A DNA stretch of 64,000 nt from Fibrisoma montanum (GTDB lineage Bacteria > Bacteroidota > Bacteroidia > Cytophagales > Spirosomataceae): the NCBI RefSeq assembly GCF_003583365.1, contig NZ_QXED01000005.1, positions 496,001-560,000 of the forward strand. The letters are read 5' to 3'. The notes under the pieces are model-generated. The model was not told the origin of the DNA. It saw nothing but the letters and a program-made list of their open reading frames with translations, and made no database searches. Both the position numbers and the translations under genes were made by a program. Shown here piece after piece: positions 1 through 64,000 of this stretch; the stretch's first letter is position 1; each line of letters begins with the position of its first letter.

Positions 1-459
1 GCGCTGCCCATGCCCTACGTCGTAGGCGCCATGAAGCGGCTCGAACTAATCAAGAAGCATCCCGAACTGCGCGAAAAACTGTGGGAGAACGTACAGGCCC
101 TGCAGAGCGGTCTGCGCGAGCGCGGTTTTAACATTGGCGATACCTCATCGCCTGTAACTCCGGTGCTGTTGCAGAACAACGGCGGCATTCCGGAAGCGAC
201 GGCGATGGTGCGCGATCTGCGGGAGAATTTTGGGGTGTTCTGCTCGATTGTGGTGTACCCGGTCGTGCCGAAAGACGTGATCATGCTGCGCATTATCCCG
301 ACGGCTGCGCATACCCTGGAAGACGTTCAATACACCCTCGAAACGTTCACGGAAGTGTCGGATCGGCTGCAGCGCGGCTACTATCAGGAACTGGCGGCTT
401 CGGGAGCGGCTGTAGCCCCCGAAACGGTTGAAATATCGGCCGAATCTGCCGCAGAATAG
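1..459 (+). CDS. alpha-oxoamine synthase / serine palmitoyltransferase-like aminotransferase, C-terminal part
   Basis: The reading frame is open from the first base, so the gene starts outside the window; only about 152 C-terminal residues are visible, against a family length near 400. Members are PLP-dependent enzymes that condense an amino acid with an acyl-CoA; in Bacteroidota this branch includes serine palmitoyltransferase, the first step of sphingolipid synthesis. The tail shows the small-domain features of the family: an SPVTPVLL strand, a VYPVVPK segment and a LRIIPTAAHT-x-ED motif close to the end, equivalent to the LR-x-TAxHT-EED signature. The PLP lysine lies in the missing part. 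The exact substrate (serine with palmitoyl-CoA, or glycine with acetyl-CoA as in Kbl) cannot be decided from the tail. The next gene, 144 bases downstream, is a histone H1-like protein. Confidence 0.75.
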   Translation, partial: ALPMPYVVGAMKRLELIKKHPELREKLWENVQALQSGLRERGFNIGDTSSPVTPVLLQNNGGIPEATAMVRDLRENFGVFCSIVVYPVVPKDVIMLRIIPTAAHTLEDVQYTLETFTEVSDRLQRGYYQELAASGAAVAPETVEISAESAAE

Positions 460-603
460 CCTTTTTTGCAAAAAGTTGCATTTTTCGCCTATTTTTTTGG
501 CTTGCCTATTGCGTTGCGTGTGATAATCATTAAATTTCAGCCGAAAACCGCGTTTTTAGCGGAATTTGGGCATTTTTTCACACTTTAACCCATACGTATC
601 GCT

Positions 604-789
604 ATGGCACGCTTCGATGAAGTAAAGAATCTGGTAATGTCACTGGAGGCCGATTTCGAAAAGTTCTACGAGAAGAACAATCAGGCCGCAGGTACTCGTG
701 TTCGCAAGGGCATGCAGGATCTGAAAACCCTGGCACAAACCATCCGCTCGGAAGTTCAGGACAAAAAGAACACCGCCGAGAAAGCGTAA
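604..789 (+). CDS. Bacteroidota histone H1-like protein
   Basis: A 61-residue, highly charged, probably all-helical protein with many Lys/Arg and Glu residues and no signal peptide or membrane segment. Its start (MARFDEVKNLV), the central GTRVRKGMQDLKxLAQ segment and the lysine-rich tail match the short histone H1 / Hc1-like proteins typical of Bacteroidota, thought to bind DNA or act in nucleoid organisation. The ATG at 604 is the only sensible start. A strong terminator follows within 80 bases, so it is probably monocistronic and highly expressed. The family match is recalled rather than computed; function beyond DNA association is unknown. Confidence 0.85.
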   Translation: MARFDEVKNLVMSLEADFEKFYEKNNQAAGTRVRKGMQDLKTLAQTIRSEVQDKKNTAEKA

Positions 790-833
790 TCTACCGGCCA
801 GTATGGCCAGGCCTCCCCGGCCAGCAAAGCTAG

Positions 834-866
834 CCCCGCCCAAGCGTTTTCTTCGGCGGGGTTTTC
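834..866 (+). terminator. Rho-independent terminator of the histone H1 gene
   Basis: A 7-bp GC stem (CCCCGCC at 834-840 pairing with GGCGGGG at 855-861) is followed by TTTT. It lies 45 bases after the histone stop codon in the right orientation. Confidence 0.8.
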
Positions 867-951
867 TGTGGTTTGTGGTTTTGCCGTCCGTGGTTTTAGA
901 GTTTGTGGTTCGTGGTTTGTAGTTCGCGGGCCAGACTACAAACCACAAATT

Positions 952-1365
952 TTATATCTTCTCCTGGTGCATCAGCGTAGCGACGCCCCGCATCACTACT
1001 TTTTTCGTCTGAACGTCGCGGACTTCGCCCTGGATTTCGGCCGTATGTTTAGCCGGGTTGACGGCCTGTACCGTAAACGTCACTTCGTAGTCTGTATCGA
1101 CGAACATCGGCCGGAGAAATTCCAGGGTTTGTCCTAAATACACGGAGCCAAAACCGGGGAACTCGGTACCCAGCACTTTGGTAAAAACGCTGGCCCCCAG
1201 CATGCCATGAATGATAGGGCGTTTGAACGGAGTCCGGGCCGCAAAGTCCGGGTCGAGGTGGAGCGGATTGTTATCACCGGTAATACGGGCAAACTCAATC
1301 ACGTCGGCCTGCGAGAAGCGGAACGTGTACTGATGGACAGCGTTGAGGCCAAATTCGGTTGTCAT
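952..1365 (-). CDS. MaoC family dehydratase ((R)-enoyl-CoA hydratase-like)
   Basis: A single hot-dog-fold domain of 137 residues when started at the ATG at 1365; the frame stays open a further 23 codons upstream, but that extension does not look like the family. The hydratase-2 signature is clear: TGDNNPLHLDPDFA, with the catalytic dyad at about D31 and H36, then RPIIHGML. The family hydrates trans-2-enoyl-CoA to (R)-3-hydroxyacyl-CoA. A 3-hydroxyacyl-CoA dehydrogenase homologue sits nearby on the same strand (2753-3649), though an acyltransferase gene on the other strand separates them. Short single-domain MaoC proteins can also act on other thioesters, so the substrate is open. Confidence 0.88.
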   Translation of the reverse strand: MTTEFGLNAVHQYTFRFSQADVIEFARITGDNNPLHLDPDFAARTPFKRPIIHGMLGASVFTKVLGTEFPGFGSVYLGQTLEFLRPMFVDTDYEVTFTVQAVNPAKHTAEIQGEVRDVQTKKVVMRGVATLMHQEKI

Positions 1366-1507
1366 ACAATACGTAAAGTCAATCGGTTGAATTATTGTCG
1401 CTGCAAAGCTACCCAGTCCATTCGCTATTTTCACGCTAAAATCTGCTCAAATGAGCGTAGTTTTGTTTCGCGGGCCGACCAATCCCTGATTGCGGCTCAT
1501 CGTACTT

Positions 1508-2743
1508 ATGCTGAAAAATCTGTTTTCGCTCGGTGTGTCGCATGTCCCGCGGGTATTCGGGCTGGACGTTATGCGGGCGGCTGCCATCCTGATTGTGGTG
1601 GATGCTCACGCTACCGTAGCGCTGAAAGACTATTACCGGGGCGGTTTCTGGCATGTCCTGCTGCCCGACGGCGTAGAGCTATTCTTTGTCCTGAGCGGCT
1701 TCCTGATTGGCGGTATCCTGATCCGGTCGTATGAGAAAAAAGGGCGGTTCGACCGCGATCTGCTGCTCAACTTCTGGACGCGCCGGTGGTTCCGAACCCT
1801 GCCTAACTACTACCTCGTGCTGATCGGGCTGGTGGCGTTTAACCTGCTGCGGGCCTGGCGGAGCGGCCTGCACCATACGCTGCCACCGAAAGAAACCCTG
1901 GCTAAATACTTCTTTTTTCTGCAAAACTTTGCCAGCTACATCCCCGATTTCTTCCCGGAAACATGGAGCCTGGCCATTGAAGAATGGTCGTACATTACCC
2001 TGCCGCTCGTGCTGTGGCTATTCCACGCACTGATGCCTGCTCACTGGCCGCGTCGCCGGATTGTGCTGTCGACGGTACTGCTGATCATTCTGGGGACAAA
2101 CGCCTACCGATTGGTTAATGCCATCCGGATACCGATTTCGGAAGGGGAGCTGGGCTACCGGGGGATTGTGCTGAGTCGGCTGGACGCTATATCGTACGGG
2201 GTGCTGGCCGCTTACGTCAAGCAGTACTTCCCGACCTGGTGGAATGATCCGCGCGTTCGTCGGCAGACGTTGATTGCCGGGTTGTTACTGACGATGCTGA
2301 CGGCGTTTACGGCCTCCATCTTTATCCTGAAGTACTACGTCGAGGCTGGAATTTACAGTGGGTACGTTTTCTACAAACGGACGTTCTACTTCCCGGTAGC
2401 CGGCCTGAGCATGGCGCTGCTGCTGCCGTACATGGATGGCTGGCGAACGGCCGATGCCGCGCGGCCCGCCGTATGGGCGCGGGCCGTGACGCACATCAGC
2501 CTCATTTCGTATTCGATGTATCTGCTCAACCTGACGCCCATCATGGTCAACATGGTGGAGCGCATTCCTACTACGTCCGAAACAGTCGGCTGGGCAAAAG
2601 TCGGGTTATTCTGGGTGCTGGTGCTGGTGCTGTCGACGCTGCTGTACAAGTTCTTCGAGCGCCCCGTAACCGACCTTCGCGACCGGCTATCGGTCAAAGA
2701 ACCCAAGATTACCGAACCGGCCGGTCTGAGTAAACAACTCTGA
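1508..2743 (+). CDS. acyltransferase-3 family membrane protein (OafA/YrhL-like)
   Basis: An integral membrane O-acyltransferase-type protein of 411 residues with about ten hydrophobic segments. The N-terminal signature Gly-Leu-Asp-x-x-Arg-Ala-x-Ala (R23) with the conserved His (H34), the FFVLSGFLIGG motif and the RRWFRTLPNYY loop are diagnostic of acyltransferase 3. Family members transfer acetyl or other acyl groups to sugars of lipopolysaccharide, exopolysaccharide or secondary metabolites at the inner membrane. The ATG at 1508 is preferred over an upstream in-frame TTG at 1490. It is divergent from the MaoC gene and convergent with the dehydrogenase at 2753, only 9 bases away. The acceptor cannot be inferred from the context. 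Confidence 0.88.
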   Translation: MLKNLFSLGVSHVPRVFGLDVMRAAAILIVVDAHATVALKDYYRGGFWHVLLPDGVELFFVLSGFLIGGILIRSYEKKGRFDRDLLLNFWTRRWFRTLPNYYLVLIGLVAFNLLRAWRSGLHHTLPPKETLAKYFFFLQNFASYIPDFFPETWSLAIEEWSYITLPLVLWLFHALMPAHWPRRRIVLSTVLLIILGTNAYRLVNAIRIPISEGELGYRGIVLSRLDAISYGVLAAYVKQYFPTWWNDPRVRRQTLIAGLLLTMLTAFTASIFILKYYVEAGIYSGYVFYKRTFYFPVAGLSMALLLPYMDGWRTADAARPAVWARAVTHISLISYSMYLLNLTPIMVNMVERIPTTSETVGWAKVGLFWVLVLVLSTLLYKFFERPVTDLRDRLSVKEPKITEPAGLSKQL

Positions 2744-2752
2744 CAGCGGGCG

Positions 2753-3649
2753 TTACTTCAGGAAATCAGGCTGCCGAAACGCCGGGTTGGGATACGTATA
2801 GAAACCCGCCCGGGTTGCTACGCCTAGCTTGCCTTTGTCGATAAAGTTTTCTTTCAGCAGTTGGGCTGCTTGCAGCATGTCGGTGTCGCCGGTTGCTTCG
2901 GCGTTTTTCAGCGTAATGTTGTACGCCGTCGTCAGGCCGACGACATCATAGATTGCGAAGGGGCCGTTGGGCGCTCCGGTGGCGATCATCCAGGTTTTGT
3001 CGATGGTTTCGGGATCGGCCACGCCCTTTACGTACAGGCGGAGGGCGGCTTCGAGCAGGGGAACCAGCAGCGAGTTGAGGATATAACCCGGCTGTTCTTT
3101 GTGGATCGGAAGCGCCACCATGCCAATGGCTTTGGCAAAGTCAACCACCGTATCAAAAACGGCCGGATCGGTGCCCGGGTGCCCCATGATCTCGGCGGTG
3201 TTCTGTCGCCAGATGTTGTTGGCAAAATGCAGGGCCAGGAAGCGGTCGGGGCGGCCGGTCTGCTCCGCAAATTGACTGGGCAGCAACGTAGACGAGTTGG
3301 TGGCAAAAATCGTTTTAGCCGGTGCCACCTTCCCCAATTGACTATAAAAATCGCTTTTAATCCTGACGTTTTCCGGGATAGCCTCAATGGCCAGGTCAGC
3401 ATCCTGAACGGCCTGGGTCATGTCCGTCGAGTAGCTTATCCGATGAAAGGTCGCATCGATTGCGTCCTGAGCTGCGCCAAGATCTCTCTTAAAATGCTCC
3501 CCCAGCTCCATGAAGCGGGTTTTTGCCTTGTCGAGCAGTTCATCGTTCAGATCGTAAACGGTTACGTTAAACGTGTGAAAAGCGGTTTGGAAAGTAATCT
3601 GGCTGCCCAGCACACCCGATCCAAATACGGCGACGTTCTTGATATCCAT
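2753..3649 (-). CDS. 3-hydroxyacyl-CoA dehydrogenase family protein
   Basis: 298 residues, the size of a stand-alone NAD-dependent L-3-hydroxyacyl-CoA dehydrogenase. An N-terminal Rossmann fold carries GSGVLG (G10-x-G12-x-x-G15). The catalytic His is in the ALHFAN segment near residue 140, with the partnering Glu in the following TAEIM. The C-terminal half has the helical 3HCDH domain (KEQPGYILNSLLVPLLEAA, and GPNGPFAIYDVVGL). The enzyme would oxidise 3-hydroxyacyl-CoA to 3-ketoacyl-CoA in beta-oxidation or act as a 3-hydroxybutyryl-CoA dehydrogenase. The usual G-x-HFFNP is changed to a HFANNIWRQN form, seen in some Bacteroidota and Firmicutes paralogues, so the precise chain-length preference is open. 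Confidence 0.9.
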   Translation of the reverse strand: MDIKNVAVFGSGVLGSQITFQTAFHTFNVTVYDLNDELLDKAKTRFMELGEHFKRDLGAAQDAIDATFHRISYSTDMTQAVQDADLAIEAIPENVRIKSDFYSQLGKVAPAKTIFATNSSTLLPSQFAEQTGRPDRFLALHFANNIWRQNTAEIMGHPGTDPAVFDTVVDFAKAIGMVALPIHKEQPGYILNSLLVPLLEAALRLYVKGVADPETIDKTWMIATGAPNGPFAIYDVVGLTTAYNITLKNAEATGDTDMLQAAQLLKENFIDKGKLGVATRAGFYTYPNPAFRQPDFLK

Positions 3650-3820
3650 CCTGATTGGTTGTTGATTACGCTTTCATCAGTCACCCGTCTGGCTAACTGT
3701 TCTGTAAAAACATTAACCTGATCCGATGGACAAAGGCCGGATTTTCTGCTAGGCTTTTATTTCCCAGTCGCAATTTTAATGAAATTGTCAGGATACGGTT
3801 CTGAGGTTCAGCTAACGTAC

Positions 3821-4591
3821 TTACCAACCTAATCCGACAATGACATTAATTCTGAACGAATACGACGAAGCTCCTAACATACTTCTATAAATGTAATTTC
3901 TTCCATAAGTAGTAATCTCTGGTCCTATGTTAACATCAGTATAGCCTCGTCTACCTAAGCGTTGCTGAATTCCCCATTGAAAAGCAAAAGATGGTTGATT
4001 AAGCTTGCTTAAAGGCGTGTTCGAAGAAGAACGATTTTCTCCATTGATAGGATCATACTGGCGATAATTCGAGTAAAATAGTATAGGACGCTCGGCTTGT
4101 GCTGCTAAATAAAAACCTGATAGATTATTGGCCGATTTACCTTGACGTATTCGTCGGGCTAATCCGTAATAGTAGCGAATGGCTGTTTTGGCATTTATTG
4201 ATGCAGCAAGGCTTTGAATTTCAGTTTTATATGGAGGATTAAATGTAGTAGTTCTGTCAAGTTTATTTGATGAGTAGTCAACTGAATTTTCTATACCGAA
4301 CAAAACAGAGAAGGAAGGGCTTACTTTTCGTTCAATAGAAAGATCTGTGTCAAGGCCGACACCAAAACCTATCTTTGATGATTGCGCTAGTAATCTCGTG
4401 TTCGGCCAGAATCCTAACTTTATCAATGTTTTCTCTTCTACGTTAGCACGAGTGATGTAGCGGATGAAGCGTTTGACCTCGGCTTTAGAGATCTTATCGT
4501 CTTCTGTTTGGTACTCGGTTCGAACAGAGTCAGTCTGGGCATGGGCTGTTATGGCAAACAGCAGTAGGATGGAGGTAAAAGGGTAGCGCAT
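3821..4591 (-). CDS. exported hypothetical protein, probable beta-barrel
   Basis: Not recognised. 256 residues with a Sec signal peptide ending in AHAQ. The remainder is rich in alternating polar/aromatic strands and ends with an aromatic residue (GLGW), as outer-membrane beta-barrels do. The base composition is clearly more AT-rich than its neighbours, which may indicate recent acquisition or relaxed selection. It lies 16 bases downstream of the DUF4097-like gene and could be the last gene of the sigma/anti-sigma operon that starts at 6699. Its role is unknown; an envelope location is inferred. Confidence 0.65.
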   Translation of the reverse strand: MRYPFTSILLLFAITAHAQTDSVRTEYQTEDDKISKAEVKRFIRYITRANVEEKTLIKLGFWPNTRLLAQSSKIGFGVGLDTDLSIERKVSPSFSVLFGIENSVDYSSNKLDRTTTFNPPYKTEIQSLAASINAKTAIRYYYGLARRIRQGKSANNLSGFYLAAQAERPILFYSNYRQYDPINGENRSSSNTPLSKLNQPSFAFQWGIQQRLGRRGYTDVNIGPEITTYGRNYIYRSMLGASSYSFRINVIVGLGW

Positions 4592-4607
4592 ATGATTAGT
4601 GTTAATT

Positions 4608-5510
4608 TTATTTGCTGCTGAAGGATCGTTCGCCCTGAATCGTCACCGGGCTATAGGTGTTGTGAATAATAATCTCTGTCTTTCGGCCGGCCGGCTGGAG
4701 CGTGAACGTCTGTCGACCGCCGTAGCTACCCACCTGACTACTGTAGGCTTCCGGAACGCGGATGGTTGATTGCGCGGCCATGACATCGTAGCGGAAATCA
4801 GCCACGCGCTGGGGAGAAAAGACAATATCGGTACGGGCGGCTTCTACACGTAACGCATTGAGCGTGGCCGCATTGGGCACAATGGTTAGCTTTCCGTACC
4901 GGCTTTCAATATGACTTGTTCCGCCGAGGTCGAGCAGGCTGATATCAGCTTTTTGCGCTTTGCAGACCAGCGTTGCGTTTACACCCCGACCGTCGACATC
5001 GCCGTACTCGGACGTAATATTGAGTTTGCCGGCTACGTCGTCGAGCGTCAGCCTGCCAAACTCAAACTTCAGCGATACGTCGCCGGACAACTCGCGCAAG
5101 GTCACATCGCCAAATGAATTATTCAGTGAGAGAATGGCCTTACTGGGAACACTCACTTCATAAATAGCCTTAAGCTGGCTCTGCAACTTGCCTGCCCGCT
5201 GCGGAATTACAAACCGGTTTGATAAGTCCAGTTCGTTACCGTTGGTCTGGAGGGTGTATTGGTGGTACGCCACTTCGCGCTCGGCAACAGATCGGTCGGG
5301 GTGTTTGGCTACGAGCCGGAGCGTAACCGAAACCGTGGGGCGGTTCCAGCCTTTGATCGTTACGTCGGCTTTCTGGGCGTTCAGGTGCAGTCGTTGGCCA
5401 TTGGTGTAAGGCAGGTCTTTCTCAATGACTTTGGTCACCACCTGCACGGACGTCTGCGCCAATCCTGGAAGCGGGATACACAGTAGGGCGATGAGTTTCA
5501 GGAGTTTCAT
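4608..5510 (-). CDS. exported DUF4097-like beta-helix protein
   Basis: 300 residues with a signal peptide ending at GLAQ. After it come repeated short-strand units such as SLNNSFGDVTLRELSGDV and LNITSEYGDVDGRGV, the pattern of DUF4097 / putative adhesin right-handed beta-helix proteins. The start codon overlaps the stop of the upstream anti-sigma-like gene (ATGA at 5507-5510), so translation is coupled. In Bacteroidota such proteins are often encoded next to ECF sigma/anti-sigma pairs and are presumed envelope proteins. No enzymatic motif is seen. Confidence 0.75.
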   Translation of the reverse strand: MKLLKLIALLCIPLPGLAQTSVQVVTKVIEKDLPYTNGQRLHLNAQKADVTIKGWNRPTVSVTLRLVAKHPDRSVAEREVAYHQYTLQTNGNELDLSNRFVIPQRAGKLQSQLKAIYEVSVPSKAILSLNNSFGDVTLRELSGDVSLKFEFGRLTLDDVAGKLNITSEYGDVDGRGVNATLVCKAQKADISLLDLGGTSHIESRYGKLTIVPNAATLNALRVEAARTDIVFSPQRVADFRYDVMAAQSTIRVPEAYSSQVGSYGGRQTFTLQPAGRKTEIIIHNTYSPVTIQGERSFSSK

Positions 5511-6172
5511 GAGCGCAGGAGGGTAATAAGCTCTTTAGTGACTTCGGCTCGTTGGTTTTCGACCCGAATCTGCGCTTTGATTAGCGCTGGATCGTCGCCG
5601 AAGGTCAGCCGTTCTTTCTCGATGCGTTCCCGCTCGGCGTTTAAGTCGGTCAGTTGATTGCGGAGTTCGTGCACTTCGGGGCGCTGGCAAACGAACCGCT
5701 GTTCGAGGCACTGCTGGGCGATAAACGCTTCGGCCCGTTCGTCGGCCGATGTGGGTTCAGATTCCGGCAGCGCCGTTGTCGGGGTGGGGGAGGCAGTTTC
5801 TACGGCGTATTCAACCCGTATCTGCTCGTCTGCTTCGAGGGGTAAGGTTAGCCAGAATCCAACTGCGAGAAACACCGCGGCTGCCGCAGCCACCCAGCCC
5901 CAGAGCGGGCGAAGCTGGCCGCGCTGATCAGCCGTTGCCGGATGGGGAACTACCGGAGTTTCGGTCGCTGCCGGGCCGCGGGTACTTCCGGCCTCGCTGC
6001 TCAACTCACGTTCAATCGAAGACCAAAGATCTGCTTTGGGTTCATAGTGCGGCAGGTCATTGATGGCCTTCGTTAACCGCTCGTCCGCATCCAGGTTAGC
6101 CGAGACCCGCGCCCAGAGGTTTTCGTCCGGGTCGTGTTCGGGCAGGTCAGAAAAGAGGTCGTTTATGGTCAT
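5507..6172 (-). CDS. membrane-anchored anti-sigma factor-like protein
   Basis: 221 residues: an acidic cytoplasmic N-terminal half, one transmembrane segment at about residues 91-112 (WGWVAAAAAVFLAVGFWL), then an extracytoplasmic part ending in a coiled-coil-like Glu/Arg-rich helix. It overlaps the sigma gene upstream by 4 nt (6169-6172) and the DUF4097-like gene downstream by 4 nt. Position and topology fit an anti-sigma factor that holds the adjacent ECF sigma factor at the membrane. No zinc-binding HxxxCxxC motif is present, so it is not a ZAS-type anti-sigma; the role is inferred from context. Confidence 0.7.
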   Translation of the reverse strand: MTINDLFSDLPEHDPDENLWARVSANLDADERLTKAINDLPHYEPKADLWSSIERELSSEAGSTRGPAATETPVVPHPATADQRGQLRPLWGWVAAAAAVFLAVGFWLTLPLEADEQIRVEYAVETASPTPTTALPESEPTSADERAEAFIAQQCLEQRFVCQRPEVHELRNQLTDLNAERERIEKERLTFGDDPALIKAQIRVENQRAEVTKELITLLRS

Positions 6173-6699
6173 GATAGGCGCTGTCTTAATAATTTCCTGG
6201 CGTAATTCACCTGCGATTTCGAGGTTCCTTCGGCTATACCGAGCATCTCGGCAACTTCCTTGTGGCCGTAGCCTTCTACTTCTACCAGCAGGAACACCGT
6301 GCGGGCGCCGTCGGGAAGCGAGCGGATGGCCGTATCCAGTTCTGCACCGGTCAACGTATCGCGCACAACGACTGGTTGGTCGTGGGCGCTCTCATCAAGC
6401 GTCAGAAACCGGCCTTCGAGCTGTTGCTTGCGAAGCGCCTGCCGGATCACGATCGTCTTGATCCAGGCCCCGAGTGTCGAGCGGAAACTGAACTGATCGA
6501 GGTTTCGGAATACGTCCACGAAAGCATCCTGCAAGGCATCGTTGGCATTGTCGTAGTCATTCAGAATACGGAACGCGGTAGTATACATGGCCCGCTTGTA
6601 CCGATCGTACAGCAGCCGTTGCGCGGATCGGTCATTACTACGGCATCGCTCGACCAGGTCGGATTCGGATATGTCAGCGGGAGTGGCCAAGCGGAACAT
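6169..6699 (-). CDS. ECF-type RNA polymerase sigma factor
   Basis: 176 residues from the ATG at 6699; the frame is open 29 codons further upstream, but the extension is unlike a sigma N-terminus. Region 2 is seen in LLYDRYKRAMYTTAF and the DNANDALQDAFVDVF helix, and region 4 in LPDGARTVFLLVEVEGYGHKEVAEML followed by the GIAEGTSKSQVNYARK recognition helix. This is a standard two-domain ECF factor. It heads the operon sigma, anti-sigma-like, DUF4097-like, exported protein, with 4-nt overlaps indicating tight co-expression. It probably controls an envelope response and its own operon, but no matching promoter motif could be confirmed. Confidence 0.9.
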   Translation of the reverse strand: MFRLATPADISESDLVERCRSNDRSAQRLLYDRYKRAMYTTAFRILNDYDNANDALQDAFVDVFRNLDQFSFRSTLGAWIKTIVIRQALRKQQLEGRFLTLDESAHDQPVVVRDTLTGAELDTAIRSLPDGARTVFLLVEVEGYGHKEVAEMLGIAEGTSKSQVNYARKLLRQRLS

Positions 6700-6769
6700 G
6701 ATGTCTACTGTTACGTACCAAAGTGCAACGTAGACGCGAAAAGGTTGGAAGCCTGAGAAATTTTTATGA

Positions 6770-6817
6770 TTTTGGTTTACCCCCAACCGTCCTTCAGGGG
6801 GTTGGGGTAAACCAAAA
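6770..6817. repeat. 18-bp inverted repeat between acrB-like and sigma genes
   Basis: The right arm 6800-6817 is the reverse complement of 6770-6788 except for one extra C in the left arm; the loop is about 11 bases. A- and T-runs lie at the outer ends, so it could fold as a terminator hairpin on either strand. It sits directly beyond the terminator of the efflux operon and upstream of the sigma factor gene. Confidence 0.7.
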
Positions 6818-6842
6818 AAAAGCCTGCTTTTACGAGCAGGCT
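6814..6842 (-). terminator. Rho-independent terminator of the RND efflux operon
   Basis: On the minus strand an 8-bp stem (AGCCTGCT at 6842-6835 with AGCAGGCT at 6828-6821) is followed by a run of T (6820-6814). It lies 25 bases after the stop of the RND permease gene. A second hairpin (6770-6817) follows immediately. Confidence 0.85.
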
Positions 6843-6866
6843 ATATAAAATCACTATAGATTAAGA

Positions 6867-9800
6867 TTAACCAATCGCTTTGGCGACCTCCAGTTCCTGG
6901 GACTTTTTCGGGGTTGTGGGTTTCTTCGTAAACCGGGCAATGAGCCGGTCAACGACGAGGTACATGGCCGGTACCACCAGCAGCGTCAGCAGCATGGACG
7001 AGGTCAGACCGCCGATGATGACCCAGGCCATACCGTTCTTTGTTTCGGCACCGGCACCGCTGGCCAGCGCAATCGGCAGCATACCCAGAATCATCGCCAG
7101 GGTCGTCATCAGGATCGGGCGCAGACGTTCCTTGCCGGCTTCGATCAGCGCGTGAACGACATCGTGGCCTTCCGCTTTCAACTGATTGGCAAAGTCAACG
7201 ATCAGAATGGCGTTCTTGGCAACCAGACCGAGCAGCATGATCATACCCACAATCGAGAACACCGTCAGGCTTTCCATCGTCAGCGCCAGGGCCAGCAACG
7301 CTCCGATCAGGGCAACCGGAATCGAGAACAGAACGACGAACGGATACACCACGCTTTCGTAGAGCGCCACCATGATGAAATACACCAGCAAAATGGCAAT
7401 CATCAGGGCCAGGCCCAGACTACCGAAGGCGTCGGACTGTTGCTGCAATTGACCCAGGTACTGAATTGACACGCCTTCGGGCAGTTTTTGCTGAGCCATC
7501 TTGGCCTGAATGTCGCTACCGACCGTACCGACCGGACGGCCTACCACCTGGGCGTTGATCGTTACCGACGACAGTCGGTCGATCCGTTCCAGTACGCTTT
7601 CGCCGATCTGCTCCTGCACCGTCGCAAACTGCGACAGTTCGAACGTTCGGCCCTGGTTGTTGACGAACGTCAGCCGGCTTACGTCCTGCGGACTCGTACG
7701 GTCAAAACGATCCAGGCTGATCAGGATGTCGTATTCGTTACCGCCCTGTTTGAACTTCGACTGGTCGTTGCCGCGGAAAGCGTTTTGCAGCGCCATACCT
7801 ACGTCCGTTGCGTTGATACCCAGTTGGGCCATCTTCTCCCGGTCGAGGTTGACCGTTACCTCAGGCTTCGGATCTTTCACCGAATACTTCACGTCCTGCG
7901 TGCCCGGCACCGATTTCGTTACGTTCATAACGGTAGCGGCTGCTTCCCGAATGTCCTTCAGGTTAGTGCCTTTCACCGCGATCTGGATCGGAGCCTGCTG
8001 GGCACCGACAATTCCCACGGGGCTAACCGTAACTTTTACTCCCGGAATCTGGCCCACTTCTTTCTTCAGTACCTGCCCAAACTCTTCGGTCGATATGGTA
8101 CGCTGTTTTTTGTCAACCAGCTTCACGTTCAGGTCGGCAATGTTGCTGTTCGAGGCCGTCGCCAGACCGTTGCTGCTGTACCCGACGTTGGTAAAGACGT
8201 TGGTCACCTCAGGGTGCTTCATGATGATCTGCTCAGCCCGTTGTGCCAGCGAGTTGGTCTGGTAAATCGAAGCCGTTGGAGCCAGCTCGATGTTTACGTT
8301 CATCTCGCCCTGATCACTCTGCGGCATGAACGCGCCACCGATGAAACCCGCCGGAACGAGGGCAATGGAACCCACCAGCAGGGCAATGACGGTTAAGAAA
8401 ATCCAGCGCTTGTGACCCAGCACCCACACCAGAATACGGCCGTAAGCTTCCGTCAGGCGGCTGATCATGTTTTCAAAACCTATGTTCAGGCGACCCCACA
8501 GCGACTTCGGATTGAGCACTTCGATTTTGCCAAACCGGGAAGCCAGCAACGGCGTCAGTGTGAACGACACCAGCAAGCTCATCAGCGTCGAGAAAACGAC
8601 CACCAGCGCAAATTCGCGGAGAATATTTCCGATCAAACCACCGGTCATGGCCAGCGGCACGAATACCACAACGTCCACCAGCGTAATGGCGAGGGCCGTA
8701 AAACCGATCTCGCTCCGGCCGTCGAGAGCCGCCGTACGCTTGTCTTTCCCCATTTCAAGGTGTCGGTTGATGTTCTCCAACACCACAATCGAGTCGTCGA
8801 CCAGGATACCAACAACGAGCGAAAGGGCCATCAGGGTCATCAGATTCAGTGAGAAGCCCATCAGGTACATCAGCGCGAACGTTGGAATCATCGACGACGG
8901 CAGGGCTACCAGCACGAACATGGCCGACCGGAAGCTGTGCAGGAACAGCAGCATAACCACCGATACGATCAGAATGGCCAGCCCCATGTCAAACACCACC
9001 GCGTCGGCCGAAGCCAGTGTGTACACCGACTGGTCGGCGGCAATATTGAACTTCAGGTTGATATTGCTGTACTGCTTCTCAAGCTGCCTGATGCGCTGCT
9101 GCGTCAGTTGGCTCACCGACACGGCGTTGGCATCCGACTGCTTCTGGATCTGCAAACCGATGGACGGTTGGGCGTTGATGTGGTTAATAGCCGTCGGTTT
9201 GGTCGTTGCGTCGACCACTTCCGCTACGTCCTTGAGCAACACTTCGCTGCCGTTGGCCCGGCGGGCCACGATCAGATTACGCATCCGGTTCGTCGTCTCG
9301 ACGGAGGCATCAAACCGAATCGAATACTGAGACTCCCGGGTTTCTAGCTGCCCCGCCGGGAAACTGGTATTGGCGGCTGCAATGGCCTGTGACACCTGCC
9401 CGATAGACAAACCGTAGCCCCGGAGTTTTTCCTGGTTAACGTTAACCTGAATTTCGCGCTCGTTACCACCGATGACGTTAACCTGACCAACCCCTGATAC
9501 GTTGGAAAGCTGGGGTTTGATGTTATCATCAATCAGGTCGTACAGTTTTGTCGGCGGCAGATTGGCCGTGACGCCCATCCGCAGCACCGGCAGTTCGTCG
9601 GTCGAGAACTTGTTGATAATCGGGCGGTCGGCTTCGTCGGGCAACAGGTTGATAATCTGTTCTACTTTCCGTTGGGCATCCTGTTGCGCCAGGGTTGTAT
9701 TCACCCCGTTTTTCAGTTGAATAACCACGATGGATGCCCCCTCCTGCGAGGTAGACGTCATGCGGTCAAGACCTTCCAGTGACGACAAGGCGTCTTCAAT

Positions 9801-9998
9801 ACGCTTTGTTACGTTGGTTTCCACCTCATCGGCCGAAGCGCCCCGGTAGGTTGTCGCCACGCTGACCACGTTGGCTTCGAACTTCGGCAACAAATTGTAT
9901 GACAACTGCTGGTAACTCAATGCACCGAACAGAATCAGTACAGTGAAGACCGTGAGAACCAGCAGCGGCCGTTTGACGGCAATTTCGGATACAGACAT
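6867..9998 (-). CDS. RND efflux transporter permease (AcrB/HAE1 family)
   Basis: 1043 residues, the normal length of the AcrB/MexB/MdtB family. The N-terminal membrane helix, two large periplasmic loops and twelve membrane segments are recognisable. The proton-relay region GILVDDSIVVLENI in TM4 has the paired Asp, and the second half carries VGLVAKNAILIVDFANQL followed by GAGAETKNGMAW. The protein drives proton-coupled export of drugs or lipids through a tripartite complex with the periplasmic adaptor (10108-11163) and the TolC-like channel (11185-12513) encoded upstream in the same operon. Substrates are not predictable. Expression is probably controlled by the MarR regulator at 12573-13031. 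Confidence 0.96.
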   Translation of the reverse strand: MSVSEIAVKRPLLVLTVFTVLILFGALSYQQLSYNLLPKFEANVVSVATTYRGASADEVETNVTKRIEDALSSLEGLDRMTSTSQEGASIVVIQLKNGVNTTLAQQDAQRKVEQIINLLPDEADRPIINKFSTDELPVLRMGVTANLPPTKLYDLIDDNIKPQLSNVSGVGQVNVIGGNEREIQVNVNQEKLRGYGLSIGQVSQAIAAANTSFPAGQLETRESQYSIRFDASVETTNRMRNLIVARRANGSEVLLKDVAEVVDATTKPTAINHINAQPSIGLQIQKQSDANAVSVSQLTQQRIRQLEKQYSNINLKFNIAADQSVYTLASADAVVFDMGLAILIVSVVMLLFLHSFRSAMFVLVALPSSMIPTFALMYLMGFSLNLMTLMALSLVVGILVDDSIVVLENINRHLEMGKDKRTAALDGRSEIGFTALAITLVDVVVFVPLAMTGGLIGNILREFALVVVFSTLMSLLVSFTLTPLLASRFGKIEVLNPKSLWGRLNIGFENMISRLTEAYGRILVWVLGHKRWIFLTVIALLVGSIALVPAGFIGGAFMPQSDQGEMNVNIELAPTASIYQTNSLAQRAEQIIMKHPEVTNVFTNVGYSSNGLATASNSNIADLNVKLVDKKQRTISTEEFGQVLKKEVGQIPGVKVTVSPVGIVGAQQAPIQIAVKGTNLKDIREAAATVMNVTKSVPGTQDVKYSVKDPKPEVTVNLDREKMAQLGINATDVGMALQNAFRGNDQSKFKQGGNEYDILISLDRFDRTSPQDVSRLTFVNNQGRTFELSQFATVQEQIGESVLERIDRLSSVTINAQVVGRPVGTVGSDIQAKMAQQKLPEGVSIQYLGQLQQQSDAFGSLGLALMIAILLVYFIMVALYESVVYPFVVLFSIPVALIGALLALALTMESLTVFSIVGMIMLLGLVAKNAILIVDFANQLKAEGHDVVHALIEAGKERLRPILMTTLAMILGMLPIALASGAGAETKNGMAWVIIGGLTSSMLLTLLVVPAMYLVVDRLIARFTKKPTTPKKSQELEVAKAIG

Positions 9999-10107
9999 GT
10001 TGTTGATTAGTGAATGAGCGAATTAGTGAATGCATGAAGTAGTTAGGCAATCGACCCGCACCAGCGGCCAGGATCTGCTACTTCACGCATCTACTACTTC
10101 ACTGATT

Positions 10108-11163
10108 TTATTTTGTGATTTGCACAGGCTTACCGTCGCTCAGGTTCAACTGACCGGTGGTGACGACCTGATCGCCGGCCGCTAATCCGCCGATGACTTC
10201 GATGGTGTCGCCGAAGTCGCGACCGACGGTGATGGCCCGCCGTTGGGCTACATTCCCGTTCACGACGTACACGTACGGGTTCTTGATGCTTTCGACCAGC
10301 GCGATACGCGGAATCTGCAGAGCTTTCTGGTTTGATTTCTGCGAGAAGTCGACGTTTACGAACGTACCGGCTTTCAGACCGTTGGCGTTGTCGATGGTGA
10401 TTTCAACGGGGTAGTTGTGCTCCGCCGTGCCCTGGGGGGCAATGTAGGAAACACGGCCGTTGAAGGTCCGGCCCGGAAATACGTCAGCCGTCACCTTCAC
10501 CGCCTGACCTACCCGTAACCCATACACATCGCTTTCGTTGACCGCTACGTCGACTTTCAGCCGGGCTACGTCCAGGACGCGCCCCAGCACCTTGCCGACG
10601 GTGATGTATTCGCCGGGTTCGATATCTTTCTGTACAATCTGGCCGCTGATGGGCGACTTGACGTTGGCGTCTGCGATCTGCTTTTTGATCTGCTCGGCCT
10701 GATTCACGGCGTTTTCGTAGTTGAACTTCGTTTCGTTTACCTGAATCTCCGTAGTAGCGTTGCCGGCCAGCAGCGTGTTGTAACGAGCCACGTCTTTCTT
10801 CAGCTTGTCGATGGACAGCTGCGTTGATTCCAGCGCCAGCTCCTTCAGCCGGTTATCCAGCTGCACCAGCGTAGCGCCCTGCCGGACAGACGACCCCAGG
10901 TTAAAATTGACCTGCGTGACCTTGCCGGCCGTTGTGGCAATGATGTCGGCTTCCTTGAATGGAATCAGGTTGCCCGTTCTGACAAGCTGCTGACTGACCG
11001 TAGCTTCCTCTACCGGCGTAACCGTTACCGGAATCGCCACGTTCGTCTGCACGACCGGCTGTTTCTGGGCATCAATCTTCTCTTTGTTGGAAGCCAGCCG
11101 GAAACCGATCAGAGCGGTGATTGAGACTAAAGCCACGACGACGATTAACGTTGTCTTTTTCAT
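10108..11163 (-). CDS. RND efflux periplasmic adaptor (AcrA/HlyD family)
   Basis: 351 residues with an N-terminal membrane anchor (residues 5-22, no lipobox Cys visible). Then come a lipoyl-like half-motif (NFNLGSSVRQGATLVQLDN), a helical hairpin, the second lipoyl half (ANVKSPISGQIVQKDIEPGEYI), a beta-barrel domain and a membrane-proximal domain near the C-terminus. It bridges the inner-membrane pump and the outer-membrane channel. The gene is 21 bases downstream of the TolC-like gene and 109 bases upstream of the permease. That 109-base gap contains short repeated blocks around TTAGTGAATG and CTACTTCAC that can fold, but no gene. Confidence 0.95.
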   Translation of the reverse strand: MKKTTLIVVVALVSITALIGFRLASNKEKIDAQKQPVVQTNVAIPVTVTPVEEATVSQQLVRTGNLIPFKEADIIATTAGKVTQVNFNLGSSVRQGATLVQLDNRLKELALESTQLSIDKLKKDVARYNTLLAGNATTEIQVNETKFNYENAVNQAEQIKKQIADANVKSPISGQIVQKDIEPGEYITVGKVLGRVLDVARLKVDVAVNESDVYGLRVGQAVKVTADVFPGRTFNGRVSYIAPQGTAEHNYPVEITIDNANGLKAGTFVNVDFSQKSNQKALQIPRIALVESIKNPYVYVVNGNVAQRRAITVGRDFGDTIEVIGGLAAGDQVVTTGQLNLSDGKPVQITK

Positions 11164-11184
11164 GGTGTATGCTGCGTCTAAAAC

Positions 11185-12513
11185 TTACAGTTGATTATAA
11201 AAATTGAGTAGTGTACCCTGCGATTGCTCCAGGTCAAGCCGGGCCTGGTAGTAATTGATCAGCGAATTGATGTAGTTCGACTGCGCCTGCCGGTACGAGT
11301 TGTCGGCGTTGATAAGGTCCGTCAGCGACTTCGTACCCTGCTTGTATTGCAGTGTCGTTACGTTATACACTTCCTGCGCCAGCTTCACGGTACGTTCGTC
11401 ATTCTGGGCCGTGATCTGAGCCCGCTGCATCTGCGACTGCGAGTTGTTGAACTGGAGCTGAAACGACGAGGTGTTCAGTTTTTGCTGCTCTTCCTGCGTC
11501 AATACGGTCAGCCGTTGCTGCTGAATCTGGGCGTCACGTTGCAGCCCGTCGAAAATGGGCACCCGCAGACTCAGACCGATGTTTCCGAATCCCGTGAATC
11601 GGTTGAACGCGTCGCCGAACTGGTTGGCAAACGCCAGCGTACCGTAGCTGGCCGTAGCGCTGAGGGTCGGCTGATAACCGGCCTTGATCCGGGCCAGCTG
11701 GAGCCGCTGCAGCGCCAGATTCGACTCGCCCTGCTGGAAGCTGACCAGGTTGCGGACGTTGAAAGGCGTGTTCTCGATGGGCGCAATCTGTCCGAACGAC
11801 AGCGAGTCGGGCAAAACCAGTTGCTGGTCCTGCGACAGGCCCATCTGGAATTTCAAGCGGTTGATCGACAGATTCAGGTCGTTTTCAGCCAGCGAAAGCT
11901 GCGAGCGGGTGTTGTTGAAACTAACCTCCGTGTTGGTGTAATCGATTGGCTGAATGACACCGTTATCCCGCTGCAGCTTAAGGATGTTCAGCACCTGCTG
12001 CGTACGTTCCAGGTTGTCGCGGAGCAAACGGATCTGCTGCTGCGCGATAAACACCTGGTAGTAGTTGCTGGCGATGTTGTAAATGATGTCCTCCCGCGTT
12101 TGGCGCGTGTTCAGCTCGGCCAGTTGCTGATTAGGCTTGTTAGCCTTGATGCCAATCAGCAGCGAGCGGTCATAAATAGGCTGGTTTGCCTGCGCAACCA
12201 GGTTCGTCTGGTACTTCTGGCCAAAGGCTACCCGAACGGGTTCCGGACCAAAAACACCCGCCGGAATGATGTTTGTCTGAAGCTTGACGTTGTTGGTAAA
12301 CGTACCTGAACCGGTCACCTGCGGCAGATACTGGCCAAGCGCCTGACGAGCCTGCTGGTCGGCGGTCTGCGCCTGGTACTGGGCAATGCGCGTCGTACCA
12401 AAGTTTTGCAGGCCGTAATCAATACACTGTTTCAGCGACCAGTTCGTCTGAGCCCAGGCGCTCAGTGGTCCTAACAGAATGGCAACTAAGCCAAATGCAA
12501 TTTTACGTTTCAT
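11185..12513 (-). CDS. TolC-family outer-membrane efflux protein
   Basis: 442 residues from the ATG at 12513, which begins a signal peptide (MKRKIAFGLVAILLG...AWAQ). The frame is open 13 codons further upstream, but those lie over the operator sites. Two tandem OEP repeats of long amphipathic, Gln/Asn-rich helices are seen, with the PQVTGSG and PIYD / PIFDG turn motifs expected at the strand-helix junctions. It forms the trimeric outer-membrane duct of the pump encoded by the two following genes. Two palindromic 14-mers directly in front of the start are the probable MarR binding sites. Confidence 0.95.
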   Translation of the reverse strand: MKRKIAFGLVAILLGPLSAWAQTNWSLKQCIDYGLQNFGTTRIAQYQAQTADQQARQALGQYLPQVTGSGTFTNNVKLQTNIIPAGVFGPEPVRVAFGQKYQTNLVAQANQPIYDRSLLIGIKANKPNQQLAELNTRQTREDIIYNIASNYYQVFIAQQQIRLLRDNLERTQQVLNILKLQRDNGVIQPIDYTNTEVSFNNTRSQLSLAENDLNLSINRLKFQMGLSQDQQLVLPDSLSFGQIAPIENTPFNVRNLVSFQQGESNLALQRLQLARIKAGYQPTLSATASYGTLAFANQFGDAFNRFTGFGNIGLSLRVPIFDGLQRDAQIQQQRLTVLTQEEQQKLNTSSFQLQFNNSQSQMQRAQITAQNDERTVKLAQEVYNVTTLQYKQGTKSLTDLINADNSYRQAQSNYINSLINYYQARLDLEQSQGTLLNFYNQL

Positions 12514-12524
12514 AAGTACAATAC

Positions 12525-12553
12525 GTTGACCTATCAACTGTAGATATATCAAC
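12525..12553 (-). promoter_or_regulatory. tandem MarR-type operators in front of the tolC-like gene
   Basis: Two adjacent 14-mers of the form GTTGA-nnnn-TCAAC: gttgacctatcaac at 12525-12538 (perfect 5-bp arms) and gtagatatatcaac at 12540-12553 (one mismatch). Their centres are 15 bp apart, and they lie 12 bases upstream of the tolC-like start codon. The same 14-mer occurs in the marR promoter at 13068-13081. MarR proteins typically bind such short palindromes; binding here is inferred. Confidence 0.7.
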
Positions 12554-12572
12554 GATCTGGTTAAAAAATATA

Positions 12573-13031
12573 TTACTTCTCAAGTATCGTTGTGATTTTA
12601 CGGAGCGTCGTCAGAAACGAGGCTAATTCTTCGGCCGACAACTGGTCGGTAACCTGTTTATCCATGACTTCGGCCGTTTCGATTACTTTTTCAACGACCA
12701 GCTTTCCGGCCGGCGTCAACTGGATCAGATTCTTCCGGCGGTCAACGTCGTCGGATACGATTCGTAAATATCCATCGCGTTCTAAGGTGCGAATCGAGCG
12801 CTGAATGCCTGATTTATCTTTCTGGAGCATGTTGGCAATGTCCTGCTGAGACAGCAAATTATCCTCGGAAAAATAAATGATAAAGAGGATAGGAAACTGT
12901 TCGATCTGCAGCGTAAAGCCCAGGCGCGTCAGTTCGCGGTTAGACTTGCGAGCCATTAAATGACCGGCGTGGCTAATCATGAAAATGAACAAACAACCCA
13001 ACCGCTCGGAGAACTTATCCTGTATTTCCAT
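12573..13031 (-). CDS. MarR family transcriptional regulator of the efflux operon
   Basis: 152 residues from the ATG at 13031; an in-frame ATG at 13049 would add six residues but falls at or before the expected transcription start. The winged-helix domain is visible: LSQQDIANMLQKDKSGIQRSIRTLERDGYLRI is helix-turn-helix plus recognition helix, followed by the wing VSDDVDRRKNLIQLTPAGK, the MarR D-x-R-x-x-x-x-x-LT signature. Helices at both ends form the dimer interface. The gene lies 59 bases upstream of the tolC-like gene in the same direction. Operator palindromes occur both in its own promoter and before tolC, so it probably represses itself and the pump, with release by a pump substrate. 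Confidence 0.93.
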   Translation of the reverse strand: MEIQDKFSERLGCLFIFMISHAGHLMARKSNRELTRLGFTLQIEQFPILFIIYFSEDNLLSQQDIANMLQKDKSGIQRSIRTLERDGYLRIVSDDVDRRKNLIQLTPAGKLVVEKVIETAEVMDKQVTDQLSAEELASFLTTLRKITTILEK

Positions 13032-13053
13032 TTTTTTCTCTCCTACCATGGCG

Positions 13054-13085
13054 CAAATGTATACCCTGTTGATATGTCAACCAAA
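13054..13085 (-). promoter_or_regulatory. Bacteroidota-type promoter of marR
   Basis: On the minus strand TTTG (13085-13082) is followed after 20 bases by TACATTTG (13061-13054). This is an exact match to the Bacteroidota consensus TTTG-N17-23-TAnnTTTG. Transcription would start a few bases before 13049, which supports translation from the ATG at 13031, preceded by an AGGAGAG purine stretch. Confidence 0.75.
13068..13081. promoter_or_regulatory. MarR operator inside the marR promoter spacer
   Basis: gttgatatgtcaac is a 14-bp palindrome with perfect GTTGA/TCAAC arms. It lies between the -33 and -7 elements of the marR promoter, so a bound repressor would block RNA polymerase. It matches the two sites in front of the tolC-like gene. 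Confidence 0.7.
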
Positions 13086-13195
13086 TTTGGGAAAGAAAAG
13101 TTTGACTAGGCTTATATAATAAATGTGCAAACGTCAACTGCTTATTTGTGATATAGATCAACTTGTTAGGATTTGAAAATGAGAGAGGAGTAGGG

Positions 13196-13288
13196 GTGAT
13201 TTTGTCATTCCGACGCAGGAGGAATCTTAGGTAAAAGCAAACCATTCAGCTACCTAAGATTCCTCCTGCGTCGGAATGACAAAATCAC
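13196..13288. repeat. perfect 38-bp inverted repeat (REP/BIME-like element)
   Basis: The arms 13196-13233 and 13251-13288 are exact reverse complements over 38 bases, with a 17-base loop. The core reads GTCATTCCGACGCAGGAGG then AATCTTAG. A diverged copy of the same element, also an inverted repeat, is at 56985-57051. It lies between the divergently placed marR promoter region and the end of the NTF2-like gene; it holds no ORF. It is probably a non-autonomous dispersed palindromic repeat. Confidence 0.85.
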
Positions 13289-13329
13289 GCTAAAATTGAC
13301 GTTTTATATAGCATAAAGAATTAAATCCC

Positions 13330-13767
13330 TTAGCTACTATGGTCGCTGACAATGACCCAGCGCTTTTTGATTTTTCGCCAGAGAAGCGTAAAGTGACCGC
13401 CCGCGTCACCAACTTTTGGGCGCGTTAAGTGCCAGCGCCCGATAACGTAGGCTACGTTCGGCGCGGGGAATTCCATTTGCAGGATGTCGAATTTCAACGT
13501 GCCCATCGACGCCCGGTCGGGGTAGCGTTTCTTGTAATTGGCCAGCGTAGCGTTGTAGCCGTAGGTGATTCCAACCTTGCCTACGAACGTCAGGGAGTCA
13601 GATTGCCAGTAACCCTCCATAAAGCGATCCACCCGGCCGGCGTTCCAGTCTCCGGTCTGGCGTTTCAGGATGTCGAGGATAGCCCGGCGGTCGGCAGCGG
13701 TCTGTGCAAAGGCCGGAACCAGCACCAGTACCCCCCCCAGCAATACGATGTAGCGAATGGTTTTCAT
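13330..13767 (-). CDS. exported NTF2/SnoaL-like (DUF4440-type) protein
   Basis: 145 residues with a signal peptide ending at PAFAQ. The mature part has the short cone-shaped alpha+beta layout of the NTF2-like superfamily: a helical start (RRAILDILKRQTGDWNAGRVDRFMEGYW), then YGYNATLANYKKRYPDRASMG and the strand-rich ending GRWHLTRPKVGDAGGHFTLLWRKIKKRWVIVSDHSS. DUF4440 proteins with this form are common in Bacteroidota and have no known substrate. It stands alone; upstream is the small ORF/lipid kinase pair on the opposite strand. Confidence 0.8.
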   Translation of the reverse strand: MKTIRYIVLLGGVLVLVPAFAQTAADRRAILDILKRQTGDWNAGRVDRFMEGYWQSDSLTFVGKVGITYGYNATLANYKKRYPDRASMGTLKFDILQMEFPAPNVAYVIGRWHLTRPKVGDAGGHFTLLWRKIKKRWVIVSDHSS

Positions 13768-13879
13768 TTTTTATGGCGAACTTTGTTTACAAGAATAAGC
13801 CTTTTACTGATTAAACTGTTATCAATTCGCCAGTGGCTTCAGTAGCAATCCAGTAAGGATCAAGGCGATTCCGTACATC

Positions 13880-13993
13880 ATGAAGCGCATTCGGGACTTT
13901 TACAACGAGTATAAGCCGTACATTTTTTCCGATGGCTGGTACTACGTATTCATTGTTATTTTCATCATTCTGCTTTTTATCTTCTTCTCGTAG
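13880..13993 (+). CDS. small membrane protein (37 residues) coupled to the lipid kinase
   Basis: A short ORF starting ATG at 13880 encodes MKRIRDFYNEYKPYIFSDGW followed by YYVFIVIFIILLFIFFS. It has a basic/polar N-terminus and one very hydrophobic C-terminal helix of about 16 residues, typical of single-pass small membrane proteins. Its stop TAG shares a base with the GTG start of the lipid kinase (TAGTG at 13991-13995), a classic re-initiation arrangement. This, and the lack of any other start for the kinase nearby, supports it being translated. Function is unknown; a regulator or membrane tether of the kinase is possible. Confidence 0.6.
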   Translation: MKRIRDFYNEYKPYIFSDGWYYVFIVIFIILLFIFFS

Positions 13994-14868
13994 TGGCTTC
14001 ACCTGCTGTTCTGGCAATTATCAATCCGCTCTCGGGCACGGCTTCCCCGGCTTTTAAAGCGCGGCTTCATGCTTATTTTCTGCGGCAGGCCGAAGCGCTT
14101 GACTACGCGCCCGAGGCCGTCATGACCGAATACCCCGGCCATGCAACTGAACTGGCTAAATCGGCCATCCAGCGGGGTATTAGCCGGGTGCTGGCCATCG
14201 GGGGCGATGGTACGGTCAACGAAACGGCGCGGGCATTGCGGCAATCCGGTACGGCGCTGGGCATCGTACCGATTGGGTCGGGAAATGGACTGGCCCGGCA
14301 CTTGAAAATCCCGCTGAATCCGACGCAGGCCATCGACAAGGCCCTGAAAGGCCGACCCGTGGTTATTGACAGCGGCCTTATCAATGAGCATCCGTTTTTC
14401 TGTACGGCCGGACTCGGCTTTGAAGCCTACGTAGCGCACCTGTTTGCCCAACAGCCCGTTCGGGGCTTGCCTACCTACATCCGGACCGCCTACCAGGCGT
14501 TCTGGCGCTATCAACCCGGACGGTACGTACTGGATGGGGCGGAGAAAGCGCTCTTTTCGCTGACGTTCGCCAATGCGGGGCAGTTTGGCAACGGCGTCTG
14601 GGTGGCACCAACCGCCAACATTGCCGACGGCCGACTCGAACAGTGCGAGGTACGCCCGTTTCCCAAACACCTGGCGGGGCTGCTGACGTGGCGCTTGTTT
14701 AACCGGAGCATCAACCAATCGGCCTACTGGTCGGGTCGACCCGTAACCACTGCGACGGTGCAGACTGACGAACCGCTGCTGATCCACGCCGACGGCGAAC
14801 CGCTGACGGTGCCGACCGGCCGGGTAGAAGTGCGGGTGATGCCGGGCAGTTCGCTGGTGTTGTTGTGA
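13993..14868 (+). CDS. diacylglycerol/lipid kinase family protein (YegS/BmrU-like)
   Basis: 291 residues from a GTG start that overlaps the preceding small ORF. The kinase domain has the nucleotide-binding motif GGDGTVNE at about residues 73-80, the GSGNGLARHL motif near 95-104, and the later LEQCEVRPF and HADGEPL segments of the C-terminal beta domain. It would phosphorylate a lipid such as diacylglycerol, sphingoid base or undecaprenol at the cytoplasmic face of the membrane. A sphingolipid substrate is conceivable because a serine palmitoyltransferase-like gene is in the window, but this is speculation. Confidence 0.9.
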   Translation: MASPAVLAIINPLSGTASPAFKARLHAYFLRQAEALDYAPEAVMTEYPGHATELAKSAIQRGISRVLAIGGDGTVNETARALRQSGTALGIVPIGSGNGLARHLKIPLNPTQAIDKALKGRPVVIDSGLINEHPFFCTAGLGFEAYVAHLFAQQPVRGLPTYIRTAYQAFWRYQPGRYVLDGAEKALFSLTFANAGQFGNGVWVAPTANIADGRLEQCEVRPFPKHLAGLLTWRLFNRSINQSAYWSGRPVTTATVQTDEPLLIHADGEPLTVPTGRVEVRVMPGSSLVLL

Positions 14869-14993
14869 GGGGAGGAGGTAACGGTTCGGGCTAATTACTA
14901 TGGTTGCCGGAACAACTGCTGATCGTTGCACATAACTGATGTGTATTCAGTCGCGAGTTCTGGCAGGCCCTCTGTAGGAAGACCGTTTTAAGA

Positions 14994-15539
14994 TCAGCGC
15001 TTTCTGTTTATCAAAATTGTAATGGTGACCGCGTAGATGCCAACAATAGCAAACGGAATGGCAACAAATCGGTGTTGAGGCAATACGTACCAGAGCACCA
15101 GCACAACAATGGTTCTTGCAACTGCGTGAAAAACGCCAACCCAATGGTCAATGATCCAACTCAGGGGTAGCCACATCAATCCCGTCAGGATTCCTACGGT
15201 AAGAGGCAATGACGAATAATCCACCAAAAAGAACGGGATGGCAATGGAGTAAACCAGGAGTGCTTGAGCTACGGTGTAGAAGAAAAGTGTATCAAAGGTG
15301 TTTTTGGGCTTATTCTTATCAAGAAAGTTTTCACCGGTGAATTTTGATATAAACATGCCCAGATAGACAATACTCCCTGTGGCAATAAAGAGTACCCAGA
15401 CCTTACCTGTGGGCGATAAAAACAAACCGGCAACGCCAACGATAAGCCAGGCCAATAATCCAGCGATTGGTGTTGCCAACAGTTTCTGCTCTTTAAACGC
15501 CTGCTTTTGCTCCTCAAGCGTCCTGATAAGTTGTGTCAT
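14994..15539 (-). CDS. polytopic membrane protein, DUF7010-like
   Basis: 181 residues with about six transmembrane helices, starting with a polar helix (MTQLIRTLEEQKQAFKEQK) and ending in NRKR. The pattern resembles DUF7010 proteins, recalled without a search. No catalytic motif is seen. It is the last gene of the same-strand AT-rich series that extends to 19943. After its stop, the 125 bases to the lipid kinase end hold no gene, only an imperfect palindrome around CATCAGTTATGTGCAAC. Confidence 0.6.
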   Translation of the reverse strand: MTQLIRTLEEQKQAFKEQKLLATPIAGLLAWLIVGVAGLFLSPTGKVWVLFIATGSIVYLGMFISKFTGENFLDKNKPKNTFDTLFFYTVAQALLVYSIAIPFFLVDYSSLPLTVGILTGLMWLPLSWIIDHWVGVFHAVARTIVVLVLWYVLPQHRFVAIPFAIVGIYAVTITILINRKR

Positions 15540-15696
15540 CGCAGACTGTCAAATGTTCAACGTGGAAGCATTGGTGATGTGACGGTATTTCGTGTTCCGT
15601 CCAGCCCTGGATAAAGATATAAAGCAAAATTTGAAAACAGACGCTCAGCCCATGGTCGTTAGCCCACACGATGCAAACGCCATGTTGCCCGCTGGC

Positions 15697-16227
15697 TTAT
15701 TTTGTAGATACGATGCCCTTGTATTTTTTTGGTTGTGAATAAATGGTCGCACCTAGTAGTTTCCATTCTATAGTACCATGAACAGAGTACTCGAACTTGG
15801 TATTGTCGCTTGTCCGGTCTACAAGGATATATGAAGGTTTCCAGTTTGTACCGCTAACAAAGCCTGTTGTCCATGAATTGCCGCTTATGGGAATATTTAT
15901 CTGTCCTTGTCTGTCCTTGCCATACTTGATGCCCAGTTGATATTTTGAAATCAACGTCTTCTCTAACTCTACGTCAATAAAATAGGTTGCGTTTCTACTT
16001 AAGCTGTCCTCCGAAGTAAACTTCCAGGTTCGGATTTGTGACGAGTTGGGTTCTTTATTGACTTCGTCGTCGTTGGAATTGCTGATGAACGATAGAAGTC
16101 CAAACACAAAAATTATGGATGTAAACAGCCCAAATTGTTCACGCACAAGTCGTGTCGCTCTGAAACAGGTAATAACAAAAAAGAGGAATACTGCGATGTT
16201 TAAAAGTCCCCATAGTAAGTAAAGCAT
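15697..16227 (-). CDS. hypothetical protein with two N-terminal membrane helices
   Basis: Not recognised. 176 residues: two hydrophobic helices at about 1-20 and 33-50, then a soluble domain of about 120 residues with beta-rich composition (QGQINIPISGNSW and FEYSVHGTIEWKLLG). The soluble part may be extracytoplasmic. The gene is AT-rich compared with the core genes and is flanked by palindromic spacers of about 157 and 229 bases. It looks like an ORFan in a cassette-like array. Confidence 0.55.
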   Translation of the reverse strand: MLYLLWGLLNIAVFLFFVITCFRATRLVREQFGLFTSIIFVFGLLSFISNSNDDEVNKEPNSSQIRTWKFTSEDSLSRNATYFIDVELEKTLISKYQLGIKYGKDRQGQINIPISGNSWTTGFVSGTNWKPSYILVDRTSDNTKFEYSVHGTIEWKLLGATIYSQPKKYKGIVSTK

Positions 16228-16456
16228 ACTGGTATGTTTTTAGCGGTCTAAAAAGTTTGCAGGTAGCGGAAAACTATTACCGAAGGTGAGGGGGATAACG
16301 TCCCGCTGATGCTGCAGCTTGGTTTTATTTGATGATGAAAATAAGAACTTTTGCTTGACTTTATTCGTCCAGCCAATAACTGCTGCTGGGTAGCGAACCG
16401 AAGCCTTTTGCTTCAACGTCGAACCCCAATTGCAGCAATACACTTGTTGAGCGAAG

Positions 16457-17164
16457 CTACGGTTTTGTCAAGCCAAAATCCGGTACTGGAATTACTTTAT
16501 AGTCAAATTCTACATTTATACTGTTAATTTCTGCCATAGTTTTAGTGATAGAACTATGAAATTTATTAAAAGGTAATGTGTCATTCGATGAAGTCACGTT
16601 TGGGTTTGTAACAGCATAATTATAAAGTTCGCCTTCTAAATTGTCATAAAGAATGAACTTTCTAAGGTTGGTCGAAATATTTGTTTCCTGTTTAAATACT
16701 AAAGGTGATAATGCGTAGAACGCCGTCAATGCTGCCAATGTAAAAAAAATAGTCCGTACGTACGGACTTGTATTGTTCATTCCGACTTGAGCTGTAAGGA
16801 ATAATAGTACTACAGAAATAGAAGATAAAATTAATAACAGCGCTGACGACGCGAAATGATAAGGATAGAATTCTAAGAAAGCCGCCTTATGCTGCTCTTT
16901 TTGGTTTTCTATTCTATCAAATAAATTCAGAAGTCTTTGAAGGTTTGATTTTTCAAGTGTAGAAAGGGTTTTCATCCCTTCCTTTAGTATAGAAGAGTTT
17001 TTGGATAACGGAGCTAATATTTGCTCACCATTTGAACGTGCCATATATCGAAGAGCAAATGCTCCAATTTGCCAAACGATAAGCATTCCTAAACCTACCA
17101 ATGAGTGTCTAACCCATTTTTTCAAAAAGAATTCTTTCATAAATGAATAGTTAAGATTTGACAT
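16457..17164 (-). CDS. hypothetical membrane protein with periplasmic helical domain
   Basis: Not recognised. 235 residues, AT-rich. A basic N-terminus precedes a membrane helix at about 18-36, a helical region of about 55 residues follows (charged, coiled-coil-like, KTLSTLEKSNLQRLLNLFDR), and two further membrane helices lie at about 107-125 and 134-152. The tail is polar. An alternative start is M9 (MKEFFLKKW). No close functional hint; the neighbours are the DUF262 protein upstream and another ORFan downstream. Confidence 0.55.
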   Translation of the reverse strand: MSNLNYSFMKEFFLKKWVRHSLVGLGMLIVWQIGAFALRYMARSNGEQILAPLSKNSSILKEGMKTLSTLEKSNLQRLLNLFDRIENQKEQHKAAFLEFYPYHFASSALLLILSSISVVLLFLTAQVGMNNTSPYVRTIFFTLAALTAFYALSPLVFKQETNISTNLRKFILYDNLEGELYNYAVTNPNVTSSNDTLPFNKFHSSITKTMAEINSINVEFDYKVIPVPDFGLTKP

Positions 17165-17209
17165 TATATTATTTCATTTTGTCAGATTTGAAGTGTCCAG
17201 CATGATTAC

Positions 17210-17315
17210 ACCCAACGTTCACCTGCGTTCTGTCAGCTAAAACTGCTGCTGAAGAGAAGTACTACAGATGATGATGCTTTCGTCATTCCGCCATAACGCC
17301 AAACCCCTGTTGGCT
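17210..17315 (-). repeat. attC-like imperfect palindrome downstream of the DUF262 gene
   Basis: In gene orientation the element starts at AGCCAAC (17315-17309), just after the DUF262 stop, and ends with GTTGGGT (17216-17210). The latter fits the integron R' box GTTRRRY; the former misses RYYYAAC at one base. Inside each end a GCGTT block repeats in inverted order, giving an imperfect palindrome of 106 bases, within the size range of attC sites. Recognition is by eye and provisional. Confidence 0.3.
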
Positions 17316-17322
17316 GCAGTAC

Positions 17323-18366
17323 TTATTTCAGAATGTCAGCCAATAGCTTGTTTAGTGCTTCTTCTCTATTTCTCCTAGCTCCTAGGTCAGATGATGCCCT
17401 CAAGTTCAAAGCATACTGCGTGACTTCTTGCGAAACATGAGCGGTGTCTCCTGCTTGTTTCTCTATAGTTACAAATTCGTCTACTGCGTGAGCAAAACTC
17501 ATTAAAACTTCTCTTGCTTTTTCCCTTTCTTGCGTCCCTAAGGGTAACAAATGCTTTTTGTTGGCGAAAACCAAAAAGAGAGAATAAAAATCTGTTTTTT
17601 TTGCCCAGCGTGTATCGCCAAAATCTGGGATAATATTAACAAGTTCTCTCAAAACCAAATCGAAAGTTTCTTTGATTTTATTTCTTTCTGCAAATTCTGT
17701 CTCATAAAGTGCATAATATTTATCGAGAGCAATTTTCTTATTCTGCAAGCCATGCAGGATAGCAATTGCTAATTCGCTTACAAATTCAACATCAAGCATT
17801 CTTTTAATGTCGTTTGAGGAAAACACATCCAGCTTTTGCCAAATTCCGAGGTCTGCCAACTCATTCATTGTTTCAATAAATGGTCCCCAGTATGTTGCTT
17901 GTCTAAGTTCTTGAGGGTTTAAGGCGACGTTATTGATATTTAAGCGACGAAAAATTTCTCTCAGTTCACTGTCACCAATAGCAGGTAGCAAACGAACTAG
18001 AAATCGGTAGCTGTATATCTTCTTTTTCTGCTCAACAGTAAGGTCATCAAAAGTCAAGTTAGCAAATGCTGGACTATCCTTTGGGTCTAAGGCGAATTGA
18101 TTGGTTAAAAATTCTAGGCAAGCTGTAATTCTTTGTTGCCCGTCAACGACAATAGATTTTTTGATTCCATTTTCATCAACTAATTCTTGCATGTAAATTT
18201 CTGGAATTGGGAAGTCGTTTAATATAGTGTCTATTAGATAGCTTTTTTGTTTCAGTGTCCATACTGGGTTTCTCTGAAAGGGAGGTTTCATATCTAACTC
18301 GCCATTCTCAAAAGCATTTTTGAACTCTGCAACGTTTTTATGAGTGGTTTGAATGAAACTTGACAT
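17323..18366 (-). CDS. DUF262 domain protein (GmrSD/ParB-like N-terminal domain)
   Basis: 347 residues. The N-terminal DUF262 domain is clear: PPFQRNPVWTLKQKSYLIDTIL followed by the IVVDGQQRITACLEFL motif, whose DGQQR is the conserved ParB/sulfiredoxin-like nucleotide site, and FRRLNINNVALNPQELRQATY. The C-terminal half is helical and shows no HNH/DUF1524 motif, so this is a DUF262-only protein rather than a full GmrSD nuclease. DUF262 proteins are frequent in antiphage islands. The start lies 1 base after the stop of the nucleotidyltransferase-like gene, so the two are almost certainly co-translated and probably act together. Confidence 0.85.
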   Translation of the reverse strand: MSSFIQTTHKNVAEFKNAFENGELDMKPPFQRNPVWTLKQKSYLIDTILNDFPIPEIYMQELVDENGIKKSIVVDGQQRITACLEFLTNQFALDPKDSPAFANLTFDDLTVEQKKKIYSYRFLVRLLPAIGDSELREIFRRLNINNVALNPQELRQATYWGPFIETMNELADLGIWQKLDVFSSNDIKRMLDVEFVSELAIAILHGLQNKKIALDKYYALYETEFAERNKIKETFDLVLRELVNIIPDFGDTRWAKKTDFYSLFLVFANKKHLLPLGTQEREKAREVLMSFAHAVDEFVTIEKQAGDTAHVSQEVTQYALNLRASSDLGARRNREEALNKLLADILK

Positions 18367-18367
18367 T

Positions 18368-18949
18368 TTACGGTTTTAAAAGTGTGTCTTTCAATTTTTT
18401 TATACTTCCAGTTTGATAGCTCCTAAGAGCTTCAAAATCTTTGTAAATTCTAAAGTTAATCTCCCTATCTTTAGTTGGCTCAATAGTCCTCATGTTATCA
18501 ATTGCATCAACCCATTTTTTGCCGAAAGGAAGTAATTGCACAATTTTATCAGTAGCTATTGTACCCCAGTAAATCAACCTCTGCCTGTGATCATCAATAG
18601 CATTCTTTTCTTTTGGTTTTAATCGAAATAAATCAGTGCCAATATTCCGCAAATAATGCCATGAAATATTGAAATAATGAGTTGAAATAATTGCTACGTC
18701 TACATCTGAACTCTCATCAAAAGGCTTAAAATTCTTTTCTGGATTTAAACTAAACCCAACTGCAGAACTGCCAGTAAAAACGATAGATTTACTGTCTACA
18801 CCAATTAAGAGTGATAATCTCTCTTTCCAATCAATATAGAGTTCTATGTCACCATTAAAAATGAACGGAACTCTTTCGACAACCCATTTAGAAGTAATGT
18901 AGTTTGGAGGCTCATTTTCTATATCTGTAAGCAGTTGTTCTTTAACCAT
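18368..18949 (-). CDS. nucleotidyltransferase-like protein paired with DUF262
   Basis: 193 residues. The Pol-beta-type nucleotidyltransferase signature is visible: a GSSAVGFSL turn at about residue 60, then about 20 residues later SDVDVAIIS, giving the metal-binding DxD. The spacing is longer than in minimal MNT proteins. The C-terminal part, with a RIYKDFEALRSYQTGSIKKLK helix, is similar in style to other toxin- or defence-associated nucleotidyltransferases. A role in modifying RNA, protein or making a nucleotide signal is possible. It precedes the DUF262 gene with a 1-base gap. AT-rich; no signal peptide. Confidence 0.7.
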   Translation of the reverse strand: MVKEQLLTDIENEPPNYITSKWVVERVPFIFNGDIELYIDWKERLSLLIGVDSKSIVFTGSSAVGFSLNPEKNFKPFDESSDVDVAIISTHYFNISWHYLRNIGTDLFRLKPKEKNAIDDHRQRLIYWGTIATDKIVQLLPFGKKWVDAIDNMRTIEPTKDREINFRIYKDFEALRSYQTGSIKKLKDTLLKP

Positions 18950-18989
18950 AATGGTGAAAATACTTGGATTGCTAAAAAAGGTAACATCT

Positions 18990-19214
18990 TGCCAACATTA
19001 AAGGTGGCGGTACATTTTCAGTATGGGAGCCAATATTGAAGCATTGGCGAAGACAGGGAATTGATAGCTCGTCTTTCGGTGCAGATGCCGACTAGTATAA
19101 ATTGTTAATTCTGAAGGTGATTGAAAAACGTCTAGCTGATGAATACTACGGATTAGCGAATAAAATGACGATTGATTTTTCGCCAGCCTTGCTTTTGCCA
19201 ATGCACTGTTAGCA
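18990..19214 (-). repeat. imperfect palindromic spacer between FRG and nucleotidyltransferase genes
   Basis: In gene orientation it starts TGCTAAC (19214-19208) and ends GTTGGCA (18996-18990), which are mutually complementary apart from one base. Further in, GCATTGGC blocks occur in both orientations near the two ends. The 274-base interval carries no supported gene. At 225 bases the element is longer than most attC sites, so it may be a different palindrome class or two fused elements. Confidence 0.3.
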
Positions 19215-19223
19215 GTAGCCTTG

Positions 19224-19943
19224 TTAACCAGTTTGAGGAATCTCGCTTTGATATTTCCAATTAAGGTGAAGGCATAAACCCTCAACATCAGGATAGATTG
19301 TACGATAATTGACTCCAAGGTTTGAGAGCATCTTTAAAATATTTTTCTTGCTTTCGGCTGGTATCTCGATTTCCACAATTTTAAATCTTTCTTCTTTCCG
19401 AGCTTCTAGCTCAATAAAACGGTTTCGGCTTCTAGAAAACTTATGTGCAGTGAACCACCCAGATTGGGCTAATATCCTCTCGTTATTCAAAGTGGGTCTT
19501 AAAATTCTTGTTTTGGTATTTGAGAAAGGAGACTCAGCTTGGGTTAAATCAACTAGCATTTCTTCGTTTGCTGATAATTCATAAACGTATGAGTCTCTGT
19601 CTAGAACATACTCATTTGAACAAGCAAACCATAAAGCGACCAACGGATTACTTGCCCAATCTAAAAGCCTTGTCTTGAGTCTAAAATGTTGAGCCAATAC
19701 CAACCATTGCCAATCAGAGGCCGGCGGCTTCGCCACAAGTAATGGGGAACGCCTTTTTAAATCTTCAAGCATTCTGATTTCAATTTTTGTGGTGTCAAAG
19801 TGAGGATTAACTCTCGCAATTGATGGAAGCAAGGGTTGACTATAACTTTGTCCACGGAATAAATGTATCTGATAGTTATCGTTCCGATTTTGCTCAACTT
19901 CACTCAAATAATCTAGGAAGGTATTTATTCGTTTTTTTATCAT
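19224..19943 (-). CDS. FRG domain protein
   Basis: 239 residues. The FRG signature is present at both expected places: LFRGQSYSQPLLPSIARVNP at about residues 28-47, and later LAQHFRLKTRLLDWASNPLVALWFAC. FRG (named for its conserved FxRG motif) domains are widespread in phages, mobile elements and defence islands; the biochemical activity is not firmly established. No other domain is fused. It is the first gene of the AT-rich same-strand series and lies 274 bases upstream of the nucleotidyltransferase/DUF262 pair. Whether the three genes form one system is inference. Confidence 0.88.
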   Translation of the reverse strand: MIKKRINTFLDYLSEVEQNRNDNYQIHLFRGQSYSQPLLPSIARVNPHFDTTKIEIRMLEDLKRRSPLLVAKPPASDWQWLVLAQHFRLKTRLLDWASNPLVALWFACSNEYVLDRDSYVYELSANEEMLVDLTQAESPFSNTKTRILRPTLNNERILAQSGWFTAHKFSRSRNRFIELEARKEERFKIVEIEIPAESKKNILKMLSNLGVNYRTIYPDVEGLCLHLNWKYQSEIPQTG

Positions 19944-20346
19944 GAGAGTTTTTAATCAAGTATACTGCCAACTCATAAATATACGCACTTTTTGTGCATC
20001 AAGGTAAATGTGCTCAAAAACTGATACCGAGCGAGTAGTTTCTGGTATGAAATCAGCTTAAATAATTGGATATCAGGTAATTATATTGATTTAAGCGAGT
20101 GGTTTAAATTCAAATAATGCAAAATGCGTGTAACAATTAAAGCCTGTCGAGTGGGCTTTTGATGTTTTTGAGACCTGGTTATTCACACGTGTGCAACGGA
20201 GCGTACCTATTTAAGGTCATTGTGACCAAGTAGTTCCTGTTATGAACCTTATGTCTGAACCAGTATCAAAAAGGGGCTGATTCATCGGACTGGTTGGTAA
20301 ACAGTATCTTATTCCGTGTGGCCCCGGTCAGATCCCGAACGACAGA
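19944..20346. other. 403-base AT-rich intergenic region
   Basis: No gene is supported. It contains a small palindrome gcactttttgtgc at 19985-19997 upstream of the FRG gene, two similar 18-mers (AGTAGTT-x-CTG-x-TATGAA) at 20034-20051 and 20229-20246, and a hairpin AAAGCC...GGGCTTT near 20139-20159. It probably holds the FRG promoter and marks the edge of the AT-rich block. Confidence 0.5.
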
Positions 20347-21033
20347 TTACGGTTCAACGTACTGCTTTTCCTTCTTCCGTTGTTCACTTCGGCGGATGAT
20401 CGCTACGCAATAAACGAGCAGCAACGGCAAGGTCAGAACGGCGGAGACAACTGTTAAAGCGACCAGAACGGCATACGCCCCGTCGTGTGGGGTTGCGTTT
20501 CGCAGCCCGCCCATGATGTCGAACACGGCCCGTTGCAGATTCAGTACGGTCAGCGTACTGATGATCAGGCAGATGGGCATCAGCGTTATGGTGATAATGT
20601 AGTTCACGCCAAGCCAGGTAAACACCCTCAGAAAGTAGAACAGTAACCCCAGCCGCCAGGCAGCCACGATGGCCAGAAACCAGACATTGATCCTGTTGGC
20701 AGTAGCCAGTGGGGTAAACTGCTCGACCGGTATGGCGTAGAAAATGGCCGGAAAGGAGGTAAGGCTGATGAAGGTCAACACCGTGCCGTAGTGCCAGTTG
20801 TCTACCCGTAACGGCTTTACAATAAGCCAGATGAAAAGCGATAACAAAAAAATGTAAATGACGGAGCCTAGGCCGGTGTGTTGTAATAAACTGGCGCCTG
20901 CGTCGTCCCAATACCGGCCAATCCCGACAAGCCAGGTGCCGATCAGGCCGGCTATAAAATGCTTTCTGGTGAGGTTGAGCAATTCATCTCTCGTTATCCG
21001 AAAGGTTAGTAACCTGAGAACGGTTTCAAGCAT
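20347..21033 (-). CDS. polytopic membrane protein (YIP1-like)
   Basis: 228 residues with six hydrophobic segments, a polar N-terminal helix (TFRITRDELLNLTRKHF) and a basic C-terminus (RRSEQRKKEKQ). The arrangement resembles YIP1-family membrane proteins. Its start overlaps the end of the radical SAM gene by 8 bases (21026-21033), so the two form an operon. The function is not evident; it could supply a membrane component for the product or substrate of the radical SAM enzyme. Confidence 0.65.
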   Translation of the reverse strand: MLETVLRLLTFRITRDELLNLTRKHFIAGLIGTWLVGIGRYWDDAGASLLQHTGLGSVIYIFLLSLFIWLIVKPLRVDNWHYGTVLTFISLTSFPAIFYAIPVEQFTPLATANRINVWFLAIVAAWRLGLLFYFLRVFTWLGVNYIITITLMPICLIISTLTVLNLQRAVFDIMGGLRNATPHDGAYAVLVALTVVSAVLTLPLLLVYCVAIIRRSEQRKKEKQYVEP

Positions 21034-22375
21034 GGGTTGAGGTTATTTTATTCGTCAGGGTTTGTTTGAATGTTCGTTTGCGTTCCGCTACCGTCTTCCT
21101 GGCGTACACACTGCCCATGAGCTCCTGAAAAGAACTCTCTAATTCGTCGACCGTAAAATTGGCGGGCGTGAAGGTCACGTCGAATAAGGTACACTTGTCC
21201 CAATACGTATCGGCCAGAAGTCTGTTTTGCTGTTTCAGCTGCCGGTACAGGGCGGTGCCGGGAAACGGTGTCAGTACGGTTAGCTGAACTTCGGACAGAT
21301 GACTGGCTTTGATAAACTGCTCCGTATGCGAAAACGTCTCCTTCGTGTCCGTGTCAAAACCCAGGATAAAGCAGCCGTTTACCGAAATGCCATAGGATTG
21401 AATCTTCTCGATTGATTTCAGGTACGTATCAAACTGCCGCAACTTCCAGTTATTTCGGTCAACTCCCGTCAAACTCATGGCCTGCGCAGTTTCCAGACCG
21501 ATCAGTACCTGAGCGCAGTTGGATGCCGCCAGCAATTCGAGGAGTTCATCATCCTGAGCAATGGAAATATCGGTTTCCGTAAACCATTTCATTCGATACG
21601 ACGCAAACAAACGTAGCAGCTCCTTTGACCAGTTTTTATCGACGAAGGTGTTATCGTCCGCCAGTTCGATAAACGGCCGTTGCCAGACCTCGAAAATGGC
21701 GGCCAACTCGCGGTCGATCTGCGCTATGGGTTTCTTTTTGTAACTGCTGATGGTTCGGGATGCCGCACAAAACACGCAGTCCAGCGGGCAGCCCCGCGTG
21801 GTCTGTAAGGTCAGCCGGTTGTACTTGTCAATGTCCAGTAAGTCATACCGGGGCACTTTATGGCAGTCGACGCGATAGGCGTACTGCTTGTTGGTCAATG
21901 AGCTGTAGACCGGTTTTAGCCGGTTGTGCTGAAAGTCGGTTAGTAGTTCAGGCCAGATCAGTTCACCTTCACCCTGGATAACGCTGTCGGCATGAGGCAT
22001 GGCTTCGTCGGGTAAGGCCGACACGTGAAGGCCACCCATCACGACCGTAATGCCCATCTGCCTGAACCGATCGGCCAGCGCATAGGTCTCGTTGATGCGG
22101 GCGGTCAGGGACGAGAACGCAATCAGGTCAGGTGCCTCGTTCAGAATATCGTCAATACTGGCTTCGGTGATGGCATCCAGTTCTTTGTACAAAATCGCCC
22201 AGTTGTCGGGCGAGTGAGCCGCAATGGTGAGCAACCCTAAACTGGGAAGGCTCGCGATGACCTTACTTCTATCAACAAAGCCCGGCAGGGTCAGGCCAAG
22301 TTGCAGGAGTTTCTGATTGTACACCCGAACCCCACTCATTGAAACAAGTACGGCCTTAAAGTCTTTTTTCAGCAT
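21026..22375 (-). CDS. B12-binding domain radical SAM protein
   Basis: 449 residues from the ATG at 22375; 12 further in-frame codons upstream are less likely. The N-terminal half is a cobalamin-binding Rossmann-like domain (SLGLLTIAAHSP, DLIAFSSLT, MGGLHVSALPDEAM). The radical SAM core has the [4Fe-4S] motif CPLDCVFC after TLQTTRG, then the ELADDNTF and LIGLETAQAMSL strands and GCFILGFDTDT. This is the class that includes methyltransferases and hopanoid/tetrapyrrole enzymes; the reaction cannot be assigned. It is followed by the overlapping YIP1-like membrane gene. A 237-base AT-rich stretch upstream (22376-22612) holds its promoter and no other gene. Confidence 0.92.
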   Translation of the reverse strand: MLKKDFKAVLVSMSGVRVYNQKLLQLGLTLPGFVDRSKVIASLPSLGLLTIAAHSPDNWAILYKELDAITEASIDDILNEAPDLIAFSSLTARINETYALADRFRQMGITVVMGGLHVSALPDEAMPHADSVIQGEGELIWPELLTDFQHNRLKPVYSSLTNKQYAYRVDCHKVPRYDLLDIDKYNRLTLQTTRGCPLDCVFCAASRTISSYKKKPIAQIDRELAAIFEVWQRPFIELADDNTFVDKNWSKELLRLFASYRMKWFTETDISIAQDDELLELLAASNCAQVLIGLETAQAMSLTGVDRNNWKLRQFDTYLKSIEKIQSYGISVNGCFILGFDTDTKETFSHTEQFIKASHLSEVQLTVLTPFPGTALYRQLKQQNRLLADTYWDKCTLFDVTFTPANFTVDELESSFQELMGSVYARKTVAERKRTFKQTLTNKITSTHA

Positions 22376-22612
22376 TATTGTGCAGTGTCGATCCGGTATA
22401 CATTGACACATGTTTTTAACATACTACTAAAGTAGCTTACACCAACAATAATTACCCGAACCGGGTGTAAAAAAGAAGTACAAAACGGTGGCATAAAAGC
22501 CCGGGTTAGTTTATGACTTGCCAGCTAACAACGAAGTAGGAGTCTGGATTACTGCCAGGCAGGCGAGTAGTGTTGCCGGGGAGTTCACTGGTTTTAGTAT
22601 ACTTGCGGTACT

Positions 22613-23164
22613 ATGAGCCGCAATCCGCCCAAACGCAAAGTTGTCGTTACGCTCGATACGTATCTGAGCATCCTGGCCGTCGTATCAAGTTTCTGCGCCA
22701 TTGGAATTACGTTTTATCAGGCCTATTTGCAGCGAACGCAGCAATACGCATCCGTCATTCCAATTCTGGAAAGCTACAATACCTCCCAATTGCCGGATGG
22801 TGGTAAAGGCTATGCCATTATCATTGCCAACAACGGGCTGGGTCCCGCTTTCATCGAGGACGTTTCTTTTGAATACAAAGAAAAACTCTACACTTCTGTC
22901 GGCGAAATGGAGAGAGCCATATTAAACCCGGCCAACCTGAAAGACAGCACCAGTATGACCAGTGATTTGTGGAAAGGGCGCGTAATTCCTCAGGGCGAAC
23001 GGTTTGCGTTAATTCAAACATTCGATAAGCGTGTGGAGCAGTTCATCCGGAACAATTTAGAGAATGTCCAGATAAAGATCATCTACAGATCAGTGTACGG
23101 AGAAAAATGGAAACACCAGTTTCCGCCTAACGGAATAGGTGATCGAAATACAAAAGTTGAGTAG
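22613..23164 (+). CDS. hypothetical single-pass membrane protein
   Basis: Not recognised. 183 residues: a short basic N-terminus (MSRNPPKRK), one membrane helix at about 16-36, then an extracytoplasmic or cytoplasmic domain with beta-sheet character (GYAIIIANNGLGPAFIEDVSFEYKE; NVQIKIIYRSVYGEKW). The domain looks like a small immunoglobulin-like or carbohydrate-binding fold, but that is only impression. It stands alone between the radical SAM operon and argG; codon use is like that of the core genes. Confidence 0.6.
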   Translation: MSRNPPKRKVVVTLDTYLSILAVVSSFCAIGITFYQAYLQRTQQYASVIPILESYNTSQLPDGGKGYAIIIANNGLGPAFIEDVSFEYKEKLYTSVGEMERAILNPANLKDSTSMTSDLWKGRVIPQGERFALIQTFDKRVEQFIRNNLENVQIKIIYRSVYGEKWKHQFPPNGIGDRNTKVE

Positions 23165-23331
23165 TGTAACGTCACGTGGTTCATTGATGGCGGGGCTGGT
23201 ACAGCCAATCGGACAAAGCCAAACCGACAGAACCTTAAATTCAATCACGCATAATCCCGGTGAATGACCGATATTTGCCTCGCTAAAACTATACTGACGG
23301 CGGGCTGTTGGGGTCCGGCGTCCCACGTCTG

Positions 23332-24543
23332 ATGTCTCAAAAAGTAGTTCTTGCCTTCAGCGGAGGTCTGGATACCTCCTTCTGCGTCAAATACCTGTCC
23401 GAAGATAAGGGCATGGAAGTGCACTCGGTGCTGGTCGATACGGGTGGTTTTTCAGACGAAGAACTGAAAGCCATTGAGGACCGGGCCTACTCGCTCGGGG
23501 TCAAATCCCACGCTACCATTGCCAAAACCGACGATTACTACCAGCAATGCCTGAAGTATCTGGTGTATGGGAACGTCTTGAAAAACAACACCTACCCGCT
23601 CTGCGTCAGTGCCGAGCGGATCTTCCAGGCACTGGCCGCGGCCGAATACGCCCGGAAAATCGGTGCCAGTGCCATTGCGCACGGCAGCACCGGCGCGGGC
23701 AACGACCAGGTTCGCTTCGACATGGCGTTCCGGATTATCATTCCCGAGGCCGAAATCATTACGCCCATCCGCGACCTGCGGTTGTCGCGCGAAGCCGAAA
23801 TCGAATACCTCAAAAGCAAGGGCGTCGATCAGGAGTGGCACAAAGCGGCCTACTCGATCAACAAAGGGCTGTGGGGTACGTCGGTGGGCGGCAGGGAAAC
23901 GCTGACGTCCGACCAGTTTCTGCCCGAATCGGCCTGGCCGACGCAGGTCACCAAAACCGAGCCGGAAACCATTACGCTGACCTTCGACCAGGGCGAACTG
24001 AAAGGCATTGCTGGCTCAACCGTTGGTGAGCAGTCGTTCGAAAACCCGGTTGATGCCATCCGGAAACTAACCGAGATCGCCGGACCGTTCGGCGTTGGCC
24101 GCGACATCCACGTGGGCGATACCATTATCGGTATTAAAGGTCGCGTGGGCTTCGAAGCCCCGGCCCCGCTGATTATCCTGAAAGCCCATCATACGCTCGA
24201 AAAACACGTCTTGACCAAGTGGCAGCTGTACTGGAAGGATCAACTGGCCAACTGGTACGGCACGATGCTCCACGAAGGGCAGTTCATCGATCCCGTGATG
24301 CGGAACATCGAAACCTTCCTGACCGACACCCAGACGCACGTATCGGGTAAGGTACACGTCCTGCTGGCGCCGTACCGCTTCCAGGTGCTCGGCATTGAGT
24401 CGCCGTATGATCTGATGTCGTCGGCCTTCGGTAGCTACGGGGAGATGAACAACGCCTGGACCGGCGACGACGTGCGGGGCTTCTCGAAGGTGATGTCGAA
24501 CCAGGTGATGATCTACGAAAAAATTGCTGAACATAACCGTTGA
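23332..24543 (+). CDS. argG: argininosuccinate synthase
   Basis: 403 residues from the ATG at 23332; an in-frame TTG at 23308 is rejected because the family begins with this MSxKVVLAFSGGLDTS stretch. The PP-loop for ATP binding is AFSGGLDTS (residues 8-16). The AHGSTGAGNDQVRFD motif binds citrulline/aspartate, and the GGRETL segment follows. It joins citrulline and aspartate using ATP in arginine synthesis. argC follows two genes downstream. The 3' end overlaps the glycosyltransferase start by 20 bases. Bacteroidota usually use N-succinylornithine intermediates, and the argC family member below is consistent with that. Confidence 0.96.
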   Translation: MSQKVVLAFSGGLDTSFCVKYLSEDKGMEVHSVLVDTGGFSDEELKAIEDRAYSLGVKSHATIAKTDDYYQQCLKYLVYGNVLKNNTYPLCVSAERIFQALAAAEYARKIGASAIAHGSTGAGNDQVRFDMAFRIIIPEAEIITPIRDLRLSREAEIEYLKSKGVDQEWHKAAYSINKGLWGTSVGGRETLTSDQFLPESAWPTQVTKTEPETITLTFDQGELKGIAGSTVGEQSFENPVDAIRKLTEIAGPFGVGRDIHVGDTIIGIKGRVGFEAPAPLIILKAHHTLEKHVLTKWQLYWKDQLANWYGTMLHEGQFIDPVMRNIETFLTDTQTHVSGKVHVLLAPYRFQVLGIESPYDLMSSAFGSYGEMNNAWTGDDVRGFSKVMSNQVMIYEKIAEHNR

Positions 24544-25783
24544 TGCCAGCCTGCTTGGGCTGGGGGTGTACCACCGGCAGGCGCGAACGGGTGTCGGGCG
24601 GGTGAACGAACAACTGGTGCACGGGCTTTGGCAGGCACCGGACGTTCGGCTGTCGCTGGCGGCACCCACCCACCTGGCCGAAACGATGCGGTACGCCCGC
24701 CAGACTTTCGGCACCGGTGGGCCGACGTTCATCAATAGAGTAGGGGAGCAGCGCTGGGCCGGGCTGGAGAATACGCTGCTGTCGCCGTTTAGGCCGGAAA
24801 GCCTGCCCTCGAAAGTGATTCGGGAGGGGTTTTTCCGAACAAAGAAAGCACTCGGCACTCATGAAGCCCGTTTCAGCGTAGGACAGATACCGCGAGGTAG
24901 TGTGTATCACTCGCCCTTCTACGCGATTCCGGTCCCGATCGGGCAGGATACCGGCATTCAGACGGTGCAGACCATACATGACCTGATTCCGGTGTTTCAT
25001 CCCGAGTGGTTTCCCGACGGTGACGACAGCGTGAAGCGAATGATTGGAACCCTGCCCGCCGATGCCTGCGTTGTGACCGTATCGGAAGCGACGAAGCAGG
25101 ATTTTTGCAACTATACCCGCTTTGATCCGGCGCGGGTTATACCGATCCGGCTGGCGGCTTCGAAAGACCTGTTCCACCCGGTCACAGACGACGCCCGGAA
25201 GCGGGTGGTTCGCGAGCGGCTGGGTGTAGGGGAGGAGCCGTATCTGCTGAGTCTGGCGACGCTCGAACCCCGGAAAAACATCGATCACCTGATTCGGTGC
25301 TTCGTGCAACTGGTCGAGAGCCGGGCGTTACCGAACGAGGTAAAGCTGGTGCTGGTGGGGACTAAAGGCTGGAAGTTCGACAAGATTCTGGCGGAACTGG
25401 CCCGCAACGAATCGATACGTTCGCGGCTGGTATTCACGGGTTTCGTGCCGGACGAGGACCTGGCTCCGTTGTATGCCGGGGCGCTGGCGTTTGTGTATCC
25501 GTCGTTGTACGAGGGGTTCGGTCTGCCGCCGTTGGAAGCCATGCAGTGCGGTCTGCCGGTCATTACGTCCAACGTGTCGTCCTTGCCCGAAGTCGTCGGC
25601 GACGCAGCCATTCAGGTGGCTCCGACCGATGCCGATGCGCTTTGTCAGGCCATGCTGACGGTAACCCAGTCAGCCGCGTTACGTGCCGAACTGGCTGCCA
25701 AAGCCGTTCAGCGGGCCGCGTTGTTTTCCTGGGAGAAGTTTGTGCAGGAGCACATTACTTTATATCAAACATTAACTAATTAA
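24524..25783 (+). CDS. glycosyltransferase, GT4-like
   Basis: 419 residues of GT-B fold. The C-terminal donor domain carries [47 protein letters not shown] and the [19 protein letters not shown]-x7-E motif that binds the nucleotide sugar. The N-terminal acceptor domain begins [24 protein letters not shown]. The start is TTG at 24524: in-frame stops occur at 24506 and 24509 and no ATG follows before the conserved strand. This puts the start 20 bases inside argG, indicating translational coupling. A cell-surface glycan role is likely but its presence within the arg operon is unexplained. Confidence 0.88.
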
Positions 25784-25860
25784 CCGCAAAGGGCGCAATG
25801 GAAGCGCCAAGTTCGCAGTTTTGTTTTGCGCCCTTTGCGTATTCTTAGCGCCTTTGCGGT
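25784..25860. repeat. CGCAAAGGGCGC-type dispersed inverted repeat
   Basis: The left arm 25784-25798 (CCGCAAAGGGCGCAA) can pair with TTGCGCCCTTTGCG at 25826-25839 or, less perfectly, with GCGCCTTTGCGGT at 25848-25860. It fills almost all of the gap between the glycosyltransferase stop and argC. Repeats of this composition are common in Cytophagales intergenic DNA. Two alternative partners mean two mutually exclusive hairpins just in front of the argC start codon. Confidence 0.75.
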
Positions 25861-25866
25861 AAAAAA

Positions 25867-26847
25867 ATGAGAATCAACGTAGGCATCATTGGCGGAGCGG
25901 GCTACACGGGTGGCGAACTGCTGCGTATTTTACTCAATCATCCTTTCGCGGACGTAGCGTTCGTGCACAGCAAAAGCCAGGCCGGCAAACCCGTGTACGC
26001 GACACATACCGACCTGCTGGGCGACACCGACCTGACCTTTTCGGGAGAGGAGCCCGCTACGCTGCTGACGCAGGAAGGACTCGATGCCATTTTCCTGTGC
26101 TCGGGTCACGGTGAGTCAGCTAAGTTTCTGGCCGAAAACGAAGTGCCCGATAACGTCGCCATCATTGACCTCAGCACCGACTTCCGCGACGAGTCCGGGG
26201 ACTTTGTGTACGGTCTGCCCGAGCTGCAGCGCGACCGGATCAGGGAATCAGACCGGATTGCAAACCCCGGCTGTTTCGCTACGTCCATTCAGCTGGCTCT
26301 GTTGCCCCTGGCTGCCGCCGGCCGACTCACCGACGCCGTGCATGTCAGCGCCGTAACGGGGAGTACGGGGGCGGGTCAGGCCCTGGTGCCGACTACGGGC
26401 TTTACGTGGCGCAACAACAACCTGTCGATTTACAAAGCGTTTTCGCACCAGCACCTAAACGAAATCCGGCAGAGCCTGACCACACTGCAGCCGGATTTTG
26501 AAAAGGCGATCAATTTTGTGCCGTACCGGGGCGACTTCACGCGTGGTATCATGGCCAACGTCTACACGCCCTTTGCCGGAACCCGCGAGGAAGCCAAGGC
26601 ACTGTACCGGGCGTATTACGAAGGACATCCGTTTACCCACGTGAGCGAAACGCCGGTCGATGTAAAGCAGATTGTGAACACCAACAAGTGCTTCCTGCAC
26701 CTGGAGGTCCACGACGGTCAACTACTCATTACCAGCGTGATCGACAACCTGACCAAAGGGGCGTCGGGGCAGGCCGTGCAGAACATGAACCTTATTTTTG
26801 GCTTGCCCGAAGAGGCCGGCCTCCGGTTGAAACCGGTGGCGTTTTAA
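25867..26847 (+). CDS. argC: N-acetyl-gamma-glutamyl-phosphate reductase (or N-succinyl equivalent)
   Basis: 326 residues. Rossmann motif GGAGYTGGELLRIL (residues 9-22), the catalytic Cys in NPGCFAT (C136), and the acceptor-binding PTTGFTWRNNN and HQHLNEI segments identify ArgC. It reduces N-acyl-glutamyl phosphate with NADPH to the semialdehyde in arginine synthesis. It follows argG and a glycosyltransferase on the same strand, with only a palindromic repeat between. A terminator closes the operon at 26883. The N-succinyl versus N-acetyl preference common in Bacteroidota cannot be read with certainty from the sequence. Confidence 0.95.
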   Translation: MRINVGIIGGAGYTGGELLRILLNHPFADVAFVHSKSQAGKPVYATHTDLLGDTDLTFSGEEPATLLTQEGLDAIFLCSGHGESAKFLAENEVPDNVAIIDLSTDFRDESGDFVYGLPELQRDRIRESDRIANPGCFATSIQLALLPLAAAGRLTDAVHVSAVTGSTGAGQALVPTTGFTWRNNNLSIYKAFSHQHLNEIRQSLTTLQPDFEKAINFVPYRGDFTRGIMANVYTPFAGTREEAKALYRAYYEGHPFTHVSETPVDVKQIVNTNKCFLHLEVHDGQLLITSVIDNLTKGASGQAVQNMNLIFGLPEEAGLRLKPVAF

Positions 26848-26882
26848 TGCTCATCCGAATGGATGCTGCCTTGAGACAACAG

Positions 26883-26917
26883 AAAGCGCGGGTGGGATGA
26901 CCCGCGCTTTTATTTTA
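26883..26917 (+). terminator. Rho-independent terminator of the arg operon
   Basis: A 10-bp stem (AAAGCGCGGG at 26883-26892 with CCCGCGCTTT at 26901-26910) and an 8-base loop are followed by TATTTT. It lies 36 bases downstream of argC. Confidence 0.9.
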
Positions 26918-27201
26918 CCTACATAGCAAGCCGGTTTGCCTACCAACCCCCGGCTTTCACCGTCATCGGTCCCACGGGCCCGGTTGTAGCGGCTACTTTT
27001 ACAGTGTCAATCAGACGAAACAGTTCGCAACAAAACAACGTACCGCTATGAAAACCTTCCTCTCTGTGTTCAACCTGGGCTTTCTGCTGGAGCTGGAAAA
27101 CCATACGCTGGGTTCGGTTACCTGCTAACCGGACAACCGGCTCATGCGTATCGGCAACACTCCTGGCTAAGTCCCAATAGCGGGTGCAATACGTCTGGTT
27201 C
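26918..27201. other. intergenic region between arg operon and LytTR operon
   Basis: About 300 bases without a supported gene. One tiny ORF at 27048-27128 on the plus strand (26 residues, starting MKTFLSVFNLGF) has no start-site signal or homology that I recognise. The convergent arrangement of the flanking operons means no promoter is required here. Confidence 0.4.
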
Positions 27202-27228
27202 GGTCAGGTGGCATTGAGCCGCCTGACC
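27202..27228 (-). terminator. hairpin at the end of the oxygenase-cyclase-kinase operon
   Basis: GGTCAGGTGGC (27202-27212) pairs with GCCGCCTGACC (27218-27228) over 11 positions with one G-U. It begins at the response regulator stop codon. On the minus strand there is no T-run after it, so termination is uncertain. Confidence 0.4.
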
Positions 27229-27986
27229 TATTTAAATCGGAAGCTGTTCAGAAACTCGTCTTTGTAGTTTTTGCCGAGCGGAACGATATGCGGCCCGATG
27301 GTCATTTCGTGGTCGTTGAACACATCCACGCGGCTGATATTGACCGCATACGAGCGATGCACACGGACCAGCCGTTTGTGGTTCAGTTTGTCAAGAACGG
27401 CCGTCAGCGGCAGGCGCAGCGCGTACTTCTTGGTGGTGGTGACAAACGTAGTGTAAATGTCCTCGGCTTCCAGAATCAGGATGTCGCTGAAGTGAATCTT
27501 CACGTACTGATAGCCCTGCTTGATAAACACATCATCGTCGATTTGCAGGATGGTGTCCCGCTCCGGAGCTGCGGCCGTGGTCTTGCCGGTAGGCAGGGAG
27601 CGCGTACTGAACGTATGCAGCGACATATCGATGGAAATCCGCAGGTTGAGCAGATTATACGGCTTGGTCATGTAGGCCGCCGGGTACGTTTGTTTGGCGC
27701 GGTCGAGGGTGTCCGAATCCGACAGGGCGGTCAGGTAGATGACCGGAATCGGCCGGACGTTGGTGATGCGCCGGACCGTTTCGATGCCATCGAAATCGCC
27801 TTTGATGTTGATATCGCACAGCAGTAGATCCACCGGGTTACGTTCGAACAGATCGACGGCTTTGGTGCCATTGTTGGCGATACCGACCACGTTGTACCCT
27901 TCGGCTTCCAGGCTGTCGCTGAGGGCCATTGCCAGAATAGCTTCGTCTTCAACGATCAGAATATTAACTTTTGTGTTCGACTCCAT
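27228..27986 (-). CDS. LytTR-type response regulator
   Basis: 252 residues. An N-terminal receiver domain (NILIVEDEAILAMALSDSL; phospho-acceptor Asp in LLLCDINIKG near residue 60; conserved Thr in YLTALSD; Lys in YMTKPY) is followed by a LytTR DNA-binding domain (DVFIKQGYQYVKIHFSDILILEAEDIYTTFVTT... and RVHRSYAVNI). It should be phosphorylated by the histidine kinase encoded immediately upstream (30 bases away) and bind direct-repeat DNA sites. It is the last gene of the four-gene operon that starts at 31730; targets are unknown. Confidence 0.93.
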   Translation of the reverse strand: MESNTKVNILIVEDEAILAMALSDSLEAEGYNVVGIANNGTKAVDLFERNPVDLLLCDINIKGDFDGIETVRRITNVRPIPVIYLTALSDSDTLDRAKQTYPAAYMTKPYNLLNLRISIDMSLHTFSTRSLPTGKTTAAAPERDTILQIDDDVFIKQGYQYVKIHFSDILILEAEDIYTTFVTTTKKYALRLPLTAVLDKLNHKRLVRVHRSYAVNISRVDVFNDHEMTIGPHIVPLGKNYKDEFLNSFRFK

Positions 27987-28016
27987 GGCAGGATGTACTA
28001 GTGATGATGTCTGAAA

Positions 28017-29942
28017 TCAGGCCAGTGCCAGTTCGCTTTCCGGAATGTGCAGTTGAAACCGGGTGCCGTTCGTGTTGTCAATGGTAAACTCACCCCCCGT
28101 CTGCTGACTCAGGCCTTTGATCAGCCGTTTACCAAACGAACCACCCGACCGCTCCCAGTTCGATACATCGATGCCGGGGCCGTTGTCCTGTACTTCGAGC
28201 ACAAGCCCGGCCTGTTTGTGGAGGTTGATGATCAGAACCGGCTTGTCGACGGCCCGGTACGCATACTTGAAGGCATTGGTCAGTAATTCGTTCAGAATCA
28301 GGCCGAGCGGAATGGCCAGGTCGATGTTCAATTCATCGAAATCACTATGGAACTGAAAATCAAACGAGCGCTCGCCGAAGCCGTAGGCGTGGATAAGGCC
28401 GGCTGTCAGTTCGCGAATATACTGACGAATATCGATAGTCGAAATCTGATCCGTCTTATATAACTGCTGGTGAATGAGGGACATAACCTCGATGCGCTGC
28501 TGCCCTTCCTGAAACGCCCGAATCGCCTGCTCGTCGGTCAGTTGGTTCGATTGCAGGCTCAGCAGGCCCGAAACGATGCTGAGGTTGTTCTTGACCCGGT
28601 GGTGCAGTTCCTTCATGACCATCTTCAACTGGTCCGACTGCTCCTGAATCCGGATTTTATCTTCGGCCAGTTCGCGGGTTCGTTCGGCTACTTTCTGCTC
28701 CAGCTGGATGTTCTGCGCAACAATGAGCCGTTCCGTTTCGTCCTTGTACGTCTTGATTTTGTAGGCAATGGCAATGGAAAACAGGATCGCATGGGCGTCG
28801 CTGCTCATCAGCAGCATGGTGTGGTTCAGCCATGAATAGGTCAGGATGCCGTAGATGTACAGCGACAGGTAAAGGATCGCGAAAATGGGAACGGAGTAGG
28901 CGATCAGGAACAGAAACGCCGGTTTATAGCCCGTGCGGTAAATCCGGGTACCCGTGTACAGCATGAAGGCCGCGGCCAGTGGGGTCGTGTTCTGGTAAAG
29001 AACCGCGATACGGCCAAAACCGAACACCGCGGCTATCAGAAAAATCAGAAAAAAGCCGAACAGCAGCCGAAATCCATACCGGATGATGGGGTCGGTCCGG
29101 GTTTTGATCCTCAGAAAATAGTAGGCAAACGCAAACGACAGCAGCGCCGTCATGATCGGGATGGCGTAGAACAGCCGGTCGTTGAGCCAGAACGGAATGT
29201 CGCGAAAGAGTTCGTAAAAGTGGCCCGAAAAAATGGCCAGTTGAAGCGTGAAGGCAAACAAATACCCGCCCAACAGCAGATAGTCGCGTTCGTGCGTTAC
29301 GGCGTAAATCAAGAGCTGATACAAAACGACAGCCAGCAGAATACCGAACAGCAACCCCTCAATAACATCCGTTGGGTGCGACTCTCGAATCAGGGCGTAC
29401 TGCGGATAAATACTGGCCGGCAGCGACTTCCGGTCGAACCGGTTCATTCTGAGCAGGTAAGTCTTCTGCTGCCCCGGCCGAAGCGGCAACCGCATGATGT
29501 CGCGGCTGGCGGGCAGGTATTTTTCGGCCATTACCGCCTGAAGGCCCCCTTTACCGATGGGGAACGTCCGGCCGTTAGACCATTCATAGAGCAGTACGGT
29601 AGCATAGCCGAGCGTTGGCACCACCAGGTACAGCGATTCGTCGGTCTGGTTGCGTACGGTAAACCGAAACCAGTACACATTGTTGGTGTCAACGTCGATG
29701 CGGACCTGGTGGTAGTCGAACGGCCGAAACGCCGACCAGTGCTTCCCGATCTGGTCGGCATGGACGCTGGATGTAAGCATGTCGCTATGGTCGGCCACAG
29801 CATAGATGCGCTTGGAGTCGGCAACGGTCAGCGGTTCGGCGGCCCAGGTGTCAGTTAGCCTGAACAGCAGCAGACTGATGAGGAAGCACCGGATGACGAA
29901 GTTCGGTCGCCTGCCTGTGTTGGATAAAAACATACACTGCAT
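28017..29942 (-). CDS. 7TMR-DISM sensor histidine kinase (HisKA_2 type)
   Basis: 641 residues. A signal peptide (LISLLLFRLTDTWA) is followed by an extracytoplasmic 7TMR-DISMED2-like beta domain (to about residue 185; FRFTVRNQTDESLYLVVPTLGYATV). Then come seven membrane helices (about 195-395), a short coiled coil (VAERTRELAEDKIRIQEQ), and a HisKA_2 dimerisation domain with the phospho-His in MKELHHRVKNNLSIVSGLL. The HATPase part has ILNELLTNAFKYAY (N box) and VQDNGPGID (G box). The start must be ATG at 29942 or 29933, because no other start precedes the signal peptide; the gene therefore overlaps the end of the cyclase-like gene by at least 83 bases. 7TMR-DISM domains often bind carbohydrates or other small ligands. 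Confidence 0.93.
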   Translation of the reverse strand: MQCMFLSNTGRRPNFVIRCFLISLLLFRLTDTWAAEPLTVADSKRIYAVADHSDMLTSSVHADQIGKHWSAFRPFDYHQVRIDVDTNNVYWFRFTVRNQTDESLYLVVPTLGYATVLLYEWSNGRTFPIGKGGLQAVMAEKYLPASRDIMRLPLRPGQQKTYLLRMNRFDRKSLPASIYPQYALIRESHPTDVIEGLLFGILLAVVLYQLLIYAVTHERDYLLLGGYLFAFTLQLAIFSGHFYELFRDIPFWLNDRLFYAIPIMTALLSFAFAYYFLRIKTRTDPIIRYGFRLLFGFFLIFLIAAVFGFGRIAVLYQNTTPLAAAFMLYTGTRIYRTGYKPAFLFLIAYSVPIFAILYLSLYIYGILTYSWLNHTMLLMSSDAHAILFSIAIAYKIKTYKDETERLIVAQNIQLEQKVAERTRELAEDKIRIQEQSDQLKMVMKELHHRVKNNLSIVSGLLSLQSNQLTDEQAIRAFQEGQQRIEVMSLIHQQLYKTDQISTIDIRQYIRELTAGLIHAYGFGERSFDFQFHSDFDELNIDLAIPLGLILNELLTNAFKYAYRAVDKPVLIINLHKQAGLVLEVQDNGPGIDVSNWERSGGSFGKRLIKGLSQQTGGEFTIDNTNGTRFQLHIPESELALA

Positions 29943-30570
29943 TCAGAATAAAAACGGCAAGGGTTAACAACTGGAGAAAATGCTTGTCGGGGTATTTGAG
30001 CCAGACAAACACGCTCATCAGTGTGTTGCTGATAAGCTGACACCAGGCCGATAAGCCTGAAAACACGCTGCCCGCCGGCCGGCTGATAATGTGCTGAATA
30101 TACAGCGCCGACATCACGACCGTAATGATGTAGGCCGACGTAGCGCCCATGCTGGTGTCGTAGCCTTCCTGATAGAAGAAATAAAACACCGGAATCCAGA
30201 ACAGAAACACGGATATCTTGATCCAGGCAAAATACGGCCGCACCGCGGGGTTAACGATTTGCTTGCTGCCGTAGCGCAGGAGCAGGATAAAAATGAAAAT
30301 ATCCATAAAGAACCAGCCGCGCAGGCCCCAGACAAACAGCCGGCCCATGTCGGTGAGCAGGACGAAGCCCCACACCAGCTCCCAGGCAAAGTTGGACGCC
30401 CCCGCCAGATACGGCATCTCGACGTACTGGTAACGGAGGCCATTGCGGATGATGATGCCGTAGGCAATGTTCCAGAATACCGTACCGACCAGCACGAGAC
30501 CAATCTCAAGGGGGGTGTAGTCGCAGAGGTTAAGCCACTGATCGGGCGTATAGGTACAGGGTGGTTTCAT
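29851..30570 (-). CDS. seven-helix membrane protein resembling Pyr4/PaxB-type terpene cyclases
   Basis: 239 residues with about seven membrane helices. The second helix and loop show W-N-I-A-Y, then Y-x-x-x-MP, then SNFAWELV with Glu64. This matches the recalled pattern of fungal membrane terpene cyclases Pyr4 and PaxB, whose catalytic Glu lies at the same position in an NFAWE motif within proteins of the same size. The second acidic residue of Pyr4 (Asp near 218) seems replaced by Asn210 in ILNAVYVF, so activity may differ. The start ATG overlaps the MpaB-like stop (ATGA), and the last 83-92 bases are shared with the kinase gene in another frame. Alternative: an unrelated small membrane protein. 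The family call needs an HMM or structure comparison. Confidence 0.55.
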   Translation of the reverse strand: MKPPCTYTPDQWLNLCDYTPLEIGLVLVGTVFWNIAYGIIIRNGLRYQYVEMPYLAGASNFAWELVWGFVLLTDMGRLFVWGLRGWFFMDIFIFILLLRYGSKQIVNPAVRPYFAWIKISVFLFWIPVFYFFYQEGYDTSMGATSAYIITVVMSALYIQHIISRPAGSVFSGLSAWCQLISNTLMSVFVWLKYPDKHFLQLLTLAVFILNAVYVFIQHRQATELRHPVLPHQSAAVQAN

Positions 30571-31730
30571 CGGGGTTCGTTTTGTCGGCGAAGGGCCTCA
30601 GCGCCTTCGGTAAGGTAGGAGGGTATGTAGAACTGAACGTGCTTGAAGCCGTTGAACATCGTGGTGGTGTTCTGCAGGAAATCGACGGACATTTTTCCGA
30701 GCAGCCACCGCAGCACGGGTACGAGGGTTTCGGCCCGCTGACGCCCCGAAGTCAGCAGCTTGATCCGGTTGGCTACCCGGCGCTGGTTGGCCAATGGGAT
30801 CTGACCAATACCCAGTACGTCGCCGACGTGGTTGCCGCAATAGTAGCGGATCAGCACGGGCACCGCCGGTTTGAGCAGTACCCCCACTTTCCGGCCCATG
30901 TCTTCGGCGAGTGCCGCGGCCAGCTGAACACCCCAGGGCGAAGCCGCCAGCTGCTGGTCGAAGATCGTGTAGCCCAATTGCAGCGCTTCGTCGTAGTTGG
31001 GGGCCATCAGCCGTTCGTCGAGGCCCAGCCAGTGACCCACTACGTTCCAGCAGTGGATGTACGCGTCTTTCTGTTCCTGACTCAGCTTATAGCCGCTCAT
31101 CTCAAGGCCTTCGACGACCAGCGCGCTGAACGACAGCAGCGTACCGGCCATATCCTCCTGATTGATCGGCGCGCCGTGGTTCTGGTGATCCCAGTCGCGC
31201 TGGGTAATGAGCAGGTGCCGGATCGAGGCATGAATCAGCCGGACCTTCTGGGTTGTTATAATCCCACGCCCGCCCGGCGACAAGCCTCCCGGCTCCATCG
31301 CATAGATGACAAACTGCGCCGTTTCCATCAGCCGCCGGACCAGATTCGGTACGCCATCGCGGGCGGTGAGCAGCCCGGTTTCGTAGAGCACTTTCGAGCC
31401 GTTGGCGCAGGAATAGGCCATGGGCAGCGAGCGAAAGTTCAGCAGCATCGCGATCGTAACGGCGTTGGTGGCAAACACCCGCTGGGCCGTACGGATGGCA
31501 TCCGGATTGGCCCAGGCTGGGGGCAGGGCAGTTTCTTCGAGATACTGGTCCAGTCGTTCGCCAATTGGGCCGGGTAGCAGGCTTCCCCGCAGGTCGTAAT
31601 TGCGGGTCAGGGTTTGCAGCAGGCGGTTGGCTGCCTGGATGTCATGATCACGCACCAGATCAGCGATCAGGGCGTCGGCCACGGCATCCTGTTGCATTCG
31701 GAAAGCGGAGAGGTCGGTGGCAGGAAGCAT
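30567..31730 (-). CDS. MpaB/latex-clearing-type oxygenase (DUF2236 family)
   Basis: 387 residues, mainly helical, without signal peptide. It carries the core of the ER-bound oxygenase mpaB / rubber oxygenase domain: a GLLTARDGVPNLVRRLMETA helix, TQKVRLIHASIRHLL with R164, H167 and H172, then GAPINQEDMAGTLLSFS, the family signature. Known members are b-type haem oxygenases that cleave polyisoprene (Lcp) or the farnesyl chain of mycophenolate precursors (MpaB'). The axial haem ligand is one of these His, not assigned here. It is the first gene of an operon with a cyclase-like membrane protein (4-nt overlap), a histidine kinase and a LytTR regulator, pointing to an isoprenoid substrate under dedicated sensing. 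Confidence 0.8.
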   Translation of the reverse strand: MLPATDLSAFRMQQDAVADALIADLVRDHDIQAANRLLQTLTRNYDLRGSLLPGPIGERLDQYLEETALPPAWANPDAIRTAQRVFATNAVTIAMLLNFRSLPMAYSCANGSKVLYETGLLTARDGVPNLVRRLMETAQFVIYAMEPGGLSPGGRGIITTQKVRLIHASIRHLLITQRDWDHQNHGAPINQEDMAGTLLSFSALVVEGLEMSGYKLSQEQKDAYIHCWNVVGHWLGLDERLMAPNYDEALQLGYTIFDQQLAASPWGVQLAAALAEDMGRKVGVLLKPAVPVLIRYYCGNHVGDVLGIGQIPLANQRRVANRIKLLTSGRQRAETLVPVLRWLLGKMSVDFLQNTTTMFNGFKHVQFYIPSYLTEGAEALRRQNEPR

Positions 31731-31806
31731 TTATTAAAAAAGTAAAGGTCAGGTCGTTCGTGTGGCTATAAAGCTACCAAAAATTGCATTGGTCTGCATG
31801 AAAATG

Positions 31807-31831
31807 GTCGGGGACGACCAGCGCCCCCGAC
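31807..31831 (-). terminator. probable terminator of the TonB_C gene
   Basis: On the minus strand GTCGGGG (31831-31825) and CCCCGAC (31813-31807) form a stem followed by CATTTT. A second GGCCCG/CGGGCC hairpin precedes it near 31834-31855. It lies between the TonB_C gene and the start of the oxygenase operon. Confidence 0.5.
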
Positions 31832-31898
31832 TGGCCCGGCTGCAGAAACGGGCCTTCTTCATGTATAGTTGGACAAGCGTACTGATTTAGTTTGTTGA

Positions 31899-32330
31899 TT
31901 AATCAATTTTGAACGTAACCGGAAAGTCGATCCAGTGAGCAACCGTTTCACCCTGCAGCTGAGCCGGCATCCAGCGGGGCATTTTTGCAACCGCATCCAG
32001 TACCGCCTTGTCGAGCAGTTTCCCGGCCGATTGAATGATCCGTACTTTTTCAAAGGTGCCGTCGGGTTTGACCCGGAACTGCACACGAACCGTTCCTTCG
32101 ACGCCCAGGCTGCGGGCTGCTTCGGGGTATTCTACCGTAACGGCCAGGTAGGCGTAGAGCGCCCTATGACCACCCGGGAAACTCGGGGCTACACTGACGG
32201 CCGGACTGTTTTCTACGTTGTAGGCCGGTAAAGCGGGTTTTTCAAAGTTGGCCTGTACCAGGGTTTGAGCAGACGCAAACGTTACCAGGGTGCTGAAGGC
32301 AGCGATCAGGAGGAAGATAGTCGGTTTCAT
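31899..32330 (-). CDS. exported TonB C-terminal domain protein
   Basis: 143 residues from the ATG at 32330, which begins a cleavable-looking signal peptide (MKPTIFLLIAAF...ASAQ). The C-terminal 80 residues are a TonB_C domain: YPEAARSLGVEGTVRVQFRVKPDGTFEKVRII and the closing MPRWMPAQLQGETVAHWIDFPVTF. The membrane anchor and proline-rich spanner of a real TonB are missing, so it is probably a periplasmic TonB_C protein of the type common in Bacteroidota, not a complete energy transducer. It is 14 bases downstream of the hydrolase gene and may be co-transcribed with it. Confidence 0.88.
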   Translation of the reverse strand: MKPTIFLLIAAFSTLVTFASAQTLVQANFEKPALPAYNVENSPAVSVAPSFPGGHRALYAYLAVTVEYPEAARSLGVEGTVRVQFRVKPDGTFEKVRIIQSAGKLLDKAVLDAVAKMPRWMPAQLQGETVAHWIDFPVTFKID

Positions 32331-32344
32331 GATGAACACTAGAT

Positions 32345-33289
32345 TTATTGTTGGTTGATTGGTTGATACGCGTAAAAAGCAAAGTGTGGTGATGCGGAAC
32401 GGGACGTTGGCTGGGGTGGGACCGGTGTGGGCAGATACGTGTCGAACCAGTCGCTAACCATGTCCCATAGAAAGCTGGCAAATCGCTTACGGAAAAAATT
32501 CAGGTGGCCGACCGGCTCGTGTTGTGTAGCGGCCGGTTCGAGCCGCCGGCGGACAATCCGGGCGTTGGACAGTTCGCCGAAAAAGCGGTCCAGTGCCTGG
32601 GTCGTGCAGATTGGATCGTCGTACGTGGTCATGGCCATTACCGGGCAGCGAATCCGTTCCGGCGTTGGCTGTAGGCCCAGCGTTTTCAGGTAAGTGTAGA
32701 TGTCGGTGTATTTCCGGCGGTTGTGGATGTCGCGGACCAGCGTAGCGGGCAGGTTTTCCATCCCCAGGTGCCATTGCCGACCGGGCATATAACCAACCAG
32801 TTTCGTTACCGTCGGCATGATGACATGCCAGTTCAGGAAGGTCTGGGTGCGGGTCCACCAGTCGGGGCCCCAGTCCTTGTAGTAAGCCATCTGCGTACCG
32901 ACCGTAAACATGGTGTAGAACCGGTTGTTCTTCTGCGACAGCACGGCGCAGATACCGCCCAGTGAGTGGCCAAGCAGACCAATGGGTTTGGTTGGAAACG
33001 CGCCTTCAATCCAGCCAACCACATCGTCGAAGTCGCTGGCCATGACGCTGATACCCGCTTCGAATCGGCGCGTCAGCCGTTCCGGTGCCGACTGCCCGAT
33101 ACCCCGGTAGTCGTAGGTCAGTACGGCAAATCCCTGCTCTTCGAGGAATGCCGCGAGATTGAAGTAAAAGTATTGCCCTACCGCACAGGCACCGCTTATA
33201 AGTAGTACTGCTTTTGGGTTGACAGGCTGGAACAGGTGTGCTGTCAGTGAGTATCTGTCCCGGGTCGGTATGGTAAATTGCACCTTCAT
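32345..33289 (-). CDS. alpha/beta hydrolase
   Basis: 314 residues from the ATG at 33289; the in-frame TTG at 33298 is rejected. Strand-loop LTYDYRGIGQSAPE, the nucleophile elbow GLLGHSLGGI, and a C-terminal His in the EPVGHLNFF segment define the fold. It acts on esters or thioesters; substrates unknown. The family resembles serine aminopeptidase S33-type hydrolases of about 300 residues. No signal peptide is visible, so it is cytoplasmic. Upstream, 33290-33578 (289 bases) holds no supported gene. Confidence 0.88.
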   Translation of the reverse strand: MKVQFTIPTRDRYSLTAHLFQPVNPKAVLLISGACAVGQYFYFNLAAFLEEQGFAVLTYDYRGIGQSAPERLTRRFEAGISVMASDFDDVVGWIEGAFPTKPIGLLGHSLGGICAVLSQKNNRFYTMFTVGTQMAYYKDWGPDWWTRTQTFLNWHVIMPTVTKLVGYMPGRQWHLGMENLPATLVRDIHNRRKYTDIYTYLKTLGLQPTPERIRCPVMAMTTYDDPICTTQALDRFFGELSNARIVRRRLEPAATQHEPVGHLNFFRKRFASFLWDMVSDWFDTYLPTPVPPQPTSRSASPHFAFYAYQPINQQ

Positions 33290-33578
33290 GACTTTCAATC
33301 GTTTTATCTTGTTCAGATTGACGATTCAAAGGTGCAAAGCGGATCAATACCCGTTTTGAGGAGGTAGGTTAAGCGCCGTATTCAGTAGGTTAACGGGCGA
33401 ACTGTGTAGGTGAAAAATTTAACGGTAACCAAGCGATCGGTCATGTGGCGTAACCTGCCCGACAGTTGTTTGCCAAATCAGCCTGCTTAAGGGTTGCTTC
33501 GGGCGAGTGCGGAACTTCTTTGGTATTGTATTCTGGGTTGCCTCGGCAAGGAAAACGAACCGATGAAGGAAAATCACC

Positions 33579-34187
33579 TCAGGTCGATAGCCGTTTCATT
33601 GTCCAGTACGTTGGCCCACCATTGGGAAGGGTACACTTACCCAATGTCTGAAAGCCGTGCTTTTCGTAAAAATGCAGGTTTTGTCTGACAAATGTTTCCA
33701 GATAGCAGGCTTGCCCGGCCCTATCAGCCTGGGTCAGGACTGGTCGTATTAAGTGGCTACCCAGGCCCTTTCCCTGCTGGTACGGATCAACCGCCAAGGC
33801 CATCAGATACCAGTGAGGTTCTGGCATCAATGCCCTGCGTTTGCTGCTCAGATGCGTTCCAAGTTGGCCAAGACGTACCACTGCACTGAATCTCAGCCGC
33901 AACGGTAAAGCTAAAAAACCCGCTCGCCATGAGTCAATGAAGCCTGCATGACGACCGGGCGCGGCCCAGATGGCAGCTCCATTACGTTCGTCAGTTGTGT
34001 ACACAGTGCCCACCTGCTGCCCGATCCGGATGAAACAACTGAACATGGCAGGCAGGGTTTGTCGACGCCGGGCTTCGTCGGGCTGCGTATAAACGAAGTT
34101 TGGACCCTGCAGAAACGCACGGGCCATCGTCTCCGCCAGGGGGCGTACATCTGAATCAATCAGTCGAATAACCGGAGGTTGTTCCAT
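33579..34187 (-). CDS. GNAT family N-acetyltransferase
   Basis: 202 residues from the ATG at 34187. A further in-frame ATG at 34223, 5 bases after the barrel gene stop, is possible if translation is coupled. Motif A of the GNAT fold is VDPYQQGKGLGSHLIRPVL, with CYLETFVRQNLHFYEKHGFQ as motif B (the R/QN-HxFYxKxGF pattern). It transfers acetyl from acetyl-CoA to an amine; the acceptor is unknown. It follows the barrel-type gene on the same strand. Confidence 0.88.
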   Translation of the reverse strand: MEQPPVIRLIDSDVRPLAETMARAFLQGPNFVYTQPDEARRRQTLPAMFSCFIRIGQQVGTVYTTDERNGAAIWAAPGRHAGFIDSWRAGFLALPLRLRFSAVVRLGQLGTHLSSKRRALMPEPHWYLMALAVDPYQQGKGLGSHLIRPVLTQADRAGQACYLETFVRQNLHFYEKHGFQTLGKCTLPNGGPTYWTMKRLST

Positions 34188-34228
34188 AATTGAGGCACAA
34201 GTGGGTCGGGCTATTTTCAACATCAAGC

Positions 34229-35518
34229 TTATAGCTTGCGATATCGTCGACTGGCCAACAGTCGCTGGGGATAAACGACGGCTTGGATGAAATTGAATTC
34301 GAGCTGTTGAAACGAAATGGATTGGCCGTTCACCTGCGTCTTAAGGAAAGGCGAGTAGCGCAGATTGGTACGCAGAATGATCGACTCATAACGGACCGGC
34401 CGGATATCCCAGCCAAACACTAGCCCCGGCGTATAGCGTAATTCACGTTGATTTGTTACCGAAGCGCCTTCATCCACTTCACGGACGCTCAATTGCTCCC
34501 GCGAAAGACTTAACCCCAGGAATGGAACAAAACCGTGGTAATCCAGCAGATATTTGTAAGCCTCCAGACTTATGGACCGGCGGGCGAACTCCTGGGTTAA
34601 GCCATAAGCGGTATGGTCGGCAACAATGTAGCGATGGGCCAACCGAATATCGAAATCAGGTTTGTAGAAATAATAACCTGCCGACAGGTCGAGGAAGGCC
34701 TTGTTGCCGGGTGGATTGTTGAGGTAAGGCCGGTTACGGGTGTTGTACTCCGAACGGGGTAACGTAAAAGCCGCCGATGGTCCAACATCAAGGTGAAAGC
34801 CGCTCAGTTGCCGACGTTCCCGTAAGTACTGACCGAACGAATCTTTGTTGTCTTTTTCCAGCGGACGCGTCACATCGAGCAGAAATTTATAGGCAAGCTG
34901 CACCGTAAAAGCGGGGAAACGAACCGGCGCGCTGGTCTGGCGGGAGGTGGCGTATGTCAATTCGCGGCTGGGCAGGTACTGAACTCCCAGCTCGAACCAA
35001 TGCGGCCCGGCCAGCCAGCTCAGACCACCTTCCAGCGTGATAACATCTTTGGTAAAAGTGGTTCCCGCGAGTTGTTCATTTATCCGCTGATTGTAGGCCA
35101 ATGTAGCCCAGGATGCACCCACGTACGGGTTAAGCCGGTGGTAGCGTAGCTGGAGCGGATGCACTCGGGCACCGGTTGTTACATTCGTTGATACGTTATA
35201 TTCTTGAACCTCAGGCACCTTTGGACCAAGCGAGGTTAGCGGAAAGGAAACGTACAGATCAACTAATCCCCAGAAGTGAGTGGCGCCAATAGTGAAGCGC
35301 GGGTGATACGTACCGGGTACCGTAAAGGGTCGTTGTTCACCCGTGGCGCTTAAATACCCGCTACGGATCGGAGGAATGTATTGACCGTCGAAGCCCAGAT
35401 GCATCTGCGCGAACCGAAAGCGCGTTTTCTGGTCAACGACTTTCTGAGCGACTGTAAAGCCTGGTTGACTAACCAGCCAGGCTTCCACGAGTATGAACAT
35501 CAGGAGAATCCGAATCAT
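34229..35518 (-). CDS. outer-membrane beta-barrel hypothetical protein
   Basis: Not recognised at family level. 429 residues with a signal peptide (LVEAWLVSQPGFTVAQ region). The mature part has many alternating aromatic/polar strands typical of outer-membrane barrels (HWFELGVQYLPSRELTY; FLDLSAGYYFYKPDFDIRLAHRYIV; YESIILRTNLRYSPF). There is no plug domain, so it is not TonB-dependent. An AraC-type regulator gene is divergent from it with a 185-base shared promoter region, which suggests it may be the regulated target. Confidence 0.65.
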   Translation of the reverse strand: MIRILLMFILVEAWLVSQPGFTVAQKVVDQKTRFRFAQMHLGFDGQYIPPIRSGYLSATGEQRPFTVPGTYHPRFTIGATHFWGLVDLYVSFPLTSLGPKVPEVQEYNVSTNVTTGARVHPLQLRYHRLNPYVGASWATLAYNQRINEQLAGTTFTKDVITLEGGLSWLAGPHWFELGVQYLPSRELTYATSRQTSAPVRFPAFTVQLAYKFLLDVTRPLEKDNKDSFGQYLRERRQLSGFHLDVGPSAAFTLPRSEYNTRNRPYLNNPPGNKAFLDLSAGYYFYKPDFDIRLAHRYIVADHTAYGLTQEFARRSISLEAYKYLLDYHGFVPFLGLSLSREQLSVREVDEGASVTNQRELRYTPGLVFGWDIRPVRYESIILRTNLRYSPFLKTQVNGQSISFQQLEFNFIQAVVYPQRLLASRRYRKL

Positions 35519-35703
35519 GACGCTAATGGTTTAGAGTGCGTTTCGCCCGTAAAATTGTCGCGTCGCTGTCGAACTCGGCTACGTCAAACGGATTCTCACC
35601 CACGCGAGACGGATTATCTGTCAGGGCTCGTTGGGCAGGCCTGCATACTCCATTTTTCCGTATATTCGTCAAGAGAAGACCAAGCTAACCTCTGGATAAG
35701 GCG

Positions 35704-36687
35704 ATGGTAATTAAGGCGAAAGACGGGGCCGGCCGGTATATCTCTTACGAGAGCAAATACCAGGTCGAAACGGATGAGCGGGCCGGGTTAACACAAAAGC
35801 AGATTTCCGCGCTGAATGCTGGAATTCCCTGGTCAATTACGGAACTGGTAATGGAGAATGTAAAGATTACGCACGCCCTGAGTCAGACCGACCAGGACAT
35901 CGTCTTGCGAACTGAACAGAATGAACCAACGGTTGATCTGTTCGTGCAGCTTAACGGGCTAAGCAATATTCGCCGATGTCACCAGGCCAATCGGCATTAC
36001 CAATCCGGTCAGTGCAATCTGGTGTATACCCCGGCCTACGAGGGTGACCTGCACCTGCAAGGGCCTTCTGTTTCAACCTTTGCGGTGCAATTTTCACCCG
36101 GGTTGTTCCGGCGGTTTCTTGATGATCAGCACGGAATCGATTTTCTGGATTCGTTGGCTGAAGATATGGATAAAGAAAAAGCGCACTCACTAGCTCCTTT
36201 CAATCCATCGGCGACACCGGCCATGAAAGCGATCCTCTATGCTTTCTTAAACTGTCCGTTTGTTGGCTTGACTAAACGCTTGTTTCTCGAAGCTAAATTA
36301 CTGGAATTACTGGCCTTGCAAATTGAACAGGTCAGCGCGACTCAATCGAGGCCGGCCACGGGGCTCAGAAAGGATGATGTAGATAAATTGATAACGGTCA
36401 GAAATTGGCTGGATGAACATTTTCTCCAACCCACCACCTTGTTAGAAATTGCGCGCTCGGTAGGTTTGAATGATTTCAAACTTAAAAAAGGCTTTCGCAC
36501 ACTGTTCAACACGACGGTGTTCGGGTACCTGACCGACTTGCGCATGAATCACGCCCGTCAACTCTTACTGGAGCGACAGCAAACCGTTGCTGAAGTTGCC
36601 GACACACTGGGCTATCAGTATGTCCATCACTTTTCACATGCTTTCCGTAAGCATTTTGGCTATCTACCGAGCGAGTTACGGGCGTAG
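35704..36687 (+). CDS. AraC family transcriptional regulator
   Basis: 327 residues. The C-terminal 90-100 residues are the AraC double helix-turn-helix: ITVRNWLDEHFLQPTTLLEIARSVGLNDFKLKKGFRTLFNTTVFGYLTDLRMNHARQLL and the TVAEVADTLGYQYVHHFSHAFRKHFGYLPSEL signature. The N-terminal 220 residues are a cupin-like sensor domain with no recognisable ligand. It is similar in size and layout to the regulator at 51073-52050. It is divergent from the barrel protein at 34229 and convergent with rarA (42-base gap). Confidence 0.92.
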   Translation: MVIKAKDGAGRYISYESKYQVETDERAGLTQKQISALNAGIPWSITELVMENVKITHALSQTDQDIVLRTEQNEPTVDLFVQLNGLSNIRRCHQANRHYQSGQCNLVYTPAYEGDLHLQGPSVSTFAVQFSPGLFRRFLDDQHGIDFLDSLAEDMDKEKAHSLAPFNPSATPAMKAILYAFLNCPFVGLTKRLFLEAKLLELLALQIEQVSATQSRPATGLRKDDVDKLITVRNWLDEHFLQPTTLLEIARSVGLNDFKLKKGFRTLFNTTVFGYLTDLRMNHARQLLLERQQTVAEVADTLGYQYVHHFSHAFRKHFGYLPSELRA

Positions 36688-36729
36688 CCGACTCTCTGCA
36701 CAAGCATCATCTGTCTTGCTGGAGCCTGC

Positions 36730-38001
36730 TCAATACCCGTACCACTCCCCCCACCACTTCTGCAGACTCCGCCGGATTTCGGCTTCGCGGGCGTTGTGAC
36801 CGGGCTCGTAGAGTTTGTGGCCTTTCAGGTCGTCGGGCAGGTAATTCTGTTGCGAAAAATTGCCGTCGTAGTCGTGGGCGTACTCGTACTCTCTGCCGTA
36901 GCCGATCTGTTTCATCAGCTTCGTGGGGGCGTTGCGCAGGTGCAGCGGTACGGGCAGGTGGGCGGTCTGTTCGGCCAGGGCGATGGCCTCGTTGATTGCT
37001 ACGTAGCTGGCATTGCTTTTCGGCGATGTGGCCAGATACACTGCCACCTGCGACAGAATGATCCGGCCCTCCGGCATACCGATTACTTTGACGGCCTGAA
37101 TCGCTTCCGATGCCATGATCATGGCTGTTGGGTTGGCGTTGCCGATGTCTTCCGACGCCAGAATCAGCATCCGACGGGCAATGAACACCGGATCTTCGCC
37201 CGCCACCAGCATCCGTGCCATCCAGTACAACGCTGCGTTCGGGTCGGAGCCGCGCAGGGATTTGATGAATGCCGAAATAATGTCGTAGTGCTGCTCGCCG
37301 GATTTGTCGTAGCGGGCGATGTTCTGCTGGGCAACGCTCATTACCAGGTCGTCGGTAATGACCAAAGGTTCGGCCAGTACATGGGCCGATGCCACGAGTT
37401 CCAGCAGGTTGAGGAGTTTGCGGCCATCGCCCCCGGACAACCGGAGCAGCGTATCGTATGACGCTACGGTGATCTGTTTCGATTGCAGAAACTTGTCCTG
37501 TGCAATGGCCCGGTCAACGAGCTGGATCAGTTCGTCGCGGCTCAGGGCTTCAAGGATATAAACCTGACAGCGGGAGAGCAGGGCACCGTTGACCTCAAAC
37601 GACGGGTTTTCGGTGGTAGCGCCGATCAGGGTAATCTGCCCTTTTTCGACGGCACCCAGCAGGGCGTCCTGCTGGCTTTTGTTGAAGCGGTGAATTTCGT
37701 CGATGAACACCACGGGCGGAAACAGACCGGCCGGTCGGCTCAGCACCTCGCGCACTTCCTTGACACCGGCGTTGATGGCACTCAGACTGACGAACGGCCG
37801 CTTAACGGCCTCGGCCAGCAGCAGCGCCAGTGTCGTTTTGCCAACGCCCGGCGGTCCCCACAGAATCATGGACGGCAGCCTGCCCGCTTCGATTGCCCGA
37901 CGCAGCGGCCCCGAGGGACCCAGCAGCTTACGTTGGCCAATGATGTCGTCGAGTGAGCGGGGGCGGACCCGTTCGGGAAGGGGCGTTGAGTTGATATCCA
38001 T
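36730..38001 (-). CDS. rarA: replication-associated recombination protein A
   Basis: 423 residues. AAA+ ATPase: Walker [10 protein letters not shown] (near residue 50), Walker [21 protein letters not shown], sensor TTENPSFEV and the arginine finger segment LLSRCQVY. The C-terminal clamp-loader-like domains include [19 protein letters not shown] and the [14 protein letters not shown] segment, typical of RarA/MgsA/WRNIP1. It acts at stalled replication forks as a tetramer. Length and all motifs are intact. Confidence 0.96.
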
Positions 38002-38138
38002 AGGGCGAAGTTACCCGCCTGGTGGGACTGAATCAACATCAATATTACTCCGCTAATACAAGCCATTGTGGAAGTGAAGCTGAATCAATACGTTAAAGCC
38101 AGCTTTATTGGTTAAACAGAATGGGGTGAGTTACTCAT

Positions 38139-38627
38139 TCAGTAATTGTCCAGTCCAAGTGGTCTTGAATGAGTTAAGCTAGAACCGTATCCTCTAATTA
38201 TAAAGGTCTTCTTCGGACCGGTTGGCAATCTGGTTAAAAACTTCTGAACAGAATTATCTTTAAATGTCAGTACATATCGATGTCTTATTGCCAGATCGTC
38301 AATGATCAGGTGTTCATTCTGTAAGTAAACAGCCGCATTGTTGATGTCTCGAACGAGGATGTTCTGTTGTCGCTCCCGGTCTAAAATGTATTCATAAAAA
38401 TATCTATCACCCTGAAACACCTTGGCTCGAATGCTGCCATGTGGCTCCATTTTGATGGCTACCCGACCACGTATTTCCGTAGGAGGTTCGAATAAGCTGT
38501 CCGGAAAACTTGTCGGCGGTGCAGAGGCAGAAAGTTCGTCTGTATTCGATTGGCATTGCATGAACAATGTCATTGAAATCAGCCCTGTGGTCAGGAAACT
38601 AGCTCGAATGATAGCCCTGGAGTTCAT
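38139..38627 (-). CDS. hypothetical lipoprotein-like exported protein
   Basis: Not recognised. 162 residues from the ATG at 38627 (an upstream in-frame ATG at 38648 is possible). The N-terminus is a hydrophobic signal ending FMQCQ, where the Cys could be lipidated although Gln precedes it instead of Gly/Ala/Ser. The rest is beta-rich (GRVAIKMEPHGSIRAKVF; KFLTRLPTGPKKTFIIRGYG). Moderately AT-rich, standing alone downstream of the sigma factor gene region; no functional inference. Confidence 0.55.
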   Translation of the reverse strand: MNSRAIIRASFLTTGLISMTLFMQCQSNTDELSASAPPTSFPDSLFEPPTEIRGRVAIKMEPHGSIRAKVFQGDRYFYEYILDRERQQNILVRDINNAAVYLQNEHLIIDDLAIRHRYVLTFKDNSVQKFLTRLPTGPKKTFIIRGYGSSLTHSRPLGLDNY

Positions 38628-38720
38628 ACTAGTATCAGCTATATACAACCATACATAATATTAATAAATAAAAACGATATACATAGTTTATGAACGAAAA
38701 ATTTAGTTTTTGGATACATG

Positions 38721-38753
38721 ATAAAAAGAAGCCCGGCCGTTTGTACGGCCGGG
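38721..38753 (-). terminator. Rho-independent terminator of the orphan sigma factor
   Basis: On the minus strand CCCGGCCGT (38753-38745) pairs with ACGGCCGGG (38740-38732) around a 4-base loop and is followed by CTTCTTTTTAT. It lies about 30 bases beyond the sigma stop codon. Confidence 0.85.
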
Positions 38754-38782
38754 AAACTAGTAATGATTCAAGGGCTTAGGAA

Positions 38783-39385
38783 TTACAATGACACGTTTTC
38801 GGGCGTAACGTAACGCTTAAGGTTACTCATGGCCCCAAAAATTAAATTGTAAACCGATTGAATGTTTATTTGCATCAACGCCGAAATTTCTTCGTTGCTC
38901 ATGTTCTGAAAATACCGCAGGTGAACGGCTTCGCGCTGCCGGCGCGGTAGTTTCTCAAGCGCCTGGTGCAGACAATCGTTCATGAACGAGTCTTCTTCGT
39001 GCGAGATCAGCATGTGTTCATGCGATGGGTCACTGCCAAGGAGCGTATCACCCATCCGACGGCCGTTGGCCACTACATCATCCTGACTAACCAGCTTTTG
39101 CTCAGCCGTTAAGTGTCGAACCAGCTTGCGCTTGATGGATGCCATCAGGTAAAACCGAACGGAAGTAGTCGGGCCGATGGTTTGCCGATGCCGCCATAGC
39201 TCAACAAACAGATCGTGGATGCAATCCTTGATCAGGGCTTTGTCCGTCGCAAAATGCGCGCAATAGTGGTAAAGAACTTGAACGTAGTGCTGGTAGAGTT
39301 GAGCGAAGGCGTTTTCATCGCCACTGCGAAACTGATTCCAGAGGGTTTCATCATCCGGACCGTGTTGAGAACGATTGCGGGGCAT
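38783..39385 (-). CDS. sigma-70 family (ECF-like) RNA polymerase sigma factor
   Basis: 200 residues. Region 2: FAQLYQHYVQVLYHYCAHF and LIKDCIHDLFVELWRHRQTI; region 4: LEKLPRRQREAVHLRYFQNMSNEEISALMQINIQSVYNLIFGAMSNLK. This is the Bacteroidota ECF type that normally precedes a FecR-like anti-sigma and a SusC/SusD pair, but none is encoded next to it; its nearest neighbours are a hypothetical lipoprotein and adenine deaminase. It therefore looks like an orphan. The leader upstream is AT-rich. Confidence 0.9.
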   Translation of the reverse strand: MPRNRSQHGPDDETLWNQFRSGDENAFAQLYQHYVQVLYHYCAHFATDKALIKDCIHDLFVELWRHRQTIGPTTSVRFYLMASIKRKLVRHLTAEQKLVSQDDVVANGRRMGDTLLGSDPSHEHMLISHEEDSFMNDCLHQALEKLPRRQREAVHLRYFQNMSNEEISALMQINIQSVYNLIFGAMSNLKRYVTPENVSL

Positions 39386-39488
39386 ATTTGTAGCGGGTAA
39401 GAGGTTCAGGACAGGTTGGCGTCTGTAAACTTATTGATAAAAAATAGAATTTAAAAATGGATATTAAAATTTTTTTAAAAAATGCCCC

Positions 39489-41198
39489 TTACGCCAAATA
39501 AAGAGGGGTGAAGGTGAAGGTTTTGCCATCGAATAAACCTTTATCGCTAAGTTTTAGCGTAGGAATTACCAGAAGAGCCATAAACGATAACGTCATAAAC
39601 GGAGCGGCCAGTGAACTGCCCAGCTCCTGCTTTGCAAACCGATCGAGGGCTTCGTACTGGGCCGCTATGTCGAAACCATCGGCGTCGGTCATCAGGCCGG
39701 CCACGGGCAGGGGAAGCACCTGGGTTTCGGGCGTAGTGGTCAGGCGCAGAAACGCCCGGCGGCTCATGCGTTCATGATCGTGGTCATGGGACGCTGCTTC
39801 GGCTACGGCTGCCAGCCCCCCCCGCGCTTCGATAATCAGGTTAACGGCCTGGGCAATGCTCTCGTCGTCACAGCCCACGGCGGTGATGTTGTGCGAGTCG
39901 TGCCCCACCGAGGAGGCCAGCGCCCCGTGCTTCAGGCCGAAGTTTTTGATAAAGGCAACCGCTGGGGGGGCATCTGCATACCGGTTCACCACAACCAGCT
40001 TCAGGATGTCGCCTTCAACGTCGGGTACCAGTTGACCGTTTTCAACCTTCGGTGCCAGATGCAGTTCGTTCGTAATGAGTTGCCCGTCCAGGGCTTCGAT
40101 CACCCGGATTAGTCCGAGCGGGTCTGAGCCGTCCTGAGCGGGCACCGCAAAATCGGCTGCCTGTTTGGGCGGGCAGTCGAACCGATTGACGTGTTCGCTG
40201 CTCAGACTTTCGATCAGCGACCGCCCGTTAACGGCAACTGCCTGGCCATTGATCACCGTCTGCTCGATGTCAAACGTCGTGAGGTTCGTCACGACGATGT
40301 AATCGGCCGGGTCGCCTTCCCGCAGCAAACCGACCGGCAGCCGGTAGTGCAGTACCGGGTTCAGACAGGCTGCCTGCAATACGTGCCAGAGCGTGTGGCC
40401 GTGCTGCAGCGCCCGCACGACGAGCTGGTTGATGTGTCCGGATACCAGCGTGTCCGGGTGTTTATCGTCCGAGCAGAACATAACCTGCTTGGGAAATTCG
40501 GCCAGCAACGGGATCAACGCGTCGAAGTTGCGGGCCGCGCTGCCTTCCCGAATGAGGATGTTCATGCCCCGCTGGGCTTTGTCGAGCCCTTCTTCGTACG
40601 TAAAGCACTCATGGTCCGTGTAGATGCCGGCGTCTATGTACCGCTGTGCATCATCGCCCCGCAAACCGGGGGCATGCCCATCGACGGGTTTATTGAACGC
40701 CCGGGCCAGGGCCAGTTTGGCCATAACCTCGGGGTCGCTGTTCAGCACACCCGGGAAATTCATCATCTCGGCCAGGTAACCGATCTCCTTCAGGCCGAGG
40801 AGGTAACGAACATCGGACACGCTGATGGTGGCCCCGGCCGTTTCGAACGGGGTGGCCGGTACGCAGGACGGTGCCCCGAAGGAAAACTTGAACGGCACCC
40901 GTTTGCCTTCCTGAATCATGTATTCGACACCCGCTACGCCCAGTACATTGCCGATCTCGTGGGGGTCCGACACCGTTGCAACGGTGCCATGAACGACGGC
41001 CAGCCGGGCAAACTGCGGAGGGGTCAGCAACGAACTTTCGATGTGAACGTGGGCGTCGACGAAGCCCGGCAATACGTAGGGATGGCCCGGGCTTTCGGGG
41101 CCGAGCCGTTCAATCTGGGCAATGCGGCCATTCTCGACCGTAAGGGTGCCATAAAAAATGGTCTGGTCGAACAGGTTCAGGATATTGGCAGTCAGCAT
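39489..41198 (-). CDS. ade: adenine deaminase
   Basis: 569 residues, the usual length of microbial adenine deaminase. PGFVDAHVHIESSLL holds the HxH metal motif; the VAVVHGTVATVSDPHEIGNV segment and LVVVNRY-ADAPPAVAFIKNFGLKHGALASSVGHDSHN are typical of the family. It hydrolyses adenine to hypoxanthine and ammonia in purine salvage. Between residues of about 470 and 500 there is an insertion with a short His/Asp stretch (EAASHDHDHERMSRRAF) before LPLPVAGLM, not seen in the E. coli enzyme as I recall it. It is 3 bases downstream of the DUF5009-type gene. Confidence 0.93.
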   Translation of the reverse strand: MLTANILNLFDQTIFYGTLTVENGRIAQIERLGPESPGHPYVLPGFVDAHVHIESSLLTPPQFARLAVVHGTVATVSDPHEIGNVLGVAGVEYMIQEGKRVPFKFSFGAPSCVPATPFETAGATISVSDVRYLLGLKEIGYLAEMMNFPGVLNSDPEVMAKLALARAFNKPVDGHAPGLRGDDAQRYIDAGIYTDHECFTYEEGLDKAQRGMNILIREGSAARNFDALIPLLAEFPKQVMFCSDDKHPDTLVSGHINQLVVRALQHGHTLWHVLQAACLNPVLHYRLPVGLLREGDPADYIVVTNLTTFDIEQTVINGQAVAVNGRSLIESLSSEHVNRFDCPPKQAADFAVPAQDGSDPLGLIRVIEALDGQLITNELHLAPKVENGQLVPDVEGDILKLVVVNRYADAPPAVAFIKNFGLKHGALASSVGHDSHNITAVGCDDESIAQAVNLIIEARGGLAAVAEAASHDHDHERMSRRAFLRLTTTPETQVLPLPVAGLMTDADGFDIAAQYEALDRFAKQELGSSLAAPFMTLSFMALLVIPTLKLSDKGLFDGKTFTFTPLYLA

Positions 41199-41201
41199 AC
41201 G

Positions 41202-42452
41202 TTAGATCCGAATGAAAAGTCTTCGGCGATACATCCACAACAGAATCAGATAGAACACGCCCAGGGTCGCGGCTCCGGTCAGGAGGGGTTCGTAGGCGGG
41301 GCCAAGCACCTGAAATGGACCGTGGCCAAGATGAATATGAAAGGAGTTGATGATAAACTGGTCGATGAGGTGCACGAGGCAGTAGATGGCGATGGAGTTC
41401 ATGCCGATAACGGTCAGGAAAAACGCCCAGCGTCGTTTGCCCGCTACGTCGATGAGGCCGTAAAAAAGCGCCATGAGCCAGCAGCACCAGCCTCCGCTGA
41501 ACAGCACCCAGGCCGGTGTCCAGATCCGCTTCACGATGGGGCAGAGACCCGTTACGTCCAGCAGCAGGCCCAGCGCCAGACCTACGGCCCCAGCGATCAG
41601 GAACCGACGAAGCAGGGCCCTTGCCGGAAGGCCTGCCCGCAGCCATTGACCGGCCAGCAGGCCCAGCAGCATGGTGCCGAGCGTGGGAATGAAACTTAAC
41701 GTAGCATAGCCGCCACCGTTAAACAGAAATGACTTTTCGCGCGGAAACAGGTTGAGAAACCAGCGGTCGAACGCCCAGGCCGCATTGCTGTTTTTGTTAA
41801 AATGAGCGGCAAGGCCGGTATAATGCTCTGGCCAGTCGGGGGGGACACCCACGGCTTCGTAGGCAAAATTGGGGCCGGGAGCCGGATACAGCACGAACAG
41901 CAGCCAGTAGCCGACCAGGATACCGGCCAGGGCTATCCATTGCGTTCGGGGGCGGGTGGTGCCGAGCAGAAACAGAAACGGATAACCCAGACCAATCTGC
42001 GTCAGGGTGTCCTCGAAGGTGAAATAGGTTTGCTCCCGGTGCGTGGAACGCAGAAAAATACCGAGCAGAATCAAAATCAGGGATCGGCGCAGGGCATGAC
42101 TGAATTGCGTTTGCAGGGATTGCCCGCGCCCCAGCCGACTGGCGAGGGAGTAGGGGAGTGCTACGCCGACCAGAAACGAAAACGAGGGCTGGATCAGATC
42201 GTGGAGCGAACAGCCGGCCCATTCGACGTGGCTCTGGTGGTAAGCCAGCAACCCCCAGAGCACACTGCTGGGAAACGCTTCGTGGAGCCGGTGAAACTGC
42301 AGGAGTTCGGCCGCCATCAGCAGCATGACAAAGCCCCGGTACGCATCCATCGACATCAGACGGTCGCCGGTCAGGCCGCCCGACAGGGAACTGTCCCGGG
42401 GGGCGGTGACGGTTGCGGGGCGATCCGACAGACCGGAATTGGAGACAGACAT
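41202..42452 (-). CDS. DUF5009/NagX-like membrane protein (HGSNAT-type acyltransferase family)
   Basis: 416 residues with about ten membrane helices. The start [16 protein letters not shown] is the family signature, and the [25 protein letters not shown] segment (with conserved His/Asp) is typical of DUF5009 / heparan-alpha-glucosaminide N-acetyltransferase homologues. These may acetylate sugars across the inner membrane. It is co-directional with adenine deaminase (3-base gap), though a common pathway is not obvious. The N-terminal 32 residues before the motif are unusually polar; a later start is possible. Confidence 0.82.
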
Positions 42453-42595
42453 AGGGTTGAGAAGGGCTGAAGGATGGAATCGAAGCCCAAAGTTGAGATT
42501 GGTATAGAAATTAGCAAGGAATTGCCGTAAAGTTTTTTTGAACAGGGGTATATTTCGAGTGTAGAAGCCTCTTTACGGAAAAAACAGTATCAAGT

Positions 42596-44269
42596 ATGCC
42601 CGCCCGAGTGCTCAAAGTACATCCCGCCGATAACGTAATCGTCGCCCTTCGCGATTTGCCGGCTGGGGAGCAGATTGCCTTCGATGATCAGACCTATACA
42701 TTACCGCATCCCGTGGGTGCGAAGCATAAATTCGTGACGGAAGAGCGGCAGCCCGGCGATCCGATTACCATGTACGGCGTACTGGTCGGCAAGGCCACCC
42801 GGCCTATCCATACCGGCGAACCAATCACCACGTTTAACCTCAAACACGACGCCGATCGCTACGGCCTGGACCGGAAGCAGTCGTATAGCTGGCAGCCGCC
42901 CGACGTTGCGCGCTGGCAGGGACGTACGTTCATGGGCTACCACCGCGCCGATGGCCGGGTCGGTACGCGTAACTACTGGCTCGTGATTCCGCTGGTGTTC
43001 TGCGAAAACCGCAACATCCTGATCCTTAAAGATGCGTTTGAGCGCGAACTGGGGTATGCGCAGCCGGAGATGTATCGGGAGCAGGTGCGCGAACTCCTGC
43101 ATCTGTACCAGGCGGGCGAACTCGACAAGGTAAAGAAAATGCAGCCGTTCGTAGACCCGTCGCAGTTGCACACCCTGAACTACAACCAGCCGGTGGTGGC
43201 ACGGCCCTTCGCCAACGTAGACGGCATCAAGTTCATCACGCACGAGATGGGCTGTGGCGGCACGCGCCAGGATTCGGCGGCTTTGTGTTCGCTGCTGGCT
43301 GGTTTTATCAATAACCCGAACGTAGCGGGGGCTACCGTGCTGAGTCTGGGTTGCCAGCATTTGCAGGGCAGCATGCTCGAAAAGGAAATCCGCCGGCAGA
43401 GTCCGAAATTTGACAAGCCGGTGCTGATCTACGAACAGCAGGCCGGTACTGAGTTCGCGATGCTGTCGCAGGCGGTCAAGGAAACTTTTCTGGGGCTGGT
43501 TCAGGTCAACAGGCAGGAGCGTCGGCCGGCACCCCTCAGCCAGCTTACGGTTGGCCTGAAATGTGGCGGGTCTGACGGCTTCTCAGGCATCTCGGCCAAT
43601 CCGGCCATCGGTCATCTGTCGGATCTGATCGTTGGTCTGGGCGGCAAAACCGTACTGGCCGAGTTTCCCGAACTCAACGGCGTGGAGCAGGAACTGATCA
43701 ACCGCACCACCGACGAGGCCAAAGCACAGAAATTCATCGACTTGATGCAGACGTACTCAGCCCAGGCGGAAGCCGTTGGGTCGGGATTTGATATGAACCC
43801 GTCGCCGGGCAACATCAAAGACGGCCTGATCACCGACGCCATCAAATCGGCCGGAGCGGCCAAGAAAGGTGGTACGGCCCCCGTTGCCGACGTACTGGAT
43901 TACACCGAGCCGGTGCAGACGCCCGGCCTGAATCTGCTCTGTACGCCCGGCAACGACGTGGAGGCCACCACCGGTATGGCCGGCTCGGGGGCCAACGTAA
44001 TTCTGTTTACTACGGGTCTGGGCACACCCACCGGCAACCCGGTATGCCCCGTTGTGAAGATCTCGACCAATACAGCTCTGAAAACCAGGATGCCTGATGT
44101 GATCGACTTCGACAGCGGCCCCATCATCGACGGGCAGCAAAGTATTGACGAAAACGCCGAGGCTCTGCTGGAGTACGTCATCCAGCTGGCATCCGGCGAA
44201 ATAACCACCAAAGCCGAGCAACTCGGTCAGGACGATTTCATCCCCTGGAAGCGGGGGGTATCGTTATAA
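42596..44269 (+). CDS. UxaA family altronate/sugar-acid dehydratase
   Basis: 557 residues with both parts of the family: an N-terminal SAF domain (to about residue 85; ALRDLPAGEQI, VGKATRPIHTGEPITTFNL), then the catalytic UxaA domain with GYHRADGRVGTRNYWLV, THEMGCGGTRQDS, LSLGCQHLQGS, LKCGGSDGFSGISANPAIG and MNPSPGNIKDGLITD. Iron-dependent UxaA-type dehydratases convert altronate or related sugar acids to 2-keto-3-deoxy acids. The SDR that follows in the same direction could oxidise the sugar-acid or keto-acid intermediate, giving a small hexuronate/6-deoxyhexonate catabolic unit; the actual substrate is open. Confidence 0.9.
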   Translation: MPARVLKVHPADNVIVALRDLPAGEQIAFDDQTYTLPHPVGAKHKFVTEERQPGDPITMYGVLVGKATRPIHTGEPITTFNLKHDADRYGLDRKQSYSWQPPDVARWQGRTFMGYHRADGRVGTRNYWLVIPLVFCENRNILILKDAFERELGYAQPEMYREQVRELLHLYQAGELDKVKKMQPFVDPSQLHTLNYNQPVVARPFANVDGIKFITHEMGCGGTRQDSAALCSLLAGFINNPNVAGATVLSLGCQHLQGSMLEKEIRRQSPKFDKPVLIYEQQAGTEFAMLSQAVKETFLGLVQVNRQERRPAPLSQLTVGLKCGGSDGFSGISANPAIGHLSDLIVGLGGKTVLAEFPELNGVEQELINRTTDEAKAQKFIDLMQTYSAQAEAVGSGFDMNPSPGNIKDGLITDAIKSAGAAKKGGTAPVADVLDYTEPVQTPGLNLLCTPGNDVEATTGMAGSGANVILFTTGLGTPTGNPVCPVVKISTNTALKTRMPDVIDFDSGPIIDGQQSIDENAEALLEYVIQLASGEITTKAEQLGQDDFIPWKRGVSL

Positions 44270-44270
44270 A

Positions 44271-44362
44271 AAGGAGGAAGGGGAGGAGAGGAAGACAGGA
44301 GAAAAGGACACGTTGCTCGCAGGTATCCTTTTCCCGTTTTTCCTCTCCTCCTTTCCTCCCTT
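44271..44362. repeat. purine/pyrimidine inverted repeat between UxaA and SDR genes
   Basis: A purine-rich arm (44271-44308; AGGAGGAAGGGGAGGAGAGG core) is followed after 17 bases by its pyrimidine-rich near-complement (44326-44362), about 80-85% matching. It could fold as a long hairpin or as triplex-prone DNA. It begins at the UxaA stop codon and ends 20 bases before the SDR start. Confidence 0.7.
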
Positions 44363-44383
44363 CTTCCTTTTCTCCTTTCATTT

Positions 44384-45157
44384 ATGTTCTCACTACACAA
44401 CAAAACGGCCCTCATTACCGGTGGAGCCAGTGGTATTGGGCTGGCGATTACGCAAACCTTTGCGCAGGCCGGGGCAACGGTTCATATTCTTGAAGTCAAC
44501 GCCGATCAGGCGCAGCAGGTGGCCGAACAGATCGTGGCCGAAGGGGGGAAGGCCCAGGCTCACGCGGTCGACGTATCGAATCAGGCCCAGGTGCTCGAAA
44601 CCGTAGACCGGATTGTGGCCAAGGGGCCCATTCATATTCTGGTCAACAACGCCGGTATTGCGCACGTCGGTACGGTCGAAACGACCAGCGAAGCCGATTT
44701 TGAGCGAATCTTCCGGGTCAACGTCAAGGGAGTTTACAACTGCCTGTACGCGGTCATTCCGCAGTTTAAAGCCAACGGGGGCGGGGTGGTGCTCAACATG
44801 GCATCAGTGGCGGCCACCATCGGGCTTCCCGACCGCTTTGCCTATTCCATGAGCAAAGGGGCCGTGCTGACGATGACGCTGCAGGTCGCTAAAGATTACC
44901 TCCGGCACAACATCCGCTGCAACTGCATCTCGCCGGCGCGGGTGCACACCCCCTTTGTCGACGGCTTTATTGCCAAAAATTACCCCGGCCAGGAGGCTGA
45001 AATGTTTGACAAACTGTCGAAAACGCAGCCCATCGGCCGCATGGCCAAACCGGCGGAGATTGGCGCCCTGGCCCTCTACCTCTGCTCCGACGAAGCCGGC
45101 TTTATCACCGGCTGCGACTACCCCATCGATGGCGGGTTCACGCGGCTAAACAATTGA
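44384..45157 (+). CDS. short-chain dehydrogenase/reductase
   Basis: 257 residues, classical SDR. Cofactor motif TGGASGIG (residues 13-20), NNAG near 88-91, catalytic Ser in NMASVA and YSMSK (Tyr-x-x-x-Lys), and the closing DGGFTRLNN. The downstream RVHTPFVDGF and SPARVHTPF loop resemble sugar-acid/L-fucose-type dehydrogenases. Next to a UxaA-type dehydratase it may act in sugar-acid degradation, but the substrate is inferred from context only. Confidence 0.92.
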   Translation: MFSLHNKTALITGGASGIGLAITQTFAQAGATVHILEVNADQAQQVAEQIVAEGGKAQAHAVDVSNQAQVLETVDRIVAKGPIHILVNNAGIAHVGTVETTSEADFERIFRVNVKGVYNCLYAVIPQFKANGGGVVLNMASVAATIGLPDRFAYSMSKGAVLTMTLQVAKDYLRHNIRCNCISPARVHTPFVDGFIAKNYPGQEAEMFDKLSKTQPIGRMAKPAEIGALALYLCSDEAGFITGCDYPIDGGFTRLNN

Positions 45158-45164
45158 CAGCCAC

Positions 45165-45202
45165 CCATGCCCTGACCGTTTTGGTGGCTGGTCAGGGCAT
45201 GG
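45165..45202. repeat. 13-bp inverted repeat after the SDR gene
   Basis: CCATGCCCTGACC (45165-45177) is exactly complementary to 45190-45202. An overlapping shorter pair, AGCCACC (45159-45165) with GGTGGCT (45183-45189), interlocks with it, so two alternative hairpins are possible. There is no T-run; it may still act as a terminator or RNA stability element of the preceding operon. Confidence 0.6.
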
Positions 45203-45338
45203 AATATGCATACCTCTGTATTCGGCGAATCTTGGCTGGCCGGCATTTGCAAAATCTTATATTGCGATTGCGGTAATTCCTGCCTCTTTCTTCTTATTTT
45301 TGACAGTTTCGCCCCAATTTATCTTCTTACCTATATCT

Positions 45339-48300
45339 ATGAAGAAACGTTTCCTTACGTTGCTTCTGGCGGCTGGTCTGTCTTATACAGGCTGGGCGCA
45401 GACAACGTTTCCCCGCAACGGGGTGTTCGACGAGCGGCCAGGTCTGTACGCCTTTACCAACGCCACCATCATCGTTGATCCCCAGACTACCCTCCGTAAT
45501 GCAACGCTGCTGATCCGCGATGGTCGGGTCGATGCCGTCGGATCCAACGTGAATCTGCCCGCCGGTACGGTCGTGACCGATCTGAAAGGCAAGTCAATTT
45601 ATCCCGCTCTGATTGATCTGGACTCAGACTACGGTATGCCGGAGGTACGGCGCGAGCCCCGCAACTTCGGCGCTCCTCCGCAGTATGAATCCAACAAGAA
45701 AGGTGCCTATTACTGGAATCAGGCCATACAGCCCGAGAATGACGCCAGTCTGCTGTTCAAAGCCAACAGTGCCAAAGCCGACGAACTTCGTAAAATCGGT
45801 TTTGGGGTTGTGCTGACGCATAACCACGACGGCATTGCCCGGGGTTCGGGGGCGCTGGTAACCCTGGCCGACGACCGCGAAAATACGCTTGTGCTGAAAC
45901 CGAACGTAACGGCTCACTACTCGTTCAGCAAAGGCAGTTCGGGGCAAACGTACCCCAACTCGATGATGGGCTCCATTGCGCTGCTCCGGCAGGCACTCTA
46001 CGATGCCGACTGGTACAAGCGTGGGGGAAACCGGGAGCAGGCCAACCTGTCGCTGGATGCGTTCAGTCGGCTGGCGGGCCTGCCGACGTTCTTCGACGCC
46101 GGTGACAAGCTGGGGGTGCTGCGGGCCGATAAACTCGGCGATGAATTTGGGACGCAGTACGTAATTCGGGGCGGTGGCGATGAGTACCAGCGCATCGATG
46201 AGATCAAGGCGACCGGGGCTGCGCTGATCGTGCCGGTCAATTTCCCCCAGGCCTTCGACGTGGAAGACCCCTGGGATGCCGACAACGTATCGCTCGCCGA
46301 GCTGAAGCACTGGGAAATGGCCCCGATGAATGCCGCCCGGGTGGCGGGGGCGAACATCCCCTTCGCGCTGACTACCGCTGGTCTGCGGGATAAGAAAGAG
46401 TTCTGGGCAAACGTCCGGAAGGCCATCGAGAACGGTTTGTCCGAAGAAAAAGCCCTCGAAGCCCTGACGGTGGCCCCCGCCCGGCTGGTCAAGGCCGACG
46501 ATATGCTGGGGACCCTGCAGAAAGGCCGGGTCGCGAACTTCATCATCACCTCGGGCAGCCTGTTCAGCCCCGACGTGGTCATCTACGAAAACTGGATTCG
46601 CGGCAAACAGTACGTCATCGGCAACAAGGACGCGGCCGACCTCCGCGGAACCTGGCAACTGACCGTTGGCGACCGGTCGAATCTGAAACTGAACATTACG
46701 GGCAAATCGGCCGATAAGCTGGATTATCAGATCATGGCCGATACGACCAAGATTACGCCGAAGGTATCAATCAGTAACGATCTGATTACCATGCAGGTGC
46801 CGCTGGACAAGCGATCCGGCACGACGCGCCTGACCGGCTACCGCACCTCGCCGACAAACCTTCGGGGGGATGGCGAATCGCCCGATGGCAAACGCATCAC
46901 GTGGTCGGCGGACCGTACCGCCGACGCGCCAACCTCAGCAACCGCTACCGCGGCTGCGTCGTCGACGGCTACGTCGCCCGTGGCAACGACCGCCAGTGCA
47001 ACCGTACTGTATCCGTTTGTCGGTATGGGGAATCCGCAGAAGCCAAAGACCCAGACGATGCTGATTAAAAACGCGACGGTCTGGACGAACGAAAAAGACG
47101 GCGTGATGCAGGGAGCCGACGTGCTGGTGCGCGATGGTAAGATTGCGCAGGTAGGCAAGAACCTGACCGCGCCCGCCGGAGCGAACGTAATCGACGGGAC
47201 GGGCAAACACCTGACCAACGGGATCATCGACGAGCATTCGCACATTGCCCTGTTCTCGATCAATGAAGGTGGTCAGTCCAGCTCGGCGGAGGTTCGCATG
47301 GCCGACGTAATCGATTCGGAAGATGTCAACATCTATCGGCAGCTGGCCGGGGGCGTTACGTCGTCGCAGCTGCTGCATGGTTCGGCCAACGCCATCGGTG
47401 GCCAGTCGGCGCTCGTGAAACTCAAGTGGGGCGAATCGCCGGAAGGGCTGCTGATCAAAGGGGCGGATGGCTTTATCAAATTTGCCCTCGGCGAAAACGT
47501 CAAGCAGGCGAACTACCCGAACCCGAACGTACTGAGCCGCTTCCCGCAGTCGCGGATGGGCGTGGAGCAGATTTACATGGACCACTTCACCCGCGCCCGC
47601 GAATACGACAAAGCCTGGGCGGCTTACAACAAACTGCCGGCTAAGGACAAAGCGAAAGCGACACCCCCGCGCCGGGACATTGAGCTGGATGCGCTGGCCG
47701 AAATCCTGAACGCCAAACGCTTCATTACGTGCCACTCCTACGTACAGTCGGAGATCAACATGCTCCTGCACGTTGCCGATTCGCTGGGCTTCAAAGTCAA
47801 TACGTTCACGCACATTCTGGAAGGCTACAAAGTGGCCGACAAGATGGCGAAACACGGGGCGGGCGGATCATCCTTCGCCGACTGGTGGGCCTACAAAATG
47901 GAGGTAAAAGACGCCATTCCGTATAATGCGGCTCTGATGCACCGCCAGGGCATTACCGTATCGATCAACTCCGACGATGCTGAAATGGCCCGCCGACTGA
48001 ATCAGGAAGCCGCCAAAGCGGTCGAATATGGGGGGATTTCCGAAGAAGATGCCTGGAAAATGGTGACGCTGAACCCGGCCAAACTCCTCCACCTCGACAA
48101 CCGGCTCGGCAGCATCCGGGCGGGTAAGGATGCTGATCTGGTGCTGTGGAATGCCAATCCGCTCGCCATCTACGCCCGGCCGGAAAAGACCATCATCGAC
48201 GGCGCCGTTTACTTCGACCTCCAGGCCGAAGACCGTAAACACGAGGAACTGCAGAAAGAACGCGCCCGACTGATCCAGAAAATGCTGACGGCGAAGTCGG

Positions 48301-48416
48301 GTGGAGCGCAGACCCAGCGCCCGAATTTCCGGCGGCAGCGGATGTGGCACTGCGAGGACGTTGAAGGCGTAATGGCGGAGGGTGAAGAACAGGAACAGGC
48401 TGAAACCCAGAAGTAG
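45339..48416 (+). CDS. exported tandem amidohydrolase protein
   Basis: 1025 residues from the ATG at 45339, which opens a signal peptide (RFLTLLLAAGLSYTGWAQ); the frame is open 13 codons further upstream without a better start. It has two amidohydrolase units. The first (about 30-440) has the composite beta-sandwich (TLLIRDGRVDAVGSN) but its metal strand reads YPALIDLDSDYG, without HxH. The second (about 585-1000) has TNGIIDEHSHIALFS with HxH, a later CHSYVQSEINML and SINSDDAEMARRLNQEAAKA, so it keeps the metal ligands. Imidazolonepropionase-like and related exported amidohydrolases act on cyclic amides or peptides. A Thr/Ala/Ser-rich linker joins the halves. A shorter relative is encoded next. 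Confidence 0.88.
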   Translation: MKKRFLTLLLAAGLSYTGWAQTTFPRNGVFDERPGLYAFTNATIIVDPQTTLRNATLLIRDGRVDAVGSNVNLPAGTVVTDLKGKSIYPALIDLDSDYGMPEVRREPRNFGAPPQYESNKKGAYYWNQAIQPENDASLLFKANSAKADELRKIGFGVVLTHNHDGIARGSGALVTLADDRENTLVLKPNVTAHYSFSKGSSGQTYPNSMMGSIALLRQALYDADWYKRGGNREQANLSLDAFSRLAGLPTFFDAGDKLGVLRADKLGDEFGTQYVIRGGGDEYQRIDEIKATGAALIVPVNFPQAFDVEDPWDADNVSLAELKHWEMAPMNAARVAGANIPFALTTAGLRDKKEFWANVRKAIENGLSEEKALEALTVAPARLVKADDMLGTLQKGRVANFIITSGSLFSPDVVIYENWIRGKQYVIGNKDAADLRGTWQLTVGDRSNLKLNITGKSADKLDYQIMADTTKITPKVSISNDLITMQVPLDKRSGTTRLTGYRTSPTNLRGDGESPDGKRITWSADRTADAPTSATATAAASSTATSPVATTASATVLYPFVGMGNPQKPKTQTMLIKNATVWTNEKDGVMQGADVLVRDGKIAQVGKNLTAPAGANVIDGTGKHLTNGIIDEHSHIALFSINEGGQSSSAEVRMADVIDSEDVNIYRQLAGGVTSSQLLHGSANAIGGQSALVKLKWGESPEGLLIKGADGFIKFALGENVKQANYPNPNVLSRFPQSRMGVEQIYMDHFTRAREYDKAWAAYNKLPAKDKAKATPPRRDIELDALAEILNAKRFITCHSYVQSEINMLLHVADSLGFKVNTFTHILEGYKVADKMAKHGAGGSSFADWWAYKMEVKDAIPYNAALMHRQGITVSINSDDAEMARRLNQEAAKAVEYGGISEEDAWKMVTLNPAKLLHLDNRLGSIRAGKDADLVLWNANPLAIYARPEKTIIDGAVYFDLQAEDRKHEELQKERARLIQKMLTAKSGGAQTQRPNFRRQRMWHCEDVEGVMAEGEEQEQAETQK

Positions 48417-48479
48417 ACGACCGGGCAACGGCAACCGCTGCGGAATCGCTGCTGCCTCTGCGTTTAAACACATACTGAC

Positions 48480-49787
48480 ATGAAACAGACATTTTTAACC
48501 ATACTCGCTTTCGCGGCCATCACGCTGGCGAACGCCCAGAATCCGGCTCCGGCCAAGCCCCAGGAGCGGGCTGTTGCCCTGACCGGCGCGACGATTCACG
48601 TCGGCAATGGGCAGGTGATTCAGAACGGAACTATTGTTTTTGATAAGGGCGTAATCACGGCGGTGGGCAACGGCGATACGCCGACCGCCGGGGCCGAGGT
48701 CATCAGCGTCGCCGGTAAGCACGTGTATCCCGGTTTGATTTCGCCCGCGTCGCTGGTGGGCCTGCAGGAGGTTTCGGCCGTGCGTTCAACGGTCGATTCG
48801 CGGGAGATCGGCGTCCTGAACCCCAACGTCCGGGCCCTGATTGCCTACAACACCGACTCCGAAGTCATTCCGACCATTCGCAACAACGGTATTCTGCTGA
48901 CGCAGGCTATGCCATTAGGCGGTACTGTATCGGGGTGTTCGTCGATCATGCATACCGACGGCTGGAACTGGGAGGATGCCGTACTGAAAAAAGACGACGG
49001 TATGTGGCTGAACTGGCCGGGCTATTTCGCGCGTAGTTTCAACATGGAAGACTTCTCGGTGTCGCTGCGAAAGAACGACAACCGGAGCAAGGCCATCGAC
49101 GCGCTACAGGCCACGTTTGCTGATGCGAAGGCCTACGCGGCTATCAAGAACCCCGAGCCGATGAACCTGAAGCTGGAGGCCATGCGGGGGCTGTTTACCG
49201 GAGCCGCCAACCTGTACATCCGGGCCGATTTCGGGAAGGATATTATCGAATCAGTGAAGTTTGCCAAGTCGTTTGGTATCCCGAAGGTGGTGATCGTGGG
49301 TGGCGAAGAAGCCCACCGGGCCGTTGACTTTTTGAAGGAAAACAACGTACCCGTGATTCTGAGCGCGCTGCACCGCCTGCCCAACCGGCAGGACGAAGAC
49401 GTGGACCTGCCGTACCGGATGCCGGGCATTTTGCAGAAGGCGGGTATTCTGGTAGCGCTGAGCTACGCCGACGAGTGGTGGCGGACCCGTAACCTGGCGT
49501 TCCTGGCAGGTACGGCCGTCGGGTTTGGTGTCGGCGATCGCGAGGAGGCTTTGAAGATGATCACATCCAACACCGCCAAAATTCTCGGGGTTGACAAGCA
49601 GGTCGGTACGCTTGAAAAAGGCAAACACGCCACTCTGTTTGTCTCAAAAGGCGACGCGCTCGACATGCGGACCAACGTAATCGAACACGCGTTCATCCAG
49701 GGCCGTCACGTCAATCTGGACGATAAGCACAAGCGGCTGTACAACATATACCGCGAAAAGTATAATCAGCCAATGCAGGGGAAGTAG
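48480..49787 (+). CDS. exported amidohydrolase-like protein lacking the HxH motif
   Basis: 435 residues with a signal peptide ending at LANAQ. The composite-domain start (GATIHVGNGQVIQNGTIVFDKGVITAVG) and the MITSNTAKILGVDKQVGTLEKGKHATLFV end are those of the amidohydrolase superfamily. At the metal strand it has YPGLISPASLVGL in place of PGLIDxHxH, and no other His ligand set is obvious, so it is probably catalytically altered or structural. It begins 63 bases after the tandem amidohydrolase and likely forms an operon and perhaps a complex with it. Confidence 0.85.
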   Translation: MKQTFLTILAFAAITLANAQNPAPAKPQERAVALTGATIHVGNGQVIQNGTIVFDKGVITAVGNGDTPTAGAEVISVAGKHVYPGLISPASLVGLQEVSAVRSTVDSREIGVLNPNVRALIAYNTDSEVIPTIRNNGILLTQAMPLGGTVSGCSSIMHTDGWNWEDAVLKKDDGMWLNWPGYFARSFNMEDFSVSLRKNDNRSKAIDALQATFADAKAYAAIKNPEPMNLKLEAMRGLFTGAANLYIRADFGKDIIESVKFAKSFGIPKVVIVGGEEAHRAVDFLKENNVPVILSALHRLPNRQDEDVDLPYRMPGILQKAGILVALSYADEWWRTRNLAFLAGTAVGFGVGDREEALKMITSNTAKILGVDKQVGTLEKGKHATLFVSKGDALDMRTNVIEHAFIQGRHVNLDDKHKRLYNIYREKYNQPMQGK

Positions 49788-49851
49788 CCGCCCCGGTTTG
49801 AGCCGACAACGTATATGTGAAAAATTAAGGACTGAACCTAGGGTACGTGAG

Positions 49852-49883
49852 CGGGCCGATTTTTGATCGGCCCGTTTTTTTTT
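49852..49883 (+). terminator. Rho-independent terminator of the amidohydrolase operon
   Basis: A 9-bp stem (CGGGCCGAT at 49852-49860 with ATCGGCCCG at 49866-49874) around TTTTG is followed by nine T (49875-49883). It ends 70 bases before the corA start. Confidence 0.92.
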
Positions 49884-49953
49884 GAACTTTGCGGCCGGAG
49901 ATACGGCTTCATCCGTACATCTATTACCTATCGTAAAATCGGGTTGCTCAACC

Positions 49954-50904
49954 ATGATTCGCATCTTTCAGCAAGACGAAACCGCCGTTCGAAAAATCCG
50001 TGACATCGATTCGTTCTCGAACACAGAGCGAACGCTGTGGGTGGATCTGCAAAACCCGACATCAGGTGAGATCAAGAGCGTTGAAGAAAAGTTTGACGTT
50101 GATTTTCTGAGCCAGCAGGAGCAGGCCGAGATTGAAAGCAGTTCGCGGTACATCGAGGAGGACGATTTCCTGATTGCCAACTCCAACTTCATGATTCCGC
50201 ACCAGGACGAAGGCTATATCAACGTACCGGTGAGCTTCATTCTGAAAGACGATACGCTGTTTACCTACCGCAATGCTGACCTGAAGTCGTTTGCCGATAC
50301 GGTGCGGAGGATCAAATCGAAGCGGGCGACGTTTAAAGACGGCGGACAGATTATGATCACCATTTTCGAATCCCGGATCGACGCCGATGCCGACCTGGTC
50401 GAAGCTGTATCCAGAGAGGTCAAAGCGATTAATCGCCAACTGGATCTGGATTCGAATCTGGACCGCGACATGCTGCTGCAAATCAACGAATATCAGGAGC
50501 TGACCATGACCATCCGCGAGAACGTGGTGGACAAGCAGCGGGTGATCTCGTCCATGATCCGGTCCGACGGCTGGTTCACCGACGACGAACAGCTTCGCTT
50601 GCGGGCGCTCATCAAAGACATTAACTCGCTCATCGACCACACTAACTTCATCTTCGAGCGGCTGGAATTTCTGCAGAATACCTACCTCGGTCTGATCGAC
50701 CTGGAGCAGAACCGGGTCGTTAAAATCTTCACGGTTGTGTCGCTGATTTTCCTGCCGCCAACGCTCCTGGCGAGTATGTGGGGGATGAACTTCGATGCCA
50801 TGCCCGAACTGCACTGGTCGCTGGGCTACCCCACGGCCATTGCCGCCATGATCCTGTCGTCGGTCGGGACGTGGTACATCTTCAAACGCAAGAACTGGCT
50901 GTAG
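49954..50904 (+). CDS. corA: CorA-type magnesium/cobalt transporter
   Basis: 316 residues from the ATG at 49954; an upstream in-frame ATG at 49882 lies inside the preceding terminator and is rejected. The large N-terminal cytoplasmic domain is acidic and alpha/beta. It is followed by the long stalk helix and two membrane helices at the C-terminus, with the essential loop motif in MWGMNFDAMPELHW (GMN) after TM1. The family mediates divalent metal uptake as a pentamer. Length and motif are intact. Confidence 0.94.
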   Translation: MIRIFQQDETAVRKIRDIDSFSNTERTLWVDLQNPTSGEIKSVEEKFDVDFLSQQEQAEIESSSRYIEEDDFLIANSNFMIPHQDEGYINVPVSFILKDDTLFTYRNADLKSFADTVRRIKSKRATFKDGGQIMITIFESRIDADADLVEAVSREVKAINRQLDLDSNLDRDMLLQINEYQELTMTIRENVVDKQRVISSMIRSDGWFTDDEQLRLRALIKDINSLIDHTNFIFERLEFLQNTYLGLIDLEQNRVVKIFTVVSLIFLPPTLLASMWGMNFDAMPELHWSLGYPTAIAAMILSSVGTWYIFKRKNWL

Positions 50905-51072
50905 GGATTCAGCCCCTGAGCGGTTACCGTTCGATTGATAAGCCGCTGATACATAGACCGGTTAATAAGCCCTTTTAAGAAGGAAGCGTCTGCCCGATTT
51001 ATCTTTGAGGAGCAACCGGGCCGGCGAAGGTCGACTGGTTGCGTAGTGTACCGGTTATTTCCTGCCTGACAC

Positions 51073-52050
51073 ATGGTAACCACGGAAGAGATTGAACACA
51101 CCCTCGGGGAAGTTTACCGCCTGGCCAAGGCAACATCGGTTCATATCGAACAGCCGGACCTGGCTCGCATCAGGGTTGGCGTCGAAGAACTAAGCGGAGC
51201 CAAACTGTTTCATAACCAAATCACTACCGAAAACGGTCGTCTGATTGTTCCCGCCCGGCGACCTGAGTCGGCGATGATCATGTATTTCCAGCTTGGAGGC
51301 AAATGTACGTTCAATCTGAACCATCAGTATAAGGTGCCCGAGCGCCATCATTGCCTCTGTTATTTGCCGGTATTTCAGTCCGATTTTATCGTTGGTGAAC
51401 ATAAATCATTCCACGGCCTGTCGATCCAGTTCAAGCCGGACGAAGTGGCCGCGCAACTGCTCGAAGAAGGTATGTCAGACGACGATTGGCTGCGCTTACT
51501 GGGAGATAGCGATCAGCCGTTTTCGACCGTCAGGGAAAGCCGCCCAATAAGCCTGAACATGCAGTCGACGGTGCATCAACTGCTCAATTGCCCGTACAAA
51601 GGCAAATTCGGACAGACGTACAAAGACGCGCTTATCCGGCTGATGCTCGTTGAGCAGTTGATTGTTTTTCGGCAGGATCGGCAAGCGATGGCCGTAGTAA
51701 CCGATACGAAACTGAGTCGTCGGGATATCGATACGTTGCAGGCGGTGAAGACGTACCTCGACCAGCACTATCTCGATGAGCTGTCGCTGGAGAAGATAGT
51801 CAAACTCTTTGGCCTGAACACCTTCAAGCTCAAGTACGGGTTCAGGAAACTGTTCGATACGTCGGTGATGCGCTACATCGACGACCAGAAAATGGCCTAC
51901 GCCCGCCGGTTGCTGCTCGATGAGAAGCAGGAGGTCTGGACCGTAGCTGATCAACTGGGCTACAACCATTACACCAACTTCAGTACGGCTTTCAAGCGTC
52001 GGTTTGGCTACTCACCCGCTCAGCTCAAAGAACAGGCAGTCGTGTCATAA
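51073..52050 (+). CDS. AraC family transcriptional regulator
   Basis: 325 residues. The DNA-binding end: LQAVKTYLDQHYLDELSLEKIVKLFGLNTFKLKYGFRKLFDTSVMRYIDDQKMAYARRLL, then VADQLGYNHYTNFSTAFKRRFGYSPAQL. The N-terminal 220 residues are a sensor domain (VPERHHCLCYLP and FQSDFIVGEHKSF). Layout and length are alike to the regulator at 35704-36687. It is directly upstream of the haloperoxidase-like and FecA-like genes on the same strand, a common arrangement for siderophore/iron-uptake control, but a strong terminator separates it from them. Confidence 0.92.
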   Translation: MVTTEEIEHTLGEVYRLAKATSVHIEQPDLARIRVGVEELSGAKLFHNQITTENGRLIVPARRPESAMIMYFQLGGKCTFNLNHQYKVPERHHCLCYLPVFQSDFIVGEHKSFHGLSIQFKPDEVAAQLLEEGMSDDDWLRLLGDSDQPFSTVRESRPISLNMQSTVHQLLNCPYKGKFGQTYKDALIRLMLVEQLIVFRQDRQAMAVVTDTKLSRRDIDTLQAVKTYLDQHYLDELSLEKIVKLFGLNTFKLKYGFRKLFDTSVMRYIDDQKMAYARRLLLDEKQEVWTVADQLGYNHYTNFSTAFKRRFGYSPAQLKEQAVVS

Positions 52051-52072
52051 CAGAACGCCCCGCACCAGTTGC

Positions 52073-52111
52073 AAACCGCCCCACCGGACGTCCGGTGGGG
52101 CGGTTTGTTTT
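52073..52111 (+). terminator. Rho-independent terminator after the AraC gene
   Basis: A perfect 34-base palindrome (52073-52106; AAACCGCCCCACCGGAC and its complement) is followed by GTTTTT. Twenty-three bases separate it from the AraC stop codon. Confidence 0.9.
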
Positions 52112-52232
52112 TCAGGCTATCCGGCCCGTATCAGGAAATACCTTTCGCATAGGTGCTAATCCGTTTCGCATATCCGGCACCCGGACAAGGGGCTGCAACT
52201 TTGTCCCGTAAACCAAACACTAGTTGATCACA

Positions 52233-53537
52233 ATGAAAAAGTTAAACATGTTCACTATCCTCTTCAGCGTTCTGCTGCTGTTGGCCTGTAAGTTTTCAAA
52301 TGGCGTAGATCCCTCGGCTGATGGGAAAAAACCGCTGCTGGCCAACTACTCAAATCAGGTCATTCTGGATTGGAATCAGATGGCTTACCAGGCAATGGGC
52401 GGACCGGCGTATCAGCACAGTTTGCTGGCATCGCGGATCAATGCAATGGTTCACCTGGCCATGCACGACGCCCTGAACAGCATCGCTCCGGCTTACCAGA
52501 CGTATGCGTTCTTCCGCGAGGAGCGTGACGCCGAACCGATCGCAGCAGCCGCGTCGGCCGCCCATGCGGTGCTGACGGCTTCTTTCCCGGACAAAAAAGC
52601 TATGCTGGATTCGGCTTTGACGCAGTCGCTGGCCAAGGTGCCAACCGGCGACCGGCTCAACCGGGGTATTGCGCTGGGTAAAGAAGCCGCCGGTGCTATT
52701 TTGGCCAAACGCCAGAACGACGGAGCCCTGCAGGATCCAATCGCCGTAATTGACCCCACGGCTCAGCCGGGCGAGTACCAGGTTGTAACTCCATTCAACT
52801 TCATCTTTGCCCCGTTCTGGAAACAGATGCAGCCGTTTGGACTGACCGCGCCCAACCAGTTCCGCGTGGGACCGCAACCGGCGCTGATCAGCCAGGAATA
52901 CGCCAGGGATTTTGAGGAGGTGAAAACCGTTGGTATGAAAGACAGCAAAACGCGCACGGCCGATCAGACGGCTTACGGCAAGTTCTGGTACGAGTTTTCG
53001 GAGGCTGGCTGGAACCGGGTTGCCCGCGCGGCCTTATCCGGTCGCAAACTGGATCTGCTGGCTACCGCACGGCTCTTTGCTCTGGTCAACATGGCACTGG
53101 CGGATGCCTACACGGCCGGTTGGGAATCGAAGTTTTACTACAATTTCTGGCGGCCATTGACGGCTATTCAAAAAGCCGAAACTGACGGTAATGACATGAC
53201 GAGCGCCGATGCAAGCTGGGAACCGTTGTTGCCGACGCCACCGGTACAGGACTATCCGTCGACGCACAGTGCCCTTGGCAATGCTGCGGCCACGGTGTTG
53301 GCAAACGTTCTGGGAGATAAAACCGGCTTCTCGATGAACTCTCCCACGGCTGACCCGGCTACCCCAACGCGTAGCTTCAGAAGCTTCAGCCAGGCGGCCC
53401 AGGAGAACGCTGACTCTCGGGTGCGGATAGGGATTCACTTCCGGTTCTCCTGTGATGCGGGTCTGGATATGGGCGGTAAAATCGGTCAGTGGACGGTAGA
53501 TAACCACCTGAAGCCTAAAGTAACCGCCATCAGGTAA
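52233..53537 (+). CDS. vanadium-dependent haloperoxidase/PAP2-type lipoprotein
   Basis: 434 residues from the ATG at 52233. A lipoprotein signal ends with the lipobox LLLLACKF. The PAP2 / vanadium haloperoxidase superfamily motifs follow: KFWYEFSEAGWNRVARAAL, PVQDYPSTHSALGNAA (the PSGH-like segment) and SRVRIGIHFRFSCDAGLDMG (Arg and His of the phosphate/vanadate pocket). These enzymes oxidise halides with hydrogen peroxide or are acid phosphatases. The usual PSGH reads PSTHS here. It lies between an AraC regulator and a FecA-like receptor; secreted or envelope-bound by lipidation. Whether vanadate or phosphate is bound cannot be told. Confidence 0.88.
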   Translation: MKKLNMFTILFSVLLLLACKFSNGVDPSADGKKPLLANYSNQVILDWNQMAYQAMGGPAYQHSLLASRINAMVHLAMHDALNSIAPAYQTYAFFREERDAEPIAAAASAAHAVLTASFPDKKAMLDSALTQSLAKVPTGDRLNRGIALGKEAAGAILAKRQNDGALQDPIAVIDPTAQPGEYQVVTPFNFIFAPFWKQMQPFGLTAPNQFRVGPQPALISQEYARDFEEVKTVGMKDSKTRTADQTAYGKFWYEFSEAGWNRVARAALSGRKLDLLATARLFALVNMALADAYTAGWESKFYYNFWRPLTAIQKAETDGNDMTSADASWEPLLPTPPVQDYPSTHSALGNAAATVLANVLGDKTGFSMNSPTADPATPTRSFRSFSQAAQENADSRVRIGIHFRFSCDAGLDMGGKIGQWTVDNHLKPKVTAIR

Positions 53538-53554
53538 GCCCTTTGCCGCACGGG

Positions 53555-53595
53555 TTGACTCATCCGGTACGTAGTGAAGTGGCCGGATGAGTCAA
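53555..53595. repeat. hairpin after the haloperoxidase gene
   Basis: TTGACTCATCCGG (53555-53567) is exactly complementary to CCGGATGAGTCAA (53583-53595), with a 15-base loop. There is no T-run, so it is a weak terminator or an RNA end signal between this gene and the FecA-like receptor. Confidence 0.6.
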
Positions 53596-53665
53596 TGGGT
53601 AAGCCGGGTAACGCTTTCAGTATACCATCACATCAGGATCAACCGCATAGTCCTCTTTACCACTC

Positions 53666-55873
53666 ATGATACGAATACCAGTCTACTTTGTCTTCCTTAT
53701 CCTGGTGAGCACAAATCCGACCAGAATCTTTGCTCAGTCGGATACCGCCCGTAGTCAGCCGACAATCCGAACCCAATTCCTGGAGCCAGTGACGATCCGG
53801 CAGCCGCGCTTCCGTTCGGTTGAATCATTACCCGATGTCTACGGTACCTACCTGATGGCCGGGAAGCGGAGTGAGGTGATTCGATTGGCCAGTTTTGACG
53901 TAAACGTGGCTGAGAAAACCGGTCGGCAAATTTTTGCCCGCATCCCCGGTGTGTTCGTCTACGATATGGACGGCACCGGCAACCAGATCAACATCGCCAC
54001 GCGGGGCCTGGACCCTCACCGCTCCTGGGAATTGAACGTCCGCCAGAACGGCATCGTCACCAACTCGGACCTCTACGGGTATCCCGCCAGCCACTACTCC
54101 CCGCCGTTGGAAAGCATCGACCGGGTCGAGCTGGTTCGGGGTACGACTTCGCTGCAGTACGGGTCACAGTTTGGTGGCATGATTAACTACGTCACCAAGG
54201 GCGCCGACACAACCCGAGCGATTGGCGTCGAGACGATCACTTCGGTAGGGTCGTATGGGGTACGGAGCACGTACAACGCCCTGGGGGGGCGGATCGGCAA
54301 ATGGACGTATTATGTGTACGATTACCGGCGTCATTCGGACGGGTACCGACAGAACAGCCGCTCCGACGCCCAGGCACAGTTTGCCAGTCTACACTACCAG
54401 GCTTCCAATCGGCTGCGGCTGCGGGCCGAACTGGGCCGGTCCACCTACCGCTACCAGATACCGGGTCCGTTGACCGACTCGATGTTTGTGCAGAACCCAC
54501 GCCAGTCTACGCGCAGCCGCAATTATTTCAGTCCCGACATCTGGGTACCGTCGTTGCGGCTCGACTGGCAGCTAACCGACCGAACGCAGCTTGTCTGGAC
54601 CACGTCGGCCCTGCTGGGCACGCGCAGCAGTGTTCAGTTTGATGCCTTCGCGACCGTAGCGGATGCCATTGACCCGCAAACGGGTCAGTACAAGCCGCGT
54701 CAGGTGGACATCGACCGCTTCAACAGTTATACGTCCGAACTCCGGCTGCTGCACCGCTACGCTCTCCTGAACCGGGAGGCTGCACTGGCAATTGGGGTTC
54801 AGGGCATCAACAACGATTTGCACCGGCGACAGTTGGGACTGGGTTCCACCGGTACCGACTATGACCTGACTTTAGCGGAGGGGACGGGCTGGGGACGCGA
54901 TCTGCATTTCCGAACGCGGAACGTAGCTGTGTTTGCCGAAAACCAGCTTCGGCTAACGTCCCGATTTACGGTTTCGGCGGGCATACGGGCCGAGAACGGA
55001 GCGAGCCGGATGAGCGGTACGATCCGCTACTACGCGCCGGCCGACGTTCCTAATACCATCGCGCACCGGTTTGTGCTGGCGGGCGTCAATGCGCAGTACC
55101 GGTTCAATGATGCGGTACGTATCTACGGTGGCTGGTCGCAGGCGTATCGGCCGGTTCTCTTCAAAGATATCATTCCGGCTTCGGTGTACGAACGGGTTGC
55201 GCCAACTCTGAAGGATGCCACCGGTTTCAATGCTGAACTTGGCATCGAAGGCCACTGGCAGGCGCTACGAATACACGTAACGCTGTTCGACCTGCTGTAC
55301 CGAAACCGGATGGGTAATCTCGTCACGACCGACCCGGCCGGACAAAGTCTGGTGCTGCGTACGAACATCGGTGATAGCCGCAACCAGGGTGTGGAAGCGT
55401 TGGTTGAGGCCGATCTGGTCCGTACGCGTCGGATGGGCGTTCAGGTGTTTTCATCGACGGCCTATATCGACGCCCGCTACGTCAACGCGTCGCTGTCGGA
55501 TGGAAAAGAAAACGCAGTTATCAACGGCAACCGGGTGGAATCCGTACCGGTCTGGACAAGCCGAAACGGCCTGGTCGTGCGTTACGGGCGGGTTCGGCTG
55601 ACAACCTTGTACAGCTACGTTGGGCCGACCGTTTCTGACGCCCTCAATACACGCGTACCGACGGCGAACGGTGCCAGGGGACCCGTGCCGGCCTACAGTC
55701 TGTGGGACGTTACGGTAAGCTGTCGCCTAAATCGCCATGTGCTCATTCGGGGCAGCCTGAATAACCTGCTGAACCGGCCGTATTTCACCAAACGGCCGAC
55801 GTTCTACCCTGGGCCGGGCATCTGGCCGTCCGACGGCCGTAGTGGCGTGGTTACGGTTGGCTTCACGGTGTAA
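53666..55873 (+). CDS. FecA-like TonB-dependent outer-membrane receptor
   Basis: 735 residues with a signal peptide ending at IFAQS. The plug domain (about 75-185) has the TonB-box region followed by GRQIFARIPGVFVYDMDGTGNQINIATRGLDPHRSWELNVRQNGIVTNSDLYGYPASHYSPP; the RGL-PHRSWE-NVRQNG and YGYPASHYSPP stretches are characteristic of ferric dicitrate (FecA-like) receptors. The barrel extends to a terminal aromatic-type end (GVVTVGFTV). It imports a ferric chelate with TonB/ExbBD. An N-terminal secretin/STN signalling domain is absent, so the AraC regulator and not a FecR-type pathway may control it. Confidence 0.92.
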   Translation: MIRIPVYFVFLILVSTNPTRIFAQSDTARSQPTIRTQFLEPVTIRQPRFRSVESLPDVYGTYLMAGKRSEVIRLASFDVNVAEKTGRQIFARIPGVFVYDMDGTGNQINIATRGLDPHRSWELNVRQNGIVTNSDLYGYPASHYSPPLESIDRVELVRGTTSLQYGSQFGGMINYVTKGADTTRAIGVETITSVGSYGVRSTYNALGGRIGKWTYYVYDYRRHSDGYRQNSRSDAQAQFASLHYQASNRLRLRAELGRSTYRYQIPGPLTDSMFVQNPRQSTRSRNYFSPDIWVPSLRLDWQLTDRTQLVWTTSALLGTRSSVQFDAFATVADAIDPQTGQYKPRQVDIDRFNSYTSELRLLHRYALLNREAALAIGVQGINNDLHRRQLGLGSTGTDYDLTLAEGTGWGRDLHFRTRNVAVFAENQLRLTSRFTVSAGIRAENGASRMSGTIRYYAPADVPNTIAHRFVLAGVNAQYRFNDAVRIYGGWSQAYRPVLFKDIIPASVYERVAPTLKDATGFNAELGIEGHWQALRIHVTLFDLLYRNRMGNLVTTDPAGQSLVLRTNIGDSRNQGVEALVEADLVRTRRMGVQVFSSTAYIDARYVNASLSDGKENAVINGNRVESVPVWTSRNGLVVRYGRVRLTTLYSYVGPTVSDALNTRVPTANGARGPVPAYSLWDVTVSCRLNRHVLIRGSLNNLLNRPYFTKRPTFYPGPGIWPSDGRSGVVTVGFTV

Positions 55874-55901
55874 GGGTTCAGGCGTTTCCGGATGCCGTCG
55901 C

Positions 55902-56588
55902 TTACCGCAGGTAGCCTACGTCTTTTAACTGCTGTTCGGGCTCCGTCAGCCGGACCGTACGCCCGCCCGAGGTCAGGACATACACCGTGTCGCTTATGTC
56001 CAGTACGTCGCGGTAGTAATGATCGGTCAGCAGGATGCCCTTCTGCTGCTTGACCGTATTGATCAGGCCTTTGAGCGTTTCGACATGCAGAGGCATTACG
56101 TTTGAGAACGGTTCATCAAGCAGCGCAAAGTGGGCCGGACTCGTCAGGATCAGGACGGTTTCGACCAGCCGCTGCTGCCCGCCGGATAACCGGTCGAACC
56201 GCTGCGGAAACGTACTGGTCAGTTCCGGAAAAAACGCAGTAGCCTGGGCCACTGCAGAACCGTACAGGGCAAAAACATCTTTGACCAGCAACGTACCTGG
56301 AATGAATGATTTCTGCGGCAGAAAGGCGATTGTGTTGGGGCGCTGGTACAGTTTGTCAACGTAGCGGCCATTGATGCGAACCGAGCGGTTCTGGGCCGGG
56401 CGGGTGCCGTAAATAATTTCCAGTAACGAAGACTTGCCGTAGCCATTCCGCCCCAGCAGCCCCACCACCTGACCAGCATCCACCCGAACGTAGATATTTT
56501 GCAGAACCCGGTGCTGACCATATTCCAGCCAGATGCTATCGGCTTCCAGCCGCGCTGCTACAGGGCTACGCTCATCAGACAAATCCAT
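55902..56588 (-). CDS. ABC transporter ATP-binding protein
   Basis: 228 residues from the ATG at 56588; the in-frame TTG at 56600 is rejected. Walker A GRNGYGKSS, Q-loop FLPQKSFIPG, signature LSGGQQRLVET, Walker B FALLDEPF, and switch His in LTDHYYRD are all intact. It is shorter than many importers. The gene overlaps the preceding membrane-protein gene by 31 bases, so that protein is its likely partner. Its size and Asp-Glu motif fit lipid/antibiotic export or gliding-type ABC systems; substrate not known. Confidence 0.9.
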   Translation of the reverse strand: MDLSDERSPVAARLEADSIWLEYGQHRVLQNIYVRVDAGQVVGLLGRNGYGKSSLLEIIYGTRPAQNRSVRINGRYVDKLYQRPNTIAFLPQKSFIPGTLLVKDVFALYGSAVAQATAFFPELTSTFPQRFDRLSGGQQRLVETVLILTSPAHFALLDEPFSNVMPLHVETLKGLINTVKQQKGILLTDHYYRDVLDISDTVYVLTSGGRTVRLTEPEQQLKDVGYLR

Positions 56589-56875
56589 AAGCCGAGACAA
56601 ACAAGGTCGATCAGGTAGCTCAGTAAAGCCAGCTGACGTTCCGACCAGCCGAAATGATTGTAAAAGAAAAAGCCTTTCCCGTTGGTGGTGCGGAACAGGT
56701 ACCAGATCAGCAGCTGGCTCAGAGTCCGGGTCCAGAGTAGAAACACCAGTGCTTCATTGAAAGCTTCGGACGACACGGTTGGCAGTCCGGCCAGCAGCCA
56801 CAAAACCAGCGATGTGGCAGCGCTGTACACACCAATCTGTTTGTAAAGAACCCAGACGACCCGCAGCCGAACCAT
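56558..56875 (-). CDS. small membrane protein, putative partner of the ABC ATPase
   Basis: 105 residues with about three membrane helices, starting basic (MVRLRVVWVLYKQIG). It overlaps the ATPase gene by 31 bases in a different frame. It is much smaller than a standard permease. No family was recognised. Role as a membrane component of the ABC system is inferred from the overlap. Confidence 0.6.
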   Translation of the reverse strand: MVRLRVVWVLYKQIGVYSAATSLVLWLLAGLPTVSSEAFNEALVFLLWTRTLSQLLIWYLFRTTNGKGFFFYNHFGWSERQLALLSYLIDLVCLGLWICLMSVAL

Positions 56876-56984
56876 AGCGCCTTCTTTTCAGGAAAGATAG
56901 GCGGTTGGGAAAGACCGAAAGCAGGCTTAACAAACTTTAACAGCCTGCGTATCGCTTTGACTGGTGTAGGCAGAATTTGACCTT

Positions 56985-57051
56985 TTTTGTCATGCTGACG
57001 AAGGAAGCATCTTAGCGTGTGTGAGATACTTCCTTCGTCAGTATGACAAAA
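56985..57051. repeat. second copy of the REP/BIME-like inverted repeat
   Basis: The arms 56985-57012 and 57024-57051 are 28 bases with two mismatched positions. The left arm agrees at 24 of 29 bases with the arm at 13199-13227 (TTTTGTCAT-x-C-x-GACG-x-AGGA-x-G-x-ATCTTAG). It lies in the gap between the ABC partner gene and the M14 peptidase gene and contains no ORF. Confidence 0.8.
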
Positions 57052-57110
57052 GAAGCTACATTAAATGTGCTAAGCTGTTTGCGAACGTATTTGCCGCATT
57101 ATTGATCTTA

Positions 57111-58811
57111 TTACTCAATCCGATACACCGGATACCGGTTATGCGTCGTCTCGTAATACGGCGAATGGCGGTACACAAACTCCAGCTGAGCCTCGGCGTC
57201 GCTGGCAAACGTCTTGTCGGCTGCCCGGCGCTCTTCCAGTTTCTTACGGAGGGCCGGGTCGTTTTTCAGCAGTTCAGCGGCCGTGTCCTCAAAGATATAC
57301 GCCGAAAAATGCTCTTTCTGCCCCAGAATACTGTCGAAGAAATTCCAGGCGAAAAACGAGTCGATGCCCTGCGGTTCGAGCGTTTCAACAACGTAGCGGT
57401 TGGTAGGCTGATCGGTTGCTACCAGATAGTCGCCCTTGTAGAACTGAATCTGTACCGACTCCTTGCGAATCGCTACGTTCGAGTGCACGTAATGTCCCTC
57501 AAACGGTCGCTGTGCTGTTTTTAAATCCTCGATATAATACGCCTGCACGGTCATCAGCGAATCGGCCGGTAAGGGCTGCAAGGGCGCGCCGTTACGTTTC
57601 AGCCGGTCGATGATGGCTGTCCATCCCTGCGGAATCACGTAGGCGTTCGGTTTGCGTACCAGCACGTCGGGTACGTAGCTGTTCTGATACGGAATCTGCT
57701 TGGTAAACGGCGCGGTGCGGTCATAATACAGTCGTTTCAGGCCCGATACGTCGCTGGGTTTGTAGCGGGCTTCGTAGCCGTTGAATTTGATCAGGTCGCG
57801 TTTCGTTCGATCCAGCTTGTAGGTTAGCGCAAACTCGGTCTGTGTACTGACGGCCTCATCAGCGCGTTGCTTGTTCCGAATCAGGGTGGCGGCATCCCGG
57901 CCGACGATGCGCAGCGCTTCGTCCATAAACACGAGCGTACCCTTTACCCGGCTTGGATAGTCTTTCCACATGTGCAGTTCAACCACAAAGCCGATGCAGT
58001 TGAACAAAGCCGCGTAGCCCGATGAGTAGCGGGGCGAATCGTTGAAGGCCGGGAACCCGCTTTCGGGGGTATCGGTGAAGTTGTTGACGTACGGAACCGG
58101 CTCGAAGCCCTTAGCCGTCAGCGCCTTGTCCAGTTCGGGCTGGAGGGTCTGGGCCATGTAGCCCGCTACGGCCGGGTGCAGCTTGTCCTTCAGCGTGGTA
58201 AAATACGTCATGATGTGCTGGTAGTCGGCACCGTTGCTGGTGTGGTTGTCGATCAGCACATGCGGCTTGTACGTCTGGAACATGGTCTGCCAGGTCCGGG
58301 CATCTTCCGTATCGGTCTTGATGAAATCGCGGTTGAGGTCGTAGTTGCGGGCGTTGCCCCGGAACCCGTATGCCAGCGGTCCGTTCTGATTCACCCGCGA
58401 TACTCCCCGGTTCAGGCAACCGCCGATGTTGTACACCGGCACGATCGCCAGCAGTACGTTCCGGGGCAGGGTTTTGCGGCTCAGCATATCCCGCACCCAC
58501 AGCATGCTTGCGTCGATGCCTTCGGGTTCGCCGGGGTGAATGCCGTTGTTGATCAGCAGCGTCACCTTCCCAGCCGTGGGGGTAAACCGCCGGTCCGGAT
58601 CAAGCAGAAACAAGTGCAGCGGTTTGCCGGCGTCGGTGGGCCCCACTTCAATCAGTTTAGCTTCGTCGTACTGGCGATCAAGCTGCTGGTAGAAGGCGAT
58701 GATTTCGTCGTAGGTAGCGGTCTCTTTTCCCTGAGACCGTTCATAGCGGATTGTCTGAGCGGAGGTAGTCACGGCAAACAGGCAGAGGAAAAACGTAAGG
58801 AATCGGATCAT
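57111..58811 (-). CDS. exported M14-family zinc carboxypeptidase-like protein
   Basis: 566 residues with a signal peptide ending at TSAQ. The M14 metal motif is INNGIHPGEPEG (H-x-x-E), with the NYDLNRDF and IDNHTSNGADY segments and the later FVVELHMWKDY His typical of the family. A second, roughly 250-residue C-terminal domain (PYQNSYVPDVLVRKPNAYVIPQGWT; ETLEPQGIDSFFAWNFFDSIL) follows, as in other Bacteroidota M14 peptidases. It should hydrolyse C-terminal residues of peptides in the periplasm or outside the cell. Confidence 0.9.
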   Translation of the reverse strand: MIRFLTFFLCLFAVTTSAQTIRYERSQGKETATYDEIIAFYQQLDRQYDEAKLIEVGPTDAGKPLHLFLLDPDRRFTPTAGKVTLLINNGIHPGEPEGIDASMLWVRDMLSRKTLPRNVLLAIVPVYNIGGCLNRGVSRVNQNGPLAYGFRGNARNYDLNRDFIKTDTEDARTWQTMFQTYKPHVLIDNHTSNGADYQHIMTYFTTLKDKLHPAVAGYMAQTLQPELDKALTAKGFEPVPYVNNFTDTPESGFPAFNDSPRYSSGYAALFNCIGFVVELHMWKDYPSRVKGTLVFMDEALRIVGRDAATLIRNKQRADEAVSTQTEFALTYKLDRTKRDLIKFNGYEARYKPSDVSGLKRLYYDRTAPFTKQIPYQNSYVPDVLVRKPNAYVIPQGWTAIIDRLKRNGAPLQPLPADSLMTVQAYYIEDLKTAQRPFEGHYVHSNVAIRKESVQIQFYKGDYLVATDQPTNRYVVETLEPQGIDSFFAWNFFDSILGQKEHFSAYIFEDTAAELLKNDPALRKKLEERRAADKTFASDAEAQLEFVYRHSPYYETTHNRYPVYRIE

Positions 58812-58990
58812 GGGTTAGACGGTCTCAACGTGCAAAGAAACACAGCGTTGGTGAGTTGAGCGACAAGGAATCCATATTTTGGCGGCTTGGCGGCACCGGA
58901 TCGTTCCCGGCAGGGTCGTTCGTCGGCCTAAAACAACTTCTTACCCCTATTGTTTATACTGGTAACAGGCATTCACTCAACGACGTTATC

Positions 58991-59443
58991 ATGACAACGA
59001 CTACGAACGCTGCGCAGGCGCTGGGCAGCGGACTAACCGGGGCCATCGTCCTCACGATTCTCCACGAAACCGTACGCCAGTTTTTACCCCAGGCACCCCG
59101 CGCCGACAAACTGGGTGAACGGGCTCTTGCCAAAGGGTTTCGGGCCGCCGGCAAACAGGCGCCACCCGAGAACGATCTGTACGTACCGGCCATGATCGGG
59201 GATATTGCGTCCAACGCATTGTATTACAGTCTGGTCGGTCTGAACGACGGTAAGTCTCCATTATTACTCGGAGCCGGGTTAGGTGCAGCCGCCGGATTAG
59301 GCGCAGTGGTGTTGCCCGGACCGATGGGACTGGGCGAAAAGCCAACGCGCCGATCGACGGCAACGGCCACCATGACCGTAACCTGGTATCTGGTGGGTGG
59401 CCTCGTGGCCGGGGCTGCGTATACGTTGCTGAAGCGGCTGTAG
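58991..59443 (+). CDS. small membrane protein of unknown function
   Basis: 150 residues from the ATG at 58991; an upstream in-frame ATG at 58856 is not supported. Glycine/alanine-rich membrane helices are seen at about 10-30, 85-110 and 130-145 (PLLLGAGLGAAAGLGAVVLPG). There is a positively charged loop (RADKLGERALAKGFRAAGK). No family was recognised; similar small proteins are frequent in Spirosoma-type genomes as I recall. Stand-alone; a 164-base spacer leads to the next gene. Confidence 0.6.
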   Translation: MTTTTNAAQALGSGLTGAIVLTILHETVRQFLPQAPRADKLGERALAKGFRAAGKQAPPENDLYVPAMIGDIASNALYYSLVGLNDGKSPLLLGAGLGAAAGLGAVVLPGPMGLGEKPTRRSTATATMTVTWYLVGGLVAGAAYTLLKRL

Positions 59444-59607
59444 CAGGGTAAACGGGTCAATTCCTGCACGTTTAGAAATTACTTTATCCTTTCGCTCAAA
59501 GAGTTGACTTGCCGAACAGGTCTGATGGTACTTTTGTGCAATCCGTTTGAGGGCTGATTGTCCTGGTTCAGCCCACCGGGCCCGCGTTCTATTCTGGTAT
59601 CATCAAC

Positions 59608-60447
59608 ATGTCATTGACAGTCGGCATACGCCTTATCAGTTGGCTTGCTTCCGTGAGCGTAGCCTTCCTCTTTATGCATTGCAGTAATTCTCCCTTATCA
59701 ACCGAGGAGGTTACGGACCCGTCGCTTCTTCAGGTCAATTTTCTGATCACCCGCCGGGATGGGAACGACATCGGCAAATCATCGACGATCGAAGCCTATG
59801 TCCGGGACCAGAAAGGAAAAAGCGTTGCCAACGCGGCCATTAAGCTAAAGGTCAATGGCAAGGCGCTACGTCTGAACAATGGCTCTGTCAATTACTACGG
59901 CGCTTTTCCCTTCTATGAACTACGCGATTCGTCGGTTGAAGTAAAAGGGAATACGGACTATGTCTTCACGGTGGTTATGACCGATGGGCAGGAACATACG
60001 CTCGGACGGATTCGGACGCAGCCCGATCTGACCTCGGACCGACTGGTTATTCCGGCAAAACTCCGCCGAAATCAGGCGCTCACCATTCAGTGGGATGGGG
60101 TTGAGCAACAGAATTTTTTCGTCAGCCTCTGGAAGCGGTGCCTGGGTGAAGGGTCCAGGAGCGAACTGAAAATCTACAAAATCAAGGAAACGACCGATAA
60201 ATGGGGGAACGTCGTACAGGAAGCCGGGAGTGTCGACGAAGCCGATTATCTCAACACGCCGGTTCGGTCGGGGAGTGGTACGTATGCGGTTCCTCTGTCG
60301 TATTTAGCGGGGCCGCAGGATGACTACAGCGCCCTCGGCATAGCGGTAACGTCGACCGAAACGGTGAAAGTGGATGACCATTTCCTGCCCGGTAGTTCAA
60401 TTACCAGCCAGCGCGAGGGGCTATACCGCGTTGAAGTAACCAACTAA
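59608..60447 (+). CDS. hypothetical lipoprotein
   Basis: Not recognised. 279 residues with a lipoprotein signal (SVSVAFLFMHCSN) in which the Cys at position 25 would be lipidated. The mature part has Ig-like beta domains (IEAYVRDQKGKSVANAAIKLKVNGKALRL; DYVFTVVMTDGQEHTLGRIRTQPDL). The stop overlaps the stop of the convergent DUF1905-type gene by 3 bases (60444-60447 region). Envelope location inferred; no role assigned. Confidence 0.65.
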   Translation: MSLTVGIRLISWLASVSVAFLFMHCSNSPLSTEEVTDPSLLQVNFLITRRDGNDIGKSSTIEAYVRDQKGKSVANAAIKLKVNGKALRLNNGSVNYYGAFPFYELRDSSVEVKGNTDYVFTVVMTDGQEHTLGRIRTQPDLTSDRLVIPAKLRRNQALTIQWDGVEQQNFFVSLWKRCLGEGSRSELKIYKIKETTDKWGNVVQEAGSVDEADYLNTPVRSGSGTYAVPLSYLAGPQDDYSALGIAVTSTETVKVDDHFLPGSSITSQREGLYRVEVTN

Positions 60448-60920
60448 CCCCGCTTCAGCTTTAACCGATCAATCATCCGGATGGCCCGGTCGATGCGCGT
60501 CTGTATGCCCTTGGCCGACGCTACGTAGTACATAATGCCCCGTTGACGACCCGGGGTCAGCTCGTGAAACCGCCGGTTTCCTTCATCGTCAATGGCCAGC
60601 AATTCCGCCAGTTCTTCCGGCATGGCCTGGCCATAGGGGCTGTCGTCCTGCCGAATCGCAGCGTTCACCGATTGCCCCAGTACCAGCCCGGCTTTCCGGC
60701 GGATCGGCGGGCCAACGCTGATGAAAAACATTCCGTTACCTTTGGGCATCAGAGCGCAGTGAAACTCAACAGCGTCGTTAAGGGTGCAGATCACCCGGCT
60801 GTAGCCGCTGGTGGTAAACTGATGGGCCACCTCGTCGGGTACGTCGATGTAATGAATACCCCCTTTAAACGTAAACCGCTCGATGCGGGTGCTGAATCTG
60901 AAGAACTGGTTTGCTTCCAT
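60444..60920 (-). CDS. YdeI/OmpD-associated family protein (DUF1905 domain)
   Basis: 158 residues from the ATG at 60920; the frame is open 19 codons more upstream but those do not fit the family. The N-terminal part is a DUF1905 beta domain (RFTFKGGIHYIDVPDEVAHQF; YSRVICTLNDAVEFHCALMPKGNGMFFISVGPPIRRKAGL). The C-terminal helical part has GRQRGIMYYVASAKGIQTRIDRAIRMIDRL, the bacteriocin-protection YdeI domain. Function in Gram-negatives is unclear. Convergent with the lipoprotein gene. Confidence 0.88.
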   Translation of the reverse strand: MEANQFFRFSTRIERFTFKGGIHYIDVPDEVAHQFTTSGYSRVICTLNDAVEFHCALMPKGNGMFFISVGPPIRRKAGLVLGQSVNAAIRQDDSPYGQAMPEELAELLAIDDEGNRRFHELTPGRQRGIMYYVASAKGIQTRIDRAIRMIDRLKLKRG

Positions 60921-61030
60921 AAACCAGGCAGTCTGTTTGGTGGTTGGTGAGAATGAGTTTGCAATGTATAATAGCAAATCACAGTTGTCCAGGTAACGAA
61001 AATACTTTTGTTCGAAATAAACGGTTTTGC

Positions 61031-61252
61031 ATGAGTGCCGAACAACCGAATAACCCCTTACACGGTAAAACGCTGGAAATGATTCTGAACGAGCTGGTGG
61101 ATCGCTACGGATGGGACGGCCTGAGCTACCACATCCCGATCAATTGCTTCATGAATAACCCCAGCATCAAGTCCAGTCTGACGTTTCTGCGCAAAACCCC
61201 CTGGGCCCGGCAGAAAGTGGAAGATTTATATTTGCGCATGAAACAGAAATGA
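61031..61252 (+). CDS. VF530-type DNA-binding protein
   Basis: 73 residues from the ATG at 61031; upstream in-frame codons in the 60944 region are not part of the family. The signature is [52 protein letters not shown], which covers most of the protein and matches the VF530 family of small proteins with a helical DNA-binding fold. It lies just upstream of the DEAD-box helicase gene (80-base gap), possibly in one transcript. Confidence 0.9.
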
Positions 61253-61332
61253 GCGTTCCGGTTCAGATTCAAACCGGCTGTTTGTTGAAACGCCGATGCT
61301 GAACCGCCGACCGTGTATCGAATACCGACATC

Positions 61333-62568
61333 ATGAAATTTGACGAATACAATATCGCCCCCGAGATCAAGCGTAATCTGGAAACGATGGGCTTCAAACG
61401 GCCGACCGACATCCAGTACAAAGCCATTCCGTCGATCCTGAAAGGCGAAGACGTACTGGCCATCGCCCAGACCGGCACGGGAAAAACGGCCGCGTTTGCC
61501 ATTCCGGTTATCAGTATGCTCCACCGCCAGAAAACCTCCAGCCGGTCGGAAGGGGTTAAATGTCTGGTGATGGTGCCGACCCGCGAACTGGCCCTTCAGA
61601 TTACGGACGTGTTCCGGTCCCTGGCGCAGTTCACCCGTACTAAAGCTTTCTGCATATTTGGCGGGGTGGAGCAGGACCCGCAGATCATGCGGCTCGAAAA
61701 GGGAATCGATATTCTGGTAGCCACGCCCGGCCGGATGTTCGATCTGGTCAGCCAGGGGCACCTCAACCTCGACCGGGTTGAGATGCTGATTCTGGACGAA
61801 GCCGACCACATGCTGGACCTGGGCTTTCTGAAAGACATCCAGGATCTGGTGAAGCGGTTGCCCCGGAAGCGGCAGACGCTGTTTTTCTCCGCTACCATCG
61901 ACGAAACAATCAAAAAGCTGGCATATTCGCTGGTACATAACCCTATTCGCATTCAAATCTCGCCCGAAAACCGCGTAGCCCGCAACATCGAACACTCCGT
62001 TGCTTTCGTCGAGATGGACGACAAACGGTTCTTTCTGGAACGTATCGTCAAAGAGCATCCCGACAACAAGATTCTGGTGTTCGTACGGACAAAGGTCCGG
62101 GCCGAGCGGGTGGCCAGCGCCCTGCACCGCATGAATCTGTCGGCGCAGACCATCCACGGTGATAAACAGCAGTCCGACCGGCTTCAGGTGCTGAATCAGT
62201 TTCGGAAAGGCGAGGTAAAAGTGCTGATCGCTACGGACGTCAGTGCCCGCGGCATCGACGTACCAAACGTAGACTATGTGGTCAACTACGACCTGCCCGA
62301 GCAACCCGAGAATTACGTCCACCGCGTGGGTCGGACCGGTCGTGGTACGCAGAAAGGAACGGCGGTTTCGTTTTGCAGTACCGAGGAAAAACCCCTGCTG
62401 GCCGACATCGAAGCGTATCTCGACCAGCCCGTTGCCCGCATCGACATTACCAAAGATGATTATATGGCTACCCGCGAGCTGAGCGACGACGCCCGCGTTG
62501 ATTTGAAGGCACTGATGCAGGAGGTCGCGGACTTTGAGCAGACCAAGAAAAAAAAGAAGGGAAAGTAG
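61333..62568 (+). CDS. DEAD-box RNA helicase
   Basis: 411 residues. Q motif GFKRPTDIQYKAIP, Walker A AQTGTGKTAAF, PTRELALQ, TPGRMFDL, DEAD (LDEADHMLDLGF), SAT (FFSATID), and in domain 2 ATDVSARGIDVPNVDYVV and HRVGRTGR. All motifs are intact; the C-terminus is short and lysine-rich (KKKKKGK). It unwinds RNA in ribosome assembly, decay or cold adaptation; which of the DEAD paralogues cannot be set from the sequence alone. Convergent with the GMC gene (13-base gap). Confidence 0.95.
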   Translation: MKFDEYNIAPEIKRNLETMGFKRPTDIQYKAIPSILKGEDVLAIAQTGTGKTAAFAIPVISMLHRQKTSSRSEGVKCLVMVPTRELALQITDVFRSLAQFTRTKAFCIFGGVEQDPQIMRLEKGIDILVATPGRMFDLVSQGHLNLDRVEMLILDEADHMLDLGFLKDIQDLVKRLPRKRQTLFFSATIDETIKKLAYSLVHNPIRIQISPENRVARNIEHSVAFVEMDDKRFFLERIVKEHPDNKILVFVRTKVRAERVASALHRMNLSAQTIHGDKQQSDRLQVLNQFRKGEVKVLIATDVSARGIDVPNVDYVVNYDLPEQPENYVHRVGRTGRGTQKGTAVSFCSTEEKPLLADIEAYLDQPVARIDITKDDYMATRELSDDARVDLKALMQEVADFEQTKKKKKGK

Positions 62569-62581
62569 CGGAAACCAACCG

Positions 62582-64000
62582 CTATAAATTCCCTTTCTTC
62601 AGTTCCCGAACGGCATAGTCGGCGGCCCTTGCCGACAGCGCCATGTAGGTCAGCGAGGGGTTCTGGCAGGGCGACGAGGTCATGCAGGCTCCATCGGTGC
62701 AGAACACGTTCCGGACGGCATGATGCTGATTAAATTTATTGAACACCGACGTTTTGGGGTCATTGCCCATCCGCGCCGTTCCCATTTCGTGGATGCTTAG
62801 CCCCGGGTGCGCCTGGCTGTCGAATCCCTCAATGTTCGAAAAGCCGGCTTTTTCCAGCATCAGCACCGCCTGTTCCCGGGCGTCCTTGCGCATCAGGGTC
62901 TCGTTTTCCCGGTAATGCACGTCCATTTTCAGCACCGGCTGCCCCCATTTATCCGTAACCTCACTGGTCAGCTGCACCCGGTTGTCGTAGTAGGGGAGAC
63001 ACTCGCCGAACGCATCGAGGGTGATGGTCCAGTTGCCGAATTGCGTGGCTTTCTCTTTGAAATCGGTTCCGAACCCTTCGAGGCCGTAAGCGTGATCCCA
63101 GTTCTGCCGACCGGTATACACCTCGAAACCGTAGCCCCGTTTGAACGGCTGCTGATCCTGACCCAGGTTGCGAAAGCGGGGAATGTACAACCCGGCCGGG
63201 TGCCGACCGTAGTAAGCCTTGTCGAGGTCACGCTCGTATATGGCGTTGGCTCCCACGTGGAAGTGGTGATCCATCAGATTGTGGCCGAGTTGCCCGCTGT
63301 CGTCCATGCCGTTCGGAAACCGGTTCGAGCGGGAGTTGAGCAGGATAAACGTTGACCCGAGCGCCGATGCGTTCAGGAAGATGATTTTGGCCCGGAATTC
63401 GTGCCATTGGTTGGTCTGCTCATCGATCACCCGGACGCCCGTAGCCTTGCCGAGTTTTTCATCGTAGATGATGGCGTTGACAATCGAGTGCGGCCGAACG
63501 GTCAGGTTTTTGGTCCGCCGGGCCGCGGGTAACGTAGCCGACTGGGTGCTGAAATAGGCACCGTAGGGGCAGCCGCGCATGCACATATTCCGGAACTGGC
63601 ACTTTGCCCGCCCCAGTTCCGTCTGCTCTTTGGTCGGGGCGGTGATGTGGGCCGCCCGCGCCGAGATCACGTTCCGGTCGGTAAACTGCTGGTTAACGGA
63701 TTTCCGGAAATGCTGCTCCAGGCAGTTGTCGGGTAGGGGCGGCTGAAACTGCCCATCGGGGAGATGCGGCAGGCCGTCGCGGTTACCGGCAATTCCGGCA
63801 AATTTTTCGACGTAATCGTACCAGGGGGCAATGTCTTTGTAGCGAATCGGCCAGTCGGTAGCAATGCCTTCCCGGGCGTTGGCTTCAAAATCGAGGTCGG
63901 AGAATCGGAACGAATACCGCCCCCACATGAGCGACCGCCCGCCAACATGGTACCCGCGAATCCAATCGAAAGGCTTGTCTTCTACGTATGGATTATCAAG
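62582..64000 (-). CDS. GMC oxidoreductase (C-terminal part)
   Basis: The frame runs off the window edge, so the N-terminal FAD-binding Rossmann motif is missing; the visible 472 residues reach upstream of an internal Met at 63928. The segment HVGGRSLMWGRYSFRFSDLDFE and the C-terminal HEMGTARMGNDP... and TSSPCQNPSLTYMALSARAADYAV are the GMC_oxred_C signatures. The NASALGSTFILLNS strand belongs to the FAD domain. Three Cys in CQFRNMCMRGCPYGAYF recall the family's Cys-containing loop. It probably oxidises an alcohol or sugar using FAD; membrane or periplasmic targeting would be decided by the missing start. Confidence 0.9.
   Translation of the reverse strand, partial: LDNPYVEDKPFDWIRGYHVGGRSLMWGRYSFRFSDLDFEANAREGIATDWPIRYKDIAPWYDYVEKFAGIAGNRDGLPHLPDGQFQPPLPDNCLEQHFRKSVNQQFTDRNVISARAAHITAPTKEQTELGRAKCQFRNMCMRGCPYGAYFSTQSATLPAARRTKNLTVRPHSIVNAIIYDEKLGKATGVRVIDEQTNQWHEFRAKIIFLNASALGSTFILLNSRSNRFPNGMDDSGQLGHNLMDHHFHVGANAIYERDLDKAYYGRHPAGLYIPRFRNLGQDQQPFKRGYGFEVYTGRQNWDHAYGLEGFGTDFKEKATQFGNWTITLDAFGECLPYYDNRVQLTSEVTDKWGQPVLKMDVHYRENETLMRKDAREQAVLMLEKAGFSNIEGFDSQAHPGLSIHEMGTARMGNDPKTSVFNKFNQHHAVRNVFCTDGACMTSSPCQNPSLTYMALSARAADYAVRELKKGNL

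Follow-up and report, generated by a model that had tools for sequence, protein, structure and literature searches.

The 64,000-nucleotide stretch of Fibrisoma montanum DNA analyzed here (the window) contains a minus-strand block of four tightly packed genes for a haem oxygenase, a Pyr4-type transmembrane terpene cyclase (TMTC), a histidine kinase and a LytTR regulator. This block is one version of a three-part signalling cassette that is widespread among bacteria, and the recurrence of the trio with a swapped signalling part points to a form of sensing or small-molecule signalling that has not been described. We give an even chance to the reading that the enzyme pair of the block makes an isoprenoid-derived ligand for the receptor encoded beside it.

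Gene content and layout of the F. montanum block

The features of the block are listed in Table 1. The oxygenase and TMTC genes overlap by ATGA, the longest open reading frame of the kinase shares 92 bases with the TMTC gene (83 with the second Met as start), and the regulator gene starts 30 bases past the kinase gene, which agrees in coordinates and spacing with the packing described in the original prediction, including a kinase overlap of at least 83 bases. The gene assignments made there, among them a motif-based Pyr4/PaxB guess, were recovered by Pfam as PF09995, PF25129, a 7TMR-DISM kinase and REC-LytTR. The two-component system of the window comprises a kinase that joins the 7TMR-DISM receptor to HisKA_2/HATPase_c domains and the adjoining REC-LytTR gene.

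By consensus match only, a terminator-like hairpin (31831-31807) separates the block from an upstream TonB-like gene; the same consensus scan marked 13 such sites across the region, where shuffles averaged 5.5, and the consensus scan of the block region gave no sigma-70-type promoter match. Fibrisoma limi (L011/L018) keeps the block with 90-96% identity, and the dN/dS values between the two species (0.065 for the oxygenase, 0.149 for the TMTC, 0.076 for the kinase and 0.046 for the regulator) indicate that all four genes are under purifying selection.

Table 1. Features of the four-gene block, in positions of the window
Feature	Position	Strand	Details
MpaB/Lcp-type haem oxygenase-like protein	30567-31730	-	387 aa; PF09995 E 1.2e-19
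Pyr4-type transmembrane terpene cyclase (TMTC)-like protein	29851-30570	-	239 aa; 7 TM helices; PF25129 E 4.8e-13
7TMR-DISM sensor histidine kinase	28017-29942	-	641 aa; Pfam 7TMR-DISMED2 + 7TMR-DISM_7TM + HisKA_2 + HATPase_c
REC-LytTR response regulator	27228-27986	-	252 aa; PF00072 E 6.1e-20, PF04397 E 8e-15
E64 codon (NFAWE), candidate catalytic acid of the window TMTC	30379-30381	-	E in 80/81 rows
N210 codon of the window TMTC	29941-29943	-	Asp in 76/81 homologues
Terminator-like hairpin upstream of the block	31807-31831	-	Consensus match only

The upstream oxidoreductases

The window oxygenase matches PF09995 with 71.8 bits (cut-off 23) in Pfam and the rubber oxygenase 5o1m with E 4.8e-30 in phmmer. 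Its residues R133, T137 and H167 align with R164, T168 and H198 of Lcp-K30, and these positions are kept in 43, 42 and 43, respectively, of 43 cassette MpaB homologues, after exclusion of two cut sequences from a total of 45. The roles of the three Lcp residues are those given in PMC5522427, according to which the distal Lys167, replaced by Glu136 in the window protein, is only 59% conserved among Lcps. In relatives, the upstream partner can instead be an FAD enzyme akin to HpnE and phytoene desaturase. Each of the two upstream enzyme types falls in a family that includes isoprenoid-active members.

Family, fold and conserved acids of the TMTC protein

The window TMTC matches PF25129 (Pyr4-TMTC) with 49.8 bits against a curated cut-off of 27, which places it in this family and not in an unrelated membrane family; the profile also matches 79 of the 80 aligned TMTC members, the window protein included, at E 0.001. 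Its AlphaFold2 model (pLDDT 93.6) has a compact size and seven helices (20-47, 54-70, 77-104, 111-134, 143-163, 172-192 and 197-225), and the fold, as modelled, is KDEL-receptor/SWEET-like.

The original prediction placed E64 of the NFAWE motif at the position of the catalytic Glu of fungal membrane cyclases. This residue does align with a near-invariant column that holds Glu in 80 of the 81 TMTCs listed, a figure partly selected because NxxWE was among the patterns of the locus scan, and in all 23 members of a motif-independent, HMM-only order sample. Glu was likewise found in 17 of 20 members of an HMM phylum sample, the exceptions (L114, L116 and L117) being distant relatives. E64 is presumably the equivalent of Pyr4 E63, the first catalytic acid, and the D210 column presumably corresponds to Pyr4 D218. 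This second conserved acid is Asp in 76 of the 81 listed proteins and Asn in the window protein as well as in L018 (the F. limi orthologue), L052 and L074; since Asn210 replaces the conserved Asp, cyclisation by the window TMTC is uncertain. Searching with the cassette TMTC profile also brings up TMTCs encoded on plasmids of Nostoc and Streptomyces clavuligerus, and these keep both Glu and Asp.

Composition and linkage of the cassette across bacteria

A scan of genome contigs yielded at least 80 loci, and the comparison drew on 81 TMTC genes among the loci listed, which represent ten NCBI phyla. Within six genes of these TMTCs, no more than three families are seen at over four loci, namely a merged signalling group (72 of 81 loci; 62 genes at position +1), an MpaB/Lcp-like gene (48 loci; 44 genes at -1) and an FAD/HpnE-like gene (25 loci; 25 genes at -1). 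The cassette order is an upstream oxidoreductase, the TMTC and a signalling protein that is mostly directly downstream. Within the same six-gene distance, no fourth family, including prenyl synthase, UbiA, methyltransferase and transporter, was found in more than four of the 81 listed loci. Extras seen at single loci are a P450 in L013 and a TPP enzyme in L031.

A same-strand signalling gene lies directly downstream in 60 of the 81 listed loci if four AAA_16-only proteins are taken as signalling (56 if they are not), compared with 22 of 284 control genes located three or more places from a TMTC (window excluded), although these are not 60 independent events because the loci include many MAG contigs and some close species, such as seven Algoriphagus. 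The signalling gene overlaps the TMTC gene or is at most ten bases away in 51 of the 60, and ten more loci have it in another arrangement, giving 70 of 81 in total. In the order-level HMM sample, where several hits fall within one genus, six of the 23 TMTC genes have no adjoining signalling gene and one is at a contig end.

Exchange of outputs and sensor domains

The downstream outputs in the listed cassettes are histidine kinases, nucleotide cyclases, SpoIIE-type phosphatases and Ser/Thr-kinase/AAA proteins. On the TMTC tree, which was built quickly, is weak in its deep branches and has no shuffled-label control, the output type changes at least eight times, against two changes of upstream enzyme class, suggesting that the input module is stable and its outputs exchangeable; this count is a safer number than the 60 of 81 above. 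One locus at a contig end (L086) was left out of both the tree and the alignment A3.

Several membrane sensor domains are common to different output types. Similarity was found between those of MpaB-linked kinases and cyclases (E 4e-25), of FAD-linked kinases and FAD-linked SpoIIE proteins (E 1e-45), and of HisKA_2 kinases and SpoIIE proteins (E 8e-9). The 7TMR-DISM receptor, joined to a kinase in the window, is joined to SpoIIE in three other cassettes (L266, L270 and L273). It should be noted that the cassette sensor domains represent more than one family, with eight of 36 group comparisons reaching 90% probability, and that the window 7TM domain gave no match to the other cassette sensor groups in these comparisons. 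A '6TM' sensor domain also occurs without a TMTC within the same order. Among five Ser/Thr-kinase/AAA or AAA_16 outputs tested, four have no hydrophobic peak and one has a single peak; outputs of this kind that lack a membrane receptor of their own would need ligand binding in the cytosol or direct contact with the TMTC.

The original prediction had also proposed a dedicated isoprenoid unit with its own sensing. The families and the linkage agree with this, and the oxygenase-TMTC gene pair is kept far outside the genus, so that neither of the two outcomes named there as refuting was observed; the unit is, however, not restricted to Fibrisoma, being a version of the widespread three-gene cassette with swappable outputs.

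Possible function of the cassette

The sequence comparisons establish the gene identities, their conservation, the key residues, the cassette layout and the exchange of outputs. If the enzyme pair makes a ligand, what it acts on, by which chemistry, to which product, and which way the signal runs we infer as follows. A membrane-associated oxidoreductase, either the MpaB/Lcp-like haem oxygenase or the FAD enzyme, would act on a housekeeping isoprenoid such as the menaquinone side chain, a polyprenyl lipid or a carotenoid; a general isoprenoid is expected because families of prenyl synthases, UbiA or transporters are not recurrent neighbours. The seven-helix Pyr4-type protein would cyclise or otherwise transform the product in the membrane, and the resulting lipophilic terpenoid would serve as ligand for the adjacently encoded receptor (in the window, the kinase's 7TMR-DISM domain). 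From this receptor the signal would pass to LytTR or, in relatives, to one of the other outputs (nucleotide cyclase, SpoIIE phosphatase, Ser/Thr kinase). In favour of such a ligand are the recurrence and tight linkage of the three families, the isoprenoid-active relatives of both upstream enzymes, the kept active-site residues, the sensor domains common to different outputs, the output changes on the tree and the purifying selection on the four window genes. Against such a ligand stand Asn210 in the window and F. limi TMTCs, the receptor-less outputs, the distribution of the sensor domains over several families, the '6TM' domain in the absence of a TMTC and the TMTC genes of the order-level sample that have no adjoining signalling gene. 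The broader proposal is that a dedicated terpenoid signal is in use across many phyla: an oxygenase or flavin desaturase-like enzyme and a Pyr4-type cyclase would turn a housekeeping lipid into an isoprenoid-derived hormone or autoinducer, to be read by a modular co-encoded receptor with interchangeable outputs (kinase, cyclic-nucleotide cyclase, phosphatase or Ser/Thr kinase). This proposal is tentative and less likely than not.

The main rival to a ligand is a sensory complex, in which a haem (Lcp/globin fold) or flavin protein would be the sensor for an isoprenoid, O2 or redox state, while the TMTC-like protein would act as receptor or transducer and not as an enzyme and the neighbour would be the output, with no ligand being made. 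We consider such a complex unlikely, since the TMTC Glu and Asp are near-invariant and are also kept on the Nostoc and S. clavuligerus plasmids, the haem and flavin partners both come from families with isoprenoid-active enzymes, and the P450 of L013 fits chemistry better than sensing. Two-component regulators are common near biosynthetic genes, which counts for another scenario: a small gene cluster would make a pigment, antibiotic or membrane terpenoid under a regulator encoded within the cluster, and signalling would do no more than control production. Known bacterial Pyr4-like cyclases do work in meroterpenoid clusters, according to PMC13307353. The scarcity of prenyl synthase, UbiA, methyltransferase and transporter families, each in at most four of the 81 listed loci, and the overlap or near-contact of signalling and cyclase genes nevertheless make this scenario quite improbable. 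Moreover, pathway regulators are not usually nucleotide cyclases standing alone, SpoIIE phosphatases or STK-AAA-GAF giants. The slimmest chance is that of membrane-lipid maintenance, in which the enzymes would mend or break down damaged isoprenoids such as quinones and carotenoids, while the signalling protein would alert the rest of the cell to membrane stress: Lcp/MpaB and HpnE/desaturase-like chemistry would fit oxidative breakdown, and a photolyase-related gene adjoins the FAD-TMTC pair in both loci tested (L262 and L089, of which one belongs to a Sporocytophaga MAG), but maintenance alone leaves the close linkage to dedicated receptors and the output exchange unexplained.

Should the enzyme pair indeed make a ligand, the small-molecule signals of bacteria would gain a new class, and there would be candidate ligands for 7TMR-DISM and other otherwise orphan polytopic receptors, traceable via loss of the enzyme pair with the adjacent output as a readout. 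A terpenoid signal used across phyla would mean that the fungal-type membrane terpene cyclase family has a large bacterial branch devoted to signalling and not to natural products. Even in a sensory complex, a terpene-cyclase-family protein as a sensory subunit would be new.

Comparison with known systems

The window oxygenase shares with Lcp rubber oxygenase/MpaB (PF09995, formerly DUF2236) the match to 5o1m, the haem-ligand His and the Arg/Thr active-site residues, and differs in the Glu at the Lys167 position and in the operonic link to a TMTC and receptors. To our knowledge, the ligands of 7TMR-DISM receptors are mostly unknown; the window kinase has the 7TMR-DISMED2 and 7TM domains in common with them and is distinguished by its link to an enzyme pair as a possible ligand source.

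With the Pyr4-like TMTCs (PF25129; bacterial XiaH, TylF, GroF and ZigF), the window protein shares the family match, the seven helices and the conserved Glu in a WE motif, whereas it carries Asn for the conserved Asp. The characterised bacterial members reside in terpenoid gene clusters, while the present TMTCs are found in three-gene signalling cassettes, where no cluster hallmark (prenyl synthase, UbiA or tailoring genes) recurs in more than four of the 81 listed loci within six genes. As described in PMC13307353, a census of bacterial Pyr4-like candidates retained 264 of 1107, those with terpenoid genes nearby, and set aside 843; the cassette, which likewise lacks terpenoid genes, may explain part of the latter.

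The enzyme-receptor arrangement itself has counterparts in quorum sensing, where CqsA-CqsS and LqsA-LqsS are synthase/receptor pairs. As in these systems, a putative ligand-making enzyme is encoded beside a polytopic membrane receptor, of a type joined to kinase or cyclase outputs; a CqsS receptor joined to adenylate cyclase is reported in PMC4821796. The likeness is one of adjacency and output swapping. The enzymes, in contrast, are unrelated, and the cassette combines a terpenoid-type enzyme pair with many output types.

Gene organization in the window and further MpaB-kinase pairs in the genome

The tight packing of four minus-strand genes in the original prediction is borne out by the ORF coordinates. 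The genes of the oxygenase and of the Pyr4-type transmembrane terpene cyclase-like protein (TMTC) overlap by ATGA, the TMTC gene and the kinase ORF overlap by 92 bases (83 if the kinase starts at the second Met), and the kinase end is separated from the regulator start by 30 bases. The MpaB-like and Pyr4/PaxB-like assignments, also predicted from the sequence, were both confirmed by Pfam. The kinase ORF has its first ATG (29940-29943) inside the TMTC N210 codon, in frame +1; this is probably a coincidence.

Coordinates of the features discussed
Feature	Coordinates	Strand	Evidence or remark
MPAB_Lcp_cat oxygenase	30567-31730	minus	Pfam, E 1.2e-19
Pyr4-TMTC protein	29851-30570	minus	Pfam, E 4.8e-13, 49.8 bits (cut-off 27)
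7TMR-DISMED2/7TMR-DISM_7TM/HisKA_2/HATPase_c kinase	28017-29942	minus	Pfam
REC-LytTR regulator	27228-27986	minus	Pfam
Caspase-GDSL lipase-MpaB/Lcp-DUF5995 protein and overlapping 7TMR-DISM histidine kinase	L146:14-6906 (G000:C4:58513-65405)		multidomain protein: 1590 aa as fetched, 1684 in the open frame
Histidine kinase (720 aa, weak 7TMR-DISM match) and MpaB/Lcp-like gene 6 bases on	L147:3176-6568		
TMTC of locus L012/L031	L031:5989-6666		

The 7.79-Mb source genome encodes a single TMTC, six MpaB/Lcp domains and fifteen 7TMR-DISM matches, fourteen of them above the cut-off. Downstream of the multidomain MpaB gene of L146, and overlapping it by ATGA, lies a gene for a 7TMR-DISM histidine kinase that is the strongest of the fifteen matches, the window kinase ranking second and the L147 kinase weakest (below the cut-off). 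The orthologue of the window kinase aside, this kinase also has the 7TM domain nearest to that of the window (support 88/85). A comparable arrangement occurs in L151, from another genus, where a 7TMR-DISM gene comes after a long MpaB ORF.

Signalling genes adjacent to TMTC

Scanning one genome from each species yielded at least 80 TMTC loci, or 81 with the window. Among the 81 loci listed, 60 encode a signalling protein directly downstream on the same strand, including 32 histidine kinases, 6 SpoIIE proteins, 4 nucleotide cyclases, 14 Ser/Thr-kinase/AAA_16 proteins (8 with SpoIIE, 5 with a cyclase match and 1 incomplete) and 4 AAA_16-only proteins. The downstream gene overlaps the TMTC gene in 36 of the 60 and lies at most 10 bases away, overlaps included, in 51; as a control, the same classes account for 22 of 284 genes located three or more places from TMTC. 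Ten more listed loci have another arrangement: kinases missed through ORF overlap or a split frame (L042, L052, L055), a tandem TMTC followed by Pkinase (L022), STK-AAA upstream of MpaB (L019), cyclase-AAA directly upstream of TMTC genes (L069, and L020 and L084 with tandem TMTCs), a convergent kinase (L043) and GGDEF-EAL at +2 (L030). In L020 and L084, the upstream gene encodes a zinc-ribbon/nucleotide cyclase/AAA/TPR protein, and MpaB is on the opposite strand. No signalling gene was found in 11 of the 81 loci listed (L023, L026, L028, L031, L045, L074, L081, L086, L088, L089, L091); the contigs of L045 and L086 have no gene beyond TMTC.

The upstream gene in these 81 loci encodes MpaB in 45, an FAD enzyme in 24 and another protein in 7, with none found in 5; downstream signalling genes are present in 38 of the 45 MpaB-type and 19 of the 24 FAD-type loci. 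When all genes encoding 100 aa or more were clustered out to six places from TMTC (several contigs hold fewer than six genes), the recurring families were a merged signalling group (72 loci), MpaB (48) and the FAD enzyme (25), and no further family occurred in more than four of the 81.

Two motif-independent samples were also analyzed. In 146 genomes from the order, a profile search gave 23 TMTCs, spread over 21 of the genomes, with neighbourhoods taken from 20 refetched regions plus the window, L012 and L013. The signalling gene comes immediately after TMTC in 12 (G522 included), one gene further in 3 (G525, G475, G049), convergent in 1 (G515) and absent in 6 (G540, G505, G533, G051 and two of the three TMTCs of G547), while the G498 TMTC at a contig end was not assessable. 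Three of these six belong to one genus, and L262, the one tested, adjoins a photolyase-related gene. The candidate catalytic E64 is present in 23/23 TMTCs and Asp210 in 21/23. In the 392 genomes of the phylum sample, 21 had a TMTC match, and four close relatives outside the first set have adjoining signalling genes: a cyclase (L121), SpoIIE downstream with MpaB upstream (L122), kinases on both sides with no MpaB or FAD match (L123), and an upstream kinase (L124, in which the contig ends). For distant TMTCs of small genomes (g113, g118), no cassette was recognized among neighbours viewed as an ORF listing. In L114, L116 and L117, distant relatives from small genomes, Ala stands in place of E64; the wider family may therefore include members that are not cyclases.

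Some loci differ in gene content. In L262 and L089 (tested), a convergent photolyase-related (DPRP) gene replaces the signalling gene, and L263, L276 and L091 have a convergent ORF of the same size, a putative counterpart; an FAD enzyme precedes TMTC in L262, L089, L263 and L276, but not L091. In L269, L272 and L271, the gene after TMTC encodes a protein of 743-748 aa (with NAD_binding_8 in L269, where this was tested); immediately beyond it, L269 and L272 carry a SpoIIE-type gene that has a 7TMR-DISM-like match.

Upstream enzymes and exchange of outputs

Residues 15-345 of the window oxygenase match the rubber oxygenase structure 5o1m (E 4.8e-30). According to the available text of PMC5522427, Lcp activity requires R164 and T168, H198 is the proximal haem ligand, and the distal ligand K167 is only moderately conserved. 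The equivalents of R164, T168 and H198 (R133, T137 and H167 in the window) are kept in 43/43, 42/43 and 43/43 cassette MpaBs, 43 of the 45 being long enough for scoring, whereas the K167 position is Glu in the window oxygenase. All four FAD enzymes tested in Pfam (L013, L014, L047, L051) match Amino_oxidase and NAD_binding_8; two were compared with NCBIfam and are similar to HpnE and phytoene/zeta-carotene desaturases, with scores far under the equivalog cut-offs.

The membrane N-termini of the effectors ("6TM") span about 200 residues with mostly four to six hydrophobic peaks and, among the proteins scanned, matched nothing in Pfam. In hhalign comparisons of 36 group pairs, probability exceeded 90% in 8, none of them involving the window 7TM domain. 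MpaB-linked kinases matched MpaB-linked cyclases (E 4e-25), FAD-linked cyclases (E 8e-17) and FAD-linked kinases (E 4e-10), FAD-linked kinases matched FAD-linked SpoIIE proteins (E 1e-45), and HisKA_2 kinases matched MpaB-linked SpoIIE proteins (E 8e-9); judged by these profiles, several 6TM groups are homologous across output types. Since the 6TM domain also occurs without TMTC, the cassette seems to have recruited a general type of receptor. Three loci from two further families of the order (L266, L270, L273), each with MpaB upstream, encode a 7TMR-DISM receptor joined to a SpoIIE output at the position of the window kinase. The TMTC tree (80 rows, deep branches weakly supported) implies at least eight changes of output class and at least two of upstream-enzyme class, and sets the TMTCs of the window and F. 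limi apart on a long branch of their own.

Functional interpretation and comparison with known systems

Because the input enzymes are kept while the outputs are exchanged, the catalytic residues are retained and no other pathway genes recur, this input module is best read as an enzyme pair that would produce a receptor ligand from a general isoprenoid. Alternatively, the haem or flavin protein and the seven-helix TMTC might form a sensory complex, a reading favoured by the Lcp globin fold, which resembles globin-coupled sensors (PMC5522427, available text), a TMTC model that folds like a receptor, the cytosolic outputs and Asn210 in the window TMTC. Less probable readings are a gene cluster that carries its own regulator and a unit for membrane maintenance.

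No fourth family occurs in more than four loci, and therefore the cassette has no conserved prenyl synthase, prenyltransferase or transporter, in contrast to the Pyr4-type gene clusters in the accessible part of PMC13307353. That study retained 264 of 1107 bacterial candidates by the criterion of nearby terpenoid genes, and the words 'kinase' and 'Bacteroid' are absent from its main text as available. In L012/L031, the genes after TMTC encode a thiamine-pyrophosphate enzyme and a 304-aa protein that had no Pfam match and by eye resembles a UbiA-type membrane protein; the former recalls the corresponding enzyme of the zigralone cluster, and the locus is thus possibly a Bacteroidota meroterpenoid cluster. 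As our literature and database search found no described system of such make-up, we rate the cassette as a new kind of system; should the ligand model be proved, the cassette would join the broader concept of synthase-receptor signalling as a new member.
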